From Brooklawnia propionicigenes (GTDB taxonomy: Bacteria; Actinomycetota; Actinomycetes; Propionibacteriales; Propionibacteriaceae): a stretch of DNA of 64,000 nt. Shown one piece after another: positions 1 through 64,000 of this stretch (positions within the stretch are counted from its first letter, which is position 1; every line of letters begins with the position of its first letter). The stretch is from NCBI RefSeq assembly GCF_030297015.1, contig NZ_AP028056.1, positions 1,746,939 to 1,810,938 of the forward strand, given 5' to 3'. The translations under genes were made by a program, and so were the position numbers. The notes below the pieces were generated by a model that was not told where the DNA came from, made no database searches, and saw only the letters and a list, made by a program, of their open reading frames with translations.

Positions 1-31
1 GGCGATGCACCCCGAGGCCGCCCCCGGCCAA

Positions 32-37
32 TAGAGT
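32..37 (+). promoter_or_regulatory. Probable -10 box of a leaderless promoter
   Basis: TAGAGT (TANNNT type) ends six bases before the GTG start of the phosphotransferase gene, and there is no Shine-Dalgarno sequence between them. This spacing puts the transcription start on the start codon. The same geometry recurs at 6213, 54111 and 59071 in this window. Confidence 0.5.
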
Positions 38-43
38 GCTGCG

Positions 44-886
44 GTGCCCCTCACCGCCCGCCAACTCGGCCTGCTCCGGGATTGGCTCGGTGAGTGGAGC
101 ATCGTCACCGACCACTCCTGGCCGCTGCAAGACACCACCGTGCTGCGCGTCCGCACCACCGACGGTGACCTCGTGGTGAAAGCCAGCGAAACAAGTCACC
201 ACATCGGACGTGAGATCGAGGCACACGTCCGCGTGCTCAACAACCTCCACGACCACCGATTCCCACACCTGCACCACGCCGACCGCGAGGCCGGCCTGCT
301 CCTCACCAAATGGATACCCGGCACCCTCGTCGAAGGCACGCCCGCCGAGCACAACCCAGCCGTGTACCGCCAAGCCGGTGCAGCCCTCGCGCAGCTCCAC
401 GTGAGGCCCGAAACCTCGGAGGACTACCTCCCGACAACCATCGCCAAGATCGAGATCCTCCATGCCACAGCAGGCCGGCTTGGGCTCCTCGACCCCACGA
501 CGCTGTCCGCCACCCGCCAGCACCTCACCGGGATGCGCGCGCACCCAGTCGAGGTACGGTTCACCCACGGCGACTACCAACCCCGCAACTGGCTCGACGA
601 CCACGGCACTCTGCGCGTCATCGACTTCGGGCGCGCAGCCCAACGACCCGTCGAAAGCGACCTCATCCGACTGCTGCACCAACAACTCGCCGGCGCCCCC
701 ACACTGCGCGACGCGTTCTTCGCCGGCTACGGGCACTCGCTCGACAAGTTCGACCCCGACATCCTCAACGCCGAGCACCTCCTTCAAAGCGTCAGCACCG
801 TCGTCTGGGCACACCAAGTTGGCGACCAGGCCTTCGAGGACAAGGGCCGCGCAATGGTCGAAAGCTTCCTCAGCGGCGAAGTCTGA
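44..886 (+). CDS. Aminoglycoside phosphotransferase (APH)-fold kinase
   Basis: This is a 280-residue protein of the phosphotransferase enzyme (APH/choline kinase) family, which transfers ATP phosphate to a small-molecule hydroxyl. The Brenner motif HGDYQPRNW is at residues 175-183 (catalytic Asp177) and the Mg-binding IDFGRA motif is at 193-198. A candidate ATP-binding lysine is in DLVVKA (about residue 46) with an acidic partner near residue 57. The GTG start fits a leaderless promoter just upstream. The length is normal for the family. The substrate cannot be read from sequence: many such genes in actinomycetes are not resistance genes. It stands alone left of the ardC remnant. Confidence 0.8.
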   Translation: MPLTARQLGLLRDWLGEWSIVTDHSWPLQDTTVLRVRTTDGDLVVKASETSHHIGREIEAHVRVLNNLHDHRFPHLHHADREAGLLLTKWIPGTLVEGTPAEHNPAVYRQAGAALAQLHVRPETSEDYLPTTIAKIEILHATAGRLGLLDPTTLSATRQHLTGMRAHPVEVRFTHGDYQPRNWLDDHGTLRVIDFGRAAQRPVESDLIRLLHQQLAGAPTLRDAFFAGYGHSLDKFDPDILNAEHLLQSVSTVVWAHQVGDQAFEDKGRAMVESFLSGEV

Positions 887-889
887 CCC

Positions 890-1000
890 GCCGGTCCGCA
901 ACCCGATACTCGCCAAGAGTCCAACAACCGAGCACAATCGAGCACAACAGCCCAGCCGGGAATCTCGACGCAATTCTCTGGATAACCCGTCGAACACCGT
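890..1000. other. Non-coding junction next to the ardC remnant
   Basis: Homology of the minus-strand ardC fragment ends abruptly at a Val-Phe-Asp codon run near 1000. The DNA left of it holds a short tandem repeat (on the minus strand TTGTGCTCG, one base, TTGTGCTCG). It looks like the scar of an insertion or deletion that removed the ardC 3' half. No gene is seen. Confidence 0.35.
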
Positions 1001-1228
1001 GACGGGCTTCGTGCCGACGACGTGTGTCTGGTGCACGGCGCGGCCCTGGTCGTCGCGCACAGGTTGGCCAGTGTTGTCGAGGCGCGGCTCGCGGCGCGTG
1101 ATCGGCGCGAGGACCTTGATGCCGGACTCGCCTCGGCGCACCTGGCGCCCCATGGCCTTGAACGCCTGGTAGCCGGCGACGTGGGTCGCCTGGGGGTCCT
1201 GCAGCATGATCAGCAGCGAGTTCCCGAA
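1001..1228 (-). pseudogene. ardC: ArdC-like antirestriction protein, internal fragment
   Basis: Read on the minus strand from 1228, this encodes FGNSLLIMLQDPQATHVAGY, then a GRQVRRGESGIKVLAP stretch, and ends at VTVFD. That is the continuation of the ArdC-type ssDNA-binding N domain (DUF1738 family). Its beginning lies 4.4 kb away at 5650-5820, where the reading stops at HRYS. Joining the two pieces restores the expected HRYS-FGNS sequence. The gene is therefore split by the recombinase element and, separately, is cut off at about residue 130, so it cannot make the metallopeptidase half. ArdC proteins protect incoming conjugative DNA, so this is a relic of an older plasmid or ICE. Confidence 0.8.
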
Positions 1229-1240
1229 CAAACCCGGCGA

Positions 1241-1389
1241 ATTGCATCCGATGATGTATTCAGGCGGTTGGCTGCATGCCTGCGAGCGTCGGACGGAGTC
1301 CATCGGACGCGGCCGGCCGCTCTCTCGGTGCCCAGTGTATCGCCTAGTGAAGTTTGGTTCGCCGGTGTGCGGATTGCATCGGATGCATG
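1241..1389 (+). repeat. Near-identical 16-17 bp motifs left of the recombinase gene
   Basis: ATTGCATCCGATGATG at 1241-1256 and ATTGCATCGGATGCATG at 1373-1389 share the ATTGCATCSGATG core in the same orientation. They flank the non-coding left end of the element, 12 bp from its border and just before the recombinase start. They are candidate recombinase arm or core sites, or operators for the XRE protein. Confidence 0.4.
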
Positions 1390-1399
1390 ATACGTTCAT

Positions 1400-2539
1400 G
1401 TGCTTGTGAGGGGTGTCGAGGGTGATGCGGCGGCGCGGTTGGCGCCTGCTGCGTTGGGTGTTCCGGGGTCGGCCGAGGTGCTGCTCGCGGGCGGGTTGGC
1501 GCTGCTGGCGCCGGAGGAGACTGTCTTCGAGGCGATGCTGGACGGTTGGGCTGTGCAGCAGCGGTCCCGGCTGCTGGTCGACACCACGATCAAACAGCGG
1601 ATCTTCGCGGTCCGCCGGTTCCACCGATTCGCCGGGGAGTATCCGTGGCGATGGACGCCGGCCGACGTCGAGGAGTGGACCTCGGAGCTGGTCGGCGGCG
1701 GTGTCGCGCACTCCTCGGTCCGCTACTACCAGATGGCTGTGTCCCTGTTCTGTGGGTATGTCACCGACCCGCGCTACCGCTGGGCCGAGGTGTGCGAGCT
1801 GCACTTCGGGTCGCACCCGGTGCAGGTCTTCCACGAGTGGAACACCGTCGTGCACCGTGCCGAGTACGAGGGGCGGCCCGGGAACCGGCCGTTCACCCGC
1901 GACGAGCTGCAGGTGTTCTTCGACTACTGCGACCAGCGGGTCGCCCAGGTCGCCGACCGCGGCCGGAAGGGCTGGCTGGCGGCCTACCGGGACGCCACCT
2001 TGTTCAAGGCGATCTACGCGTGGGGGCTGCGCCGCAGGGAAGCCGCGATGCTCGAGACCGTCGACTGGTCGGCCAACCCTGCCGCACCACAGTTCGGCCG
2101 CTACGGCGCGCTGAGCGTGCGCTACGGCAAAGCCGTCAAGGGTTCCCCGCCGCGGCGCCGGACCGTGCTCACCACGATGGGCTGGGCGGCGGAGGCGGTC
2201 GCCGAATGGGTCGAGGAGATCCGGCCGCTGTACGCCCCGGCCGGGGTCGCGCTGTGGCCCACCGAGCGGCGCGCCAAGATCTCCACCGACGCCCTGACTG
2301 TGCGCTTCCAGGCCTACCGTGAGGCGGCCGGGCTGGACCCGATCCTGTCCACACACTGCCTGCGACACTCCTACGCCAGCCACCTCCTCGAGGACGGCTA
2401 CGACCACCTGTTCGTCCAGCAGCAACTCGGCCACGCCTGGGGCGCCACCACCGCCATCTACACAAGCGTCGGCGCCGACTACAAGAACCAGGCGCTGCGC
2501 CGAGCCCTGTCCCGCGCCCTCGACCAACCAACCAGCTAG
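1400..2539 (+). CDS. Tyrosine recombinase / site-specific integrase
   Basis: This 379-residue phage-integrase-family protein cuts and rejoins DNA through a tyrosine. The SAM-like core-binding domain covers roughly residues 40-155 and the catalytic domain 165-375. Visible catalytic residues are Arg211/212 (GLRRREA), a Lys in KGSPPRRR, His319 and Arg322 in HCLRHSYASH, His345 in LGHAWG and nucleophile Tyr354 in AIYTSV. The set is complete, so the enzyme should be active. The start is GTG at 1400. It lies 10 bp ahead of an XRE gene and forms the mobility module of the element. This gene trio recurs in actinobacteria (recollection, not searched). Confidence 0.85.
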   Translation: MLVRGVEGDAAARLAPAALGVPGSAEVLLAGGLALLAPEETVFEAMLDGWAVQQRSRLLVDTTIKQRIFAVRRFHRFAGEYPWRWTPADVEEWTSELVGGGVAHSSVRYYQMAVSLFCGYVTDPRYRWAEVCELHFGSHPVQVFHEWNTVVHRAEYEGRPGNRPFTRDELQVFFDYCDQRVAQVADRGRKGWLAAYRDATLFKAIYAWGLRRREAAMLETVDWSANPAAPQFGRYGALSVRYGKAVKGSPPRRRTVLTTMGWAAEAVAEWVEEIRPLYAPAGVALWPTERRAKISTDALTVRFQAYREAAGLDPILSTHCLRHSYASHLLEDGYDHLFVQQQLGHAWGATTAIYTSVGADYKNQALRRALSRALDQPTS

Positions 2540-2549
2540 GAGAAGCCCG

Positions 2550-2900
2550 ATGCCCCGCACCCGCAAACCCGCCCTCGGATACCGCTGGCACCTGCGCCGG
2601 CTCATGGCCGAGCACGAAATGTACGCCACCACCGACCTGACGCCCCTGCTCGCCGAACGCGGCGTCGCGCTGTCACCGGCCCAGGTGTACCGACTCGTCA
2701 CCGGCACCCCCGAAAGGCTCAGCCTGCGCACCCTGGTCGCCTTATGCGACATCCTCGACTGCACCCCCAACGAGCTCATCGAGCCCGTCGTCGAAACCCG
2801 GCCCGTCAGGGCCACCGGCACCACCGGTCCCGCACCGGCGACCATCACCGCCGCGAAACAACGCACCCCCCGGCGGGCCGACATCACCAGCGTCGAGTGA
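2550..2900 (+). CDS. XRE/Cro-family HTH protein
   Basis: This 116-residue protein has a central Cro/C1-type helix-turn-helix: LSPAQVYRLVTG, then LSLRTLVALCDIL and CTPNELIEP, the usual end of an XRE domain with a cytoplasmic C-terminal tail. The ATG at 2550 is preceded by AGGAGAAGCCCG, a good ribosome site. The stop overlaps the GTG of the next gene (GTGA). It probably represses or assists the upstream recombinase. Its low-complexity Ala/Thr tail is common for this family. Confidence 0.75.
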   Translation: MPRTRKPALGYRWHLRRLMAEHEMYATTDLTPLLAERGVALSPAQVYRLVTGTPERLSLRTLVALCDILDCTPNELIEPVVETRPVRATGTTGPAPATITAAKQRTPRRADITSVE

Positions 2901-3283
2901 GCCCGGGGCCGTGCCCGATCTGCGGGCGGGAGATGGGCAAGTCCAGCAAGGAGTTCTGCGGCCGCTGCACCCAGGGCACCGACCGTGTCCGTGGCGCATG
3001 CTCGGCCTGCGGCAAGCCCGACCGGGTCCTCGACCACCACCGGGTCTGCAAATGGTGCCGCAGGTACAGCCGGCGCCAATGCGTCGACTGCGGACGCACG
3101 CCCAACCAGGCACGCACCATCGGGCCCACCCAGCTGTGCGACCACTGCACCCTTCGCCGCGCGCTCGACCACATCATCCCCGCCCAGCCCGCCGGCCTCC
3201 TCGCACCGCTGCGACCAGTCATCCTCGCCGCCGAGCCCCTCACCACCCGCCGGTGGCTGGCCCGCCACGCCGACCTGCTCACC

Positions 3284-3286
3284 GCC
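3284..3286. repeat. 3-bp target duplication of IS3 copy 1 (GCC)
   Basis: GCC at 3284-3286 and again at 4588-4590 flank the IS3 element directly. Three bases is the usual IS3 duplication length. Confidence 0.8.
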
Positions 3287-3316
3287 TGGAGTGTTCCCGA
3301 TAAAGTGGATAGCTGT

Positions 3317-4201
3317 TTAGGCTGCGAGTTCAAGTATGTTTCTGTAGCCTAGCTCATATTCTTGCGGTGTCAAGTATCCGAGCGTTGAATGGCGACGAGT
3401 CTGGTTGTAGTATTCCTCAATCCAAGAAAACGTGTACTTCTTCAGAGTCTTGAGATCTGGCCAAGGCCGGGTATGGATGAGTTCCTTCTTGTAGGTCGCG
3501 AAGAACGATTCGGCGACCGCGTTATCGTAACAAATCCCGGTACGGCCCAATGATCGACGAATCTTGTGTTTCCGACAGTACTTAGCAAAATCCGTCGACG
3601 TATACTGCGTCCCACGGTCCGAATGAAAAATCACGCGTGTCCGAGGCCGACGATGAACCCGAGCCATATCCAAAGCATCAGTGACCAACGAGGTACGCAT
3701 ATGGTCATCGACAGCCCAACCCACCACCTTCCTGGAATACAGGTCGATCACCGTCGCCAGATAAGCCCAACCATTCCACGTCTTCACATACGTGATATCA
3801 CCACACCACTTCTCGTTCGGCCCCGACGCCTCGAACCTTCGACCGATCAGGTCCGGGGCCGGCACCGGATGCTCGCCAGCCACCGTGGTTCGCCGCCACG
3901 CCGCGGGATGACGGCCCTGGACACCCAGCGCCCGCATCAACCGCCACACCCGCTTGCGCGACACCCGGTGCCCGCCAGCAGCGAGCTCGGCATGAATGCG
4001 TCGGACCCCAGGCCGGCCCGGGCTGCTGGCATAAAAATGGCGAATCAATCCCATCAGCAGATCGTCTTGGTCGTGCCTGACCGAAACCCGATGACTCCGC
4101 CACTTGTAATAGCCCGAGGTCGACACCTGGAGTTCCCGACACATGAACACCACCGGATAAACACCCTGATCAGCCCAGTCCGCGATCGCAGCAAACTTCA
4201 C
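3317..4201 (-). CDS. IS3 transposase OrfB (DDE integrase core), copy 1
   Basis: This 294-residue protein contains the rve-type catalytic core. The first Asp is in GDITYVKTW, the second in FHSDRGTQYTS and the Glu in NAVAESFFATYKKE. The C-terminal SWIEEYYNQTRRHSTLGY block is typical of IS3 OrfB. Its GTG start overlaps the orfA stop by 4 bp. A run of seven T on the plus strand (4231-4237, A7 in the message) lies in the orfA end, and the orfB frame is open from there, so a -1 frameshift can make an OrfAB fusion transposase. Confidence 0.93.
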   Translation of the reverse strand: MKFAAIADWADQGVYPVVFMCRELQVSTSGYYKWRSHRVSVRHDQDDLLMGLIRHFYASSPGRPGVRRIHAELAAGGHRVSRKRVWRLMRALGVQGRHPAAWRRTTVAGEHPVPAPDLIGRRFEASGPNEKWCGDITYVKTWNGWAYLATVIDLYSRKVVGWAVDDHMRTSLVTDALDMARVHRRPRTRVIFHSDRGTQYTSTDFAKYCRKHKIRRSLGRTGICYDNAVAESFFATYKKELIHTRPWPDLKTLKKYTFSWIEEYYNQTRRHSTLGYLTPQEYELGYRNILELAA

Positions 4202-4518
4202 TGCTGGTCTTTCGCGAACCAGGTCGCCACTTTTTTTGCGAAACTGGCCTGCATCTGGAGATGAGCGTTTTCGTCCAGCAGCCTCTGGTAATCCGCGCGG
4301 AGCTGTTCGAGCTCGGCCCGTTCCGAGCGTGTCAAAGACTCGTCCGGGTCACGCTGCTCATCGCGCAAGTCTCGTTCTTTCTTCACCCATTTCCCTAACG
4401 TCTTCTCGAGGACGCCGATATTCCGTGCCGCCTCAGCGATCGACCGCCCATCATCCAACACCAACGCCACCGCGTTAGCTTTGTACTCCGCCGTGAAATG
4501 CCTCCGCGTAGATCCCAT
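4198..4518 (-). CDS. IS3 OrfA helix-turn-helix protein, copy 1
   Basis: This 106-residue HTH_Tnp_1-type protein has the N-terminal motif RRHFTAEYKANAVALVLDD and IAEAARNIGVLEKTLGKWVK, followed by a leucine-zipper-like stretch (ELEQLRADYQRLLDENAHLQ) that mediates multimerisation in IS3 elements. It binds the terminal repeats and, by -1 frameshifting at A7 near its 3' end, supplies the N-terminal part of OrfAB. Confidence 0.92.
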   Translation of the reverse strand: MGSTRRHFTAEYKANAVALVLDDGRSIAEAARNIGVLEKTLGKWVKKERDLRDEQRDPDESLTRSERAELEQLRADYQRLLDENAHLQMQASFAKKVATWFAKDQQ

Positions 4519-5649
4519 AATCAGCTCCCCTTCACCCTATCGGGAACCGCAAACCTCACCAGTGTCCACCAAACCGGGAACGGTCCAGCCCTCGACCAAG
4601 GCCGGACCAGCCTCGATCACGCCACCCTCGACACCCTCCCCCACCCCAAGGCGGTCGGGCATCTGCGCGCCCTGCTGATCAGTGCCGAGATCCTGACCCC
4701 CGACCCCACCGGGCCCATCCGGCGGCTCGAGAACAACCTCGATCAGCTGCTGGCCGAACTCGACCAGCCGCACCGCCGCATCATCGCCGGCTGGATCCGC
4801 TGGCAAGTGCTGCCGCCCCTGCGGCAACGCGCGGCCGATGGCCTCGAGCTGACCAACTCCGTCGCCAACGCCCGCAACCGGATCGAACGCACCATCGCCT
4901 TCCTGACCACCCTGCAAGCCCGCGGTCGGACCCTGAACAGCATCACCCAGCACGACATCGACGACTGGTTCGCCGGCCCCGGCGCCGCCCGCTGGAACAC
5001 CCGCCCCTTCCTCGCCTGGGCCCACAAACGCAAACACCTGCCCCAGCGAGTCCAGCTGCCCCCCGCCTCCTACATCGGGACCCGAACCGCGCCCGCCGAC
5101 CCCGAGGAACGCTGGACCACCGCGACCAGGCTCCTCACCGACGACACCCTCGACCCCGCCGATCGCGTCGCCGGCCTGCTCATCGTCCTCTACGCCCAAA
5201 CCCTCAGCCGCATCATCACCTTGACCCGCAGCGACATCACCAGCGACGGCGACGGCGTCCAACTTCGGCTCGGAGTCGACCCCATCGACCTGCCCGAACC
5301 GCTCGCGAGCCTGATCCAAACCCTGCCCATCAAACGACGCGAGGGCACCGCCGAGAACCTGCCCAACCCGTGGCTGTTCCCCGGTCAATGGGCCGGCACC
5401 CACATCCACGCAGTCAACCTCAGCGACCGCCTCCGCCGCATAGGCATCGAACCCCGCCGCATGCGCCTCGCCGCCGCCGAGCAACTCAGCCGCGAGATCC
5501 CACCCGCCATGCTCTCCGGCGTCCTCGGCCTGCGAACCGCAACCATCGCCAAACAGAGCAGCCAATCCGGCGGGAACTGGGCCAAATACGCCGGCGCCCG
5601 TGGCTGAACCCAGGTATTCACGGACTTCGAATATCTCTCTCCTGCCAGT

Positions 5650-5820
5650 CGAGTAGCGATGGAACTGGCTGGAGAACTTGAGCCAGGCCTGCCATGCCTG
5701 CGGGTCGTTGAGGGCGAGGATGCCGTCACTCAACTGGGTGTGGAGCTTGTCGAGCGTCGCCTGCCGAGCCTCGGCGGCTGCGGCGCGCTCTGCCTCGCTG
5801 GGCCTGCGGTACCCGGCCAT
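5650..5820 (-). pseudogene. ardC: ArdC-like protein, N-terminal fragment
   Basis: From ATG at 5820 the minus strand encodes MAGYRRPSEAERAAAAEAR, then LNDPQAWQAWLKFSSQFHRYS, the typical opening of ArdC-like ssDNA-binding proteins. At HRYS (5650) the homology stops where the recombinase element begins, and it resumes at 1228. The start overlaps the stop of a small upstream gene (TGATG). Confidence 0.8.
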
Positions 5821-6113
5821 CAGCCGCGGCCTTCCAGCAGCGCGGCTACGTGGTCGAGGATCGCCCTGACCGCCTCAGTCGGTGCGCCGGAGTCGGCAAG
5901 TTGCCTTGCCTGCAGGAGGAGGTCCTCGATGATGAGGGGAGCGTCCGCGAATGAAGGCTCCGGTTCGACGACGACCCGAACTCCGTGCGTCCTCCCACGC
6001 ACGAACACGGACTTATCGTTGACTGCGACGATCTCCAGGGCGGGCCCCCGCGCGCTCGAGCCTGCGGGCGCAAGACGTTGCGGCACAACGCCTCGCGCGG
6101 CGTTGATTTGCAT
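5820..6113 (-). CDS. Small hypothetical protein upstream of ardC
   Basis: A 97-residue acidic protein starting MQINAARGVVPQRLAPAG and ending ILDHVAALLEGRG. It shows a short beta-rich first half and a helical second half (IIEDLLLQARQLADSGAPTE). I do not recognise the family. The TGA stop overlaps the ardC ATG, so it was the first gene of a two-gene unit in the plasmid or ICE that supplied ardC. It is apparently intact, but its promoter side abuts the IS1634-type element. Confidence 0.5.
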   Translation of the reverse strand: MQINAARGVVPQRLAPAGSSARGPALEIVAVNDKSVFVRGRTHGVRVVVEPEPSFADAPLIIEDLLLQARQLADSGAPTEAVRAILDHVAALLEGRG

Positions 6114-6212
6114 CCCGTCCCCGACCTGACTTCCACAACTACTCCTGATCGGCGGGGTTGAGGGGCTTGTCGGGGCTGGTTTGGGTGCCGGTTTTGGGGC
6201 ACTAATCGGGGG

Positions 6213-6218
6213 TAGAGT
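6213..6218 (+). promoter_or_regulatory. Probable -10 box of a leaderless transposase promoter
   Basis: TAGAGT lies six bases before the GTG start of the transposase, the same arrangement as at 32-37. No ribosome site is present. Confidence 0.45.
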
Positions 6219-7579
6219 GCGGGTGTGAGTCCGTTCGTGCGGAAGGTGAAGACCGCGTCGGGGGCGACAGCGGTCCAGATCGTCGAGAAACGCAACGGTC
6301 GCCGCAGGATCCTCGAGCATGTGGGCTCGGCTCACGACGAGACCGAGCTCGCGGTGCTGATGAGCGCCGCGCAGCAACGGGTCCATGGCGTCCAGGACGA
6401 GCTGCTGCTCGTGGAGCAGCCCAGACGGGAACCGGTCGGGCCGATCGTGGAGCACGCGTCGAGCGAGGTGCTGTGGCGGGTGCTGACCGACGCGTACGAA
6501 CAGCTGGGGTTCGACCAGATCAACGACGAAGTGTTCAAAGCGCTGGTCACAGCGCGGATCATCGAGCCGACCTCGAAGCAGGACACGCTGCGCGTGTTGG
6601 GTGACCTGGGTCGGCCGGTGCCACATGTGAATACCCTCTACAACTGTCTGCGGCGGTGCGTGGAGCGTGACTACCGCAGCCGGGTCGCCGCCTCCTGCTG
6701 GGCTCACGCGACCGCCCGGGGGCCGGTGGCGTTGGTGATGTATGACCTGACCACACTGCATTTCGAGGTGACCAACGAGGACCGGCTCCGGAAGGTCGGG
6801 ATGAGTAAGGAACGCCGCGTGGACCCGCAGGTCACCGTCGGGTTGCTGGTCACCGCGGGCGGGTTCCCGCTCGAGGTCGCCCTTTTCGAGGGCAACAAGG
6901 CAGAGACCAAGACCCTGATCCCGGTGATCGAGCAGTTCAAGACCCGCCACGGCATCAATGAGCTGGTGGTGGTCGCCGACGCCGGGATGCTGTCGGCGGA
7001 CAACCTCAACGGCCTCGAAGACGCCGGATGCCGCTTCATCGTCGCCTCCCGCCAGTCGCACGTGCCCTACGACCTGGGCGACCACTTCGAACGCCACGGC
7101 AACTACACCCCCGACGATTCGACGATCGAGACCACCCGCGACATGGGCACCGGCCGGCAGCGCCGCACCCGCCGAGTGGTGTATCACTACTCCTTCAAGC
7201 GCCACAAGCGAGACGACAAGACCATCAACGCCCAGGTCGTCAAGGCCGAGAAGGTCGCCGACGGGCTCCGCCCCGTCGCCCGGGACCGGTTCGTGACCGT
7301 CACCACCGACGCCGACGGGAAGAAGGCCGAGGTCAACTGGGACGTCATCGAACGGGCCAGGTTCTGCGCCGGGTTCAAGGGCTACGTCACCAACATCGGC
7401 GCCGACGTGATGGACGGCGCAGCAGTGGTCGCCGCCTACCGGGACCTGTGGCACGTCGAGGAGTCCTTCCGGATGGCCAAGGGAGACCTCCAAGCCAGAC
7501 CGATCTTCCACCGCAAACGCGAACCGATCGAGGCCCACCTCACCATCGTCTTCGCCGCGCTCGCGGTCGCCCGCCACCT

Positions 7580-7637
7580 CCAAGACCAGACCGGGGTCAG
7601 CATCAAGCGCCTCGTGCAGACCCTGCGACCCCTCCAG
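7580..7637 (+). repeat. 58-bp target duplication, left copy
   Basis: The 58 bases from CCAAGACCAGACC to GACCCCTCCAG are repeated exactly at 11442-11499. They flank element B on both sides and are part of transposase A. Long, variable target duplications are a known trait of the IS1634 group. Confidence 0.9.
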
Positions 7638-8891
7638 ACCCGACTTGGGCCATGACTCTCGGTTTCGGGGTTGATCATGGGAGTGGCTAGCTGCTTTGGT
7701 CTGGGGGTTGCGCACTAAGTGGTGGGGGTTTCAGGCTTGGTTTTGTGGCGTATGTGCGGACGGTGACCACGGGGTCGGGGGCGACGGCTGTCCAGATCGT
7801 GTGGAAGTCGGTGCGTGGGTCACGAGATATCGAACACATTGGCTCGGCGCGGGTTCCGGCCGAGGTCGAACTGTTGAAGGCAGCTGCCGTGCAGCGGATC
7901 GCTGCCGGGCAAGACCAGCTCCCCCTCGAAGACCCGGCCCTGGCGGTGGAGTCTGAGGTTGTGGTGGCCGGGATGCGGATGGGCCGGCTGCTGGATGCGA
8001 TCGCCGGTGTTTATCGGCAACTCGGCTTGGAGCGGGCCGCTGGCGGGGATCTGGTGTTCGAGCATTTGGTGACCGCGCGGATCATTGAACCGTCGTCGAA
8101 ACTGGACGCTGCCCGGGTTCTGGCTGAGGCCGGTATCCGGCCATTGTCGTATCGCACCGTGAAACGGCGGCTGCCTGTTTACGCCGAACCCGCGTTTCGT
8201 CACCGATTGTCAGGGGCTGTTTCAGCCAGGTCTGATCTGGGTCCTGCCGCCCTGGTTTTGTACGATGTGACGGTGCGCCATGAGGCGCTTGTTGTTCGAG
8301 TGGGGGTGAGAGACCTTCGCCTGATTCCCTGCCGTGGCAGGGGTTTGAAGCTGGGGGCAGCCTGACCTGGGGAGACGCCCGGGATGGGTGGGAGCAGCCC
8401 TGGCAAAGCCGTGACGCGTTAGCACTGTCGGATGGTGTGGGTGCGGCGAGCGTTGTCGAAGAGGTATACGCGAGGAACCGGTGTGAGTACCTGTCTTGAC
8501 GTATGAGCGTCTCGAACCCGATGGATCTGGGGCGGGCGCGGTGCGCCATCTGCGGGCGATTGTCGGTGGGTGGACTGCTGCGGGGTGGAGTAACGATCCC
8601 GTGGTGGGGCCAGCAGCGAATGACTACGGAGTAGGTGCTGGTGAGGCCGCAGGCAGATAGCCGGGTGCCTCCTTCGACCAGCGAACAGCAAGTGAACATG
8701 GGAAGGCCGTTCGGTCTGCCTGTCCGGGTGCGCGGCCAGCGTGCCCGGGATGGGTTGAGCACGTCGTCTGCTGATCGACCGGAAGGCTGGCGGAGCCGCC
8801 GTAGTACTCCGGGTCCGGGAGAGCCGGACACATGGGGAAGGGCGGCAGCGAGGTTGGATAGGAGGTGCTGTGATGGCGCAAGGATGCATCG

Positions 8892-10335
8892 GTGAACTCT
8901 GATGCCCCGACGCTGATGGAGATCATCGGCGCGCGGGTAGCGCGGACGCAGGTCAAGTATCACCGGTGGGCAAGGGCTGACCGCCAGGCGCGGTTCGGTG
9001 ACTTGTTCAATCTGGTGTCGCATACCAGCTACCTGCTGGTGGCTTGGGAGCATGTGGCACACAACAAAGGAGCCCGTACTGCTGGAGTTGATGGCCTCAC
9101 GGTGCGTCAACTCGTTCAGCAGGGCGGGGTCGGGGCGTTTCTGGCAGGGATCGCCGCGAGCTTGAAAGACGGCACGTACCGGCCTTGCCCGGTGCGCCGG
9201 GTGCTGATCCCCAAACCGGGCGGCAAGTCGCGGCCGTTGGGGATCCCGACGCTGGCCGACAGGGTCGTGCAGCAGTCTTTGAAGATGGTGCTGGAACCGA
9301 TCTTCGAGGCCGACTTTGTGCCGGTCTCCTACGGGTTCAGGCCGAAGCGGCGCGCTCATGACGCGGTCGCTGAGATCCATTACTACGCCACGCGCGGGTA
9401 TCGGTGGGTGGTGGACGCAGACATCGCAGGATGTTTCGACCATATCGACCACACCGCGCTACTCGCACGAGTCCGTGAACGGATCAAGGACAAACAGGTC
9501 ATGGCGTTGGTGCGGGCATTCCTCAAAGCCGGAGTTCTTGACGAACTCGGCCGCGAGGCCGCCACCATCGAAGGAACACCCCAAGGCGGGATCATCTCGC
9601 CGCTGCTGGCCAATATTTGCGTTGTCCGTGCTGGACGAAGCGATCATGGCCCCGTGGGCCGAAGGCGGCGATCAGTCCACCCAGGCTGCTCGCGCTAAAC
9701 GCCGCTATCACGGGAAGGCCAACTGGCGGATCGTGCGCTACGCCGACGATTTCGTCATCATGACCAACGGCAGCGGCCAAGACGCCGCCCAGTTGAAAGA
9801 ACACGCCGCCAAGGTGCTGGCAACGGTCGGGCTCACGTTGTCCGAGTCCAAGACCCGCGTCGCGCACCTCAGCGAGGGAATCGATTTCCTCGGCTTCCAC
9901 ATCCAATGGAAGAAACGACGAGGAGACCGGAAATGGTTCTGCATGGTCTTCATCGCCGACAAGGCATTCACCAAGATCAAACAGACCATCCGTGCGTTGA
10001 CTCCCCGCCGGTCCCCACGACCACTCACCGACGTGATCAACGAGGTCAACGCGGCATTGCGAGGCTGGACGTACTACTTCCGCCACGCGCTCGCCGGACG
10101 ACGGTTCTCCTTCCTCAGGTATTTCACCTGGCGAAGATTCGTCGCCTGGCAACGCGAGCAACACCGCTGGGGCTGGAAAGGGGTGAAACGATGGCTCCGC
10201 CGCCCCAACGGCAGCTGGAACACCATCACCACCCCGGCAGCGGTCCTCTTCGATCCCACCAAGGTACGCATCGAGCGCTACCGGTATCGAGGCAACCGCA
10301 TCCCCAACCCCTACGACCTCACGATCACCGCGTGA
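8892..10335 (+). pseudogene. ltrA: Group II intron reverse transcriptase/maturase, frameshifted
   Basis: Codons from GTG 8892 encode RT blocks including GVDGLTV, RRVLIPKPGGKSRPLGIPT, SYGFRPKRRAHDAV and EGTPQGGIISPLLANI. Then an extra T in the TTT at 9616-9618 shifts the frame. The other frame continues ALSVLDEAI, IVRYADDFVIMT (active-site YADD), LGFHIQWKKRRG and the maturase X domain to 10335. Removing one T restores about 481 residues. Either the intron has lost its own maturase or this base is a sequencing error. No HNH (En) domain is evident after the X domain. Confidence 0.85.
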
Positions 10336-10355
10336 ACCGGCATCAACCTCGTGGA

Positions 10356-10389
10356 GAGCCCGTTGCGTTGAAAGGCGCACGGCGGGTTC
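10356..10389 (+). ncRNA. Group II intron domain V
   Basis: The 34-nt hairpin begins GAGCCCGTTGCG, has the GAAA tetraloop and ends GGCGGGTTC, with the conserved bulge on its 3' side. This is the catalytic core helix of the ribozyme. A domain VI-like stem-loop follows to about 10445. Confidence 0.8.
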
Positions 10390-11441
10390 GGCGGGCGGCC
10401 CGGGGAAACGGAACAGCGGTAACGCTGTCACCGCGCCCCGCGCCGACCCACCACGTTATGGTTCGAGACTGATACCGGTGACGGGTTCCGTGAGCCCGGC
10501 TTCAGCAAGGAGCGCCGGTTGGAGCCGCAGATCACGGTCGGGTTGTTGACCGATGCGACCGGTGCCCCGTTGATGATTGAAGCGTTCGAAGGGAACCGGG
10601 CCGAAACCAAGACGATGATCCCGCTGATCCGGGGGTTCGTGGAGGCCCACGGGATCGCTGATGTGGTCGTGGTCGCCGATGCCGGCATGATGAGCGAGCA
10701 GAACCTGAAAGATATCGAGGATGCCGGCTGGTCGTTCATCGTGGGCGGGAAGATTCCCGAGATCCCGTACGCGATCAGCCAGTGGCGCAAACAGCATCCG
10801 GACGCTGAGCCGCCCGATCAGCTCGTGCTGTCACAAAAACAGGTGATGGGTGTCAAGGCCGATACCCGGCATCGGAGCGTGTATTTCCAGTACCGGGCCG
10901 ATCGGGCCCGCCGTACCCTGCACGGTGTCGACCAGCAACTCACGAAAGCCGCGAACGCGGTCGCGGGGAAGACCCCGGTGAAACGCAACCGGTTCATCAC
11001 CTTGTCCGGGGCACGTCCGTCGATCAACCGGGAACTGGAGGCCAAAGTGAAAGCCCTGGCCGGCTGGAAATCGTATGTCACCAATCTCGACAAGCCGGCC
11101 GAGTTCGTGATCGGCGCGTATCACCAGTTGTGGCATGTCGAACACGCGTTCCGGATGTCCAAAAGCGATTTGAAAGCCCGCCCGGTCTACCACCATAAGA
11201 AGGAATCGATCGACGCTCACCTGGCCGTCGTGTTCGCGGCGCTGGCCGTCAGCCACCACATCGAACAAGCCACCGGATGGACCATCAAACGCTTCGTGCG
11301 TACCTTCCGCCAATACCGCGACGTCACCCTCACCCTCGCCGGCCAGACCATCACCGCCAGCCAACCCATCCCCGCCGACGAAGCCGACATCCTCGCCAAG
11401 ATCAACAACTCAGATGCGCACTAAATTGGCCCAAGTCGGGT

Positions 11442-11499
11442 CCAAGACCAGACCGGGGTCAGCATCAAGCGCCTCGTGCAGACCCTGCGACCCCTCCAG
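11442..11499 (+). repeat. 58-bp target duplication, right copy
   Basis: An exact repeat of 7580-7637. After it, the transposase A frame continues to its stop at 11604. Confidence 0.9.
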
Positions 11500-11635
11500 A
11501 GCGTCACGATCACCATCACAGGCCAGCCCATCCAGGCCCAACCACGCCTCACCCCCGAAGCCGAAGCCATCCTCACCAAGATCCCTGGCCGAGCGGGGCA
11601 CTAAATCAGGCCCGAATTGTTGAACTCAGGCCCGA

Positions 11636-12061
11636 CTACGCCGAAATCGGTCTTGCGTCGGATCTCGAGCCGCATCGCGGCCTCCTGTCATCGGCCAGAC
11701 AGCCAGTCACCCGCATAACGGATGCAGACTGCTGCCGGTGGACAGCCTTGGACACCTTCGGGCGAAGACCCCTGCATGCAATCAGCGCCGACCGGCACCA
11801 ACAGAAGGTTCCAGTGTCCACGGCGTGACGGCCGACGCCACCCCTCCGCGCGCTTGCCGTCAGGCAACTGCGTAGTCCCACGACCACCGCCCAGCCAGGA
11901 GCACATGTGGGCCGCCGGCAAGGAGAGAGTTCGGATCAACACACAGCCGAGCCTAAGGAAATCGACGCAACGGTTGCCTTTAAGCCCCCGACTGCACGGG
12001 CGTCCCCCGAGCGAGGGCCCCATCGAGCACGCTTCCGAACGGGCCCCAGCAATCGCGATAC
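11636..12061. other. Gap between IS1634 and the SDR operon
   Basis: No open frame here has family features or a good ribosome site. It holds mixed-composition DNA downstream of the minus-strand operon. No convincing terminator, tRNA or repeat was found by eye. Confidence 0.4.
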
Positions 12062-12874
12062 TTATACCCCGATGTATCCCCGCCCCGTCGGGCGAATGGA
12101 AATAGTCTTCACTGTGGCCCTGGTTGAAAGAGCAAACGAGACAGCGGCGACAATGTCGGACAAGGGAATCGCAGCCTCAGGCACAGAATACCCCGCTGCG
12201 GCCACCTCATCGTCCGTGGCGTCCAAGGTAAGAAATGTAGGTTCGCCAGCGGTATCGAGGGCAGCACTTGCGATGACACCCGGGTAGACAGCTGTCACTC
12301 GCACATCCTGCTGAATCTCCAAAGCGGAAGCAAGCCCAGTGAGGGCATACTTAGCAGAGACGTACGGCTCAGACCCCACTGCACCTCCTTCTGACTCGCC
12401 ATAAAGAAGGACATTGTGCTGAGGGAGCCCCCAGTCCGCGACAATAAAGACCAGTTGAGAGCCCCGCTTCCTTAGAAGGCTGGGAAGGCATGTTTGCACG
12501 GTCAGATGCGCAAGAATAACGCTGTTCGAAAGAAACTCGACGAGCTCCTCTTGAGTGATGTCGGCGATGCTCTTCCCCTCGTCCTCACCGATGTGCCCAA
12601 AGGCGGCGTGCACAAGGTAGTCCAAGCCGTCGGGGGCGGATGCCTCTATGGCCGATCGCAAGAGCGTCTGACCTTCGCGGGTGCTCAGATCAGCCGAGAG
12701 CGTTAGTAGTTTGCCTGTCCCGACGCTGGCGGGGGTCGCATCACGCAAGTCGGCCAGTCGCTCTACGGAGCGGCCGACTGCAATAACCGAATCCCCATGA
12801 GCAAGCCTCTCGGCAACGATAGCGCCACCGACTCCAGACGTCGCCCCGCTAATCAGTCCAATACGATCACGCAT
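12062..12874 (-). CDS. Short-chain dehydrogenase/reductase (SDR), atypical
   Basis: This 270-residue Rossmann-fold protein begins MRDRIGLISGATSGVGG. The nucleotide-binding TGxxxGxG-like motif is at residues 10-17, and the YxxxK pair is Tyr171/Lys175 in EPYVSAKYALTG. The catalytic Ser usually seen before the Tyr is not at its normal place (LVFIVADWG), so activity may be altered. The ATG at 12874 follows AAGGGCGAGGACAA, 13 bp after the previous stop. It is the last gene of the four-gene operon and probably reduces or oxidises the product of the upstream enzymes (inference). Confidence 0.75.
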   Translation of the reverse strand: MRDRIGLISGATSGVGGAIVAERLAHGDSVIAVGRSVERLADLRDATPASVGTGKLLTLSADLSTREGQTLLRSAIEASAPDGLDYLVHAAFGHIGEDEGKSIADITQEELVEFLSNSVILAHLTVQTCLPSLLRKRGSQLVFIVADWGLPQHNVLLYGESEGGAVGSEPYVSAKYALTGLASALEIQQDVRVTAVYPGVIASAALDTAGEPTFLTLDATDDEVAAAGYSVPEAAIPLSDIVAAVSFALSTRATVKTISIRPTGRGYIGV

Positions 12875-12890
12875 TTGTCCTCGCCCTTCA

Positions 12891-13646
12891 TCAAGATCCC
12901 TCGACAACCATACCAGTCCGCCGCGCGCCGCGCGGTTGATGCGCATCCGCACGGCTCAACTGACCAATCAGAGCGTCGATGAGATTATCCCCCACGCGCG
13001 CCTGCCATCGACCGTCTGCCTTACTCAGAGGTAATCCCATGTAAGCGATTCTTGGGCCCCCCGCATCAACAGCATACGGATTGTAGATGACGAAATCAAA
13101 ATCCTGAACCAAGAAGAAGAACTCATCACTCAAGAAATTGACATGCACAAGCGCGCTCTGATTGTGTCGGCGGCGCAACTGCTCTGCGCGCGAACGCATC
13201 ACGGCCGTGTCGGGGATAAAGAAGTGATACTCGATGCCCCGAGTCAAATTCTCCCTCACCACTCTACTGAACGGTGCGTCGATGATGTCTTCCGAAAGAT
13301 CCGGGGAAATGAGCCAAATTTCTCTAGCTTTAGTCTGACTCTCGAATGCGACCAACTGCTCGGTCGCAATCAACCACGAAAGCGCCTCCGGTACCGGCGC
13401 CTGTCTCGCCTCGATGACAGCCAGAGTTTCTTGAACGTCTCCAGAAATCCGCCTTCCGATACTATGGAAAGCCAAGAAGGAAGTTAACGAATAGAGAATG
13501 AGGACCGTCAGCAAGGAGACTATCATGGTCAGATAGCCAAACTTCGTTTGGAACTCGGCAAGAACAACCGAGAACAGGACGGTTAGGACCGTAATCACCA
13601 CCACCGACAGACCCTGATCAGTGGCCCACTCGCGAAGCCTATTCAT
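12891..13646 (-). CDS. Two-TM protein with a soluble C-terminal domain, function unknown
   Basis: This 251-residue protein has two hydrophobic helices near residues 13-30 and 37-60 (VVVITVLTVLFSVVLAEF; YLTMIVSLLTVLILYSLTSF), then about 180 soluble residues. The soluble part has alternating strands (AREIWLISPDLSED, GIEYHFFIPDTAVM, ALVHVNFLSDEFFFLVQDFD), vaguely like a phospholipase D-like or nucleotide-sensing alpha/beta domain, but no HKD motif is present. The start overlaps the radical SAM stop (ATGAATAG), so the two are translated together. I do not recognise the family. It could anchor or transport the operon's product, or sense it at the membrane. Confidence 0.65.
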   Translation of the reverse strand: MNRLREWATDQGLSVVVITVLTVLFSVVLAEFQTKFGYLTMIVSLLTVLILYSLTSFLAFHSIGRRISGDVQETLAVIEARQAPVPEALSWLIATEQLVAFESQTKAREIWLISPDLSEDIIDAPFSRVVRENLTRGIEYHFFIPDTAVMRSRAEQLRRRHNQSALVHVNFLSDEFFFLVQDFDFVIYNPYAVDAGGPRIAYMGLPLSKADGRWQARVGDNLIDALIGQLSRADAHQPRGARRTGMVVEGS

Positions 13647-15180
13647 GGCGGCTTCCGAGTGGACTTGTCCACACTGCAGGCTTCTCCGGCACGGGCAGCA
13701 GTCCCGCCCGCGAGGCTAAGCTCACGCCTGCATCCGTTATCGGAGTGCATGTCACTGGGATGCGCAATGACTCTCGCTGGGTTGACAAGTACTTGATGAC
13801 TGCAGACCGAGCGGCCTTCGGAACCCCAGGCAATGTGGCAATGACTTCGACGTGAATGGCTTCTGGTGCGCTCTCCGCACCGACCTGCACGTCATCATCG
13901 GACAGATGCGCCAGTGAGGAGACCCCCGGTTCACTTATCAGTCTCTGCAAACCCGAACGCGTGAGCGGCACTGTCGCGGCGTACCCGACAACGTCCCCAA
14001 ATGAATCCTTCCACACAGTGAAGATTTCCGGCATAAGCCCCCACCAGTGCTCAAGGTCCGTCAACGAGAACTTGTCAACATAATGCGGAAAGCACGCCCA
14101 CTCAATACGCAAGATGTCCTGCAGTTCGGACACCCCAGCCACTGAAGGTCGAAAGTCTTCCGGTGCCGCTCCCTTGGTCGGGATATATCGGGCTAGATAG
14201 TCGTTTCGTTCGACGCCAGCGCTGCAGGAAAGGGAGCAGCCGCCCCTGCACTCATCGACCAGATGGCAGCGCGCGCAACTCGCCGACAGATGCTGTAGCT
14301 GACGGAACGACGCCAATTGCGCGCTAGTAGCCCAGATGTCGTCCACGCTCTTCAGCAGCACGTTGCCCAGGTTGTAGGCTGTCGTCGCGCCGCACCGTGT
14401 GAGATTGCCGCTGGCGTCGAGGGAACCGTGGGTTGAACCCCACACACAAGGCTTCAGGTACTTATGAAATCTTGATGGCACCGTGCAGTACGGAAAGGCA
14501 TCTTCACAGCTAACGGCAATCCCATAGTCGCTGGAGAGTCGCTCGATATCTTCGAACAGACGTAGAACGTCATTGTGCGAAAGGGTGTAACGGGCCGAGT
14601 CGCGCGCCCTTCCACTCGGGATGATCCGCTGAATCAGCACGTGGTCGACGGGTAGCGCGTGGCCATTCTTGAGGGCGGCGATTGTTTCGTAGAGGCGGGC
14701 AGCGCTCTCGGGGATGGCATTGTAGGCAACCCCGATGGATTTCCCGGAATTTGCTACCCTCTGGAGGTTACCGACGACGCGATTGAAGGCGCCATCCGAG
14801 CCAGCGAATGCATCGTGAACTTCCGACGTTGGCCCGTGGATAGTTGTTTCGAAGACGTCAACGAGCCGTGCTCCCATCAGGGGATCACGCTCTAGGTAGG
14901 CATGAGTGTTGGAGAGAATCAGAGTCTGGAGGCCGACCTCGTGTGCGCGAGCGCAGAGCCGTAGAATCTCGGGGTGCTCGGCAGGATCCCCTCCCAGAAA
15001 TATCACCTCCTTGACAGATGTACCGGCGAGCGAATCGAGCACTCTCAGGAGTTGGCTGGTTTCCGCGTGAGGCGCCTGGTCCCCAGCCGAGAAGTAGCAC
15101 ATGGGGCAGGCGTGGGCGCAGAATTGGGTGACATGCAGTGCCACCGATACTGGCCCCTGCGTACGCGTATCAAGGCTCAC
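13639..15180 (-). CDS. Radical SAM/SPASM protein fused to a GNAT-like domain
   Basis: This 513-residue protein has the radical SAM motif CAHACPMC (Cys21, Cys25, Cys28), which binds the SAM-cleaving 4Fe-4S cluster. A GGDP motif is at residues 63-66. A Cys-rich SPASM/Twitch region (Cys245, 263, 302, 305, 311, 315, 319; ...CHLVDECRGGCSLSC) should carry auxiliary clusters. From about residue 350 there is a GNAT-like domain (SELQDILRIEWACFPHYVD, DVVGYAATVPLTRSG, IHVEVIATLPG). SPASM proteins usually modify peptides or small substrates; no precursor peptide is visible nearby. GTG 15180 overlaps the decarboxylase gene by 11 bp. Codon use is less GC-rich than in flanking genes. Confidence 0.85.
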   Translation of the reverse strand: MSLDTRTQGPVSVALHVTQFCAHACPMCYFSAGDQAPHAETSQLLRVLDSLAGTSVKEVIFLGGDPAEHPEILRLCARAHEVGLQTLILSNTHAYLERDPLMGARLVDVFETTIHGPTSEVHDAFAGSDGAFNRVVGNLQRVANSGKSIGVAYNAIPESAARLYETIAALKNGHALPVDHVLIQRIIPSGRARDSARYTLSHNDVLRLFEDIERLSSDYGIAVSCEDAFPYCTVPSRFHKYLKPCVWGSTHGSLDASGNLTRCGATTAYNLGNVLLKSVDDIWATSAQLASFRQLQHLSASCARCHLVDECRGGCSLSCSAGVERNDYLARYIPTKGAAPEDFRPSVAGVSELQDILRIEWACFPHYVDKFSLTDLEHWWGLMPEIFTVWKDSFGDVVGYAATVPLTRSGLQRLISEPGVSSLAHLSDDDVQVGAESAPEAIHVEVIATLPGVPKAARSAVIKYLSTQRESLRIPVTCTPITDAGVSLASRAGLLPVPEKPAVWTSPLGSRHE

Positions 15181-15688
15181 GGGGGACCTCCACGAATTCG
15201 TTAAGGGAATTCGCGCTGAGCCAGCCGAACGGGGCGATGACCAAGGCGCAGGCGTGACGACCGGGCATGCTCTGTATGGAGGCGGTCACGCATTTCGGCT
15301 CGTCATATACACGCCCATCTCCCTCTATCATGTCCAGTAGGGATCGCATAGCGGAGGTCTCTGCCTCGTATGGGTAGGTGCAGGGCTCGCTTTCCGCGAA
15401 GTAGCCTCCTCCTGAACTGCTCACTACGTGGGCAAGGCTCGCAGCGGCGGAGCATCCTTCGTCTGACACCGCGATGCTGTACACGGCTGGGATGATGGCC
15501 CCAGGCGGGAACATCCCAACCGGGACCTGCTGACTCTGTGTCACATTCCAGCCGCGCGGTATTACAGAACTCAGCCTGACGAGATTTGCCTCTGCCATGC
15601 CAACCGCGCGCAGGGCTGCGTGAAATGCCGCCAGTTTGGTTGCGCCGTGAGCGGATCCCGAGAGGCACTGCGTCATCCTGGTATGCAC
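15170..15688 (-). CDS. Pyruvoyl-dependent arginine decarboxylase-like protein
   Basis: This 172-residue protein matches the PvlArgDC family in length and order of blocks: GSAHGATKLAAFHAAL, then AVGMAEANLVRLSSVIPRG. Ser40-Ser41 corresponds to the self-cleavage site that makes the pyruvoyl group. GAIIPAVYSIAVSDEG and YFAESEP follow; Glu99 aligns with the proton-donor Glu of the archaeal enzyme. Family members convert arginine to agmatine, but the substrate here is not proven. The GTG start at 15688 has GGAGGA six bases upstream. It is the first gene of the operon. An IS21-family element lies 139 bp upstream and may have separated it from its original promoter. Confidence 0.82.
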   Translation of the reverse strand: MHTRMTQCLSGSAHGATKLAAFHAALRAVGMAEANLVRLSSVIPRGWNVTQSQQVPVGMFPPGAIIPAVYSIAVSDEGCSAAASLAHVVSSSGGGYFAESEPCTYPYEAETSAMRSLLDMIEGDGRVYDEPKCVTASIQSMPGRHACALVIAPFGWLSANSLNEFVEVPREP

Positions 15689-15820
15689 AGGTGTTCCTCC
15701 CGAGTGTCTGCCAGCGTGTTCCGAGGTCGCACTGAAACGCGACGACCGCTGCGTGCGACGTTAGCAGTTGATCGATGCCCGACAGAGGTGTCGTCGATCG
15801 TGAGACGCCGACAGACCAGC

Positions 15821-15826
15821 AGTGGG
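15821..15826. repeat. 6-bp target duplication of the IS21 element (AGTGGG)
   Basis: AGTGGG directly precedes the left TGTC end and is repeated at 19779-19784 right after the right end. Confidence 0.8.
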
Positions 15827-16166
15827 TGTCAAGGGCCACTGGTTTCTGCCCGGAGGCGGACATGAAACCTGCCCGGTGGCGGTCACGAGAAGTGCCCGGT
15901 GGTGGCCATGGGATCTGCCCCTGGGGGGTTGTTGGCCATCCACCTCGGTCGAGGCTGGGTTAGTGCAAGGGGGTCACCCCCCGGCCGGCGAGGGCTTGGG
16001 TGAGTCGGACGCTGTCGCCGCTGGTTTGGCAGACGTGGGCGTGGTGAAGGAGCCGGTCGACGGTGGCGGTGGCCAGGGTTTTGGGCATGAGTTCGTCTGG
16101 ACCGTTCCCGGTTTGGTGGACACTGGTGAGGTTTGCGGTTCCCGATAGGGTGAAGGGGAGCTGATT

Positions 16167-16487
16167 ATGGGATCTACGCGGAGGCATTTCACGGCGGAGT
16201 ACAAAGCTAACGCGGTGGCGTTGGTGTTGGATGATGGGCGGTCGATCGCTGAGGCGGCACGGAATATCGGCGTCCTCGAGAAGACGTTAGGGAAATGGGT
16301 GAAGAAAGAACGAGACTTGCGCGATGAGCAGCGTGACCCGGACGAGTCTTTGACACGCTCGGAACGGGCCGAGCTCGAACAGCTCCGCGCGGATTACCAG
16401 AGGCTGCTGGACGAAAACGCTCATCTCCAGATGCAGGCCAGTTTCGCAAAAAAAGTGGCGACCTGGTTCGCGAAAGACCAGCAGTGA
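16167..16487 (+). CDS. IS3 OrfA helix-turn-helix protein, copy 2
   Basis: The 106-residue sequence is the same as copy 1 OrfA. The A7 slippery run is at 16448-16454, and the orfB frame is open from there, consistent with programmed -1 frameshifting to OrfAB. Confidence 0.92.
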   Translation: MGSTRRHFTAEYKANAVALVLDDGRSIAEAARNIGVLEKTLGKWVKKERDLRDEQRDPDESLTRSERAELEQLRADYQRLLDENAHLQMQASFAKKVATWFAKDQQ

Positions 16488-17368
16488 AGTTTGCTGCGAT
16501 CGCGGACTGGGCTGATCAGGGTGTTTATCCGGTGGTGTTCATGTGTCGGGAACTCCAGGTGTCGACCTCGGGCTATTACAAGTGGCGGAGTCATCGGGTT
16601 TCGGTCAGGCACGACCAAGACGATCTGCTGATGGGATTGATTCGCCATTTTTATGCCAGCAGCCCGGGCCGGCCTGGGGTCCGACGCATTCATGCCGAGC
16701 TCGCTGCTGGCGGGCACCGGGTGTCGCGCAAGCGGGTGTGGCGGTTGATGCGGGCGCTGGGTGTCCAGGGCCGTCATCCCGCGGCGTGGCGGCGAACCAC
16801 GGTGGCTGGCGAGCATCCGGTGCCGGCCCCGGACCTGATCGGTCGAAGGTTCGAGGCGTCGGGGCCGAACGAGAAGTGGTGTGGTGATATCACGTATGTG
16901 AAGACGTGGAATGGTTGGGCTTATCTGGCGACGGTGATCGACCTGTATTCCAGGAAGGTGGTGGGTTGGGCTGTCGATGACCATATGCGTACCTCGTTGG
17001 TCACTGATGCTTTGGATATGGCTCGGGTTCATCGTCGGCCTCGGACACGCGTGATTTTTCATTCGGACCGTGGGACGCAGTATACGTCGACGGATTTTGC
17101 TAAGTACTGTCGGAAACACAAGATTCGTCGATCATTGGGCCGTACCGGGATTTGTTACGATAACGCGGTCGCCGAATCGTTCTTCGCGACCTACAAGAAG
17201 GAACTCATCCATACCCGGCCTTGGCCAGATCTCAAGACTCTGAAGAAGTACACGTTTTCTTGGATTGAGGAATACTACAACCAGACTCGTCGCCATTCAA
17301 CGCTCGGATACTTGACACCGCAAGAATATGAGCTAGGCTACAGAAACATACTTGAACTCGCAGCCTAA
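16484..17368 (+). CDS. IS3 transposase OrfB (DDE integrase core), copy 2
   Basis: This 294-residue DDE transposase is the same as copy 1 OrfB, with Asp in GDITYV, Asp in HSDRGTQY and Glu in AVAESFF. The GTG start overlaps the orfA stop (GTGA). It should be functional and able to act on both copies. Confidence 0.93.
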   Translation: MKFAAIADWADQGVYPVVFMCRELQVSTSGYYKWRSHRVSVRHDQDDLLMGLIRHFYASSPGRPGVRRIHAELAAGGHRVSRKRVWRLMRALGVQGRHPAAWRRTTVAGEHPVPAPDLIGRRFEASGPNEKWCGDITYVKTWNGWAYLATVIDLYSRKVVGWAVDDHMRTSLVTDALDMARVHRRPRTRVIFHSDRGTQYTSTDFAKYCRKHKIRRSLGRTGICYDNAVAESFFATYKKELIHTRPWPDLKTLKKYTFSWIEEYYNQTRRHSTLGYLTPQEYELGYRNILELAA

Positions 17369-18057
17369 ACAGCTATCCACTTTATCGGGAACACTCCAGT
17401 CGAAGCCGGCGGGGTGCAGGTTGGAGCTGATCGCGACGGAGCGTTTCTCGTAGGCGGCGTCGACCAAGCGGTAGAGGCCCTCGGCGGCGTCGTGGGACAC
17501 GGGTAGCAGGCCGATGTCGTCGACGACGACCAGGTCGGCGCGCAGGATCCGGGCGATGGCTTTCGACACGGTGTCGTCGGCGCGGTGCCGGCGTAGCAGC
17601 AGGCCGAGGTCTTCGAGGGTGAACCAGGCGACGCGCAGTCCTTGTTCGACGGCGTGTTGGCCCAGTGCTTCGAGGAAGAACGTCTTCCCGGTGCCGGAGG
17701 GGCCGCAGACGACGAGGTTCTCCCGCCGGCCGACCCATTCCAGGGTCCGGAGTGCTTGTTGGGTGGGGGCCGGGATCGATGAGGCGGTCGGCTGCCAGGC
17801 GTCGAAGGTTTTGCCGGTGGGGAACCCGGCCGCGGTGCGGCGGGTGGCCAGCGCGGAGCGTTCACGGCCGGTGACCTCCTCGACGAGGAGGGCTTTGACG
17901 ACTTCGGCGGGCTCCCAGCGTTGCGCTCGGGCGGTGGCGAGGATGTCAGGTGCTGCGGTGCGCATGTGGGGCAACCGCATCCGGCGCAGCAGCGCTTCCA
18001 GGTCGGCCGGTAGCGGCGGGGCGACCGGAACCCCAGCCACCGGGGCGCTCTGGCCGG

Positions 18058-19626
18058 TCATGAGGCGATCTCCTCAGGGGTGGTGGTGCCGTAGGTGGCC
18101 CAGCCGCGGGTGCCCTGGGTCAGGGACTTGTCCTCGCTGGCCTGCAGCTGTTGGGGGTGGGGTCGGCTGCGGTGGTGGTCGAGGATCGAGGCCAGATCGG
18201 CCTCGGCGAAGCGGCCGTGGACCGCGGCATGTCCCAAGGCCCAGTCGACGTCGGCGGGGTTGAACAGACGCGCGAGCTGGACCGCGGCGGCCATCTTGAC
18301 CCGCATCTTCCCGGTGCCCGCGTGAGCGGCCTCGACCAGCCAGAGACGGGCCCCTTCCCCCAAAGCCAGGAACTCGCTGTCCGCGACCGTCCGGGGTGTC
18401 GGGGTCCGTTCCAGGGCGCCTGCCGGTGCGGGCGGGAAATGCTGCCCGTCGAGCATCGGGGTGCCGGGGGTGGCGCGTCGGTGGCGGGCGACCTCGACCG
18501 GGCCCGCGTCGGTGAGGTGGCAGATCACGATCTGCTCATCCGCGCCGCGGCCGTGGACCCGGACCCAGACCGTGGCCCCGCAGAGCCGGTGAGGGACGGA
18601 GTACTGGCCGTGTTCGAAGTTCACCATCGGCGTGTTGACCGGAACCACCCTCGTGGTCCCGAACGCGACCGTGAACGGCGCCGCCGCGACAGGATGCAAC
18701 CGGAGACGTTCCTCGGCCAACATCTCGACCGGGGCCCGACGTGTCACCCGATGCGGGCGACTGTTCACCATTTCACCAAACGCTTCGCAGGCTGCTTCCA
18801 GGTCGGCGAACGAGTCATAGGCGTCGCGCAGGTTCGCCTCCGTGGGCACCAGGTCGGCCTTCGCGAGCTTCACCGATGATTCGGTGCCGCCCTTGCTCGC
18901 CGGGTCCGCCGGGACACATGTGTGAACGGTCACCGCATAGTGCGAGGCGAACGCGACCAGTTGTGGGTTCCGGACCGGGATCCCGGCGATGTGCTCGCTA
19001 GTGACGGTCTTCTCGTTGTCGGTCAACACATACGTCGGGACCCCACCGATCCGGCGGAACGTCACATCCAGGGCGGCGAACACCGAGGGCAGGGTCTTGT
19101 CCCGCAGCGGCAGCACCACCCGGAACCTCGACCACGCGACCCAGGCCACGAACAGGACCGTCTTGACCCCATCGATCAACGGCCCGTCGCCGTAGTCGTA
19201 CTGCAACCACATCCCCGGCTCGGTCACCCACGGCCGATGGACCCTGCGGTTCCCGACCCGGAACGCGGCCTTCGCGGCCGCGACCGCGCGGCGGGTGGTG
19301 CGCTCCGAGCCGGTGAACCCCAGCCACACCAGCTTCTGGTGGACCCTGTCGGCGCGGACCTTCCCCTTCGACCGCTCGACCCACTCCTCGACCTTGTCCA
19401 GGTAGTCATCGATCAGCTGAGGCCGGCGGGCCGTCCCCGACGGCGGGCCACCCAGCTTGTCGCGGGCCTCCACATAGCGTTTCACCGTGTGATGAGAACA
19501 CCCCACCAACTCGGCAGAATCACGCAACGACCCAGTCAGATCGTAAGCATCCAAGATTTCCATGATTTCCTCGGCAGACTTCAAGATGTCCCTTCCCCGG
19601 GTGACGAACAGTGCTTCAGCACCACT
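18058..19626 (-). CDS. istA: IstA-type transposase (IS21 family)
   Basis: With ATG 19626 it is 522 residues; an alternative ATG at 19695 would add 23. It has an N-terminal HTH (AEEIMEILDAYDLTGSLRDS, CSHHTVKRYV) and a DDE integrase core: MWLQYDYGDGPLIDG (Asp), VLTDNEKTVT (Asp) and SKGGTESSVKLAKAD (Glu). A C-terminal beta-rich Mu-type domain follows (MVNFEHGQYSVPHRLCGATV). The stop overlaps istB (ATGA). It looks intact, but its partner IstB is broken. Confidence 0.92.
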   Translation of the reverse strand, partial: SGAEALFVTRGRDILKSAEEIMEILDAYDLTGSLRDSAELVGCSHHTVKRYVEARDKLGGPPSGTARRPQLIDDYLDKVEEWVERSKGKVRADRVHQKLVWLGFTGSERTTRRAVAAAKAAFRVGNRRVHRPWVTEPGMWLQYDYGDGPLIDGVKTVLFVAWVAWSRFRVVLPLRDKTLPSVFAALDVTFRRIGGVPTYVLTDNEKTVTSEHIAGIPVRNPQLVAFASHYAVTVHTCVPADPASKGGTESSVKLAKADLVPTEANLRDAYDSFADLEAACEAFGEMVNSRPHRVTRRAPVEMLAEERLRLHPVAAAPFTVAFGTTRVVPVNTPMVNFEHGQYSVPHRLCGATVWVRVHGRGADEQIVICHLTDAGPVEVARHRRATPGTPMLDGQHFPPAPAGALERTPTPRTVADSEFLALGEGARLWLVEAAHAGTGKMRVKMAAAVQLARLFNPADVDWALGHAAVHGRFAEADLASILDHHRSRPHPQQLQASEDKSLTQGTRGWATYGTTTPEEIAS

Positions 19627-19784
19627 CATCGCACTCGAGGAAGGGACGCCGACCGCGGACGCGGCCAGGCAACGGATGTCGTGTCGGGCAGATCCCATGG
19701 CCACCACCGGGCAGATTTCATGACCGCCAGCGGGCAACTACATGACCGTCACTGGGCATTTTGCCGTGTCCGCCGACAAGTGGG

Positions 19785-20114
19785 CGCTAACGGCTTGGAT
19801 CCCTGCGTGCGATCAAGGGGCTGGGGGGGCCACGCCCTATGTCAAATCGCTGCCAATGCGCTCAACGTCGACGGCCTTCCTGCGCTTGCGAGCTATCCTG
19901 GCTCGCCAAGTTATTGATCGCTCAATCGACTCACTCGCCACGGGAGCCACTCACCCCCGTCGAGTTGCCTCTCGATCGTCCGTCAGCCGGTCTGGTATCG
20001 GCGTACTGGCAACGTTGCGCCGTGAGCAGGTGACGGTATCCGCCCGGACAAGGGATTGGCTGAGCTAGCCAGCCTGGCCGTTCAGAATCGTCGTTGCGGT
20101 CCTCGAGGTCGTGC
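19785..20114. other. No gene seen between IS21 and the sigma-like gene
   Basis: Short open frames here have no ribosome site or family features. Before the IS21 insertion this DNA lay directly upstream of the decarboxylase operon (15689-15826) and downstream of the sigma-like gene. Confidence 0.4.
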
Positions 20115-21944
20115 TCACCTGGGGCGCCCTCGGACCTGCTCGGGGCTCACCGACCGGCCGAAGGATTCCTCGAACATCCCCTGCGCGTATTCCAGCACCG
20201 GATCGACATCCGTGTCGAAGGCGACCCAAGGGCGGTTCTCCACGCCCAAGGCGAGTTCTTCTCTGAGATGCTCACGCGCTTCCTTGATGCGCCGGTGGGC
20301 GGTGCTCTCGGAGTACCCGAGGTCCTCGGCGATCTCCCTGAGCGGGTGTCCTTGCATCGACGCCCTCAGCGGCTCCCGCAGTGACGGAGGCAGCTGCCCG
20401 AGAGCCTGCGTGATGGCGGCCACCGACTGGCGGTCTTGAGCGACATCGCCCGGGTCAGGCGCGCTGCTCGCCGGGTCCCTCTCGCCGAGGGCCACCGTGA
20501 TCGGTGGGGGGGCGGTGGTGCGCTTGCGGACCACTCCGGCGTCGTCAACGCCGCGCCAGCGGGTGTGCTTGATCGTCATCCAGGCGTAGCTCGCCCAACC
20601 CTCCGGGCTGGTGCGCTGGGGGTCGAATCGGTAGGCCGCGCCCGTGAGTTCAACGAACATCTGGCCGCGGATGTCCCCGGCGTTGGAAGTCCGTCTGGTC
20701 TGGGCGTAGACCATCGGGAGGACCGAGGCGACCAAGTCGGTCACGGCCTGCTGTCCCTCGGCGACCAACTGCGGCCAACGCGATGGGTCGACCCCCCGAA
20801 GGATCTCGGGCGGGTTCGCCGGATCGCCGGTCGCTGCGGCGGCACCGAGATCGCGGGCGTGGCAGAGGGCCAAGATCGAAGGGCCCTCCTGGACCGTGCC
20901 GGGGGTGATCGTCGGTAGCATCGGAGCGATCCGTGCCGAGGCTCCGGGTTCGCGGACGGCTGCGGCTTTGGGCTCCACTGGCGCGGGCTGCGCCACAGCG
21001 TCCGGCAGGTCGAACTCGCGCAGGATCCGGGGGTTGGTCAGGTACTCAAGTGACAGTCTGCTGACCCTCGCCGCAGCGGAATGGGCCGCGGGCTCGCCGA
21101 GGATGTTGGCGACAAGCACCGCTTGGCCGAGACCCGAGCGCAGCAGCACATCCAGGCGGACGTGAGAAGGCTCGGTAGGCTCTGGACGTCCGGCGAGTTG
21201 CCGCACGGCGGTGCCCACCTGGAGCATGACGGCTTGGTCGACCCGGTTAGCGCCGAGGCGTCGGCCGTCGATCTGGCCCAGTGTGGTCTGGTGTGCTCGG
21301 GCGAGCTCGCGGATGCTGCCGAGGAGGGCGTCACCGTAAGGCCCGGGCAGCGCCCCGGCTTTCGCGGCTTCGTCAACCAGCGCGTGAGTGTCGCGCAGGA
21401 TCGCCAGGTGCCCGAGCGCCACACTGCGGCGCACGATGGGGGCGTTGTGGACGGGCTGCACTGCTGCGAGGGCCTCTTGCCAGGCCGCCAGGCCGACGCC
21501 GACGGCCGATCGGCGCGTTGGGGCGTGGATCGCGCCGTCGAGTGCGGTCTCGCCGGCGAGCAGCCATGCCTTCGCGCGGTCGTCCGGCGTCCGGACGCGC
21601 ACCCAGTGCACGAGTTCGTAGGCGACGTGGTTGAGGGTCGCCGCGTCGCGCTGTCGGTCGAAGTCGGGGCGCGCCGCCATGTTCTGGCCGACGTCGGCGA
21701 GCGCCGCGCTCACATCGCTCAGCGACGGCGCCAAGATCGGTTTCACGTCCGCAGTTCGCGCTGCGCCGGTCGTTGCGGTGGCCAGCAACGCGAGGGGGTC
21801 GGCAGTGGAGGTCGGGCCGAGCGCTCGGCGGATCGCCACCAAGCTGGACACTGTCCGGGTCCAGTCGGCCATCAGATCGAGGGTGAGCGGCGGCTCGACG
21901 TCCCACTCGAGGCGGGCGAGTTCCCGCTGAACGGCCTGCCACAT
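20115..21944 (-). CDS. Large sigma-70-like protein with long N-terminal helical region
   Basis: This is a 609-residue protein. Residues about 1-390 are Ala/Leu-rich and probably helical, with no motif that I know. Residues about 400-470 resemble sigma region 2 (LVASVLPMVYAQTRRTSNA, GWASYAWMTIKHTRWRGVDD). Residues about 515-570 resemble region 4 with its HTH (LPPSLREPLRASMQGHPLRE, IAEDLGYSESTAHRRIKEA). It may be a dedicated sigma factor or a sigma-like activator with a regulatory N-terminal half. It is the last gene of a four-gene minus-strand operon, 6 bp after its neighbour, with GAGGG as ribosome site. Confidence 0.65.
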   Translation of the reverse strand: MWQAVQRELARLEWDVEPPLTLDLMADWTRTVSSLVAIRRALGPTSTADPLALLATATTGAARTADVKPILAPSLSDVSAALADVGQNMAARPDFDRQRDAATLNHVAYELVHWVRVRTPDDRAKAWLLAGETALDGAIHAPTRRSAVGVGLAAWQEALAAVQPVHNAPIVRRSVALGHLAILRDTHALVDEAAKAGALPGPYGDALLGSIRELARAHQTTLGQIDGRRLGANRVDQAVMLQVGTAVRQLAGRPEPTEPSHVRLDVLLRSGLGQAVLVANILGEPAAHSAAARVSRLSLEYLTNPRILREFDLPDAVAQPAPVEPKAAAVREPGASARIAPMLPTITPGTVQEGPSILALCHARDLGAAAATGDPANPPEILRGVDPSRWPQLVAEGQQAVTDLVASVLPMVYAQTRRTSNAGDIRGQMFVELTGAAYRFDPQRTSPEGWASYAWMTIKHTRWRGVDDAGVVRKRTTAPPPITVALGERDPASSAPDPGDVAQDRQSVAAITQALGQLPPSLREPLRASMQGHPLREIAEDLGYSESTAHRRIKEAREHLREELALGVENRPWVAFDTDVDPVLEYAQGMFEESFGRSVSPEQVRGRPR

Positions 21945-21950
21945 GGGCCG

Positions 21951-22292
21951 TTACCCTCGGCGTCCGACAGCGCTGTCCCACTCCCTGCGGACGTCGGCCA
22001 ACAGCACCTTCAGCCGGGCCAAGTCGGGCAGGTCTGCGGCGAGGGCCAGATCCCAGGTATGAACCTCGCGCAACGCGTTCTCGACGCACTCGAGCGCCGT
22101 CAATCGTGTCAGTCCCGGGACGTCCACGGGCCGGCTCGACGGGTGAGTGGCCGCCATCAACAGCGAGATCCCCATCGCCTCGTGGATCATCGCGGCCAAG
22201 TCGTCCCAACGGTCAGCAGTCAGCATGGTCGCCTGCCCCAGCAGGAGATCGACCTTGGCGATCGACTCGATGGGGATCTGCACTTCGGTCAT
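21951..22292 (-). CDS. Small helical protein of unknown function
   Basis: A 113-residue protein starting MTEVQIPIESIAKVDLLLGQ, predicted mostly helical, with no motif I recognise. ATG 22292 overlaps the stop of the upstream membrane-protein gene (ATGA) and follows GGAAAGGATCACG. Tight coupling to the sigma-like gene suggests a partner or regulator of that protein. Confidence 0.55.
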   Translation of the reverse strand: MTEVQIPIESIAKVDLLLGQATMLTADRWDDLAAMIHEAMGISLLMAATHPSSRPVDVPGLTRLTALECVENALREVHTWDLALAADLPDLARLKVLLADVRREWDSAVGRRG

Positions 22293-23197
22293 GATCGTGA
22301 TCCTTTCCTTCCAGATGTCCTCGGATCGTGGGCACGAATCCCTTCGCCCGTACAAGTCACCTGGCGCGCGGGCGAGCGCCACTGTCCACAGGGCTCAGGG
22401 CCACGCCGCGGCGCAGAGGTGCAGGATCGGCGTCCGGCGTGGGTCGCGGTGGGCCGGACGGGCAGCACGACCGGACGCCGCGTCGCCGGCGGGGCTGGCG
22501 TGGCCGACGACCGTTCGAGGTCCGCGAGAGCCTGCGAGACCAGGCGCTCATGGCGGGCGTCCGTCCACGGCAGCAGGTAGGTCAGTCCGATCACCACGAC
22601 GATCCCCACGGTGGCCGCGCGCTGCCCGGCGACCACGGTCTGCCAGACCGCAATGCCTGCGACTACTATGCGCAACCGCCAGGCGAACCCGATCAGAGGC
22701 AACCTGGTCATGCCGTGCGCGAACCCGGAGGCAGAAGCGGCCAGCAGTTGCCACGGCCAGGTGAACCACTGGTAGGCGACGTCGAACCGTCCCGCCGACA
22801 CCAGCTGACGTTGCCGCGCTCGGCTGAGCAGCGCGGGTAGGTCAGTCCGCCCGATCCAGGTCGCCGGGACGACGAGGCAGCGGCGTCCGGCCCGCCCGAT
22901 GCCGGCGATGCGTTGACCGGTGACCAGGACGCGGACCCCCGGGTCGCCGGTGACCGCGAGTGGGGTCGAGGGGCGGCGCGCCCACCACACCAGGCGGATG
23001 ATCACCGGTTCGGCGACGACCCCGGCGACCGTGCCGACGACGACGATCGCCAGGGCGCCCCACGCCGCTGGGCCGGGCAGGGCTTCGATGACCAGCAGCC
23101 ACACCACCGCGGCGATCACCACCCGCGGCAACTTCATGAGCACGCCCGCTCGGCGGAGTTGGCCGCTTCGGAACGGGGAGTCCGTTGACGTCGTCAT
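22289..23197 (-). CDS. Multi-spanning membrane protein of unknown function
   Basis: This 302-residue protein has about four hydrophobic segments (VVIAAVVWLLVIEALPG; ALAIVVVGTVAGVVAEPVII; LQQ-less WPWQLLAASASGFAHG region; IVVAGIAVWQTVV with TVGIVVVIGLTYLL). Its layout recalls M48-type membrane peptidases, but no HExxH is present. The last 60 residues are Arg/Pro/Thr-rich, cytoplasmic and probably disordered. ATG 23197 has GAGGAGG upstream. It is the second gene of the operon that ends in the sigma-like protein. Confidence 0.55.
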   Translation of the reverse strand: MTTSTDSPFRSGQLRRAGVLMKLPRVVIAAVVWLLVIEALPGPAAWGALAIVVVGTVAGVVAEPVIIRLVWWARRPSTPLAVTGDPGVRVLVTGQRIAGIGRAGRRCLVVPATWIGRTDLPALLSRARQRQLVSAGRFDVAYQWFTWPWQLLAASASGFAHGMTRLPLIGFAWRLRIVVAGIAVWQTVVAGQRAATVGIVVVIGLTYLLPWTDARHERLVSQALADLERSSATPAPPATRRPVVLPVRPTATHAGRRSCTSAPRRGPEPCGQWRSPARQVTCTGEGIRAHDPRTSGRKGSRS

Positions 23198-23231
23198 GAT
23201 GGTCCTCCTCGACCTCCCGATGCTCCGGAAG

Positions 23232-23570
23232 CTACCGGTCACCACTGACGGTTTCCCTCGCCGTCGAGGCGCCCTCGGCGCTGGTCGGCTGGGCGGCGAG
23301 CTTGACCAGTCGTGCGGCGTCCTTGTCGACGAGGTCGCACCACTGGGCTGCCTGCGCCAGGCTCAGACCGCTGGAGGCGAGCTCCTTGAGTGCCGCGCCT
23401 GCCCGTCGTTCGGTGTCCGCGATCACGGCGTCGCGCTCGGCCAGCGCGGTCATCACCGTGGCCGACAGCTCCTCTTGCTTCTTGACCAGGTCCGCCCGCT
23501 GCTGCCGCAAGCGGGCGACCCGTTCCGCGGCGCTCTTGCGTGCCTGCTGCTGGATCTCGTTCATCGCCAT
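23232..23570 (-). CDS. Coiled-coil protein of unknown function
   Basis: A 112-residue protein starting MAMNEIQQQARKSAAERVA. Residues 5-70 form a heptad-rich helix (LRQQRADLVKKQEELSATV), followed by a short LSLAQAAQWCDL helix. GGGAGGG lies upstream of the ATG. It is the first gene of the four-gene operon 23570-20115. The family is unknown to me; small coiled-coil proteins of this kind are common on actinobacterial plasmids and ICEs. Confidence 0.55.
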   Translation of the reverse strand: MAMNEIQQQARKSAAERVARLRQQRADLVKKQEELSATVMTALAERDAVIADTERRAGAALKELASSGLSLAQAAQWCDLVDKDAARLVKLAAQPTSAEGASTARETVSGDR

Positions 23571-23870
23571 CGCTGTCGTCCCTCCCGTGCCGTCGGCCGG
23601 TTCCCTCTCGTTCACCCTCCTAACGGGACGCCGCCGAACCTCGTGGACACCGAGCGCCCCCCAAGGACCCGTAGCGCGAACATCTGAAGCATCAGACCCC
23701 GCAATCACGCTCGACGCCGTCGACCCCTCGGAGCCGCCATCTCCAACCGACCGCGACACCGCGTCCAATCTCGTGCCCGCAGTCGTCCGCCGACGACGAC
23801 ACGACGACGACAAGCCCTTCCGACCCCCCTCATAACCCCTCAACCTCGAGACCCGCACACCTGCTGCAGC
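23571..23870. other. Promoter side of the sigma operon and rearrangement border
   Basis: No gene is seen. It contains the upstream region of the 23570 gene and, at about 23865-23870, the point where the nickel-transporter fragment is cut off. Confidence 0.35.
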
Positions 23871-24237
23871 AGGGAGGACTCGTCACTCAGCTGGCCGGCC
23901 AGGGACCGCACGCCCAGAGCGAGCAGGACCACCAGCACGAACACCACCGTGGAGTGCCCGAGGGAGAACCAGAACCCGACCGACAGCGGCCGGCCACCCT
24001 CGGCGAGCTGCTTGCGGGTGGTGTTGTCGATCGCGGCGATGTGGTCGGCGTCGAACGCGTGCCGCATCCCGAGGGTGTAGGCGGTCAGGCCGAGGCCGAG
24101 CCCGAGGACCTCGCTGGCCCCGGCGGGCGAGGCCGTCGGGGCCGCGGTGGCCAGCACGCCCCAGCCGACCAGGTGCAGCAGCACGATGCAGCCGGCCATG
24201 CCGGCGATCGGCCGCCAGTCGGCCGGGTGGACGGCAG
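23871..24237 (-). pseudogene. NiCoT-family nickel/cobalt transporter, N-terminal fragment
   Basis: The minus-strand frame encodes ADWRPIAGMAGCIVLLHLVG, then LGMRHAFDADHIAAIDNTTR, the signature metal-binding motif of NiCoT (NixA/HoxN) permeases, then SVGFWFSLGHSTVVFVLVVL. Homology ends at about 23871 after roughly 120 residues, whereas full proteins have about 350. The start codon has also been lost, because the frame runs back into the end of the GH3 gene. It cannot be a working transporter. Confidence 0.8.
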
Positions 24238-24240
24238 CCC

Positions 24241-25965
24241 TCAGAGCTTCGCCTGCCACTTCTGGGTCCACACCAGCTCGTTCGGCGTGCCCTTGAACTC
24301 GCTGCGGCCCTCCAGCTTGTCCAGGGTCGCCCGGACGTTGGCCTCGTTCGGGTGGTAGGCGTTGACGTAGCACTTGACCATGGTGGCGTCATGCAGGTGC
24401 GTGGTGAAGTTGTGGCTCACCATGAAGGTGGGTACTTCCCACACGTACCACGGGCACTCGTTGCTCATCGCGGTCTTCCACTGGATCCGGTAGTTGTTCT
24501 GGGCGCCGTACCCGATCACCTCGGCCAGGATCAGCGCCGCGTCCACTTCCTCGCGGTACCGCAGCGTCGGGCCCTTCACCCGGGTGGTGCCGTCGTTGAC
24601 CGTCACCTCGTAGCCCCGCTCGGTCAGTGCGGCGATGTAGGTGTTGAGCATTTCCGCCTCACCGCCGCCGGTGATCCCGCCCACTTCCCCGGTGAGGTGG
24701 TAGATCCGGATGCGGCGGTGGTCGCGCGGGTTCAGCGGCAACTGGTCGAGGGTGTTCTTCACCAGCGTGATGCCCAGGTCGGCCGCGTTCGCGCGCATCG
24801 CCAGGTGCTCGGCGCAGCCCACTACGGCCAGGTCCTCCGGGGTGCGCAGCAGGGTGCCCTGGGCCGCGGCCCGGTGCAGGTTCAGCTTCGCCTTGAGCCC
24901 CAGGATGCGGCGGTTGGCGTCGTCCAGGCGCTCCTTGCTGATCACGCCCTTCTCGACGCCGGCCTTCATGAAGCCGAAGTCCTCGGCCAGGTCGTTGAAG
25001 AACAGGAAGGCGTCGCAGCCGGCAGCGATCGCGGCCGGCACGTAGTCCTCGCGGCGCATCGCCGAGGTCATGCCGAGCATGTGGCTGGCGTCGGTGATGA
25101 CCGCGCCGTTGAAGCCCAGCCGGTCCTTCAGCAGCCCGTTGATCAGCTCGGGCGCGAGCGTGGCGGGCAGGATGTCGGCGTCGGTCAGGGCTGGGTTGAG
25201 CTCCTTCTGGTAGTGGGGCAGCGCGATGTGGCCGGCCATGATCATCTCCACGCCGTTCGCGATGTGGGCCCGGTAGACCTCGCCGAAGCTCGCCTCCCAC
25301 TCCTCCGGCCGCAGTTCGTTCACGCCCAGCACGAGGTGCTGGTCGCGTTCCTCGGTGCCGTCGCCCGGCCAGTGCTTGATGCAGCTCAGGATCCCCGACT
25401 CCCGCTGGCCCTCCACGAACGGGATCGTGTACTTGATCACGTCCGCGGCGTTGGTGCCGTAGGCGCGGGTGTTGACGATGGTGTTGCGCCAGTTGAACAG
25501 GATGTCGACGCAGGGGTCGAAGTTCAGGTTGGCCCCGATCGCACGCATCTCCCGTCCCGACACGTAGCCGGCGTCGTGGGCGACAGCGGTCGACCCGGAC
25601 GCCTCGGTCTGCGCCCCGGACGCCACGTAGGTGCCGTCGTTCATGGCGCCGTTGCCGCCGGAGTCGCAGTTGGCGGCGATCAGCAGCGGGATGCGGGCGG
25701 CCGACTGCAGCCGGTTCAGCAGGTCCTGGACCTGGGCCGCCGTCCCGCCGTGGTAGCGGGCGATCCCGATGTGGTACTTCTCGATGATCTCCTCTGCGGT
25801 GAGCGAGTTGCCGGAGAAGCTGTCGGCGCCGAAGAAGAAGAGGTTGGTGAACAGCTGGCCGACCTGCTCGTCCAGGGTCATCGACTCGAGGGTCTCCTCG
25901 ACCCAGGAGATCTGGTCGGGGTCCAGCTGGTACGGCGCGGCGGTGAGGTCGACGAGTGCGGGCAT
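24241..25965 (-). CDS. Glycoside hydrolase family 3 protein
   Basis: This 574-residue protein starts MPALVDLTAAPYQLDPDQIS. It has the GH3 N-terminal barrel: LDEQVGQLF near residue 31, IPLLIAANCDSGG (about 93-105), the KHWPGDGTEERDQH catalytic-loop motif and VITDASHMLGMTSA with the nucleophile Asp. The C-terminal 200 residues resemble the start of a GH3 C-terminal domain. Activity is probably beta-N-acetylhexosaminidase or beta-glucosidase type, cytoplasmic (no signal peptide). The start has GAAGGAACCACCGACC upstream. It lies 17 bp after the HAD gene on the same strand, so both likely served one sugar-utilisation operon. Confidence 0.82.
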   Translation of the reverse strand: MPALVDLTAAPYQLDPDQISWVEETLESMTLDEQVGQLFTNLFFFGADSFSGNSLTAEEIIEKYHIGIARYHGGTAAQVQDLLNRLQSAARIPLLIAANCDSGGNGAMNDGTYVASGAQTEASGSTAVAHDAGYVSGREMRAIGANLNFDPCVDILFNWRNTIVNTRAYGTNAADVIKYTIPFVEGQRESGILSCIKHWPGDGTEERDQHLVLGVNELRPEEWEASFGEVYRAHIANGVEMIMAGHIALPHYQKELNPALTDADILPATLAPELINGLLKDRLGFNGAVITDASHMLGMTSAMRREDYVPAAIAAGCDAFLFFNDLAEDFGFMKAGVEKGVISKERLDDANRRILGLKAKLNLHRAAAQGTLLRTPEDLAVVGCAEHLAMRANAADLGITLVKNTLDQLPLNPRDHRRIRIYHLTGEVGGITGGGEAEMLNTYIAALTERGYEVTVNDGTTRVKGPTLRYREEVDAALILAEVIGYGAQNNYRIQWKTAMSNECPWYVWEVPTFMVSHNFTTHLHDATMVKCYVNAYHPNEANVRATLDKLEGRSEFKGTPNELVWTQKWQAKL

Positions 25966-25982
25966 GGTCGGTGGTTCCTTCT

Positions 25983-26966
25983 TCACTTGACGGTCGGCAT
26001 GGTGACGGTGCGGATGCCGGAGACGGTCTCCCACGGCACCACGTCGGGGAGCTTGGCGTTGAACTCCTCGATCAGGGACTCCTGGTAGGCCCCGGCGAAG
26101 TCCTCGCTGAGGAACCTGGGCAGCGCCTCGGCGGTGAACCGGTGCCAGGACTCCCGCTCCTGCCCGGGCAGGATCGGGTAGTACAGGCAGCCCGCGCGGG
26201 CCGCGGCCTCCCGGTCGCCCGGAGCGTCCCCGACGAGCAGGATGTGGTTGGCGGGGTACTTGCCGCTGGCCGCGTACTGGACGTGTTCGGCCTTGCTGCC
26301 CATCTCCTGGCCCGCGATCACCCGCATGTACCGGGCGAGCCCGTGCTCGGCTCACTCCCGGCGCAGGGCCTCCATCGGCGTGGCCGAGACCGTGATCTCG
26401 TCGACGTGGCCGTACATGGCGTGCATCGCCTCGCGCACGCCGGGGAAGGGGCCGCAGCCGTGCACCATGGCGGCGATCGAGGCGTTGACGGCATTGCCCC
26501 AGGCGATCATCCGCTCGGCGGTGGCCGACGGGTTGGCCGCAGCCCAGGCGGCGATGCCCGAGTCCGACAGGGGGTAGGGCGACTCGATGAAGTCGGTCAG
26601 CTCCGGGTACTCCGGAATGGTGACCCCGCGCTCTGCGACGTCGGCCCGGTCGCGCAGCAGGTCGAGCAACTGGCGGAGGGCGAGCCAGCGGTTCAGGCCC
26701 CGGGTCACCGAGCCCAGGTTCACGAAGATGGCGGTCTCCCGCGCGATCGTGGAGATGGGCTGGAGGTCCCAGTACTTGATGTAGCAGGGGGTGAAACACT
26801 CCTGGTGCTTGATGTCCATGGCGTCCATGGCGCAGCCGTCGGAGTCGATGCCCACGAAGAAGTCCTTGGTCGGCACGAACTCGACCAGCGCCCGCGCTGC
26901 CTCCGGGACCTGCGGCTGGGCCGGGTACGCACGGCCCGGCTGGTTGGCGGTGGCTTCGCTGCTCAC
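25983..26966 (-). pseudogene. HAD-superfamily hydrolase with in-frame stop
   Basis: GTG 26966 follows AGGAGACCAAC. The frame encodes the HAD motif I FVGIDSDGCAMDAMDIKHQE, a cap region (YPELTDFIESPYPLSDSG) and later motif IV HILLVGDAPGDREAAARAG. Between them a TGA at 26352-26354 interrupts ALRRE*AEHGLARYM in the same frame. A Trp (TGG) is the likely original codon. Without the stop the protein has 327 residues. It is either a nonsense mutation or a base error. Translation restart inside is possible but would lack the catalytic Asp. Confidence 0.78.
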
Positions 26967-27054
26967 GTTGGTCTCCTGGTCCTCGACGCTCGTTGACCCG
27001 AGTACATCGAGGCTGCCCCCCGACCCACAACGAGTTGCCACACCTTGCCCGGGC

Positions 27055-28340
27055 GCCGCCCTGGTGGTCGCCAGCACGGGACGGCGCCGGACGAGGTCGT
27101 CGGGCAGGACGCTGATCCAGCCCAGCAGCTGGCGGTCGCCGCGCCGCTTCCGGGTGCCGGGCAGCGCGCACTCGACCAGGTCGGCGAACCACTCCGGGTC
27201 GTCCGCCAGCGCGGCCTGGTCCAGGGCGTCCTCGAGGAGCCCGAGCGAAGCGTAGCCGCGGCTGGCGGCGAGGTGGAGGGCGGCCACCCGGTCCGGCCAC
27301 TCGGCGCTGAGCCGGGCCCGCAGGGCCTCGGCGAACAGCTGGTGGTAGCGGAACCAGCGGCGCTCCGTGTCCAGCGCGGTGACGAAGACCTGGGCGGACT
27401 CGAGCTGTTCCAGCCGCTGCTGCCCGTCCGATGACCCGGTGACCGCGTCGCACAGCGTCCCGGTCATCCGCTCCAGCACCGAGGTGAGCAGCAGGAACTC
27501 CCGGACGCCGGCCGGCTGGGCGTTGAGCACCTCTTCGACCAGGTAGTCCAGGACGAAGCGGTGGCTGCCGCCGAAGGCCCGGATGAAGTCGTCCACTGCC
27601 GCTGGGGAGGAGACGCGCGGGCGTACCGAGAGGGCGGCCAGTTGCAGGCCGGCCACCCACCCCTCGGTGCGTGCCTCCAGGGCCTCGACCTGCGCCTGGT
27701 CCAGGTCCAGGTCCATCACCGCGCGCAGGAACCCGGCCGACTCCTCGGTGGTGAAGCGCAGGTCGGCGGCCCGGACCTCAACCAGTTCGCCCCGGCTCCG
27801 CATCCGGGCCAGCGGGAGCTGGGGGTCGGCCCGGGTGGTCATGGCCACCACCACCTGCGGCGGCAGGTTCTCCAGCAGGAAGGCGAGAGCCTCGTGCACT
27901 TCCGGGCCGGCCGCGCGGTGGAAGTCGTCCAGGGCGATCACGGTCGTGCCCTCGACGTCCAGCCCGTTGACCACGGTGGCCAGCACCTGCTCGGCGGGTA
28001 CCGGCCGGCCGGCGGCGAGGAGGGCCAGGGCCTCGGCGACGCTCGCGCTGCCCCCGGCGGCCAGCGACTCGACCAGGTCGGCGACGAACCGGCGCGCGTC
28101 GGTGTCGGACTCATCCAGCGACACCCAGGCGATCCGCGGCGGCTCTCCGGGGTGCCCCCGGGCCCCGGTGAGCTGGGCGAGCCACTGGGTGAGCAGGGTG
28201 GTCTTGCCGAAGCCGGGGGGCGCCGCGATCAGCACCAGTCTCGGCAGGTGGTCGGGCCTGAGCAGCGGGTTGGCGAGCCGGGTGCGGTCGAGCAGTTCCC
28301 GACGCGGGGGTGGCACGCGGACCTTGGCGCCCAGAGCCAT
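27055..28340 (-). pseudogene. MalT/LuxR-type STAND ATPase regulator, truncated
   Basis: ATG 28340 starts MALGAKVRVPPPRRELLDRT. Walker A is LIAAPPGFGKTTLL and Walker B TTVIALDDFHR; the MalT-like arm follows (TEGWVAGLQLAALS; RFVLDYLVEEVLNAQPAG; FRYHQLFAEALRARL). Homology stops at about 27055, before the TPR-like and C-terminal LuxR HTH domains. The frame then stays open through the intergenic DNA into the HAD gene, giving an accidental 662-codon fusion that ends at 26352. Without the DNA-binding domain it cannot work as a regulator. Confidence 0.8.
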
Positions 28341-28417
28341 CCCCACAGCGTAGCGGCTGGTGTCGGAGCCGCCGGTCGGCACTTTGGGCGGGGGGAGATC
28401 GCTGCGCAGGGACTCGG

Positions 28418-29560
28418 TCAGGCAGTTGCGGGAACAGCCGGCCCGGAGGCTCCGGCGATCCGGGGGAGGCGCGCGGTGAACACCGCGCCGGCGCCGGGCC
28501 CGGCACTGGCCGCGACGAGGTCTCCGCCATGCCCACGGATGATCTCGCGGGAGATGGTCAGCCCGATCCCGGTGCCGGAGTCCTGCCCGGCGCCGGCTCG
28601 ACCCGGCACGCGGTAGAACCGCTCGAAGACCCGGTCCAGGTCGGCCGGAGCCAGCCCCTCGCCGGTGTCGGCCACCTCGAGCACCACCCAGGCGTCCGCG
28701 CCGGTACAGGCCACCGCCACCGAGCCGCCGGCGGGGGTGGCCCGGATCGCGTTGCCGACCAGGTTGGTGACCACCTGGCTGATCCGGTCGGCATCGATGT
28801 CGGCGACCAGGGGGACGGCGCCACAGTCCACCCGGAGCGTGAGGCCCGCGTCCTGCGCCTGCGGGCGCAACCGTTCCGCAGCGGCCGCGACCACCGGCCG
28901 GACGTCGGCCGTCCCGCGCTTGAGCTCGAGCCGTCCCTCCTCGGCTCGGGAGAGCGCCGACAGGTCGTCGGCGAGGCGGCGCAGCCTGCGGCTCTCGTCC
29001 AGCACCTGCCCCAGCGACCCGGCGTCGGTGGGCAGCACCTGGTCGAGCATGCCCTCGACGTAGCCGTCGATCACGGTGAGCGGCGTGCGCAGCTCATGGG
29101 CCACCTCGCCCAACAGACGGACCCGACGCGCCTCGGTCTCGGCGAGGCTGCGGCCCAGGCTGTTGACGTCGTTGGCGAGGTCGGCCAGCTCGGCCTCCTT
29201 CGGTACCGCCACCGTCGTGTCGTACCGGCCTTCGGCGATCTGGCGCGTGGCCCTGCGCAGGCTGCCCAGCGGACGGATCAGCCGCCACGCCGCGAGGATG
29301 CCGACGAGCGCGGCCACCCCGGCGCCGATCAGGGCGCCGGTGAGCAGCGCCTGGTCGACCGCGGTGGCGAACTGCTCGCGCAGGCCCGCGTTGGGGCCCG
29401 GGCCGGAGCCGGGCCCGCGCGGTCCCCCCGTCTGGGTGCGGCGCAGGGTCTCGTCGAACAGGGCCGGCGCCAGCTGCCGGACGATCAGGAAGGTGGCCAG
29501 TGCACCGAGGACCGCGACCAGGACGTGGGAGAGCACGAGGCGCGAGGACAGCCGGTTCAT
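28418..29560 (-). CDS. Sensor histidine kinase (two-component system)
   Basis: A 380-residue membrane kinase. TM1 is near residues 9-27, a short periplasmic loop rich in Gly/Pro follows, and TM2 is at about 72-92. A HAMP domain follows (RLIRPLGSLRRATRQIAEG), then the H-box LLGEVAHELRTPLTVIDGY with the phospho-His, the N-box LVGNAIRATPAG, and G boxes VADTGEGL and GTGIGLTIS. It pairs with the OmpR-type regulator just upstream; the two genes overlap by 4 bp (ATGA). The small sensor loop gives no clue to the signal. It lies next to the sulfur-response genes and may share their trigger. Confidence 0.88.
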   Translation of the reverse strand: MNRLSSRLVLSHVLVAVLGALATFLIVRQLAPALFDETLRRTQTGGPRGPGSGPGPNAGLREQFATAVDQALLTGALIGAGVAALVGILAAWRLIRPLGSLRRATRQIAEGRYDTTVAVPKEAELADLANDVNSLGRSLAETEARRVRLLGEVAHELRTPLTVIDGYVEGMLDQVLPTDAGSLGQVLDESRRLRRLADDLSALSRAEEGRLELKRGTADVRPVVAAAAERLRPQAQDAGLTLRVDCGAVPLVADIDADRISQVVTNLVGNAIRATPAGGSVAVACTGADAWVVLEVADTGEGLAPADLDRVFERFYRVPGRAGAGQDSGTGIGLTISREIIRGHGGDLVAASAGPGAGAVFTARLPRIAGASGPAVPATA

Positions 29561-30273
29561 GGCGCGGGCCGCAGCAGGAACTTGTAGCCGACGCCGCGGA
29601 CGGTGCCGATGATCTCGGGCCGGGCGGCGTCATCGCCGAGCGCCGCCCGCATGCCGCGGATGTGCACGTCGACCACCCGCTCGTCACCGTAGAAGTCGTA
29701 GCCCCACACCTCCTGCAGCAACTGGGCCCGCGAGAACACCCGGCCGGGCGCGGCGGCGAGCGCCACGAGGAGGTCGAACTCCAGGGCCGACAGGGTGACC
29801 GGGCCCACGCTGTTGTGGATCTCGCGCCGCTCGCGGTCGATCACCAGCCCGTCGAAGGCCAGAACCGCTTCCGGGGGGCGGGCATCCCCGCCGGAGCGGT
29901 CGCCGGCACGCCGGAGCACCACCTTCACGCGGGCGACCACCTCCCGCGGGCTGAACGGCTTCGTGATGTAGTCGTCCGCCCCCACGCTCAGCCCGACCAG
30001 CTTGTCGACCTCTTCGGAGCGGGCGGTGACGAGGATCACATACACCCCGGAGACGGCCCGGATGGCCTGCAGCACTTCCAGCCCGCCGAGGTCGGGCAGC
30101 CCGATGTCCAGCAGCACCACCGCGAACGGTGGCTCCCCCGCGCGGTCCAGTTCCCGCAAGGCTTCGGTGCCGGTCCCGACCTCGGCCACCTCGAACCCGT
30201 CGGCTTCGAGGTAGGCCCGCAGGACCGCCCGGATCTGCGGCTCGTCGTCGACGATGAGCACTCGCCGCCCCAT
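29557..30273 (-). CDS. OmpR-family response regulator
   Basis: This 238-residue protein has a receiver domain (VLIVDDEPQ; phospho-acceptor Asp in VVLLDIGLPD; VTARSE; Lys in YITKPFSP) and a C-terminal winged helix (LTLSALEFDLLVALAAAPGR, then VVDVHIRGMRAAL, TVRGVGYKF). ATG 30273 is chosen because it places the first beta strand correctly. It is transcribed away from the 30362 gene, and the CstR-type operator at 30313 lies in the shared intergenic region. Direct repeats at 31843 are a candidate target. Confidence 0.9.
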   Translation of the reverse strand: MGRRVLIVDDEPQIRAVLRAYLEADGFEVAEVGTGTEALRELDRAGEPPFAVVLLDIGLPDLGGLEVLQAIRAVSGVYVILVTARSEEVDKLVGLSVGADDYITKPFSPREVVARVKVVLRRAGDRSGGDARPPEAVLAFDGLVIDRERREIHNSVGPVTLSALEFDLLVALAAAPGRVFSRAQLLQEVWGYDFYGDERVVDVHIRGMRAALGDDAARPEIIGTVRGVGYKFLLRPAP

Positions 30274-30312
30274 TCGGAACACCCGGCTCCCCGCGCTTCG
30301 CTTTGCATGATC

Positions 30313-30328
30313 ATACCCCCCGGGGTAT
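30313..30328. promoter_or_regulatory. CsoR/CstR-type operator 1
   Basis: ATACCCCCCGGGGTAT lies between the divergent response-regulator gene and the Cys-rich small gene. It fits the GC-rich, AT-flanked operator of the CsoR/CstR family and is identical to operator 3. Confidence 0.75.
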
Positions 30329-30361
30329 ATTGGCCGCATCGTCAACGAAGGAGATTTCCTG

Positions 30362-30544
30362 ATGTGTAGCCCCGTCACCTGTAGCACCTGCGGCAAGACC
30401 ACCTGGTCGGGCTGCGGTCAGCACATCGCGCAGGTCAAGGCCAGGGTGCCAGCTGGCCAGTGGTGCGGCCACTCCCAGTCCGCTTCGTCGGCACAGCCGA
30501 CGGTGAAGGCCAACTCCGGGCTGTTCAGGATCTTCGGCCGATGA
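30362..30544 (+). CDS. Small cysteine-rich protein
   Basis: This 60-residue protein starts MCSPVTCSTCGKTTWSGCGQ and has Cys at positions 2, 7, 10, 18 and 35, in a zinc-ribbon-like pattern. AAGGAG lies eight bases before the ATG. Close relatives are common small unannotated genes in actinobacteria (from memory). Its stop overlaps the ATG of the rhodanese gene, and operator 1 is 34 bp upstream, so it is the first gene of the putative sulfur-response operon. Metal binding or persulfide carrying is possible, but unproven. Confidence 0.75.
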   Translation: MCSPVTCSTCGKTTWSGCGQHIAQVKARVPAGQWCGHSQSASSAQPTVKANSGLFRIFGR

Positions 30545-30975
30545 AGCGCGCGGGCCTGGCCGCCGCGCTGCTGGCCACGTCCCTCCTGCTCGGCGGGTGC
30601 GCCGCCGGCTCACTGACCACGACCGCCGGACCCACCGCAGCCGCCGCCCCCGCGGCCGGCAGCAGCCTGCAGCCGGCCGAGTTCGCGGCCGCGGCCAAGC
30701 TGCCCGACACCATCCTGCTTGACGTGCGCACCCCGGCCGAGTTCGCCGCCGGGCACCTCGAGGGAGCCGTGAACGCCGACGTGCAGTCGGCCGACTTCGC
30801 GCAGGCCCTGGCCGCGCTGGACCCGGACCGGAACTACGCGGTCTACTGCCGCAGCGGGAGCCGCTCCAAGGCGGCGATGGCCGTCATGCAGCAGTCCGGC
30901 TTCAGCAACCTCTTCGACCTCGCCGGGGGCATCGGCGCCTGGCAGTCGGCCGGCGGCCAGGTAGTCACCGACTGA
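30541..30975 (+). CDS. Rhodanese-like lipoprotein
   Basis: This 144-residue protein has a signal peptide ending in the lipobox LLLGGC (Cys20), so it is anchored outside the membrane. The single rhodanese domain (residues 45-140) has DVRTPAEFAAGHLEGAVN and the active-site loop YCRSGSR with the catalytic Cys. It should move sulfane sulfur between thiols. The start overlaps the previous stop (ATGA), and thioredoxin follows 32 bp later. Confidence 0.88.
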   Translation: MKRAGLAAALLATSLLLGGCAAGSLTTTAGPTAAAAPAAGSSLQPAEFAAAAKLPDTILLDVRTPAEFAAGHLEGAVNADVQSADFAQALAALDPDRNYAVYCRSGSRSKAAMAVMQQSGFSNLFDLAGGIGAWQSAGGQVVTD

Positions 30976-31007
30976 TCCCGAACCCCCGCCAACACAGGAG
31001 AACCGAA

Positions 31008-31379
31008 ATGCCCACGACGAACCTCACCGCTGCCGACTTCGAGGCCACGGTGACCGGCAACCCGATCGTCCTGGTCGACTTCTGGGCCGCCTGGTGCGGA
31101 CCGTGCCGTTCATTCGCCCCTACCTTCGAGGCCGCCTCGGACAAGCACGGGGACATCGTGTTCGGCAAGGTCGACACCGAGGCGGAGCGGGGGCTCGCCC
31201 AGGCCGCCGGGATCAGCTCGATCCCCACCCTGATGGCTTTCCGTGACGGGATCCTGCTCTACAGCGAGCCCGGAGCACTGCGCGCGGCCGACCTCGACCG
31301 GCTCATCGAGCAGGTGGAGGCCCTCGACATGGACGCCATCCGGGCGGAACTCGCCGCCCGGCAGAGCGCGGGAGTCTGA
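31008..31379 (+). CDS. trxA: Thioredoxin
   Basis: A 123-residue thioredoxin fold with the redox motif FWAAWCGPCRSF near residues 26-37 and the cis-Pro in ISSIPTLMAF. There is no signal peptide, so it is cytoplasmic. AGGAGAACCGAA precedes the ATG. In this operon it could reduce protein or low-molecular-weight persulfides made by the rhodanese proteins. This is probably an accessory copy, not the housekeeping trxA. Confidence 0.9.
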   Translation: MPTTNLTAADFEATVTGNPIVLVDFWAAWCGPCRSFAPTFEAASDKHGDIVFGKVDTEAERGLAQAAGISSIPTLMAFRDGILLYSEPGALRAADLDRLIEQVEALDMDAIRAELAARQSAGV

Positions 31380-31828
31380 TGCCGGGCGAGGGCAGCGGCG
31401 AACCGCCGCTGCTCGGCCCCGGCGGCAGGATCCCCAGCCTCCTCGCGGTCCCGCCGGTCGCCGAACCCGGGAACACCTCGCTGCGGAAGGGCTGGCTGCC
31501 TCGCCACACCGTGGTCATGGCGGTGGCGGGCCCGCTGCTCTTCCTCACCTACCGCGCGGCCTACTCCGGCGATCCCGCCGACCTGACGGTGAACCTGCTC
31601 CTCGCCGCCATGGCCGTGGTCGCGGCCCTGATCCTGGCGACCTACCTGCCGTTGCGTGGCGCGAAGCGCGCGCCGGGCGCAGCCTGTTCGGCCCTGGCCG
31701 GCCTGCTCGTGCCCGGCGCCGCAGTGCTCCTGCACCAGGCCACCGACCCTTTCGGCGGCGCGCTCGCCCTCGGCGTCCTAGGGCTCGGGCTGTGGCAGCG
31801 GCTGTCAGGCACCTCCACCTGCTCCTGA
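31379..31828 (+). CDS. Small membrane protein of unknown function
   Basis: This 149-residue protein has three to four hydrophobic segments (TVVMAVAGPLLFLTY; LTVNLLLAAMAVVAALILATYL; ACSALAGLLVPGAAVLL; GGALALGVLGLGLW) after a 40-residue cytoplasmic N-terminus. The ATG overlaps the thioredoxin stop (TGATG), so it is co-translated. I recognise no motif. A transporter-helper role for sulfur compounds would be a guess. Confidence 0.6.
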   Translation: MPGEGSGEPPLLGPGGRIPSLLAVPPVAEPGNTSLRKGWLPRHTVVMAVAGPLLFLTYRAAYSGDPADLTVNLLLAAMAVVAALILATYLPLRGAKRAPGAACSALAGLLVPGAAVLLHQATDPFGGALALGVLGLGLWQRLSGTSTCS

Positions 31829-31842
31829 CTCCGGGCGGAACG

Positions 31843-31859
31843 CTTCACTCAAGCTTCAC
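31843..31859 (+). promoter_or_regulatory. 11-bp-spaced direct repeat (OmpR-type box)
   Basis: CTTCAC at 31843-31848 and 31854-31859 are exactly one helical turn apart, 78 bp before the DUF2202 gene. Direct repeats with 11-bp spacing are the usual target of OmpR/PhoB-type regulators such as the one encoded at 29557-30273. Confidence 0.4.
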
Positions 31860-31936
31860 CTCCGGGGGCGAACTGGCTTCATGGGCGACTCCTAGCGTGG
31901 ATCCCATCAGGGAGACCAACCACAGGAAGAGGCGTC

Positions 31937-32683
31937 ATGAAGACCACCTGGAAGACCCGCACGGCGGTCGCGTTCACCGCGGCTGGCGTACTGACCGTCG
32001 GCTGGGCGACCACCGTCCAGGCGGCCCCCACCCCGAGCCCCGTCCCGACTCCGGCGGCCACCACCGCCACCGCCGACGCGACCCTCACCGACACGCTGAC
32101 CCACATGCGTGAAGAGGAACGGCTCGCCCGCGACCTCTACACGGCGCTCGGAGACAAGCACGGCCAGGTCGCGCCGTTCGTGAACGTCGCCCGCAGCGAG
32201 CAGGCCCACTTCGACGCGATGGGGGCGCTGCTGACCCGCTACGCGCTGACTGACCCCGCTGCGGGCAAGGAGGCCGGGAGTTACACCGAGCCGGCGCTGC
32301 AGGCCCTCTACGACCGGCTCCTGGCCAGCGGCAGCGAGTCCCTGGCCAAGGCCTATGAGGCTGGCATCACCGTCGAAAAGCAGGACATCGCCGACCTCAA
32401 GGCCGCGATCAGCCAGACCACCCGGACCGACGTGCAGGCTGTCCTGACCAATCTCCTGCGCGGCTCGGAGAACCACCTGGCCGCTTTCGCCGCCGCCAGG
32501 GACGGCAAGGTCGTCGGCGTCCGTAACGGCCAGGGCCTGCAGAACGGCCGCTCTGGTGCCAGCGGCGGCAGCCAGGGCCGGAACTGGCGTCGGCCGGGGC
32601 GCGCAGGGCGCCGACCGGCCCGCCACGTGCCCCCTCCGGTGAGGACGGACCCGACCGGTAGCGCGGATCGACACCTCCGGTGA
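31937..32683 (+). CDS. Secreted DUF2202 ferritin-like protein
   Basis: This 248-residue protein has a signal peptide (residues 1-29, cut near TTVQA-APTP). The four-helix DUF2202 domain (about 50-190) has the iron-ligand-like motif MREEERLARDLYTALGDKHG, then ARSEQAHFDAMGALL, TVEKQDIADLKAAI and GSENHLAAFAAARDG. Glu and His residues in these helices could bind a di-metal site. The last 50 residues are Arg/Gly/Pro-rich and look disordered, and may have replaced the usual end. Function of the family is unclear; an oxidase or metal-storage role is inferred from the fold. The 11-bp repeats upstream may control it. Confidence 0.82.
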   Translation: MKTTWKTRTAVAFTAAGVLTVGWATTVQAAPTPSPVPTPAATTATADATLTDTLTHMREEERLARDLYTALGDKHGQVAPFVNVARSEQAHFDAMGALLTRYALTDPAAGKEAGSYTEPALQALYDRLLASGSESLAKAYEAGITVEKQDIADLKAAISQTTRTDVQAVLTNLLRGSENHLAAFAAARDGKVVGVRNGQGLQNGRSGASGGSQGRNWRRPGRAGRRPARHVPPPVRTDPTGSADRHLR

Positions 32684-32698
32684 TACCCTAGGGGGTAT
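32683..32698. promoter_or_regulatory. CsoR/CstR-type operator 2
   Basis: ATACCCTAGGGGGTAT is located 16 bp before the start of the CsoR-family repressor gene and overlaps its ribosome-site region, which fits autoregulation. Confidence 0.7.
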
Positions 32699-32713
32699 CT
32701 CGAAGGAGTTCGG

Positions 32714-33046
32714 ATGAAGAAGGAAGCGCCCACGGGGAGCGCCGTGCCAGTACCCGCGCAGGCCGGCCCCGCCGCAACCCCGATCCAATTCGACCCCGAC
32801 GAGCAGAGCGGCGTGCTGAACCGGCTCAAGCGCGCCCAGGGCCAACTCGGCGGCGTGATCCGGATGCTCGAGGAGGGCCGGGACTGCGGCGACATCGTCA
32901 CCCAGCTGGCCGCGGTCTCCAAGGCGCTCGACCGCGTCGGGTTCGCCGTGATCGCGGCCAGTCTCAAGCAGTGCCTCACCCAGGATCCGGACAGCGAGCA
33001 CCTGGACACCGCCGCCGTGGAGAGACTGTTCCTCTCGCTGGCCTGA
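32714..33046 (+). CDS. CsoR-family repressor, CstR-like persulfide sensor
   Basis: A 110-residue all-helical repressor with the family core LNRLKRAQGQLGGVIRMLEE, then GRDCGDIVTQLAAVSKALDR. The two conserved Cys are Cys58 and Cys87 (29 apart, as in the family). The His needed for Cu(I) binding in true CsoR, four residues before the second Cys, is Ser83 (SLKQC). A Cys pair without His is the pattern of CstR, which senses per- and polysulfides. The neighbours (two rhodaneses, thioredoxin, CoA-disulfide reductase) support this. Its target is probably the three operators in this region, including its own promoter. Confidence 0.85.
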   Translation: MKKEAPTGSAVPVPAQAGPAATPIQFDPDEQSGVLNRLKRAQGQLGGVIRMLEEGRDCGDIVTQLAAVSKALDRVGFAVIAASLKQCLTQDPDSEHLDTAAVERLFLSLA

Positions 33047-33081
33047 AGCCGCCGGGGCATCCTTTGCACGATGTGACATCC

Positions 33082-33097
33082 ATACCCCCCGGGGTAT
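33082..33097. promoter_or_regulatory. CsoR/CstR-type operator 3
   Basis: ATACCCCCCGGGGTAT, identical to operator 1, lies 13 bp before the GTG start of the CoA-disulfide reductase gene. Bound repressor would block its promoter. Confidence 0.75.
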
Positions 33098-33110
33098 AGG
33101 ATCAGGAACC

Positions 33111-34733
33111 GTGAAGACGGTGATCATTGGTGGTGTTGCCGGCGGCATGTCCGCGGCGACGAGGCTGCGGCGGCTCGACGAGAGCGCGGAGATCGTGGTG
33201 CTGGAGCGCTCCGGCCACGTCTCCTTCGCGAACTGCGGGTTGCCCTACTACATCGGTGACGTGATCACCGACCGCAACGCGCTCCTGCTGCAGACCCCAT
33301 CCAGCCTCAAGGCCCGCTTCGGGATCGACGTGCGGGTCGATTCCGAGGTGATCTCGATCGACCGGGCGGCGAAGTCGGTCACGGTCCGCAGCCTGGCCAC
33401 CGGCGAGCAGTACTTCGAGGACTACGACGCCCTCGTGCTGGCGCCCGGCGCCGCCCCGTTCGTCCCGCCGATCCCCGGGGCCTCGCGGGCCCTGACCCTG
33501 CGCAACATCGGCGACACCGACAAGATGGCCGCGGCGGTCGATGCCGCCGCGTCCGGGCCCGAGCCCACCGCGGTGATCATGGGTGGCGGCTTCATCGGCG
33601 TGGAACTGGCCGAGAACCTGACCGAGCGCGGACTTAAGGTCACGATCGTCGAGCTCGCCGACCAGCTCCTGGCCCCCTTGGACGTGGAGCTGGCCGCGCT
33701 GGTCGAGAAGCACCTGGCCCGGCACGGTGTGCGCGTGCTGACCGGTGCGTCCGTCACTGAGGTGGGTGCCGACTCCGTCGTCTTGTCCACCGGTGACACG
33801 CTGCCCGCCTCGCTGGTGGTGGCCGCGATCGGCGTCCGGCCCGAGACCGGGCTCGCCGAGGCCGCGGGCCTGGAACTGGGCGCTCGGGGCGGCATCCTCG
33901 TCGACGAGCACCAGCGCACCTCCGACCCGTCCATCTTCGCCGTCGGCGACGCCGTGGTGAAACGGGACGCGGTCACCGGCAACGAGGCGCTGGTCCCGCT
34001 GGCGGGGCCCGCGAACCGGCACGGACGGCTGGTCGCCGACGTCATCGCGGGTCGCAGCGTCGCCAGCCGGCCAGTGCTGGGCACGGCCATCGTCGGCGCG
34101 TTCGGGATCGTCGCCGCCGCCACGGGCTGGACCGAGAAGCGAGCGGTCGCTGCCGGGCGCTCCGTCCGGGTCATCCACACCCATCCCGCCAACCACGCCG
34201 GCTACTACCCCGGCGCCGAGGGCATGAGCCTGAAGCTCGTGGTCGACGCCGCGACCGACGCGATCCTGGGCGCCCAGGGCGTCGGCGGTGCCGGCGTCGA
34301 CAAGCGCATCGACGTGATCGCCACCGCCATGCGGGGCGGGCTCACCGCGTCCGATCTGGCCGACCTCGAACTGAGCTACGCACCCCAGTTCGGCTCGGCG
34401 AAGGACCCGGTGAACATGCTGGGCTTCATCGCCGAGAACCTCCGCGACGGCCTCACCGAGACCGTCCAGTGGCACGAGCTCGACGCCGAGCTGGCCAAGG
34501 GCGTGCAGCTGATCGACGTCCGGACCCCGGGCGAGTACGCGCGGGGCACGGTCGACGGTGCGATCAACATCCCGGTCGACGAGCTCCGCGCCCGCCTCGA
34601 CGAGGTGGGAGCAGACGTCCTCGTGCACTGCCAGGTCGGGCTGCGTGGCTACCTCGCGGCGCGGACGCTCGCCCAGCACGGCCGGCGCGCCCGGAACCTC
34701 GACGGCGGCTACCGCACCTGGGCCAGGGTCTGA
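33111..34733 (+). CDS. CoA-disulfide reductase / rhodanese fusion (CoADR-RHD)
   Basis: This 540-residue flavoprotein starts MKTVIIGGVAGGMSAATRLR (FAD-binding). The single redox Cys42 in SFANCGLPYYIGD marks the CoA-disulfide/persulfide reductase group. The NAD(P)H motif is IMGGGFIGVELAENL and the second FAD motif SIFAVGDAV. A dimerisation domain follows, and a C-terminal rhodanese domain (about 450-540) with active-site HCQVGLRGY. Enzymes of this type reduce CoA persulfide or polysulfide. The start is GTG with AGGA upstream. Operator 3 just upstream places it under the CstR-like repressor. Confidence 0.9.
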   Translation: MKTVIIGGVAGGMSAATRLRRLDESAEIVVLERSGHVSFANCGLPYYIGDVITDRNALLLQTPSSLKARFGIDVRVDSEVISIDRAAKSVTVRSLATGEQYFEDYDALVLAPGAAPFVPPIPGASRALTLRNIGDTDKMAAAVDAAASGPEPTAVIMGGGFIGVELAENLTERGLKVTIVELADQLLAPLDVELAALVEKHLARHGVRVLTGASVTEVGADSVVLSTGDTLPASLVVAAIGVRPETGLAEAAGLELGARGGILVDEHQRTSDPSIFAVGDAVVKRDAVTGNEALVPLAGPANRHGRLVADVIAGRSVASRPVLGTAIVGAFGIVAAATGWTEKRAVAAGRSVRVIHTHPANHAGYYPGAEGMSLKLVVDAATDAILGAQGVGGAGVDKRIDVIATAMRGGLTASDLADLELSYAPQFGSAKDPVNMLGFIAENLRDGLTETVQWHELDAELAKGVQLIDVRTPGEYARGTVDGAINIPVDELRARLDEVGADVLVHCQVGLRGYLAARTLAQHGRRARNLDGGYRTWARV

Positions 34734-34999
34734 TCGACCCGCCGGCTGAATCGCGGGAGCCGTAGCCCGAAGGCCGGTGGCTGACGCCCCGGCTACCGCC
34801 CGCAAGGTGGACATCTGGGTGTCGTCTCCGCGCGCTGGCGTCCACCTTGTCTGCAGCCGCACCCCCGCCCACCACAAGGTGGACGGTTTCGCGGCGTCAG
34901 GACGAACTCGCGCCCACTCTGCGGAGAGGCACCCGGACCCCCGCGCCAAGGGTGCGCCACCATCACCCTGCGGTCGCGCGGATCCAGCCCCACCGAGGC
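34734..34999. other. Intergenic, no gene seen
   Basis: This is the convergent gap between the reductase gene and the DUF4118 gene. AAGGTGGAC-type words recur in both orientations (34804, 34847, 34877), but no gene or clear terminator was found. Confidence 0.35.
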
Positions 35000-35764
35000 C
35001 TAGTGGCCGCGTGCTCTCGGGGCTTGGACGCGGAGGCTCCACTGCCCGGCCAGCAGGACGGCGACCTGGAGCTGCTCCCGGGTGGGGCGGATGTCCTGGT
35101 TGGGTGTTGAGATCTTGAAGTAGCCGACCTGGCCCCCGTTCCGCGCCACCGGGAGGGCTGTGTAGGCGTAGGGATGGTGAGGCAGCCCGGCGAGCGCCAC
35201 ATCGAGGACCTTGCCCTGGTAGCGCAGGGTGCCGTCGGGCTGGATGACGCCCGCCCCGGCGTCGTGGTCGCCGTACTCGAAGGTGATGCCCTCGATGCGG
35301 AGCACTTTCCCGATCGCCTCGGCGATGCGAGGAAGGGCATCGGCTTCGTCGGCGCTGCCCGCCGCGAGGGCGGCGGACTCCAGAGCTCCGCGGACGAATC
35401 CACTCTGCTCGGTCGCGGAAGCGCTCTGCCGGATCCCCCAGGAGGCGAGCTCGCTGACGGCGCCGCCGACCAGCAGGAGCAGGACCGCCAGTTCGACGTC
35501 CTCCGCGCTGTCGATCCGCAGGGTGAGGTACGGCTGGATGAGGAAGAAGTCGAAACCCACCGCCGCCGACACTGCGGCAATCATTCCGGACAACCGGTCG
35601 CCGGTCGAGGCGGCGGCGACGACGATCAGGACCAGGACGAGCGCGGCGGCGCTCTTCGCGACAACGTCGGGGATGAGGTACAGCCCCGCGGCCGCGAGCA
35701 GTGGTATGACCACGGCGAGCAGACGGACGATCATCCGGTGCTCGCGGTACCACGCCAGTTCCAT
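35000..35764 (-). CDS. DUF4118 (KdpD-like) membrane sensor protein
   Basis: This 254-residue protein starts MELAWYREHRMIV. It has the four-helix DUF4118 domain of KdpD-type sensors (LLAVVIPLLAAAGLYLIPDV; ALVLVLIVVAAAS; MIAAVSAAVGFDFFLIQPY; AVLLLLVGGAVSEL), then a GAF-like soluble half but no kinase domain. The start is uncertain (TTG 35815 and ATG 35734 are alternatives; the GGAGGT site sits very close to 35764). It follows kdpE on the same strand. It may modulate a separate kinase or act as a stand-alone sensor. Confidence 0.75.
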   Translation of the reverse strand: MELAWYREHRMIVRLLAVVIPLLAAAGLYLIPDVVAKSAAALVLVLIVVAAASTGDRLSGMIAAVSAAVGFDFFLIQPYLTLRIDSAEDVELAVLLLLVGGAVSELASWGIRQSASATEQSGFVRGALESAALAAGSADEADALPRIAEAIGKVLRIEGITFEYGDHDAGAGVIQPDGTLRYQGKVLDVALAGLPHHPYAYTALPVARNGGQVGYFKISTPNQDIRPTREQLQVAVLLAGQWSLRVQAPRARGH

Positions 35765-35810
35765 ACCTCCACGCAACCACGTCGACCGAGAAGGCAGAAG
35801 GCCCCGGGTG

Positions 35811-35830
35811 GTCAAGGTTCCGTCAAGGTT
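35811..35830 (-). promoter_or_regulatory. 11-bp-spaced direct repeat upstream of the DUF4118 gene
   Basis: On the plus strand GTCAAGGTT occurs at 35811-35819 and 35822-35830, exactly 11 bp apart, between kdpE and the DUF4118 start. The spacing fits an OmpR-type regulator such as KdpE. Confidence 0.4.
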
Positions 35831-35842
35831 TGGGCGTCACGC

Positions 35843-36520
35843 TCAGGGGACGAGGCGGTACCCCAGGCCGGGCTCGTTGATGAGGTGTCGGGGTTGGGCG
35901 GGGTCCGCCTCGATCTTGCGCCGGATCTGGTTGGCGAACACCCTCAGGTAGTGGTGCTCGCCGCCGTAGTTGGGTCCCCACACAGCCTTCAGGAGTTCCT
36001 CGTGCGGCACGACCCGGCCCAGATGCCTGGCGAGCTCAGCGAGGAGCCGCCATTCGGTCGGGGTCAGGTGAACGGTGGCTCCATTGAGAGTTGCGGTGTG
36101 GGCGCCGAAGTCGAGGATGAGTCCGCCGGACGCGAAGGTCTGCGGCGCCTCGGCCTCGGCGGGTCCGCGGCGGAGGGCGACCCGCACTCTGGCCATGAGC
36201 TCGTCGATGCTGAACGGCTTGCTGACGTAGTCGTCGGCGCCCTCGTCGAGGGCCTCGACCTTGTCGTCTGCCTGTTGCCGGGCGGACAGCACGATCACGG
36301 GGATCGCTGAGCGCTTACGCAGGCGCCGGAGCACCTCGACGCCGTCGAGATCGGGCAGGCCGAGGTCGAGGACGACAAGGTCAGGAGGCTGGGCGGAGAA
36401 CAGGTGCAGGGCTTGTTCGCCGGTGCCTGCGAGCAGGACCTCGTGGCCTCGGGCGCGGAGGTTGATGCGCAGCGTGCGCTGGAGGACGGAGTCGTCGTCG
36501 ACGACCAGGATGCGGGTCAC
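35843..36520 (-). CDS. kdpE: KdpE-type response regulator
   Basis: This 225-residue OmpR-family regulator has a receiver domain (RILVVDDDSVLQRTLRINL; Asp in VVLDLGLPD; VLSARQQADDKVEALDEGAD; YVSKPFSI) and a C-terminal DNA-binding domain (LTPTEWRLLAELARHLGRVV; HHYLRVFANQIRRKIEADP; GLGYRL). The HYLRVFANQIRRK block is characteristic of KdpE. The ATG overlaps the kdpD stop. No kdpFABC genes are present in the window, so its normal target operon is missing here. Confidence 0.87.
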   Translation of the reverse strand: MTRILVVDDDSVLQRTLRINLRARGHEVLLAGTGEQALHLFSAQPPDLVVLDLGLPDLDGVEVLRRLRKRSAIPVIVLSARQQADDKVEALDEGADDYVSKPFSIDELMARVRVALRRGPAEAEAPQTFASGGLILDFGAHTATLNGATVHLTPTEWRLLAELARHLGRVVPHEELLKAVWGPNYGGEHHYLRVFANQIRRKIEADPAQPRHLINEPGLGYRLVP

Positions 36521-38913
36521 TCCTCGGCTCCGTCCTCGGGTCGGTCCTCCTTGGCCCCGGCGGGCAGGGTGACGACCAGCGTCAACCCGCCCCCTGGTGT
36601 CGGTTCCGCGCCCACCTGCCCGCCCATCGCTTCGGTCAGCCCACGCGCTACGGCGAGCCCGAGGCCGACCCCGTCGCCCCGCGGGGCGTCGCCATGACGC
36701 TGGAACGGCTGGAAGATCCGTTCGTGTTCCTCCAGCGGCAGCCCCGGTCCGGTGTCGACGACCCTAATCTCGACCCGGTCGGCCACGCGGCTGGCGTGCA
36801 CGGTGACCGGGCTGTCGTTCGGCTGGTAACGGATGGCATTCTCGGCGATGTTGCCGAGCACCCGGTCGAGCAGTCCTGCGTCGGCCAGTGCGGTCCGAGC
36901 GTCCGGGTCGATCCGCCAGGTTGCCCTTCCCGGCTCGGACAGTGTCTTCAGTGTCGCGGGAATGACCTCGCCGAGGTCGGTCACGGTGGGGTGCGCGACC
37001 AGGGCGCCGGTCTGCAGCCGCGACATGTCGAGCAGGTTGGCCACAAGGAGTTCGAGCCTGTCCACGGACTCCTCGATGGCTGCCTTCAGCTCGTCCTCGT
37101 CCTCCTTGGACCAGCGCATCTCGCTGGAGCGGAGGCTTCCGATCGCGGCCTTGATGCCGGCCAGCGGCGTCCGCAGGTCGTGCGAGACGGCGGACAGCAG
37201 CGCCGTGCGGGCCTCGTTGTCCCGGACGAGACGGGACGCCGACGTGGCGGACCGCTGCAGTTCGTGCCGCTGCAGGATGGCCCCGGCGTGCGCAGCGAAA
37301 GCGTCGAAGAGTCGACGCTGGTCAGCGGCCAGACCGGCTGGCTGGAGGGCGAGTTCGTGGGTGGTGTCGGCGTCCTCGTGGTCGGCGGTGGCGATCGGGT
37401 CGAACGCGCCGACGGAGGCGACCACTTCGGGCACACCGATGGCTGGGCGGTGGATGATCGCCGCGGCCTGGACCCCGAACATGTCGACCGCCCGCTGCAA
37501 GAGCAGCGGGATCTGGTCGGTCGCCCCCAGCAACGAATGCGACAGCTCGACCAGCGCCGCGGATTCGCGCTGCGCCTCCTGCGCCTCCGCCCTCCGGGCG
37601 GCGTTGCGGTGCACGATCAGCGCGACCAGAACCCCGACCAGCACGAACACCACCAGGGCGATGGTGTTCTCCGGGTTGGCGACGGTCAGCGTGCCGACCG
37701 GCTCCACGAAGAACCAGTTGAGCAGCAGCGAGGAGATGACGGCCGCCACAACGGCGGGAACCATCCCGCCGATCAGCGCCACCACCACGGTCACGAGCAG
37801 GAAGATCGGGATGTCCAGGGGGAGCTCGGAGGTGTAGGGGTCGGCCAGCAGCAGCCAGGTGAGCAGTGGGGGCAGGATGAGCGCTGTGACCGTCCCGGCC
37901 CAGACCCGGCGCCGGGGCAACGTCCGTGGCACCCGCCGGCGTAGGAAAGCCCTGCCGGTTGCGGACGGGTGCGGCACGACATGCACGTCGATGTCGCCGG
38001 CGTCGGCGATGATCTTCTCCGCCATGCTCTTGGCGAATCCTCGCTGCCACAGCGGGAGGCGTGGTGCACCGACGAGCACCTGGGTCGCGTTGACCGCCCG
38101 CGCGAAGTCGAGGACGGCGTGCGCGGCGTCGTCGCCGGTCACCGTGTGGAACTCCCCGCCCAGTTCCTCGGTGAGGCGTCGCAGCTCGGCGACCTGGCTG
38201 AGCGGGGCGTTGGCCAGGCCGTCGGTGCGCGAGACGAGCACGGCGAGAAGCAACCCGCCCGCCAGCCGGGATGCGATCCGGGCGCCCCGACGCAACAGTG
38301 CTTCACCCTCAGGGCCGCCGGACAAAGCCACCACCACCCGCTCGCGGGTCGGCCACTGCTCGGTGATGCCGTGGGTAGCCCGGTATCCCTCCAGACCGGC
38401 GTCAACCTTCTCGGCCAGCCACAGCAGCGCCAGCTCCCGCAGCGCGGACAGGTTCCCGACCCGGAAGTAGTTGGCGAGGGCAGCGTCCACCTTCTCGGGC
38501 CTGTACACGTTGCCGTGGGCCATCCGCCGGCGAAGCGCCTCCGGGGACATGTCGACGAGGTCGATCTGGTCGGCGGCGCGGACGACCTCGTCGGGGACCG
38601 TCTCCTGCTGGACGATGCCCGTGATCGCGGTGACGGCATCGTTGAGCGACTCCAGGTGCTGGATGTTGACGGTGGAGATGACGTCGATCCCGGCGTCGAG
38701 CAACTCGTGGATGTCCTGCCAGCGTTTCTCGTTGCGCGATCCCGGGATGTTGGTGTGCGCGAGTTCGTCGACGAGGGCGACCTGGGGTCGACGGGACAGG
38801 ACGGCATCGATGTCCATGTCGTCAAGAACGGTGCCCTGGTACTCGCTGCGGCGGCGCGGCACGACCTCGAGGCCAGTGAGGAGTCCCTCCGTGTGCGGCC
38901 TTCCGTGGCACTC
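36517..38913 (-). pseudogene. kdpD: KdpD sensor kinase lacking its N-terminal end
   Basis: The frame is open from 38913: ECHGRPHTEGLLTGLEVVPR, VDELAHTNIPGSRNEKRWQD, then USP-like, DUF4118 (four TM near residues 330-420), GAF and kinase domains (H-box LLSAVSHDLRTPLAGIKAAI; N-box NIAENAIRYQPND; G boxes VVDTGPGL, GVGLGLAVARG). About 45 N-terminal residues including the Walker A GAAPGVGKT are missing, and so is the original start; a GTG at 38862 is the first usable codon. The kinase part itself is intact, so a shortened protein may still signal to KdpE. Confidence 0.83.
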
Positions 38914-39170
38914 GCACGGCGCCAGTGGCCTAGTTTTCGACCGTCGTCAGGGGCACCCCGACACCCCACGGGGTATCGAAACACGAGAGAGGCTGCGCTC
39001 TGGGACGCGAGAGGAATTCTTGGTTGTCGCCACTTCCGTGGGGCACGTGCCGCAACGTGGTGCAGAAACGACCCCGGATAGGCCTTTGTGAGTACATGTG
39101 AACCGGCCCTGGATCGGGCGAAAGCCCTAGTCAACTGGCATTTGCCCTGGTCATGACCGGACACAAAGAA
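38914..39170. other. Border region between the kdpD remnant and the tRNA-Leu island
   Basis: No gene is seen. The kdpD homology stops at 38913, and the region ends at the left 25-bp tRNA-derived repeat at 39171. Confidence 0.4.
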
Positions 39171-39195
39171 GTGCGCGAGAGAGGAGTTGAACCTC
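39171..39195 (-). repeat. Left attachment repeat (tRNA-Leu 3' end copy)
   Basis: These 25 bases are identical to 45724-45748, the 3' end of the tRNA-Leu gene. Only the T arm and acceptor end are present, so it is not a tRNA gene but an att scar. Confidence 0.8.
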
Positions 39196-39390
39196 TCGAC
39201 CACATGGCATTGACAAGCGTAAACGATCGAATGTTGATGACTTGCATAGCCTGTGCGTAGTCGTTTGGAGGGCTGCAAACCTCCGCGCTGCCGGGTGGAT
39301 GGATCTGCCGACTGGAGCGCTCCGCATCACTCGGCCTGGCTGTCCTGCAGTTGTCGGCTTCTAGGATTTGCATTTCGCGGCTTAAGTCGC

Positions 39391-39600
39391 CTGCGTTGCC
39401 GTCCGCGATTCTCTGGGCCAGCCGGCGACGAGCCAGATCGATCTGGACGTCGGGGAGGTCCACGCCCGCCACGCGACGAACCTGTTGGGCCTCCTGGGCA
39501 AGGAACGCTCCCGACCCGCAGCCGACATCCAGTAATTCGTCCTCCGGGCGCAGCTGCAAAGCAGGACCCAGGACTCTGTACCACCCGCCACACCGTACCC
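39391..39600 (-). pseudogene. SAM-dependent methyltransferase fragment
   Basis: The minus strand encodes WYRVLGPALQLRPEDELLDV, GCGSGAFLAQEAQQV and RRVAGVDLPDVQIDLARRRL: motif I (DVGCGSG) and motif II (AGVDLPD) of a class I methyltransferase. Homology ends at about 39391, and there is no proper start. It is a roughly 70-codon remnant of a gene of about 200 codons, probably left by island rearrangement. Confidence 0.7.
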
Positions 39601-39640
39601 AGCGCAGCAGTAGGCAATGCAGGATGTTCGGCGCGGGGTC

Positions 39641-40045
39641 TTACCCGTTGAGGCGGACGATGCGGATTGCGAGTTCGACGAGGCTCCGCGCTCGACGAAG
39701 GAGTGCTTCAGCCTTCACGGCCGGGATGAGGGTGACGCCGTACTCGACGTCGGCCTTGCTGGAGATGAGTTCGCGGAGTGCCTTCTCTGTGCTGGCCGCG
39801 TCCGGTCGTTGACCCAGCGCTTGCCGCAGTTCTTTCGCGGCCTGTGCGTGGTCCTTGCCCTTGGTGGTTGTGCCGGTGAGTTCGGTGACGATGGCGTCCT
39901 TGGCGCAGATACCGGCGTGGATCGCGTCACCCGCAGCCACGGTGTAGCGCCCGGCTTGCAGGTTGGCTTCGGCGGAGGCCAAGTACTCCTCAGCCTTCTT
40001 CAGGTAACTGCGTGCGTGATTGCGTTGCTCGAGGGTGGCCATCAT
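39641..40045 (-). CDS. HEPN-domain protein of a HEPN/MNT pair
   Basis: This 134-residue all-helical protein starts MMATLEQRNHARSYLKKAEE. The helix GRYTVAAGDAIHAGICAKDA is typical of HEPN proteins linked to minimal nucleotidyltransferases. The RNase motif Rx4-6H is not obvious, so it may not be a nuclease. Its ATG overlaps the stop of the nucleotidyltransferase gene. Such pairs act as toxin-antitoxin or defence modules in which the MNT AMPylates the HEPN toxin (known for the family). Confidence 0.75.
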   Translation of the reverse strand: MMATLEQRNHARSYLKKAEEYLASAEANLQAGRYTVAAGDAIHAGICAKDAIVTELTGTTTKGKDHAQAAKELRQALGQRPDAASTEKALRELISSKADVEYGVTLIPAVKAEALLRRARSLVELAIRIVRLNG

Positions 40046-40635
40046 GCCGCACCAGCATCGGCCTGCGGGAACGAACCGAGCAGGAGGACCCCGTCGGAGA
40101 GGATGTCCGCCACAACGGGCTCCTCGCCGGTGGCCGCGAGTCGGCTGAACTCCTCAGGGGTGAACACCAGGACATCGCAGTCGTTGCCGAGCCGGGCGCT
40201 CACCACGTCCTCGAGTTCGGTTCGGTCGTCCCAGTCCGGGGAGGCGAGGACGACCAGGTCGACGTCGCTGTCGGCGGTCGCCTCGCCGCGCGCCACCGAC
40301 CCGAACAGGATCACCGCATCGACGTTCGAGCCCACCACGCCACGGACCGCCTCCCGCAGCGCCGTCACTGGATCGAGGAGGACGCGCAGGGGCTGGATCG
40401 TGTAGTGGTCCTCGTTGATCGTGTGGACCATCGCGCGCCCCACGGTTCGGCTGTTCACCACGCCGAGCCCGACGAGGGAGGCGAGCGACTGCTGCACGGA
40501 CCATAGGCTGTGTTGGTCGCGGACGAGCGCGTGTACTTGTCGGCCTGTCAGCGGAGTCCCCGTCCGAAGCAGCGCCGCGAGCACCGCGCCACGCGCACCA
40601 GGGAGGAGGCCCCCGAACGCTTCATCAAATCGCAC
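40042..40635 (-). CDS. Minimal nucleotidyltransferase with N-terminal winged helix
   Basis: A 197-residue protein. Residues 1-85 look like a winged HTH (GARGAVLAALLRTGTPLTGR, QQSLASLVGLGVVNSRTVGR). Residues 100-190 form a pol-beta-type nucleotidyltransferase with ILFGSVARGEATADSDVDLV: GS and the DxD metal ligands, the third Asp in DCDVLVF. It is the upstream partner of the HEPN gene. The wHTH probably autoregulates the pair. Confidence 0.8.
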   Translation of the reverse strand: MRFDEAFGGLLPGARGAVLAALLRTGTPLTGRQVHALVRDQHSLWSVQQSLASLVGLGVVNSRTVGRAMVHTINEDHYTIQPLRVLLDPVTALREAVRGVVGSNVDAVILFGSVARGEATADSDVDLVVLASPDWDDRTELEDVVSARLGNDCDVLVFTPEEFSRLAATGEEPVVADILSDGVLLLGSFPQADAGAA

Positions 40636-40817
40636 GTGACCACTGTAGCAGTCATATGATTGTGCTGCCAGTCACCTTGACGAGAGGGCCACCCTCTGCC
40701 GGGCCTCCGCCCGAGGCCGGGGCAGGATGGACCCTGATCGGCTCGCTGGGCATGGTCGCGGCGCTTCCGGGGGTGCTTGGGCCACGACACCGCCTCCGAC
40801 AGTTGACCGAGCCAGAT

Positions 40818-41816
40818 TCAGTCAGCCGTGAGCACGGACGCCACCCAGGCCACGACCTCCTCGACATAGTTGCGGCCAGATTCCTCGCTGTCATGCCCGC
40901 TGCTCAGGATGGCGAGTGTGTAGTTCACCTCTGGACTCTGGATGTAGCCGATCGAGTTCACCGTCCAGGTGGTGGTCAGGTATCTGCCATCGGGGGCCCA
41001 GTGTTGCACGTCCAACCAACCGTTCTTCACGGCGATGACGGCGTTGGGAGGGGCCTGCGTGATGATTCCCCAGGTTTGTTCGGGTACCACTTGGCGCATC
41101 AGGCCGAGCAGGTACTGCGTCTCGTCCAGGCCGAGCAGCGTGCCCGACACCAGCGCGTCCATCAGCCGAAGCTGATCTGCGGCGGTGGTTGTGCCAAGGC
41201 CCCACATGCCATCAGGGCCCGGCGTCGTTTGGGTGAGACCGCCGGCAGCGGCCAGCATCCGTAGTCCTTCCTCACCACCGGTCAGGCCCCATAGGATGTC
41301 ATGCGCATCGTTGTCCGACCAAACGATGGCAGCCCGCGCCCAGTCAAGCTCGGCGGCGCTGAGGCCGGCAAGACCTCGCTGGTTCAGCAGGCTGGCAACC
41401 GTGGCGACCTTCACGATGCTCGCCATCTCGAACGTGACGTCCGGATGGAAGCTGCAAACCACGTCTGCGGAATGGTCATGCACCGCGAAGCCAATGTCGC
41501 GGCCTTCGACGGCTACGTACCCGACGATGCGGGACTGCAGGGTTGCGGCAATCTGCCGCGCGCGCGGCGATGCGGGGTATTCGCAGCGGACGCCACCCCA
41601 CTCCGTGCTGACCCACTCGCCCGCCTCGAGCTTGCCGAGCGGACGAGATCGATCAGGTTCGGGGGCTTCAACCAACGCGGGAGTCTCGATGGGAGTTGGC
41701 GTACCCCCAGCCTGCTCTTGGGGTGGCATGCCTATGCCGTGGTAGCTGTGAACCACAGCCAACAAAACCAGCATCAACATGAGAACAGTCAAGCCCCGCG
41801 AGCGCCGCGTGTTCAC
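40818..41816 (-). CDS. Class A beta-lactamase-like serine hydrolase, membrane-anchored
   Basis: This 332-residue protein, with GTG 41816 after a GGGGGGTGAT site, has an N-terminal TM/signal segment (LTVLMLMLVLLAVVHSY) and a Pro/Thr/Glu linker. The hydrolase domain shows SxxK in EMASIVKVATVASLL, the SDN-like motif in IVWSDNDAHDILWGL and a KNG triad in VIAVKNGWLD in place of KTG. The lysine, serine and SDN are present, so the site could acylate. Many such actinobacterial proteins act on the cell wall rather than on antibiotics; resistance should not be assumed. Confidence 0.8.
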   Translation of the reverse strand: MNTRRSRGLTVLMLMLVLLAVVHSYHGIGMPPQEQAGGTPTPIETPALVEAPEPDRSRPLGKLEAGEWVSTEWGGVRCEYPASPRARQIAATLQSRIVGYVAVEGRDIGFAVHDHSADVVCSFHPDVTFEMASIVKVATVASLLNQRGLAGLSAAELDWARAAIVWSDNDAHDILWGLTGGEEGLRMLAAAGGLTQTTPGPDGMWGLGTTTAADQLRLMDALVSGTLLGLDETQYLLGLMRQVVPEQTWGIITQAPPNAVIAVKNGWLDVQHWAPDGRYLTTTWTVNSIGYIQSPEVNYTLAILSSGHDSEESGRNYVEEVVAWVASVLTAD

Positions 41817-42001
41817 CCATATCACCCCCCTTGGTTCGAGGGTACGACCGGTTTGTCGTGACCGCGTGTGCCGGGGATGTCGGACTGGTGAAGTTGCAGG
41901 ATGGTTCGAGCGATTGCGGGCCCAGTGCTCGACTCCTCCGATGACCCCATCGGGGCCGACGCCACGGTGCTCGTTGCCGATGGCCGTGGCATTGCTCGTC
42001 C

Positions 42002-42646
42002 TTACATCGTGGCCTGTTGGCCGGGGGTGGGTTGCTGTGGGTCTTTCGTTGTGGTGGGCCACTCGTTGGGGTAGTGATGAGCTACTGACTGGTGTTGCTT
42101 GTACAGGTCACGTCGGGCTCGGTTCGGGAGTCGGTCGCCGAAGACGATGCCCTTCAGGTGGTCTGTTTCGTGTTGCAGGCATCGGGCCAGGAGTCCGGTG
42201 CCGATCACAGTGACAGGTTCGCCGAAGGGATCGACTCCAGTGCAGACGGCACGGTCAGGCCGAGCCAACGGATGGAAGGCGCCGGGCAGCGAAAGGCACC
42301 CTTCGGCTGCCACGTCGAGACGACGATCCTTCCCTTCGGGAAGGCTCAGGACCGGATTGCACACTGCGCCGTGCCGGATGTGTGCGTCCTCGTCGGGGCA
42401 ACTGAAGATGAACAGCGCCAGATCGACTCCCACTTGTGTGGCGGCCAACCCGACTCCTTCGGATGCCCTCATGGTGGCGAACATGTCGCGCACCAGCATG
42501 TGGAGTCCCTCGTTGAACTCGGTGACCTGCCGCGTGCTGGCATGCATGACTGGGTCACCCCATCTGGTCATCGGCAGGATTCTGCCCCCAACCATCAGAG
42601 GCTTGATGGTTGGGGGTGTCGTCTGGCTGGTGGTCGTCGCGTTCAT
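42002..42646 (-). CDS. def: Peptide deformylase
   Basis: This 214-residue enzyme removes the formyl group from nascent proteins. All three motifs are present: GVGLAATQVG (64-73), EGCLSLPG (115-122, metal-ligand Cys) and QHETDHL (158-164, HExxH with His159, Glu160, His163). It has a 25-residue N-terminal extension and a 40-residue low-complexity tail. Being in a mobile island, this is probably a second def copy, which could alter sensitivity to deformylase inhibitors (inference). Confidence 0.9.
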   Translation of the reverse strand: MNATTTSQTTPPTIKPLMVGGRILPMTRWGDPVMHASTRQVTEFNEGLHMLVRDMFATMRASEGVGLAATQVGVDLALFIFSCPDEDAHIRHGAVCNPVLSLPEGKDRRLDVAAEGCLSLPGAFHPLARPDRAVCTGVDPFGEPVTVIGTGLLARCLQHETDHLKGIVFGDRLPNRARRDLYKQHQSVAHHYPNEWPTTTKDPQQPTPGQQATM

Positions 42647-42669
42647 GTCTGGTGGGTGTCTTCGGGCGG

Positions 42670-42999
42670 CTAGAGCGAGGTGACGGCAGCACGGGCATCG
42701 CCTGCCGCGCCTTGGTGGACGCGTGCCCCCAGTTTGGTGAGCATGTTCTGCATGTCGTCGCCCATGTGGCGGGCGAGGACGTCGGTGACTGCGTTGTCCT
42801 TGATGAATCGGGCGACGCGGGCGTGGTGGGCGCCTTCTGTGCCCTGGGCCTTGGAGACGTCCCAGTCGACGGTTTGGGTGTGCCAGGAGGTAATGGTTCC
42901 GTCCTGGACTGTGGCGACGGCCAGAGTGCGGGCCTTGCCCCAGCTGTGGCCGACCTGCCCGTCGTCGGCGACGGGGATGCAGATGATCTGTGTGGTCAT
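42670..42999 (-). CDS. NifX/NifB-type (dinitrogenase iron-molybdenum cofactor) domain protein 1
   Basis: A 109-residue protein starting MTTQIICIPVADDGQVGHSW with the fold of the Nitro_FeMo-Co family (VADDGQVGHSWGKARTLAVA, VLARHMGDDMQNMLTKLG, near-C-terminal GDARAAV). There are no nitrogenase genes nearby, so a metal- or cluster-binding role outside nitrogen fixation is likely. It sits between def and the peroxiredoxin gene on the same strand. Confidence 0.72.
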   Translation of the reverse strand: MTTQIICIPVADDGQVGHSWGKARTLAVATVQDGTITSWHTQTVDWDVSKAQGTEGAHHARVARFIKDNAVTDVLARHMGDDMQNMLTKLGARVHQGAAGDARAAVTSL

Positions 43000-43057
43000 G
43001 TGTTTCCTTCGGGTGGGGTGGGTGGCCCGATGGGCGGGCCACCCACTTGGGGTTCCG

Positions 43058-43768
43058 CTATTTGGTGATGGCGGCGAAGACTGCTTCCTCAGAGACGTCC
43101 TTGGTGCAGAAGAACCAGTCGACGCAGGTGACGCCTTCCTCTTTGCCTTCCATGCGGTCCTTGGCGGTGCCGCAGGAGCCCGCGGTCGGGACGATGACGG
43201 CATCGCCGGGACGCCAGTCGGCGGGGGTTGCGACCGCGAGGGCGTCGGCGGTCTGCAGGGCGATGATCACGCGCTTGAGTTCGTCGAAGTTGCGGCCCAG
43301 GCTCAGCGGGTAGTAGATGATCGTGCGGATGATCCCTTGGGGATCGACGACGAACACGGCGCGTACGGCCTTGGTGCTGTCCTCGCCGGGCATGATCATC
43401 CCGTACTTGCGGGCGATCTCCATCGTGATGTCCTCGATGAGGGGGAAGGTGACCTCGACGTCCTTCATGCCCTTGAACTCGATCTTGTCCTTGATCGTGC
43501 GGAGCCATGCGATGTGGCTGTAGAGGCCGTCGATCGACAGGCCGACCAGCTTGGTGTTCAAGGCGGTGAACTCGTCCTCCATCGTGGCGAACGTCATGAA
43601 CTCGGACGTGCACACGGGGGTGAAGTCGGCCGGGTGGCTGAAGAAGATCACCCAGCTGCCGGCGTAGTCGGCTGGGAACGTGATCTCGCCCTGCGTGGTC
43701 ACAGCGGTGAAAGCGGGGGCCGGATCGCCGATCCGCGGGATCCCGGTACTTACAGCAGCGTCGTTCAT
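43058..43768 (-). CDS. Peroxiredoxin (Prx6-like)
   Basis: A 236-residue peroxiredoxin. The peroxidatic Cys53 lies in ADFTPVCTSEF, with the supporting FFSHPADFTP Thr. The long C-terminal arm (RVIIALQTADALAVATPADW) is typical of the Prx6 subgroup. Extra Cys residues near the end (SCGTAKD, GVTCVDWFFCTKD) could serve as resolving thiols. It detoxifies peroxides in the cytoplasm. Location next to NifX-like proteins suggests an oxidative-stress or Fe-S protection island. Confidence 0.9.
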   Translation of the reverse strand: MNDAAVSTGIPRIGDPAPAFTAVTTQGEITFPADYAGSWVIFFSHPADFTPVCTSEFMTFATMEDEFTALNTKLVGLSIDGLYSHIAWLRTIKDKIEFKGMKDVEVTFPLIEDITMEIARKYGMIMPGEDSTKAVRAVFVVDPQGIIRTIIYYPLSLGRNFDELKRVIIALQTADALAVATPADWRPGDAVIVPTAGSCGTAKDRMEGKEEGVTCVDWFFCTKDVSEEAVFAAITK

Positions 43769-43843
43769 GGTGGTGCTTTCCGGTGTGATGGTTGGACTGT
43801 CGAGTTCGGTGGTTGAGGTGAGGCCGAGTGGGGTAGCAGCGCC

Positions 43844-44227
43844 TCAGGCCGGGGACGAGTCATGATGGTGCGCCAGGCTGTCGGCGCAGGGAGACGCCCC
43901 TGTCAGTCTCCCCGCGAGGTAGTCCGTCACGGCCTGACCGACGGTCCCGGCGGCCCCCGTCGCCGCCGTGATCCCCACGTGTTCGAAGATCCGGATCGCC
44001 CGGACCCCCATGCCTCCGCTCACCATCACGTCCGCGCCGTGCGAACGGATGAACGCCGGAACCTCCCCGGGCTGGTGGCCTGCCTGCAACGGATTGGCTA
44101 GGGTGTCTGCCGTCGTGATGAGCCCATCGACGACGTCGACCAGCACGAAGTGGGGGGCCTGGCCGAAATGGCCTGCCACCCGGGCATCCAGTCCGGCATC
44201 GGTCTCGGCGGTGATGGCGATCTTCAT
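43844..44227 (-). CDS. NifX/NifB-type domain protein 2
   Basis: This 127-residue protein starts MKIAITAETDAGLDARVAGH and has the family features FGQAPHFVLVDV, a conserved HGADVMVSGGMGVRAIRIFE loop and a C-terminal His/Asp tail (SLAHHHDSSPA) that could bind metal. ATG 44227 is chosen because it begins the first strand. A 6-4-6 palindrome (44302-44317) lies 75 bp upstream. Confidence 0.78.
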   Translation of the reverse strand: MKIAITAETDAGLDARVAGHFGQAPHFVLVDVVDGLITTADTLANPLQAGHQPGEVPAFIRSHGADVMVSGGMGVRAIRIFEHVGITAATGAAGTVGQAVTDYLAGRLTGASPCADSLAHHHDSSPA

Positions 44228-44301
44228 GCTGCTCCTGTCAGATACTGCGCGTCCACCAGCGGGTGGCGACAGGCAATTTCGGCCTGCCAAGCGCAGCATA
44301 T

Positions 44302-44317
44302 GTCAGGATAGCCTGAC
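44302..44317. promoter_or_regulatory. Palindrome GTCAGG-N4-CCTGAC, candidate operator
   Basis: A perfect 6-bp inverted repeat with 4-bp spacer, between the NifX-like gene start and the HTH/Cys-rich gene end. It matches the geometry and sequence of the palindrome at 44741. Confidence 0.45.
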
Positions 44318-44355
44318 GTGCGACGTCGGGTCGAAAACAGGATCGGCGCGCACCG

Positions 44356-44676
44356 TCACGGCCTGTCGGCCTCAGTTGGTTCAACCAGTCGGACCTCGAC
44401 GGGCCGGCGGCGTCCGCGTCCCGGGCCATGCCCGCAATCGCAGGCGTCAACGGCGTGGTCCGGGCATCCGCAGTCGGTGCGCGGGCATCCCCTGCGCGGA
44501 ATGCAACCCCATCGTTCGTGCGCGGATTGCCGGCTCATTCCGGCCGCGTCGCCGATCTGGGCCCACGTCGCGCCGGCTTCCCGGGCCAGCACGACCGTGG
44601 CCTCCAGCAGCGCCTGTGCCCGTTCGACACCTGCAGCAGCCTCGGCCACCGCCGCGACGGCCATTCGTTGTTCCAT
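44356..44676 (-). CDS. Small HTH protein with cysteine-rich tail
   Basis: A 106-residue protein. Residues 20-60 are helical with a helix-turn-helix-like AREAGATWAQIGDAAGMSRQ stretch, frequent in small actinobacterial proteins. The following 27 residues hold seven Cys (pattern CX5CX4CXCX7CXC), then a basic tail. The Cys cluster is unusual and suggests metal, Fe-S or redox sensing. It lies between two matching palindromes (44302 and 44741), the second overlapping its promoter, so it may bind them. The function is inferred only. Confidence 0.6.
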   Translation of the reverse strand: MEQRMAVAAVAEAAAGVERAQALLEATVVLAREAGATWAQIGDAAGMSRQSAHERWGCIPRRGCPRTDCGCPDHAVDACDCGHGPGRGRRRPVEVRLVEPTEADRP

Positions 44677-44740
44677 TGGGACCTCCCTCCACCAGTATCG
44701 CCAGCAGTGGCGACTCCAGCCAACACGGCGCTATCCTTTC

Positions 44741-44756
44741 GTCAGGACCTTCTGAC
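44741..44756. promoter_or_regulatory. Palindrome GTCAGG-N4-TCTGAC, candidate operator
   Basis: The same 6-4-6 layout as 44302-44317 with one base changed. It lies between the divergent HTH/Cys-rich gene (start 44676) and exonuclease gene (start 44796). Confidence 0.45.
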
Positions 44757-44795
44757 AGAAGGATCGATGGTGGACGGCACCGCGGGAGGCACTCG

Positions 44796-45437
44796 ATGAG
44801 TCTGGAGTTCGTTGCCATCGATTTCGAGACCGCGAACCGGCGTCCGGGATCCCCCTGCCAGGTCGGCCTGGCCCTCGTCCGAGACGGTCGGGTCGAGGCC
44901 ACGTGGGGAACCCTGATGCAACCACCCTACGGCCGCGGCTGGTTCGACCCGGACTGCACCCAGGTGCACGGCATCGTCGAACGCGACGTGGAGGGCCAAC
45001 CCACCTTCGAACGGCTCTGGCCCGACATCGAGAAACGACTCGCCGGACTGCCCGTCGTGGCCCACAACGCAGCCTTCGACATCGCGGTGATCCGGGACGC
45101 GACCAGCCACTGCGGCTACGACTGGCCGACCCTGGACTTCGGCTGCTCCCTGCTGATGGCACGGCGCTGCTACGACCTGCCCGAACACACTCTGGAGGCC
45201 GTCGCTACCGCGGCCGGGATCCCACTCGATCAACACCACGACGCCGTCCACGACGCCGTCGCGTGCGCGCACATCACCCTCGACATGGCGCAACGCACAT
45301 CCGCCGCCAGCCTGGACGAACTGCTGCGCGTCTGCGGCCTCGCCTGGGGCCGGCTCGCACCCGAACTCCACGAACCCTGCCACCCAGTCAAGACGTCCGC
45401 GCCCCTCGCCGTCGCACTCGCGCCCACCCTGTTCTAG
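44796..45437 (+). CDS. DEDDh-family 3'-5' exonuclease
   Basis: A 213-residue DnaQ-like exonuclease. ExoI is EFVAIDFETANRRPG with Asp/Glu ligands, ExoII is in PVVAHNAAFDIAVI, and ExoIII is LDQHHDAVHDAVACAHI with His and Asp. It resembles the stand-alone proteins related to the epsilon proofreading subunit of DNA polymerase III. The cytoplasmic role is DNA repair or degradation of single strands. It is divergent from the HTH/Cys-rich gene and is the last gene before the tRNA attachment site. Confidence 0.88.
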   Translation: MSLEFVAIDFETANRRPGSPCQVGLALVRDGRVEATWGTLMQPPYGRGWFDPDCTQVHGIVERDVEGQPTFERLWPDIEKRLAGLPVVAHNAAFDIAVIRDATSHCGYDWPTLDFGCSLLMARRCYDLPEHTLEAVATAAGIPLDQHHDAVHDAVACAHITLDMAQRTSAASLDELLRVCGLAWGRLAPELHEPCHPVKTSAPLAVALAPTLF

Positions 45438-45661
45438 GGACGGTTGATCAACCCCGGGCACAACCGAACAGGGCCACGGAACTGACCCGTGGCTCTACTC
45501 GGTTGCCCGTCGTGGGTGGGCGCCCTCCCGGGGATCTACCGGCGGACGGTCGGGTGGACACTGGGCGACGCCAACGACGTTCCCCACGCCCCGGATGTCG
45601 TGGGGAATACGTGGGGAATGGGAGGCCTCTCAAGGCCATCCGTGTCCATGAGAGTCCACAA

Positions 45662-45687
45662 CTGATAAGGACCGAAGTCCTTGTCAG
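45662..45687. terminator. Strong 11-bp hairpin with CGAA loop
   Basis: Arms CTGATAAGGAC (45662-45672) and GTCCTTGTCAG (45677-45687) pair over 11 bp with one G-T pair and a CGAA tetraloop. No T-run follows, so a terminator is only one option; it may also be part of the attachment region. Confidence 0.4.
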
Positions 45688-45723
45688 AGGGGATTTGATG
45701 TAGTCAGGGGACCATACATCGTT

Positions 45724-45748
45724 GTGCGCGAGAGAGGAGTTGAACCTC
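45724..45748 (-). repeat. Right attachment repeat, overlapping tRNA-Leu 3' end
   Basis: The 25 bases are identical to 39171-39195. As usual for tRNA integration, the repeat restores the tRNA 3' end. Confidence 0.8.
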
Positions 45749-45808
45749 CACGCCCGTATAGGGCACTGGCACCTGAAGCCAGCGCGTCTGCCATTCCGCC
45801 ACTCGCGC
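45725..45808 (-). tRNA. tRNA-Leu (anticodon CAG)
   Basis: Read on the minus strand: acceptor GCGCGAG pairs with CTCGCGC, the anticodon stem-loop is CTGGC-TTCAGGT-GCCAG (anticodon CAG), there is a long class II variable arm (TGCCCTATACGGGCG) and the T loop is GGTTCAACTCC. It is 84 nt long without encoded CCA. Its 3' end is the right att repeat of the island. Confidence 0.93.
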
Positions 45809-46133
45809 ATACGGTCCCTTGCGGAACCAGCTTGAGAAGCCTAGCACACGTCTGCGGAGAATCGGCAACTCAAGAGCTGGGCTCGTGGCGTGCGTCCGCG
45901 GTGCCTCGCCCCGGGCGATGGTGCCGCCCTCAGAAGGTGAGCCTGAACATTGGGGACTCCTGTAGTCCCATGCGGCATATAAGCGCACCCAGTATGCCCT
46001 CATCGGGTGCTCTGCACCGGCTACCTCGGCGTTTGGAGGCTTCAACGAGCGCAATCTGACCAATGGCAGGGAGTTATCCACAGGAGAATCCAACGGTCAG
46101 CGAGGGGCTGTCTCGATAGCTCAGACTTTGACT
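45809..46133. other. Intergenic region upstream of the AbiEi-like gene
   Basis: It holds the first copy of an approximately 47-bp repeat (45949-45995; the other copy ends the next gene at 47071-47118). No other gene is seen. The repeat copy could be the 3' remnant of a former AbiEi-like gene (WGLL-stop in one frame). Confidence 0.4.
45949..45995 (+). repeat. Repeat copy 1 flanking the AbiEi-like gene
   Basis: ATTGGGGACTCCTGTAGT is identical to 47071-47088, followed by about 30 bases of partial similarity (CCAT...GGCATATA versus CCAT...CCGGATA). Confidence 0.55.
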
Positions 46134-47087
46134 ATGCCCACCCAGCCTGCTTTGCCCGAGTCGCTGAGAGATCTGGCGCGCGCACAGGCCGGCGTGCTGA
46201 CCTGGGAGCAGATTTGCGGGCACGGCGTGTCCCAGTCAACGGTTCGCACGCTCATGGACAAGGGCCTGTGGACACGGCTCTCGCGAGGCATCTATCTCAC
46301 CCATGATCTGCAGCCGGAGTGGATGTCATTGGCCTGGGCTGGGCAGTTCCTCGGCGGTTGTGACGCGGCCATTGGCGGGCGTGCTGCCCTGAGGCTGGCG
46401 GGGCTGATCAGTGAGGAGGAGCTGCCGATCTCGATCGTGCTGCCACACGAAGCAAGGCGGCAGCCCAGTTCGGGCTGGTGGGAGTTCTCCCGGACCAGGG
46501 TGCCCTTTCGTGCGGTGGGTGAACCAGCCCGGCTGCGGGTGGAGCGGGCCATCATCGATCTGTGCGCCTCGGAGCCCGAACGCGCGATCCACTGGGCGAC
46601 GCTGGCGATCGGCAGCAGGAAGGCAAGCGTGCAGGGTCTGCGCGACGTGCTGGAGACAATGCCGCGGCATCCCAGAAGGGCCCAGCTCGCCGATGTCCTC
46701 GCGGATGTCGGCCAGGGAGCCGAAAGCCCTCTGGAGGTCGTCTATCTGCGCCAGGTGGAACGGCCTCACGGCATACCCCCTGGCAGACGCCAGGTGCGCG
46801 GTGGTCGATATCGGCGCGACATCTACTATCCGGAAGGCCTCGTCGTCGAACTCGACGGACGGCCCGGCCACGATGGGCCGGATGCCTTTCGTGACATGGA
46901 TCGCGACAACTACCACGCCAGACGAGGAATCGCGACGCTGCGATACGGATGGGACCAGTGTTACAACTCCCCGTGCGAAGTCGCCGCCGAAGTGGCCGGG
47001 GTCCTCCGTGGCCTGGGTTGGCAGGGCGATTTCACGCCCTGTTCATGCTGCCGACTGGCATTCGACGGTTATTGGGGACTCCTGTAG
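46134..47087 (+). CDS. AbiEi-type antitoxin-domain / DUF559 nuclease-like protein
   Basis: A 317-residue protein with an N-terminal winged helix of the AbiEi_4 type (LARAQAGVLTWEQICGHGVS, RLSRGIYLTHD). The middle domain (AIGGRAALRLAGL...) is the AbiEi-like fold. The C-terminal DUF559/Vsr-like nuclease fold shows ELDGRPGHDGPDAFRDMDRD, then GIATLRYGWDQCY, with Glu/Asp that could bind metal. Such orphan genes are common in actinobacteria, without the AbiEii toxin. A TTG at 46128 is an alternative start. The last codons and stop lie inside a repeat. Confidence 0.75.
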   Translation: MPTQPALPESLRDLARAQAGVLTWEQICGHGVSQSTVRTLMDKGLWTRLSRGIYLTHDLQPEWMSLAWAGQFLGGCDAAIGGRAALRLAGLISEEELPISIVLPHEARRQPSSGWWEFSRTRVPFRAVGEPARLRVERAIIDLCASEPERAIHWATLAIGSRKASVQGLRDVLETMPRHPRRAQLADVLADVGQGAESPLEVVYLRQVERPHGIPPGRRQVRGGRYRRDIYYPEGLVVELDGRPGHDGPDAFRDMDRDNYHARRGIATLRYGWDQCYNSPCEVAAEVAGVLRGLGWQGDFTPCSCCRLAFDGYWGLL

Positions 47088-47118
47088 TGCCATACGCCGG
47101 ATAGAAGTACCCAATGAT
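47071..47118 (+). repeat. Repeat copy 2, overlapping the end of the AbiEi-like gene
   Basis: It shares the 18-bp core with 45949-45966 and weaker similarity after it. The TAG stop of the gene is inside the core. Confidence 0.55.
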
Positions 47119-47123
47119 CCTGG

Positions 47124-49676
47124 CTAGAGCCCTGGGCCGTCGATGCGCCCGAAATTGACCACGTGCAACGCGAGTTCACCGGACTCATCGCTGGCATCCA
47201 GGTCCACCTCGGCGCGGATCTGCCAGTCGTGGTTCTCGTCCGGGTCATCGATGATCTGGCGCACCTGCCAGCGGCGGGTGTCGCGGCCCTCGATGATGAA
47301 CAGCTGCGGCGATCGGGCATCGGCCGCGGTACCGAGCTCGTCGTGCTCGTCCCAGTACTCTCCCAGCGCGGAATCCCAGTCGTCGGCGGTGAACGTGACA
47401 TCGGGGTCGTCGGCGTCCAAGGCGGCGAGACCATCGACGTCGTCATCGGCGGCCAGCAGCACCCGGCGGAAGATCGCATTGCGCACCAGCGCGGTGAACG
47501 CCCGCAGATTGCCGGTGAGCGGCCGCGGCCGCCCGGCCATCGCCTGTTCGCGCGCCTGGGTGTCGGCGGGATTGGCCAGGGCCTCCCATTCGTCCACCAG
47601 GCTGGAGTCGGTGGCCCGGATCAGTTCGCCCAGCCAGGCGATCAGATCGTCCAACTCCTCGCTGTGGAAAGACGCGGGAACGGTCTGGCGCAGCGCCCGC
47701 CAGGCGTCCGAGAGGTAGCGCAGCAGCAGGCCTTCGCTGCGTTGCAGCTTGTAGAACGCCACATACTCGCTGAACGTCATCGCCCGTTGAGTCATATCGC
47801 GGACAATCGACTTGGGCCGCAGCGGATGCTCGACCAGCCACGGGTGGGTCTTGGCCATCGCCAGATGTACCGCCGACAGCTCGTCGGCAAGGGGCTTGGG
47901 CCAGCTCACCTCTTCCAGGATCGCCTGCCGCTCTTCGTACTCGTAGCCCTCCGCCTTCAGCTCGGCGATCGTCTCACCGCGGGCCTTCTTCTCCTGCGCG
48001 ATCAGGATCGCCATCGGATCCTCCAGCGTCGCCTCGATCACGCTGACAACGTCGAGCGCGTAGTCCCCGGCTTGATCGTCGAGCATCTCGAGCGCGGCCA
48101 TCGCGAAGGCACTGAGCGGTTGGTTGAGCGCGAAATCGTCCTGCAGACCGGGCGCAAGATCATAACGCCGCCCGCCCGGGGTGGGGGTCGCCCGCCGGAC
48201 GACCACCCCGGCCTCCAGCAAGGAGCGCCCCAGCGCCACGGCCCGGCGCAACTGCTTACGTTGCTGGGCGGGATCGGGAATCGCCTCTTCGATGATGCGG
48301 GTCAGCGCCGCGCCGGTCTCCTCATCGCGGTGCAGCAGATTGAGCAGCATCGAATGGGTGACTTCCAGCCGGGCATGCAGTGTCTCGGGGGCCGAGGCGA
48401 TCAGCTTCTCGAAGCTGGCCTCGGTGTAGTTGACCTGACCCTCGGCCGGCTTCTTGCGGCGCACCGACTTGAGCTTCCTCTCGTCGCCGGCGAATTTCGC
48501 CAGCAGCCGGGCGTTCTCGATCTGGTATTCGGGCGCCTGCACGACCACATTGCCGACCGGATCGAAGCCCGGACGCCCGGCACGTCCGGCAATCTGGTGA
48601 AACTCGCGGGCTCGCAGGATCCTTTGGCGACGTCCATCGAACTTGGTGAGTGTGGTGAAGACCACCGTTCTGATCGGCACATTGATGCCGACGCCGAGCG
48701 TGTCGGTGCCACAGATCACCTTCAGCAGTCCCTGCTGAGTGAGTGTCTCGACCAGCCGCCGGTACTTCGGCAGCATGCCGGCGTGATGGACGCCGATCCC
48801 CGACCGCAGCATCCGCGACAGCGTCGCGCCGAAACCGCGGGCGAACCGGAAGCCTCCGATCGCTTCCACAATGGCATGGCGCTGTGCCGTGTCGACGAGC
48901 TTCATGCTCATCAGGCCCTGGGCCTGCTCGGTCGCGGCGGCCTGGCTGGGATGCACCAGATATATAGGTGCACTGCCGGTGTGAATGAGTTCGGTGAGGG
49001 TCTCGGGCAGCGGGGTCATCGACCATGTGAAGACCAGCGGCACCGGACGCTCGGCCTGCGCGATGATCTCGGTCGGACGTCCGGTGCGCTCGGTCAGCTT
49101 CGCCGCCAGGTCGCTGACATCGCCCAGGGTGGCGCTCATGAGCATGAACTGGGCCTGCGGCAATTCGCTGGTGGCGACCTGCCACGCCCAGCCGCGGTCG
49201 GGGTCGGCGATGAAGTGGTACTCGTCGGCCACCACCATCTGTACGTCGGCCTGGTCGCCTTCGCGCAGCGCGATATTGGCCAGGATCTCGGCGGTGCAGC
49301 AGATGATCGGCGCATCCGGATTCACCGAGGCGTCGCCGGTGACCATGCCGACCAGATCGGGGCCGAAATCGTCCACCCAGCTGAAGAACTTCTCGCTGAC
49401 AAGGGCCTTGATGGGCGCTGTGTAGTAGACGCGACCGCGATTGGCCAGCGTCGCGACATGCGCCGCGGTGGCGATCAGCGATTTTCCGGACCCGGTCGGG
49501 GTGGTGATGATCGTGTTCGCGCCGGTCACGGTCGCCAGCAGCGCATCCGCCTGGTGGGGATAGAGCGTCATGCCCTGACGCATGGTCCAGTCTTCGAAGG
49601 CCGTGTAGATGTCGTCCGGCGCGGGGCGGGGGCCCAATTCGTCCAGAAGCAGGGAAAGGCTGGGTTGCTCGGGCAT
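47124..49676 (-). CDS. DExH-box RNA/DNA helicase (Ski2-like, DUF3516)
   Basis: An 850-residue superfamily 2 helicase. Motif I is TTPTGSGKSLIA (about 58-69), motif II VVADEYHF (DExH-type), motif III FMLMSATLG, and motif VI HQIAGRAGRPGFDP. Motif IV/V region is VICGTDTLGVGINVPIRT. The C-terminal DUF3516 region (from about 480) is typical of the actinobacterial group. ATG 49676 starts MPEQPSLSLLLDELG. It is a cytoplasmic, ATP-dependent helicase, probably acting on structured RNA in stress or growth; the exact substrate is unknown. It is convergent with the AbiEi-like gene. Confidence 0.9.
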   Translation of the reverse strand: MPEQPSLSLLLDELGPRPAPDDIYTAFEDWTMRQGMTLYPHQADALLATVTGANTIITTPTGSGKSLIATAAHVATLANRGRVYYTAPIKALVSEKFFSWVDDFGPDLVGMVTGDASVNPDAPIICCTAEILANIALREGDQADVQMVVADEYHFIADPDRGWAWQVATSELPQAQFMLMSATLGDVSDLAAKLTERTGRPTEIIAQAERPVPLVFTWSMTPLPETLTELIHTGSAPIYLVHPSQAAATEQAQGLMSMKLVDTAQRHAIVEAIGGFRFARGFGATLSRMLRSGIGVHHAGMLPKYRRLVETLTQQGLLKVICGTDTLGVGINVPIRTVVFTTLTKFDGRRQRILRAREFHQIAGRAGRPGFDPVGNVVVQAPEYQIENARLLAKFAGDERKLKSVRRKKPAEGQVNYTEASFEKLIASAPETLHARLEVTHSMLLNLLHRDEETGAALTRIIEEAIPDPAQQRKQLRRAVALGRSLLEAGVVVRRATPTPGGRRYDLAPGLQDDFALNQPLSAFAMAALEMLDDQAGDYALDVVSVIEATLEDPMAILIAQEKKARGETIAELKAEGYEYEERQAILEEVSWPKPLADELSAVHLAMAKTHPWLVEHPLRPKSIVRDMTQRAMTFSEYVAFYKLQRSEGLLLRYLSDAWRALRQTVPASFHSEELDDLIAWLGELIRATDSSLVDEWEALANPADTQAREQAMAGRPRPLTGNLRAFTALVRNAIFRRVLLAADDDVDGLAALDADDPDVTFTADDWDSALGEYWDEHDELGTAADARSPQLFIIEGRDTRRWQVRQIIDDPDENHDWQIRAEVDLDASDESGELALHVVNFGRIDGPGL

Positions 49677-49874
49677 ATGGACGATTCTGTCACGGCGACG
49701 AGGGACGAGGGGCTCGCGGACGAGGGCGCAGGGCTCGACCAGCGGGCAATGCGGGAACACGCACCGAGTGAACAGCCGGTGACGATACGGCGACCGCAAG
49801 CGCTGATGGGCGGTGCGGCCGGCAGCCGGCCCTTAGGATGGTCGCAGATTCCATCCGGCGATTGAGGAGTTTCC

Positions 49875-50024
49875 GTGGCCAGCAAACCTGGTGCATCCCA
49901 GACGCAAGCGCCGAACGCCGATGGCAAGTTCTCAATCAGCGAAGACTGGTTGGCTTTCGCCGTCGGGTTGATCCTGCTTGCCTTGTGCCTGACCGGCATC
50001 ATCCCCGAGGGGCTGCTCCCGTGA
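49875..50024 (+). CDS. 49-residue single-TM protein linked to the YeiH-type transporter
   Basis: GTG 49875 follows GAGGAGTTTCC. The protein starts MASKPGASQTQAPNADGKFS and has one membrane helix (WLAFAVGLILLALCLTGII) with a short exterior end. Its stop overlaps the GTG of the transporter gene (GTGA). A coupled small membrane protein of this kind is likely a subunit or regulator of the transporter (inference). Confidence 0.72.
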   Translation: MASKPGASQTQAPNADGKFSISEDWLAFAVGLILLALCLTGIIPEGLLP

Positions 50025-51205
50025 GCGACAATAACGCCGCTGCCGACGCATCGATAGCCACCGACTCCGCGTCCGCCGCCCCCACCGAGACAGCTCCCAC
50101 CGAGTCCGCCGCGCCGCAGGCCGGACAACACACCGTCGTCTGGACGATCCTCGGCGTCGTCGTGCTGTTGGGCCTCGGCTTCCTCGTCCACTCCCTGACC
50201 GAATGGGTGCCGGCCGCTACCAAGGGCACCGGCTTCGGCCAGATCGCGAAGTCGATCGAGTTCCCCGTCTATGCGATCCTCGTCGGCTTCGCCGCCAACG
50301 CGATCTTGTCCGCGCTGGGCCTGCGGAAGAAGATGTCGAGGGCCTTCCGCACCGAGTTCCTGATCAAGACCGGCCTGGTCCTGCTCGGCGCCTCCATCAA
50401 CTTCGCGGTCATCGCGAAGGCCGCGGTGCCCGCCATCGTCCAGGCCTGTCTGCTGATCACCGCCGTCTTCTTGTTCACCTGGTGGTTCTCCGGCGTGCTC
50501 GGGCTGGACGACAAACTCCGCGCCCTGCTGAGCTCGGCGATCTCGATCTGCGGCGTCTCGGCCGCCGTCGCCGCCGCGGGCGCAGTACAGGCCAAGAAGG
50601 AGCAACTCGCCTACACGGCCTCGCTGGTGATCGCCTTCGCGGTTCCGATGATCTTCCTGCTGCCCTGGGCCTCCGGGCTGCTCGGGCTCAGCCCCGCGGT
50701 CACCGGCGCCTGGATCGGCGGCAATATCGACACCACCGCAGCCGTCACCGCCGCGGGCACGATGGCCGGTGAGCAGCCGCTGCAGATCGCGACCATCGTC
50801 AAGGTCACCCAGAACGCGCTGCTCGGTGTGGTCGCCGTGCTGCTGACGATGTACTTCACCGTCAAGACCCAGCGCGAGGCCGGCGATACCTCGGCTCCGA
50901 CGCTGATCACCTTGTGGCGCAGCTTCCCGAAGTTCGTGCTCGGCTTCCTGATCGCCTCCGTCGTGGCGACCATCTTCGCGTCCAACGCCGATCCCACCTT
51001 CGCCGCTTCCGCAATCGGCGTCGCCAACGAGCTGCGCACCTGGTTCCTGATCCTGGCGTTCGTCAGCATCGGCCTGGAGTTCAGCTTCGGTTCGCTGAAG
51101 GAAGCGGGCTGGAAGCCGGTGCTCGTCTTCGCCGCGGCCACGGTCGTGAATCTGGCGGTCGGGCTGCTGCTGGCCGTCCTGCTGTGGGGCAGCTTCACCT
51201 TCTGA
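50021..51205 (+). CDS. YeiH/UPF0324-family putative sulfate exporter
   Basis: A 394-residue membrane protein with about ten helices and the family blocks IEFPVYAILVGFAANAIL, FLIKTGLVLLGASINFAVI, ISICGVSAAVAAAGAVQAKK and TGAWIGGNIDTTAAVTAAGT. The N-terminal 40 residues are Ala/Thr-rich and cytoplasmic. The start is GTG with the stop of the small gene before it. Sulfate or sulfonate export is the annotation for the family but is weakly tested. It precedes an aldolase-like gene by 3 bp. Confidence 0.85.
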   Translation: MSDNNAAADASIATDSASAAPTETAPTESAAPQAGQHTVVWTILGVVVLLGLGFLVHSLTEWVPAATKGTGFGQIAKSIEFPVYAILVGFAANAILSALGLRKKMSRAFRTEFLIKTGLVLLGASINFAVIAKAAVPAIVQACLLITAVFLFTWWFSGVLGLDDKLRALLSSAISICGVSAAVAAAGAVQAKKEQLAYTASLVIAFAVPMIFLLPWASGLLGLSPAVTGAWIGGNIDTTAAVTAAGTMAGEQPLQIATIVKVTQNALLGVVAVLLTMYFTVKTQREAGDTSAPTLITLWRSFPKFVLGFLIASVVATIFASNADPTFAASAIGVANELRTWFLILAFVSIGLEFSFGSLKEAGWKPVLVFAAATVVNLAVGLLLAVLLWGSFTF

Positions 51206-51208
51206 TCC

Positions 51209-51856
51209 ATGATTGATGCCGTGAACCCACGCGTCGAACTGCCTGCCGGACTCGTCGAGACCAGGGCCATTGTGCTGCTGCCCGGCTGCACCCTGGACGA
51301 GGCGGTCGCCCCGGTCGAGGTCCTCATCGAGGAAGGTCTGCCGATCCTCAGCCTCAGTCCGGGTCAGCGGTTGACCCCGTCCATGCTGCGCCGCGTGTTC
51401 GGACGCCGGCTGCAGGTCGGGACCCATGACCTGCGCACCCCCGCGGACGCGCAGTGGGCGGTATCTGAGCAGGCCGCCTTCGCCCTCACCCTGGCTGACG
51501 ACGACCAGCTCCGCTCAGAGCTCGCCGCCGCCCAGATCCCGCAGTGCCCGGCCGCGCTCACTCCGACCGAGATCGCCAACGCCTGGAAGCAACCGGATGC
51601 GGCCGCGGTCCAGGTCGTCCCGGCCGGGGTGCTCGGCACGAGCTACCCGGCGCAGCTGGCCGCCCTGCTGCCCGACATCGCAGTGCTGGCCCGCGGGGCC
51701 GAGTCGGTGCACGAGGTCAAGGCTTGGCTGGGTGCCGGAGCGGTGGCGGTGTGCCTGGCCGACAGGCTCATCGGGGACGCCCTGCATCGCGGCGATCTGA
51801 GTGCGTTGCGCTCTCGTGCTCGTCCGATCGTCGAGGCCACCCGAACCCGCAGCTAG
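51209..51856 (+). CDS. KDPG-aldolase-like protein without catalytic lysine
   Basis: A 215-residue TIM-barrel-like protein similar in layout to 2-keto-3-deoxy-6-phosphogluconate aldolase: IVLLPGCTLDEAVAPVEVLI at the start, VQVVPAGVLGTSYPAQLAAL, and a GAGAVAVCLADRLIGDAL end. In Eda-type enzymes the Schiff-base Lys is in the KFFPAE motif; here that position is Gln (VQVVPAG), and the usual TLRTP Glu region is changed too. It may not be an aldolase. It follows the transporter gene closely and ends at a hairpin terminator. Confidence 0.6.
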   Translation: MIDAVNPRVELPAGLVETRAIVLLPGCTLDEAVAPVEVLIEEGLPILSLSPGQRLTPSMLRRVFGRRLQVGTHDLRTPADAQWAVSEQAAFALTLADDDQLRSELAAAQIPQCPAALTPTEIANAWKQPDAAAVQVVPAGVLGTSYPAQLAALLPDIAVLARGAESVHEVKAWLGAGAVAVCLADRLIGDALHRGDLSALRSRARPIVEATRTRS

Positions 51857-51875
51857 CCGTCCGGACGGCCCTTTC
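51856..51875 (+). terminator. Hairpin terminator after the aldolase-like gene
   Basis: GCCGTCCGGACGGC forms a perfect stem overlapping the stop codon, followed by CCTTTCT. Confidence 0.55.
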
Positions 51876-51916
51876 TGAATCTTTTCTGAGCAGATTCCCC
51901 TGACAACTTGTGTTCT

Positions 51917-51946
51917 CCTGAGAAGATCCTTAAGATTCTTCTCAGG
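51917..51946. promoter_or_regulatory. 30-bp near-palindrome before the first cell-wall protein
   Basis: Perfect 10-bp arms CCTGAGAAGA and TCTTCTCAGG flank TCCTTAAGAT. It ends 28 bp before the chosen GTG start. It may be an operator or a 5'-leader hairpin. CCTTAAG also occurs before the paralogous gene (52984). Confidence 0.5.
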
Positions 51947-51974
51947 AATGACAGACAATCCCTTGGGAGAATCA

Positions 51975-52967
51975 GTGACAGCACGCCGAGCCATCCTCGA
52001 CCCGGGCACTGAGATCGACGACCCCATCACCCCCGTCTTCACCTACGCGTCCGCGCGTCGGGGGGTAGCCGACGAAGCCGTCATCGTTGACGACTCACCG
52101 GTCAGTGTTTCTGCGGCCCGCCGAGCCATCTCGGCCCCTATCAGTTTCGAGCCGGACGAAGCTCTCGGCAGCACCCGCCAGCTGCCGAAGGTCACCGGTG
52201 CCGTCTCGGCGAGGCCGGCCGTGAAGGGTCAGCGGCTGCGCCGCGGGCTGTTCGGAGCCGCCGCCGTGGCCACCGCATCCGCCATCCTGCTCACCCCCAG
52301 CGCCGTCAGCGTCGTGACCGCCCAACCGGCGCCGACTAGCGAGGAGACCATCTCCCGCGGCCTCGACCGCACCGAAGAAGCCATCAACCCGGTCACCTTG
52401 GCCAACGCGAAGGCGGCTGCCGAAGCCGAAGCAGCGCGCCAGGCCGAGGAGGCCCGTCAGGCCGAGGAGGCCGCCGCGGCTGCCGAAGCCGCCCGGGTGG
52501 CCGAAGAACAGCGCGTGGCTGCCGAGCAGACAGCCGCCGAGGCCGCCAAGCAGAGCCCGTCCCCAGCAGGGACATCGGCCACTACCGCCACCTCGTCGGC
52601 CCCGGCCGTGGCAACTGGTGGCAGCTGCTCGTTCGACGGATCCGGCCTTGGGCTCACCTCTCAGGCCTATGCCACCTTCCTGGCCGTGTGCGCGCAGTTC
52701 CCCAATGTCACCTCGTACGGTGGCTGGCGCAACTCAGCCGATGATCATGGCGCTGGCCAGGCCATTGACATCATGATCAGCGGCGACGCAGGTTGGCAGA
52801 TCGCCAACTGGCTGGTCGCCAACTCAAGCTCGCTGAACGTCGAATACGTCATCTATCAACAGAGCATGTGGGGTAACTGGGCCCCCAGCGCTGGCTTCAC
52901 CATGATGGAAGATCGCGGATCTCCCACCGCGAATCATTACGACCACGTGCATGTCACGGTACGCTGA
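51975..52967 (+). CDS. Secreted coiled-coil protein with LD-peptidase-like C-terminal domain (cell wall)
   Basis: GTG 51975 is preferred over ATG 51948: GGGAG stands six bases upstream, and the paralog starts the same way (TARRAILDP versus SARRALLDP). It is 330 residues long. A long N-terminal cytoplasmic part precedes the membrane signal near residue 90 (LFGAAAVATASAILLTPSAV). An Ala/Glu coiled coil follows (AEAARQAEEARQAEEA). The C-terminal 110 residues (VTSYGGWRNSADDHGAGQAI, DIMI, NHYDHVHVTV) resemble extracellular ARB_07466/M15-type domains with His-Asp ligands. It probably acts on peptidoglycan. Confidence 0.7.
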   Translation: MTARRAILDPGTEIDDPITPVFTYASARRGVADEAVIVDDSPVSVSAARRAISAPISFEPDEALGSTRQLPKVTGAVSARPAVKGQRLRRGLFGAAAVATASAILLTPSAVSVVTAQPAPTSEETISRGLDRTEEAINPVTLANAKAAAEAEAARQAEEARQAEEAAAAAEAARVAEEQRVAAEQTAAEAAKQSPSPAGTSATTATSSAPAVATGGSCSFDGSGLGLTSQAYATFLAVCAQFPNVTSYGGWRNSADDHGAGQAIDIMISGDAGWQIANWLVANSSSLNVEYVIYQQSMWGNWAPSAGFTMMEDRGSPTANHYDHVHVTVR

Positions 52968-52999
52968 CCACGGCACATCGCAACCTTAAGGATTGATAA

Positions 53000-54049
53000 A
53001 TGAGCGCACGAAGGGCACTGCTCGACCCGGTCGTCGACGCCACGGACAGCATTCAGCAGTCCTGCGCGCGGCGCGCCATGCCGACGCCACCCCTGGAGCT
53101 CGTGGACGACACGCTGCTCAGCGTGTCCGCCGCGCGAGCCACCCGCGCGATCGATGCGCCGCTGAGTTTCGAGCCGGACGAACCGCTGACCAGCACCCGT
53201 CAGCTTGCCGCCATCACCACCATCAAGCCCAAGCCGCGCGGCCTGCATTCCCGCCTGCAGCGTGGCCTGATGGGTGCAGCCGCAGTGGCAACCGCCAGCG
53301 CGGCACTCATCGTCCCGAATCTGTCGAGCACGGTCACCGCCGCCGAACCGGCGTTGCAGACCACCACGCCGATCTCGCGCAGCGCCGACCGGACCACGCT
53401 CGTCGATCCCGTCACCGAGCAGGATGCCCGCAATGCCGAAGAGGCCCGGCAGGCCGAGGCGGCCCGTCAGGCCGAGGAAGCTCGCCAGGCCGAAGAGGCT
53501 CGCCAGGCTGAGGAGGCCCGGCAGGCTGAAGAGGCTCGCCAGGCTGAGGAAGCCCGGCAGGCCGAAGCGGCCCGGCAGGCTGAGGAAGCGGCCGCCGCAG
53601 CGGCTGCCGCCAGCAGCGCGGCCAGCCAGACCACCGGTTCGGCGTCCACATCCGCCGCCACCTCGACAGCCGACACCGCGGCCATCGCCGGCTCGGCGAG
53701 CAGCACCGCCTCCGGCGCTGTCTCGATCGCGCTCGCCCAGGTCGGCAAGGCCTACTCGTGGGGTGCCACCGGCCCGAACGCCTTCGACTGCTCGGGTTTG
53801 ATGGTTTACTCCTACTCCGCGATGGGCGTCAGCCTGCCCCGCACCAGCGGCGCCATGATGTCGGCCGGCACCGCGGTGTCATCGACCTCGGCACTGCAGC
53901 CCGGCGACCTGATCATCTCCTACGGCGGCGGCCACGTCGGCATGTACATCGGCAACGGTCAGATGGTGCATGCAGCCGACTACGGCATCGGTGTCATCGT
54001 CAGCTCGATCAGCGGGTACGACATCACCGCAATGCGCCGGGTGGCCTGA
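53000..54049 (+). CDS. NlpC/P60-family peptidoglycan endopeptidase
   Basis: A 349-residue secreted hydrolase. The N-terminal SARRALLDPVV and FEPDEPLTSTRQL blocks match those of the upstream paralog, and the membrane signal is near 92-112 (LMGAAAVATASAALIVPNL). A coiled coil of EARQAE pentapeptide repeats is followed by an Ala/Ser/Thr linker. The NlpC/P60 domain (from about 235) has catalytic Cys in AFDCSGLMVYSYS and His in GGGHVGMYIGNG. It cuts peptide stems in peptidoglycan. AAGGA is eight bases before the ATG. The repeat coiled coil probably spans the wall as in RipA-like proteins. Confidence 0.88.
   Translation: MSARRALLDPVVDATDSIQQSCARRAMPTPPLELVDDTLLSVSAARATRAIDAPLSFEPDEPLTSTRQLAAITTIKPKPRGLHSRLQRGLMGAAAVATASAALIVPNLSSTVTAAEPALQTTTPISRSADRTTLVDPVTEQDARNAEEARQAEAARQAEEARQAEEARQAEEARQAEEARQAEEARQAEAARQAEEAAAAAAAASSAASQTTGSASTSAATSTADTAAIAGSASSTASGAVSIALAQVGKAYSWGATGPNAFDCSGLMVYSYSAMGVSLPRTSGAMMSAGTAVSSTSALQPGDLIISYGGGHVGMYIGNGQMVHAADYGIGVIVSSISGYDITAMRRVA
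53435..53590 (+). repeat. Tandem 15-bp repeat coding for EARQA pentapeptides
   Basis: About ten units of GAGGCTCGCCAGGCT-type codons with synonymous changes encode (E/A)ARQA(E). The copy number is likely to vary between strains. Confidence 0.8.
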
Positions 54050-54096
54050 GCCGGCTCGGGGCCGGTGGGAATTCCCGCTGGCCGTCTCGCCACTGG

Positions 54097-54123
54097 TAGG
54101 CCAAAACCCATAAGCTTGGCCTA
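54097..54123 (+). promoter_or_regulatory. Inverted repeat and -10 box at the pgi start
   Basis: TAGGCCAA (54097-54104) and TTGGCCTA (54116-54123) form a perfect 8-bp inverted repeat whose right arm touches the ATG. TAAGCT (54111-54116) lies six bases before the ATG and fits a leaderless -10 box, so a bound regulator would cover the promoter. Confidence 0.45.
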
Positions 54124-55796
54124 TGCGTACTCCCGTTGATGCGACTGCCACTCCCGCCTGGGCGGAACTCGCCCGGCTGCATGACGATCTGAATGTTGAT
54201 TTCCGCGCCTGGTTCGCCGACGATCCCGACCGGGCCCAGCGGTTCTCGCTCGCCGCTGCCGATCTCTATGCGGATCTGTCCAAGAACTACCTGACCGACG
54301 AGATCAAGGATGCACTCGTCCGGCTCGCCGAGCAGGTCGACCTTGCCGGCCGCCGTGAGGCGATGTTCGCCGGCGAGCGGATCAACACCACCGAGAACCG
54401 TTCGGTGCTGCACACGGCGTTGCGGCTGCCGCGCGACGCCTCCTTGATCGTTGACGGCGTGGATGTCGTCCAGCAGGTGCACGAAGTGCTCGACCGCATG
54501 TACGTCCTGGCCGACCAGATCCGCTCCGGCGAGTGGGTGGGCATCACCGGCAAGCCGATCCGCACCATCGTCAACATCGGAATCGGTGGCTCCGATCTGG
54601 GCCCCGTCATGGTTTACGAGGCGCTCAAGCCCTACCAGCAGCCCGGCCTCGAGTGCCGCTTCGTCAGCAATATCGATCCTGCCGACATCTACGAGACCAC
54701 CCATGACGTCGACCCCGAGACCGTGCTGTTCATCGTGGCGTCCAAGACCTTCACCACCTTGGAGACCATGACCAACGCCCGGATGGCCAAGAACTGGCTG
54801 CTGAACTCGCTGCAGACCAGTGGCATCATCGACAACACGGACGAGGCCCGGGCCGAGGCCATCCGCCGGCATTTCGTGGCCGTATCGACCAACCTCGAGA
54901 AGGTTGCCGAGTTCGGCATCGATCCGCAGAACGCCTTCGGGTTCTGGGACTGGGTCGGCGGCCGCTACTCGGTCGACTCGGCAGTCGGCCTGGCCGATGT
55001 CATCGCGATCGGGCCGGAAAACTGGCAGAGCGTCCTGGCGGGCTTCCACGCCATGGACGAACACTTCCGCACCGCGGACTTCTCCGAGAACCTGCCGGTG
55101 CTGATGGGTCTGCTCAACGTCTGGTACAACAACTTCTACGACGCCCAGTCGCACGCCGTGCTGCCGTATGCGCAGTACCTGCACCGCTTCGCCGCCTACC
55201 TGCAGCAACTCACCATGGAATCCAACGGCAAGCGCACCCGCTGGGATGCCTCACCGGTCACCACCCAGACCGGCGAGGTCTTCTGGGGTGAGCCGGGCAC
55301 CAACGGTCAGCACGCCTTCTACCAGCTGATTCACCAGGGGACCAAGGTGATTCCGGCCGACTTCATCGCCGCCGTGAACCCCGCGCACGCGCTGCGCGAA
55401 GGCGGGGTCGACGTGCACGCGCTCTTCTTGTCCAACTTCTTCGCGCAGACCGCGGCCCTCGCCTTCGGCAAGACCGCCGACGAGGTGCGCGCCGAAGGCA
55501 CCCGTGAGGCGATCGTCGAGGCGCGGGTCTTCCCGGGCAACAAGCCGACCACATCGATCATGGCCGCCGAGATCAGCCCGCGGGTCGTCGGTGAGCTGAT
55601 CGCCCTCTACGAGCACATCACCTTCGTCGAGGGGGTCGTCTGGGGCATCAACTCGTTCGATCAGTGGGGCGTCGAGTTGGGCAAGCAACTCGCCATGGAG
55701 ATCGCGCCGGCGGTGACCGGGGACGACGAGGCATTGGCTCGCCAGGATACGTCCACCCAGAACCTGATCGGCTTCTACCGCGATCATCGGATCTGA
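54123..55796 (+). CDS. pgi: Glucose-6-phosphate isomerase
   Basis: A 557-residue cytoplasmic enzyme of glycolysis/gluconeogenesis that converts glucose-6-P and fructose-6-P. Visible signatures are [33 protein letters not shown], the [10 protein letters not shown] and [15 protein letters not shown] phosphate-site blocks, [19 protein letters not shown] and the C-terminal [16 protein letters not shown]. The length is normal. There is no Shine-Dalgarno sequence; the mRNA is probably leaderless. The gene stands alone between the NlpC/P60 gene and the SanA-like gene. Confidence 0.96.
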
Positions 55797-55853
55797 TCCC
55801 TGCGGTCTGCGATCCTGACAGCGCAATCAGGCCTGGTCTTTGACCAAGCCACG

Positions 55854-55859
55854 TAGGGT
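55854..55859 (+). promoter_or_regulatory. Probable -10 box before the SanA-like gene
   Basis: TAGGGT ends seven bases before the ATG, with no Shine-Dalgarno sequence between. Leaderless start likely. Confidence 0.35.
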
Positions 55860-55866
55860 TGGCCCC

Positions 55867-56508
55867 ATGCGCAAACTTTGGCGCGCGCTGCTCGCCCTGC
55901 TCCTGATCGCTCTGCTCGTCGTGGGAGGGCCATGGGCCCTCGTCCAGGTGCTGTCATTCGGGCGCACCTGGACCAGCGCGGATGAGGCACCCTCCAACGA
56001 CGTCGGACTGGTGATGGGTGCGGCGACCCTGAACGGTCGGCCCTCCGGTTATCTGAAGGCCCGGCTCGACCTGGCGTTGCAGCTGTGGGAGCAGGGCAAG
56101 ATCACCGTTTTCATCGTGTCGGGCAGCACCAGCGACGATGAGCCGGCCGTGATGCGCGCCTACCTCGAGGAGAACGGCGTCGATCCGCTCGACATCGTCG
56201 AGGACGAAGGCGGCAACTCCTCCTACTCGTCATGCGTGCGGGCCAAGGGAATCTTCGGGGTGACCCAGCTGACGGTCATTTCGCAGAGCTACCATGTGCC
56301 GCGCACCGTCGCCACCTGCCGGATGGTCGGCGTGGATGCCATCGGCGTCGGCGACGACGAGACACCCAAGAACGCGACCTGGCGCAGCTACGAACGCCGC
56401 GAGCTGATCGCCAACATCAAGATGATCGTCGACGTGGTGATGAAGACCGATGTCGGCACCCTCATCTACGATCCCGCAGTGGACGAAGCCTTGGCCCGGC
56501 ATCGTTAG
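55867..56508 (+). CDS. SanA/YdcF/ElyC-family membrane protein
   Basis: A 213-residue protein with one N-terminal TM (LLALLLIALLVVGGPWALV) and a DUF218 domain outside: VGLVMGAATLNGRPSGYLKA, ITVFIVSGSTSDDEPAVM, DIVEDEGGNSSYSSCVRAKG and VISQSYHVPRTVATCRMVG. The family is linked to envelope barrier function and vancomycin exclusion in E. coli; its chemistry is not settled. Confidence 0.85.
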   Translation: MRKLWRALLALLLIALLVVGGPWALVQVLSFGRTWTSADEAPSNDVGLVMGAATLNGRPSGYLKARLDLALQLWEQGKITVFIVSGSTSDDEPAVMRAYLEENGVDPLDIVEDEGGNSSYSSCVRAKGIFGVTQLTVISQSYHVPRTVATCRMVGVDAIGVGDDETPKNATWRSYERRELIANIKMIVDVVMKTDVGTLIYDPAVDEALARHR

Positions 56509-56561
56509 CCCGCAGACGGACGATTCCGGCCCATCCGTGAAGAGGTGAGACAATAGGCGGC

Positions 56562-58196
56562 ATGTCTTCACTGCCCTCGATTCTCTCCGAGCGGATCGAA
56601 GCGGTTGCCGGGGCCGACCCGGAGCTGCGTCCAGCCACCAAGCCGCAATTCGGTCACTTCCAGTCGAATGTCGCGTTGCGACTGGCCAAGCAGGAAGGCG
56701 CCAAACCGCGCGACGTAGCCCAGCGCATCGTCGGCGCCCTTAATCTGGACGATCTGTGCGAGCCCCCCGAGATCGCCGGGCCCGGTTTCATCAACTTCCG
56801 GCTGCGCACCGATGTGCTGGCCCACGCCGTCGACCAGCAGCTGGCTGACCCGCATGCCGGGATCGCCTGGGTCGACGACCCCAAGACGGTCGTCATCGAC
56901 TACTCGTCACCGAACGTGGCCAAGCAGATGCACGTCGGTCACCTGCGGTCGACCATCATCGGCGACTGTTTCAACCGGGTGCTGAGCGCCCAGGGAAACC
57001 GAGTGCTCGCCCAGAACCACATCGGTGACTGGGGACGGCAGTTCGGCATGCTGATCGAGCAGGTCACCGACGAGATGCTCGATCTGGACACCCTCGATCT
57101 GCCCGGCGCCGAAGCGCTCTACCGGCGCGCCAACACCCATCTCAATGAGGACGAGGCGTTCGCCGAACGCGCCCGCGAGCGGGTCGTGAAGCTGCAATCG
57201 GGCGATCCGGAGACCAGGGCCTCGTGGCAGCGCCTGATCAAGATCTCGCTGGCCGGGTTCAACCGCACCTACCAGCGGATGAATGTGCTGCTCACCGACG
57301 AGGACGTGGCGGGGGAGTCCGCCTACAACGAGATGCTCGGCCAGGTCGCCGATGATCTGGAGGCCCGCGGCATCGCCGTCCAGGACGGCGGGGCCCTGGT
57401 GGTCTTCGTGGACGGCTTCGACGCTCCGGCGATCATCCGCAACTCGACCGGGGGCTACGGCTACGACGCCACAGATGTGGCCGCGATCCGCTTCCGGGTG
57501 AACGAGCTGGGTGCCGAACGCATCATCTACGTCACCGACGCCCGGCAGGCACACCACTTTCAGCTGGTCTTCGCCGTCGCCCGGATGGCCGGATACCTGC
57601 CGGACGATGTGCAGGCGCAGCACGTCGGCTTCGGCATGGTGCTGGGGCCCGGCGGCACCCCGATCAAGACTCGTGACGGCGGCGCCGTCACCCTCGAAAG
57701 CCTCCTGGACGCCGCCGAGGAGCATGCGTCCCCCGAGATCGCGCTGGCCGCGATCAAGTACGCCGACCTGTCGAACAGCCTGCATAAGGACTACGTCTTC
57801 GACGCGGAGCGGATGACCCAGACCACCGGCGACACCGGACCCTATCTGCAGTACGCGCACTCGCGGTGCGCGGGCATCCTGCGCGAAGCCGCCGCTCGGG
57901 AGCTGACCTGGAGCATCGTCACGGTGCTGGACGAGCCGGCCGAGCAGGAACTCGCCTTGTGGCTGACTCGTTTCGGGGAGACCGTGCAGGCGGTGGCCGA
58001 CGAGTTGACCCCGCACAAGCTGTGCACCTACCTGTTCGAGCTGGCTACCAAGTTCTCGACCTTCTACGAGAAGTGCCCGGTGCTCAAGAGCGAGGGTGAG
58101 GTTCAGACCTCCCGGCTGGCGCTGGTCGCCGCGACCAAGCAGGTACTGGCCACCGGCCTCGGTCTGTTGGGAATCGTCGCTCCCGAGCGGATGTAG
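56562..58196 (+). CDS. argS: Arginyl-tRNA synthetase
   Basis: A 544-residue class I synthetase that charges tRNA-Arg. The N-terminal additional domain has KPQFGHFQSNVALRLAK. The HIGH-like motif is VAKQMHVGHLRSTIIGDCFN, with downstream GDWGRQFGMLI. GGTPIKTRDG stands at the KMSKS position, as usual for ArgRS variants. The C-terminal DALR anticodon-binding domain (YLQYAHSRCAGIL, CTYLFELATKFSTFYEKCPV) is complete. The gene is intact and housekeeping. Confidence 0.96.
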   Translation: MSSLPSILSERIEAVAGADPELRPATKPQFGHFQSNVALRLAKQEGAKPRDVAQRIVGALNLDDLCEPPEIAGPGFINFRLRTDVLAHAVDQQLADPHAGIAWVDDPKTVVIDYSSPNVAKQMHVGHLRSTIIGDCFNRVLSAQGNRVLAQNHIGDWGRQFGMLIEQVTDEMLDLDTLDLPGAEALYRRANTHLNEDEAFAERARERVVKLQSGDPETRASWQRLIKISLAGFNRTYQRMNVLLTDEDVAGESAYNEMLGQVADDLEARGIAVQDGGALVVFVDGFDAPAIIRNSTGGYGYDATDVAAIRFRVNELGAERIIYVTDARQAHHFQLVFAVARMAGYLPDDVQAQHVGFGMVLGPGGTPIKTRDGGAVTLESLLDAAEEHASPEIALAAIKYADLSNSLHKDYVFDAERMTQTTGDTGPYLQYAHSRCAGILREAAARELTWSIVTVLDEPAEQELALWLTRFGETVQAVADELTPHKLCTYLFELATKFSTFYEKCPVLKSEGEVQTSRLALVAATKQVLATGLGLLGIVAPERM

Positions 58197-58290
58197 CCCC
58201 GCCCGGGAACAGCCCACCGTCCGTTTGAGCCGTGCCGGGCGACCGGATGGTGCGTCGGATCGGCGTGCTGCGGCTACCTCAAACCAGCGG
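58197..58290. other. Convergent gap argS/ppgK
   Basis: About 94 bp with no gene. A shared terminator is expected, but none is evident by eye. Confidence 0.3.
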
Positions 58291-59064
58291 TCAGTTCTGC
58301 TTGTCCGTCAGTGTGTCGGCGGCGACCGCAGCGCCGACGATGCCGGCCTGATTGAGCAACTGCGCCGGCACGATCGGGGTCCGCAGGCTGAGCAGCGGCA
58401 AGAACTTCTCGTGGTTCTTCGACACCCCTCCGCCGACCACGAAGAGGTCGGGCCAGAAGTACCGCTCCATCGTCGAGTAATACTTCTGCAGCCGCTTCGA
58501 CCAGCGGGGATAGCTGAGGTGCTCCAGGGCCTTCGCATTAGCCGACGCCTTGGTCTCGGCATCGATGCCGTCGATCTCGATATGCCCGAGTTCGGTGTTG
58601 GGCACCAGCGTGCCGTCCATGATCAACGAGGTGCCGATGCCGGTACCCAGCGTCGTCATGATGACCAGCCCGGGGTGGTCCTTGGCGGCACCGAAGTGCA
58701 CCTCGGCCAGGCCGGCCGCGTCCGCATCGTTGATCAGCACAGTCTGACGTCCGAGCCGATCACTGAACAGCTGCTCGGCGTTCACTCCGACCCACGACGA
58801 GTGCAGATTCGCGATCATTGGGACGCTGCCGTGCACGACGGGGGCGGGTATGGCGATGCCGATCGGACCGTCACCGAGTTGGTCGGCGAACTTCTCGACG
58901 ATCTGAGCCACCACGTCCGCGCAGGCCTTCGGGGTGGACTTCTTCGGGGTTGGGATGCGGAGACGGTCCGCACTCAAGGTACCGGTCGCGAGGTCGACGG
59001 GGGCACCCTTGATGCCGGATCCGCCGATGTCAATACCGAGTACAGGCTGGGATGCTGATGTCAT
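58291..59064 (-). CDS. ppgK: Polyphosphate glucokinase
   Basis: A 257-residue ROK-family kinase. Phosphate motif 1 is [40 protein letters not shown] and the catalytic-Asp region [20 protein letters not shown] follow, then [20 protein letters not shown]. The C-terminal block [20 protein letters not shown] is typical of actinobacterial PPGK, which phosphorylates glucose using polyphosphate or ATP. The start looks leaderless (TAGCAT six bases before ATG). Confidence 0.93.
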
Positions 59065-59070
59065 GCGGTA

Positions 59071-59076
59071 ATGCTA
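59071..59076 (-). promoter_or_regulatory. Probable leaderless -10 box of ppgK
   Basis: On the minus strand TAGCAT ends six bases before the ATG at 59064. No ribosome site is present. Confidence 0.45.
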
Positions 59077-59281
59077 TCGGCCAAGCCGCCGCCGGGTCAG
59101 CCGTTTCCCAGCACGCAGTGGCTCTGGTGAAGGTCAGCCGAGAGCGTCCGTGTCATGGCAGCCCCGAGCCGCCGATCGCGCCGTCGGAACCGGTGCCGAC
59201 AGCGGGCGTGGTCACGGCGCGAGACCCTGCCCGCCGGTCCGGCGAAGAGCAGCGGTGGCGATGGCAGATGATGGGATCGCG

Positions 59282-59287
59282 TACAAT
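59282..59287 (+). promoter_or_regulatory. Probable -10 box before the GntR gene
   Basis: TACAAT lies 34 bp before the ATG 59322, with GGAGGAG between, so this would be a conventional leadered transcript. Confidence 0.4.
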
Positions 59288-59321
59288 TCATTTCGGCCTC
59301 TGGACGGTAGGAGGAGCGGGT

Positions 59322-60041
59322 ATGGCCATCGAGGATGATGCGCTTCCCGGGGTGATGTTCATGGAACACCCGCTGGGACTGGCCGGCCAGGTCTACGACA
59401 GCCTGGTCGATCTGGTACTCAGCGGCCAGGTGAAGCCGCTGCAGCCGCTGCGCATTCACTCGCTGGCCGAGAGCCTGGGAGTATCCGCCACCCCGGTTCG
59501 AGAGGCGCTGGTGCGCGCCAGCGCCAGTGGGCTGGTGGTGCGCGAGAACAACAAGGGCTTCCGGGTTTCCCCGCGCCCGGGCATCACCCAGTTGGACGAC
59601 CTGTTCGAGGCACGGCTCACCATCGAGACGAAGACCGCCTGGCTGGCCGCCTCGAACGTGGACGACCTCCTGATGAGCAAGCTGGAGGCCACCTGGAACT
59701 GTCAGCGCGAGCGGAGCACGGATCCCGACTTCGAAGGCTTCCGGGCATTCCTGGATGCCGATCACGATTTCCACGCTCACATCGCCCGGGCATCCGGCAA
59801 CTATTATCTGGCGTCGGCCCTGGAGGCCATGGGTAGCCACGTGCAGCGGTTCCGGTCCTTCGACCAGGCGGTCGTCACCGATCATGAGCTGACCCTCGTC
59901 GAGCACCGCGCCATCATCCAGGCGCTGGGCAACCGCAATCCCGACGCGGCACAAGCAGCGATGGCGCTGCACCTGTCGAATCTGCGCACGCGCATCCGGC
60001 AGGAACGGCAGGCCGACGGCTCGCAGCCCCAGGCTGGGTAG
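59322..60041 (+). CDS. GntR-family (FCD) transcriptional regulator
   Basis: A 239-residue regulator. The N-terminal winged HTH has QVYDSLVDLVLSGQVKPLQP, RIHSLAESLGVSATPVREAL and ASGLVVRENNKGFRVSPRP. The C-terminal FCD domain (about 90-230) shows DLFEARLTIETKTAWLAA, DADHDFHAHIARASGNYYL and HELTLVEHRAIIQALGNRN, including metal-ligand Asp/His typical of FadR-like sensors of organic acids. GGAGGAG precedes the ATG. Its ligand and targets are unknown. Confidence 0.9.
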   Translation: MAIEDDALPGVMFMEHPLGLAGQVYDSLVDLVLSGQVKPLQPLRIHSLAESLGVSATPVREALVRASASGLVVRENNKGFRVSPRPGITQLDDLFEARLTIETKTAWLAASNVDDLLMSKLEATWNCQRERSTDPDFEGFRAFLDADHDFHAHIARASGNYYLASALEAMGSHVQRFRSFDQAVVTDHELTLVEHRAIIQALGNRNPDAAQAAMALHLSNLRTRIRQERQADGSQPQAG

Positions 60042-60043
60042 GG

Positions 60044-61111
60044 TTATCCGCGGGGGTCGCGGACAACCCGACCCAAGTCCGGCCGCTGGCCCAGCAGCCG
60101 GTGCCGCACCCAGAACGGTTGGACGATCAGGCCCCGCCGCGCCAGCTCGACCAGCAGCCATCCGCCCAGCGCGGTGAGCACGACGATGGTCACTGCGGAC
60201 GCCTCGATCCCGAACTGCCCGCCGCTCAGCCATGCCGGCCCAGTCAGCGACGACTGGACGAAGCCGTTGCCCTGCGCAGACGAGCCCGAGACCACGATGC
60301 CCAGCACCGGCCCCTGCACTACGTTCCAGGCGAAATGCAGCCCCATGACCGTCCACAGGCTGCGGGTGAACGCGTACAGCGCCGCGAACAGCACCCCGGC
60401 CTCCAGCGCGATCCCGATCGCCCCGAACCAGGTCGCCTCCGGATTGCCCAGATGGGCCGCACCGAAGACCAGCGCGCTGACGGCTATCGCGATCCAGCTG
60501 CCCAAGGTGCCCTCGACGAGCCTGAACAAGATGCCGCGGAAGGCGATCTCCTCGGTGATCGCCGCCGAGAATCCGAGACTGAGCAGTGCCGCCCACGGTG
60601 AGTAGCCGGCATTGAAACCCTCGATCCGGAACACTCCCAGCACACCGAGCAGCGTGGCGCAGCCGAGCATCAGCACCACGCCGAGCCCCAACCCGCAGAG
60701 CAGACCCCGCCCTGCCCGGGAAGCAGCCAGTTCGAACAGCGGGCGCCGCTGCTCGACGAAGCGTCCGACCAGCCAGTACGCCAGCACCACGCCGACGATC
60801 GCCGTCACCTGCACCAGGCCGGCGAAGCGGTCCAGGATGGCGTCGGTGGACATCCCCAGCGAGTTCAGGACGACCGTGGCGCCGAAGCCCACCACGATTG
60901 CGCCCACGACCAGGATCGCGGCGAAGGCCAGCAGCCGGACCAAACCGTTGTACCGCCAGCGCCGGATGGGCGGCACCGGGCGCAACGGCTGATCCGGTGG
61001 CAGCAGGTCGAGCGTCCGCAGTGGCCGGGGCTCGCCGAAGATCCGGTCGAGCAGGGCGGCCGGGCGTCCGCCCGACGACGGCGCCGGTACCTGCTGCGCG
61101 TCACGGTTCAT
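60044..61111 (-). CDS. CPBP-family intramembrane metalloprotease
   Basis: A 355-residue membrane protein, start MNRDAQQVPAPSSGG. There are about eight helices after an 80-residue cytoplasmic N-terminus. The conserved motifs are AAITEEIAFRGILFRLVEG (EExxxR), LVFGAAHLGNPEATW and VMGLHFAWNVVQG (HxxxN), the catalytic set of the CAAX/bacteriocin-processing (Abi) family. The substrate is unknown. It is divergent from dnaK; the HAIR boxes in the shared region (61215-61262) could influence it too. Confidence 0.88.
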   Translation of the reverse strand: MNRDAQQVPAPSSGGRPAALLDRIFGEPRPLRTLDLLPPDQPLRPVPPIRRWRYNGLVRLLAFAAILVVGAIVVGFGATVVLNSLGMSTDAILDRFAGLVQVTAIVGVVLAYWLVGRFVEQRRPLFELAASRAGRGLLCGLGLGVVLMLGCATLLGVLGVFRIEGFNAGYSPWAALLSLGFSAAITEEIAFRGILFRLVEGTLGSWIAIAVSALVFGAAHLGNPEATWFGAIGIALEAGVLFAALYAFTRSLWTVMGLHFAWNVVQGPVLGIVVSGSSAQGNGFVQSSLTGPAWLSGGQFGIEASAVTIVVLTALGGWLLVELARRGLIVQPFWVRHRLLGQRPDLGRVVRDPRG

Positions 61112-61214
61112 GGACAAACCCCTATCACGCCCGCCTTTGCCCCTGATGAACTCGTCCAGCGGCGTTTTCTTGACGAACCCCTGCGATCCCTGGAATAACC
61201 CCAGCATCTCCATA

Positions 61215-61262
61215 GTTGAGTCAGGTGGACTCAAGGTCAAAGTTGAGTGCGTTAGACTCATG
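61215..61262. promoter_or_regulatory. Two HAIR boxes (HspR operators) upstream of dnaK
   Basis: TTGAGT-N7-ACTCAA at 61216-61234 and TTGAGT-N7-ACTCA at 61243-61260 match the HspR-associated inverted repeat (CTTGAGT-N7-ACTCAAG). HspR represses dnaK operons in actinobacteria; here both boxes lie between the divergent CPBP gene and dnaK. Confidence 0.85.
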
Positions 61263-61305
61263 GTCATGACGCGGCTCGCTCGGACGTGAGCCACAAGAAG
61301 CTTAA

Positions 61306-63210
<1,905 letters not shown>

Positions 63211-63216
63211 TCATTC

Positions 63217-63795
63217 ATGAGTGAACCCGTGGACCAGGCAGCCAAGCCCGACGAGCTTCTTGACGAGGCCGGCGAGCAGGCTGGCCTGACCTCGGATGAC
63301 GCTGGCCAGGCGGCTCCGGCTGATGCCGGGGCCGCCTCCGGCGCCGCCCCCGGCAGTGACGAGCAGATCGCTCAGCTGAAGGCCCTGGCTGCCGAGCGCA
63401 CCGAGGACCTGCAGCGTGTCCATGCCGAGTACGTCAACTACAAGAGGCGCGTCGACCGTGATCGCGCACTGGCCCGTCAAGGTGGTATCGAAGCGCTGCT
63501 GCGCGACCTACTGCCGGTCTTCGATTCGATCACCGCGGCCGAGAAGCAAGGCGAGCTGACCGGAGGCTTCAAGCTGACTGCGGACGAACTGTCCAAGGTC
63601 ACCAAGGTGTATGGACTCGAGTCGTTCGGTGCTCCGGGCGATGAGTTCGACCCGCGGCTGCACGAAGCCCTGATGCAGGTGCCCGACCCGAACGTCACCG
63701 AGATGGTCGTGCGTGAGGTCATGCAGAACGGCTTCCGCATCAACGATCAGGTGGTTCGTCCGGCGCGCGTGGTCGTCTCGGTACCGGCCGAGTGA
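63217..63795 (+). CDS. grpE: Nucleotide exchange factor GrpE
   Basis: A 192-residue GrpE. The N-terminal 60 residues are Ala/Asp-rich and disordered. Then come the long coiled coil ([20 protein letters not shown]), [29 protein letters not shown] and the C-terminal beta domain ([39 protein letters not shown]). It starts 6 bp after the dnaK stop and releases ADP from DnaK. Confidence 0.96.
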
Positions 63796-63824
63796 CGTGA
63801 CCAGACTGGAAAGGAGGTAGGGCG

Positions 63825-64000
63825 ATGAGCCAAAAAGACTGGATGGAGAAGGATTACTACAAGATCCTCGGTGTCCCCAAGGACGCCAAGCCTGAACAGA
63901 TCAAGAAGGCGTTCCGTAAGATCGCCCGCGAGAACCATCCTGACCAGCACCCCGGCGACAAGAAGGCCGAGCAGCGCTTCAAGGAAGCCTCCGAGGCCCA
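63825..64000 (+). CDS. dnaJ: Chaperone DnaJ, 5' part (cut by window end)
   Basis: ATG 63825 follows AAAGGAGGTAG. Fifty-eight codons are visible: a J-domain with [20 protein letters not shown] and the HPD tripeptide in [20 protein letters not shown], which stimulates DnaK ATPase. This is the third gene of the dnaK operon. The Gly/Phe and zinc-finger parts lie beyond the window. Confidence 0.93.

Follow-up and report, generated by a model that had tools for sequence, protein, structure and literature searches.

A run of four tightly packed minus-strand genes in the window (the whole stretch of 64,000 nucleotides analysed here) is a real operon, which looks acquired and which codes for a pyruvoyl decarboxylase-like protein (P0001), a radical SAM/SPASM protein (P0002), a protein with two transmembrane (TM) segments (P0003) and a short-chain dehydrogenase/reductase (SDR)-like protein (P0004). 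On the strength of their sequences, we tentatively read these genes, with a probability of roughly 0.4, as an acquired and diverged small-metabolite operon that would make or modify an amine, the product probably being something other than plain agmatine.

Architecture and origin of the operon

The ORF listing, together with our reading of the sequence, places the genes at 15170-15688, 13639-15180, 12891-13646 and 12062-12874. Their coordinates bear out the close packing described in the original prediction: the P0001 and P0002 genes share 11 bp, the P0002 and P0003 genes share 8 bp, and P0003 and P0004 are spaced by 16 bp if the SDR start is the ATG at 12874. The P0002 gene begins with GTG, with a GGAGG stretch just ahead of it. 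The Pfam cut-offs were passed for PvlArgDC (2.4e-20), Radical_SAM (5.7e-12), SPASM (2.4e-6) and adh_short (2.7e-15); these are therefore not chance ORFs. No recognisable operon promoter was found: the consensus matched once, weakly, where 1.4 matches would be expected.

The G+C content of the operon (0.553-0.627 across four 1-kb steps) is below that of the rest of the window, and three of these four steps are the three lowest of the window's 64. In the operon genes, third-position GC amounts to 0.61-0.69, as against 0.85 and 0.91 for two genes in the vicinity; it is likewise low (0.65) in the IS3-type ORF adjoining the operon. Codon-position GC was uninformative on decay, as the opposite strand of P0003 (the only gene tried) gave much the same picture.

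The operon is flanked by insertion sequences, the names of which were assigned by eye. Upstream, an IS21-like element (15870-19736) with istA/istB-like ORFs is delimited by 51-nt inverted repeats (90%) and starts 181 bp from the first gene of the operon. Its istB-like gene is broken by an IS3-type element (16097-17402, plus strand), an inverted copy of which, 1306 nt long and 100% identical, is located at 3283-4588. A composite transposon was considered and rejected: the right IS3-type copy sits within the IS21-like element, which has its own ends, so that independent insertion is the simpler explanation. Downstream of the operon, a 60-nt direct repeat (11441-11500, plus strand) of the segment at 7579-7638 lies in an apparent fragment of an IS transposase. 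One draft genome of the same species contains no match to the operon. The GC values, the IS repeats and this missing match support the earlier proposal that low GC and flanking transposons mark the genes as acquired.

Genes in such a position could also be decaying cargo between IS elements, now functionless. The nearby IS21-like sequence and the lack of a recognisable promoter would suit this explanation, as would the long branch of P0001 and the lack of a copy found elsewhere (see below), but all four frames are open with their overlaps intact, and the catalytic residues and Fe-S cysteines are kept; we consider decay improbable.

Sequence features of the four proteins

P0001 (172 aa; 15170-15688, minus strand) is a PvlArgDC-family protein, scoring 73.5 bits against PF01862 (Pfam cut-off, 22.7). 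In the alignment to the pyruvoyl-dependent arginine decarboxylase of Methanocaldococcus jannaschii (chain 1n2m; also 1mt1), its Ser40-Ser41 and Glu99 correspond to Ser52-Ser53 and Glu109 (M. jannaschii numbers counted by us from the alignment), as predicted earlier for the cleavage site and the conserved Glu, and Asn47 is common to both. The cleavage pair is Ser-Ser in 110 of the 113 aligned PvlArgDC-like proteins (Thr-Ser in the other three), and the catalytic Glu is present in all 113. Unlike the M. jannaschii enzyme, P0001 sits in a radical SAM operon and carries His23 at the position of Asp35, which functions in substrate binding; this column is occupied by Asp in 96 and by His in 17 of the 113 proteins.

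PF01862 and TIGR00286 are the best-matching families of P0001, which would suit an ordinary arginine decarboxylase, in which case agmatine would be made for polyamines and the neighbours would be incidental. However, the NCBIfam arginine decarboxylase cut-offs are not reached (58.9 of 106.95 bits for TIGR00286 and 28.5 of 207 bits for NF009064), the Asp35 position holds His, and the frame overlaps that of P0002, all of which renders this explanation very unlikely. Nothing shows the involvement of arginine or agmatine that was originally suggested.

The top-scoring relative of P0001 is a Friedmanniella protein (L078; 37% identical), which has in common with it both the His residue and a Gly-Trp that follows the cleavage site. 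In a first tree P0001 groups with the His-type proteins (support 98/98) on a branch of 2.67 changes per site. Descent from the His clade was dropped on account of this long branch, of an AU test that does not reject placement beside archaeal-type proteins (p 0.381), and of a rapid tree built after removal of the His column, in which P0001 joins the other long branch, that of the archaeal-type proteins. The branch length also counts against an amine operon, as it could reflect loss of function.

P0002 (513 aa; 13639-15180, minus strand) is a radical SAM/SPASM protein with a C-terminal extension. The first part of this description, as originally given, stands on Pfam and on the cysteines: the radical SAM motif CX3CX2C spans C21-C28, and, read against the SPASM cysteine pattern, CX12GX4C (C245-C263) and CX2CX5CX3C (C302-C315) are of the SPASM type, with C319 in addition. 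P0002 reaches the SPASM domain model TIGR04085 (31.3 versus 27 bits), and its closest solved chains are PqqE, DesII and SkfB. It resembles PqqE, MftC, SkfB and NirJ/AhbD in combining a radical SAM core with SPASM cysteines, but reaches the equivalog cut-off of none of the best 25 of 54 NCBIfam families, among them such named maturase families as NirJ2, AhbD, MftC, PqqE, StsB and others.

Several of these sub-threshold neighbours are peptide maturases and, like the SPASM domain and the presence of SkfB among the solved relatives, would be in keeping with a RiPP-type maturase, the precursor of which is encoded elsewhere and the peptide of which is modified or exported by the other gene products. 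However, heme, PQQ and sugar enzymes are among the best neighbours as well, no plausible precursor was recognised upstream among the small ORFs of 15600-16150, and an amino acid decarboxylase is, to our knowledge, not a usual RiPP gene; a RiPP pathway is thus doubtful. PADLOC viperin models also match P0002 (best, 1.5e-9) over residues 12-97 only, within the radical SAM core, and an anti-phage defence system is unsupported, P0001, P0003 and P0004 having no PADLOC match to E=1.

The GNAT-like domain originally assigned to P0002 found no clear support in the comparisons made. The strands and helices of its C-terminal region (residues 321-513; 13642-14220, minus strand) follow a GNAT-like succession, a judgement made solely by eye and not counted as a test. 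This region has no Pfam match to E=1, its single-sequence model (mean pLDDT 39.6) yielded no fold match with E<=0.001, and HMM and hhalign comparisons with three kinds of profile (the partner GNAT described below, the second domain in long tandem GNATs, and GNATs from the same genome) gave a null or weak signal. In a shuffle test, 22, 31 and 34 of 300 shuffles scored as high, the power of the test being low since the profile built from this genome's GNATs fails to detect the partner GNAT family as well. The region could be a remote relative of the partner GNAT.

P0003 (251 aa; 12891-13646, minus strand) is an orphan with the two expected hydrophobic segments (residues 12-30 and 42-60) and a soluble C-terminal part; it has no match in Pfam or PADLOC to E=1, or in PHROG to E=0.1. 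P0004 (270 aa; 12062-12874, minus strand) matches PF00106 (adh_short) and contains the Gly motif SGATSGVG and YxxxK as YVSAK, in line with its prediction as an SDR. The catalytic Ser of SDRs occurs about 13 residues before the Tyr, where P0004 has Tyr instead, although a longer loop may shift the Ser. The apparent lack of the usual serine is a second point against an amine operon.

Distribution of the gene set and the actinobacterial cassettes

The original prediction proposed its own test, namely that the same four genes should recur together elsewhere. Across 148 loci with a PvlArgDC-like gene, examined with flanks of at most 1.5 to 10 kb and including several places counted twice, no relatives of P0002-P0004 were found at E<=0.01, and the four-gene pathway is therefore unsupported by that test. 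Relatives of P0001 occur in 18 of 396 phylum genomes, its own included, and none of their fetched loci contains relatives of P0002-P0004. Among 57 relatives, five match P0002 with E<=1e-10, including the window's own, the other four covering residues 8-317 only; the P0002 hits seen outside the window in the survey of P0001 loci come from these P0002 loci. Its C-terminus (356 phylum genomes) and P0003 (394 class genomes) each found only their own match. A P0002 pattern scan of genome contigs gave 91 pattern matches, none of them confirmed, and 126 plasmid records gave no place covering 80% of the query; P0001 and P0003 had no plasmid match, and none of these three proteins was confirmed in viral contigs. 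Single-sequence pattern scans pick up nothing beyond close relatives, and the sampled genomes overlap, such that a distant copy is possible. With no second copy found, selection on the gene set as a whole is unproven.

In Nocardia, Microlunatus, Planosporangium and Nocardioidaceae, PvlArgDC-like genes form cassettes with a GNAT and a multi-TM sensor. As in the window, a PvlArgDC-family protein is encoded within a tightly packed gene set, but the window has radical SAM/SPASM, 2-TM and SDR genes instead of the GNAT and sensor genes. A GNAT-fold protein adjoins the PvlArgDC-like gene in all 30 order-level loci fetched; its gene follows immediately downstream at 57 of 80 loci, and a membrane GGDEF protein or hybrid histidine kinase lies within 1.5 kb in 56 of the 80. 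One multi-TM sensor region is common to many of these GGDEF and histidine-kinase neighbours, and the sensor, of about eight TM segments, occurs just once in five of the six genomes inspected. The window's own genome gave no match to the partner GNAT at E<=1, in a search that had no positive control, and none to the sensor at E<=1e-5; the latter search found the sensor in six other genomes, all of them cassette-bearing. The originally envisaged union of decarboxylase and GNAT in one pathway reflects a real theme, whereas the GNAT part of P0002 is unproven. The position of P0001 relatives beside a GNAT-fold protein suits amine-processing or CoA-regulated decarboxylases, and these recurrent gene sets may represent either a signalling module that is as yet undescribed or a decarboxylase with its activator, on the model of PanD/PanZ.

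PanD, which decarboxylates aspartate, does not belong to PF01862. According to PMC4410942, GNAT-fold PanZ (PanM) is needed for activation of the PanD zymogen and binds PanD with acetyl-CoA or CoA, a precedent, by analogy only, for a pyruvoyl decarboxylase with a GNAT-fold partner. The partner GNAT, and perhaps the P0002 C-terminus too, may similarly mature and regulate the decarboxylase rather than serve as a pathway enzyme, as the usual placement of the GNAT gene directly after the decarboxylase gene would suggest. Yet a GNAT fold of the P0002 C-terminus is unsupported by model or profile comparisons, and no partner GNAT was seen in the fetched flanks of eight His-type loci (seven from Actinoplanes and one from Micromonospora), some of these flanks being shortened by contig ends. 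Moreover, archaeal PvlArgDC cleaves itself without a helper. An activator role is, in our estimation, a minority possibility.

Proposed function and its implications

Our preferred reading, that of an amine operon, is supported by the domain matches, the retention of the Ser-Ser pair and Glu, the Fe-S cysteines, the overlapping frames, the GNAT-fold neighbours of P0001 relatives and the signs of acquisition. P0001 would most likely cleave itself at Ser40/Ser41, giving chains of 40 and 132 residues, and then form an amine by decarboxylation of an amino acid or an amino-acid-like compound. The co-translated P0002 would modify the substrate or the product by radical SAM chemistry, P0004 would perform a reduction or oxidation, and P0003 may act in membrane anchoring, transport or sensing. 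We infer that P0001 cleaves itself, that the reactions take place and in which order, and what all of the substrates are.

It is conceivable, though unlikely, that the cassettes and the operon have a joint explanation, in which the PvlArgDC-like/GNAT pair represents undescribed signalling in Actinomycetota and the window's operon a mobile, receptor-less offshoot. The pair would make an amine or acylamine signal, to be read by the adjacent sensor of about eight TM segments, with an output that, depending on the lineage, is a histidine-kinase phosphorelay or c-di-GMP turnover; in the operon, radical SAM and SDR steps would convert the amine to a different product.

A literature search for pyruvoyl decarboxylases paired with radical SAM chemistry found nothing relevant; if active, the operon would couple the two. 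The cassette family is the more testable, comprising a decarboxylase-GNAT pair that is linked, in several actinobacterial families, to a common sensor region whose outputs are exchanged, and its gene order alone predicts an unknown ligand together with its receptor.

Organisation of the operon and its mobile surroundings

In the B. propionicigenes genome (3.2 Mb, single contig), the four minus-strand genes at 12062-15688 are packed as originally predicted, with overlaps of 11 bp and 8 bp followed by a 16-bp gap. Domain searches assign P0001 (15170-15688) to PvlArgDC, P0002 (13639-15180) to Radical_SAM and SPASM, and P0004 (12062-12874) to SDR, and return no match for P0003 (12891-13646), which contains two hydrophobic segments. 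The SLATT_4 family, considered for residues 1-60 of P0003, was rejected, as 11.6 bits (E=0.18) versus a cut-off of 55 constitutes no evidence. By motif scan, P0002 carries CX3CX2C at residue 21, and its SPASM pattern comprises CX12GX4C from residue 245, then CX2CX5CX3C from residue 302. We tentatively read the operon as a route to a metabolite, with P0001 as its first step and radical SAM chemistry further along, and assign this reading a probability of roughly 0.4.

The operon is low in both G+C and third-position GC. Upstream, 181 bp from the first operon gene, an IS21-like element interrupted by one of IS3 type opens at position 15870; on the downstream side there are fragments of transposases. 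An IS3-type sequence of 1306 nt occurs as two identical copies in opposite orientation (3283-4588 and 16097-17402), 11.5 kb apart, and this pair could flip or mobilise the operon-bearing segment. By eye, the region 7745-11424 seems to hold a transposase gene split by a group II intron, the reverse-transcriptase ORF of which appears to be broken across frames. In such surroundings the operon might represent decaying cargo, which we consider improbable; codon-position GC is withdrawn here as a sign of live genes, and its loss makes this reading slightly more likely. In a conspecific draft genome of 50 contigs, compared by means of a 20-kb query, for which 40 out of 186 candidates were scored and 20 matches listed, a 98% identical stretch corresponds to 8261-11440, and matches were obtained for 41 bp at 11706-11746 and, at greater length, for IS sequence on both sides of the operon. 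None of the 20 listed matches falls within the operon-holding segment 11747-16096, and no PF01862 protein was found in the draft.

The original prediction named recurrence of the four genes together in unrelated genomes as support. Relatives of P0002, P0003 and P0004 were absent, by tblastn at E<=0.01, from 148 PvlArgDC-like loci (flanks of 1.5 kb or less in 47, and several being the same place refetched with wider flanks) and, at E<=0.001, from the 80 motif-selected loci described below. Recurrence was therefore not found in these non-exhaustive samples, an outcome which the prediction itself had counted against a shared pathway.

The decarboxylase-like protein

P0001 scores below both arginine-decarboxylase equivalog cut-offs and is therefore not called an arginine decarboxylase; its top-scoring relative, from Friedmanniella (L078), is 37% identical. 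In a hand-counted alignment with M. jannaschii 1n2m, the chain of which is a mutant with Ala at 53, Ser40-Ser41, Asn35 and Glu99 of P0001 occupy positions 52-53, 47 and 109, respectively, and His23 aligns with Asp35. Among P0001 and 112 relatives (input from 113 of the 148 loci, of which one was dropped for insufficient length or lack of a match; L013/L150 and L026/L104 each represent a single place entered in duplicate), Ser-Ser occurs in 110 proteins and Thr-Ser in 3, and the catalytic-site Glu is kept in all 113. The Asp35 position is occupied by Asp in 96 and by His in 17, the latter marking a PvlArgDC-like subgroup (L075, L076, L077, L080, L083-L088, L090, L105, L106, L109, L114 and L129). 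In the tree, not all branches of which are firm, the Saccharibacteria genes (L141, L152, L157) cluster with those of Acidimicrobiia.

A GNAT-fold partner in other genomes

Of 391 genomes from the order, 43, among them the present one, contain a PF01862 match. A protein of ~190 residues is encoded within 1.5 kb of the PvlArgDC-like gene in 30 of 30 order loci, the best-scoring of 44 match rows. For three such partners, Pfam returned nothing to E=0.1 and NCBIfam nothing significant. The AlphaFold2 model, built from 20 sequences (mean pLDDT 86.4), matched 51 solved chains at E<=0.001 in Foldseek, nearly all of the 50 listed being acetyltransferases, with VIA-align Z scores up to 13.1. As modelled, the partner is a GNAT-fold family. 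By analogy with PanD/PanZ, in which a GNAT-fold protein activates a pyruvoyl zymogen (PMC4410942), the partner may alternatively serve as an activator of the decarboxylase-like zymogen, a more sober reading than the acyl-amine signal considered below.

The distribution of the partner was assessed in loci selected by the motif NL[VI]RLSS[VM]IP (the best 80 of 91), 41 of which bear the name Nocardia by hand count, such that the set is far from independent. The partner is present in 60 of the 80; in 57 it follows the decarboxylase gene immediately and in the same orientation, at a distance of -6 to 105 nt, and it is placed otherwise in L078, L088 and L144. The 20 loci lacking it comprise seven of Thermaceae/Thermococcus, seven of Actinoplanes, one of Micromonospora, three of Saccharibacteria or unassigned, L143 and L150. 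Some loci show a second domain after the GNAT, identified by Pfam as Acetyltransf_1 in L088. Long two-domain partners occur in His-type loci (L075:5673-7001, L076:6205-7596 and L088:8350-9858), and the partner is absent from the fetched flanks, some of them short, of eight others (L080, L083-L087, L090 and L106). L157 matches the partner family in three pieces.

A membrane sensor shared by the cassettes

Sensor clusters were built by BLAST, and two proteins per cluster were run against Pfam. A membrane-GGDEF cluster protein occurs in 46 of the 80 loci and a hybrid-histidine-kinase cluster protein in 11; in 56, one or the other is encoded no more than 1.5 kb from the decarboxylase gene. Both GGDEF-cluster proteins examined contain GGDEF, one with EAL in addition. 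The N-terminal ~330 residues received no significant Pfam name; their hydrophobic segments number 7-9 in five of the six proteins inspected and 5 in L144. A profile of the GGDEF-type N-termini recovers four of the 11 kinases in the cluster, the best at 3.1e-14 but with a high composition bias, and misses the other seven; one of these, from Friedmanniella, escaped both phmmer and hmmsearch and was given 95% by hhalign. Across the 1217 called genes of the 80 loci, the profile yields 53 matches: the 46 GGDEF proteins, the four kinases and three others from L143, L144 and L150. Five of six cassette-bearing genomes carry one sensor copy and the sixth four, and by our own arithmetic on the coordinates one copy is located at the cassette in all six.

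The sensor is accordingly linked to the decarboxylase-GNAT pair across four families, Nocardiaceae, Micromonosporaceae, Nocardioidaceae and Propionibacteriaceae, and its outputs differ (hybrid histidine kinase or GGDEF(-EAL)). Examples of this conserved actinobacterial cassette include L079, L099, L104, L107, L109, L127, L129 and L151. The B. propionicigenes genome gave no match to the sensor, nor to the partner GNAT in a search run without a positive control, and the operon is consequently not filed under the cassette type. Neither the operon nor the cassette was found described in the mostly open-access literature searched, and nothing relevant joined pyruvoyl-dependent arginine decarboxylase with radical SAM or quorum sensing. 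Were a substrate first decarboxylated and then N-acylated, the product would be an acyl-amine, and a membrane sensor encoded beside its synthase would suit a signal.
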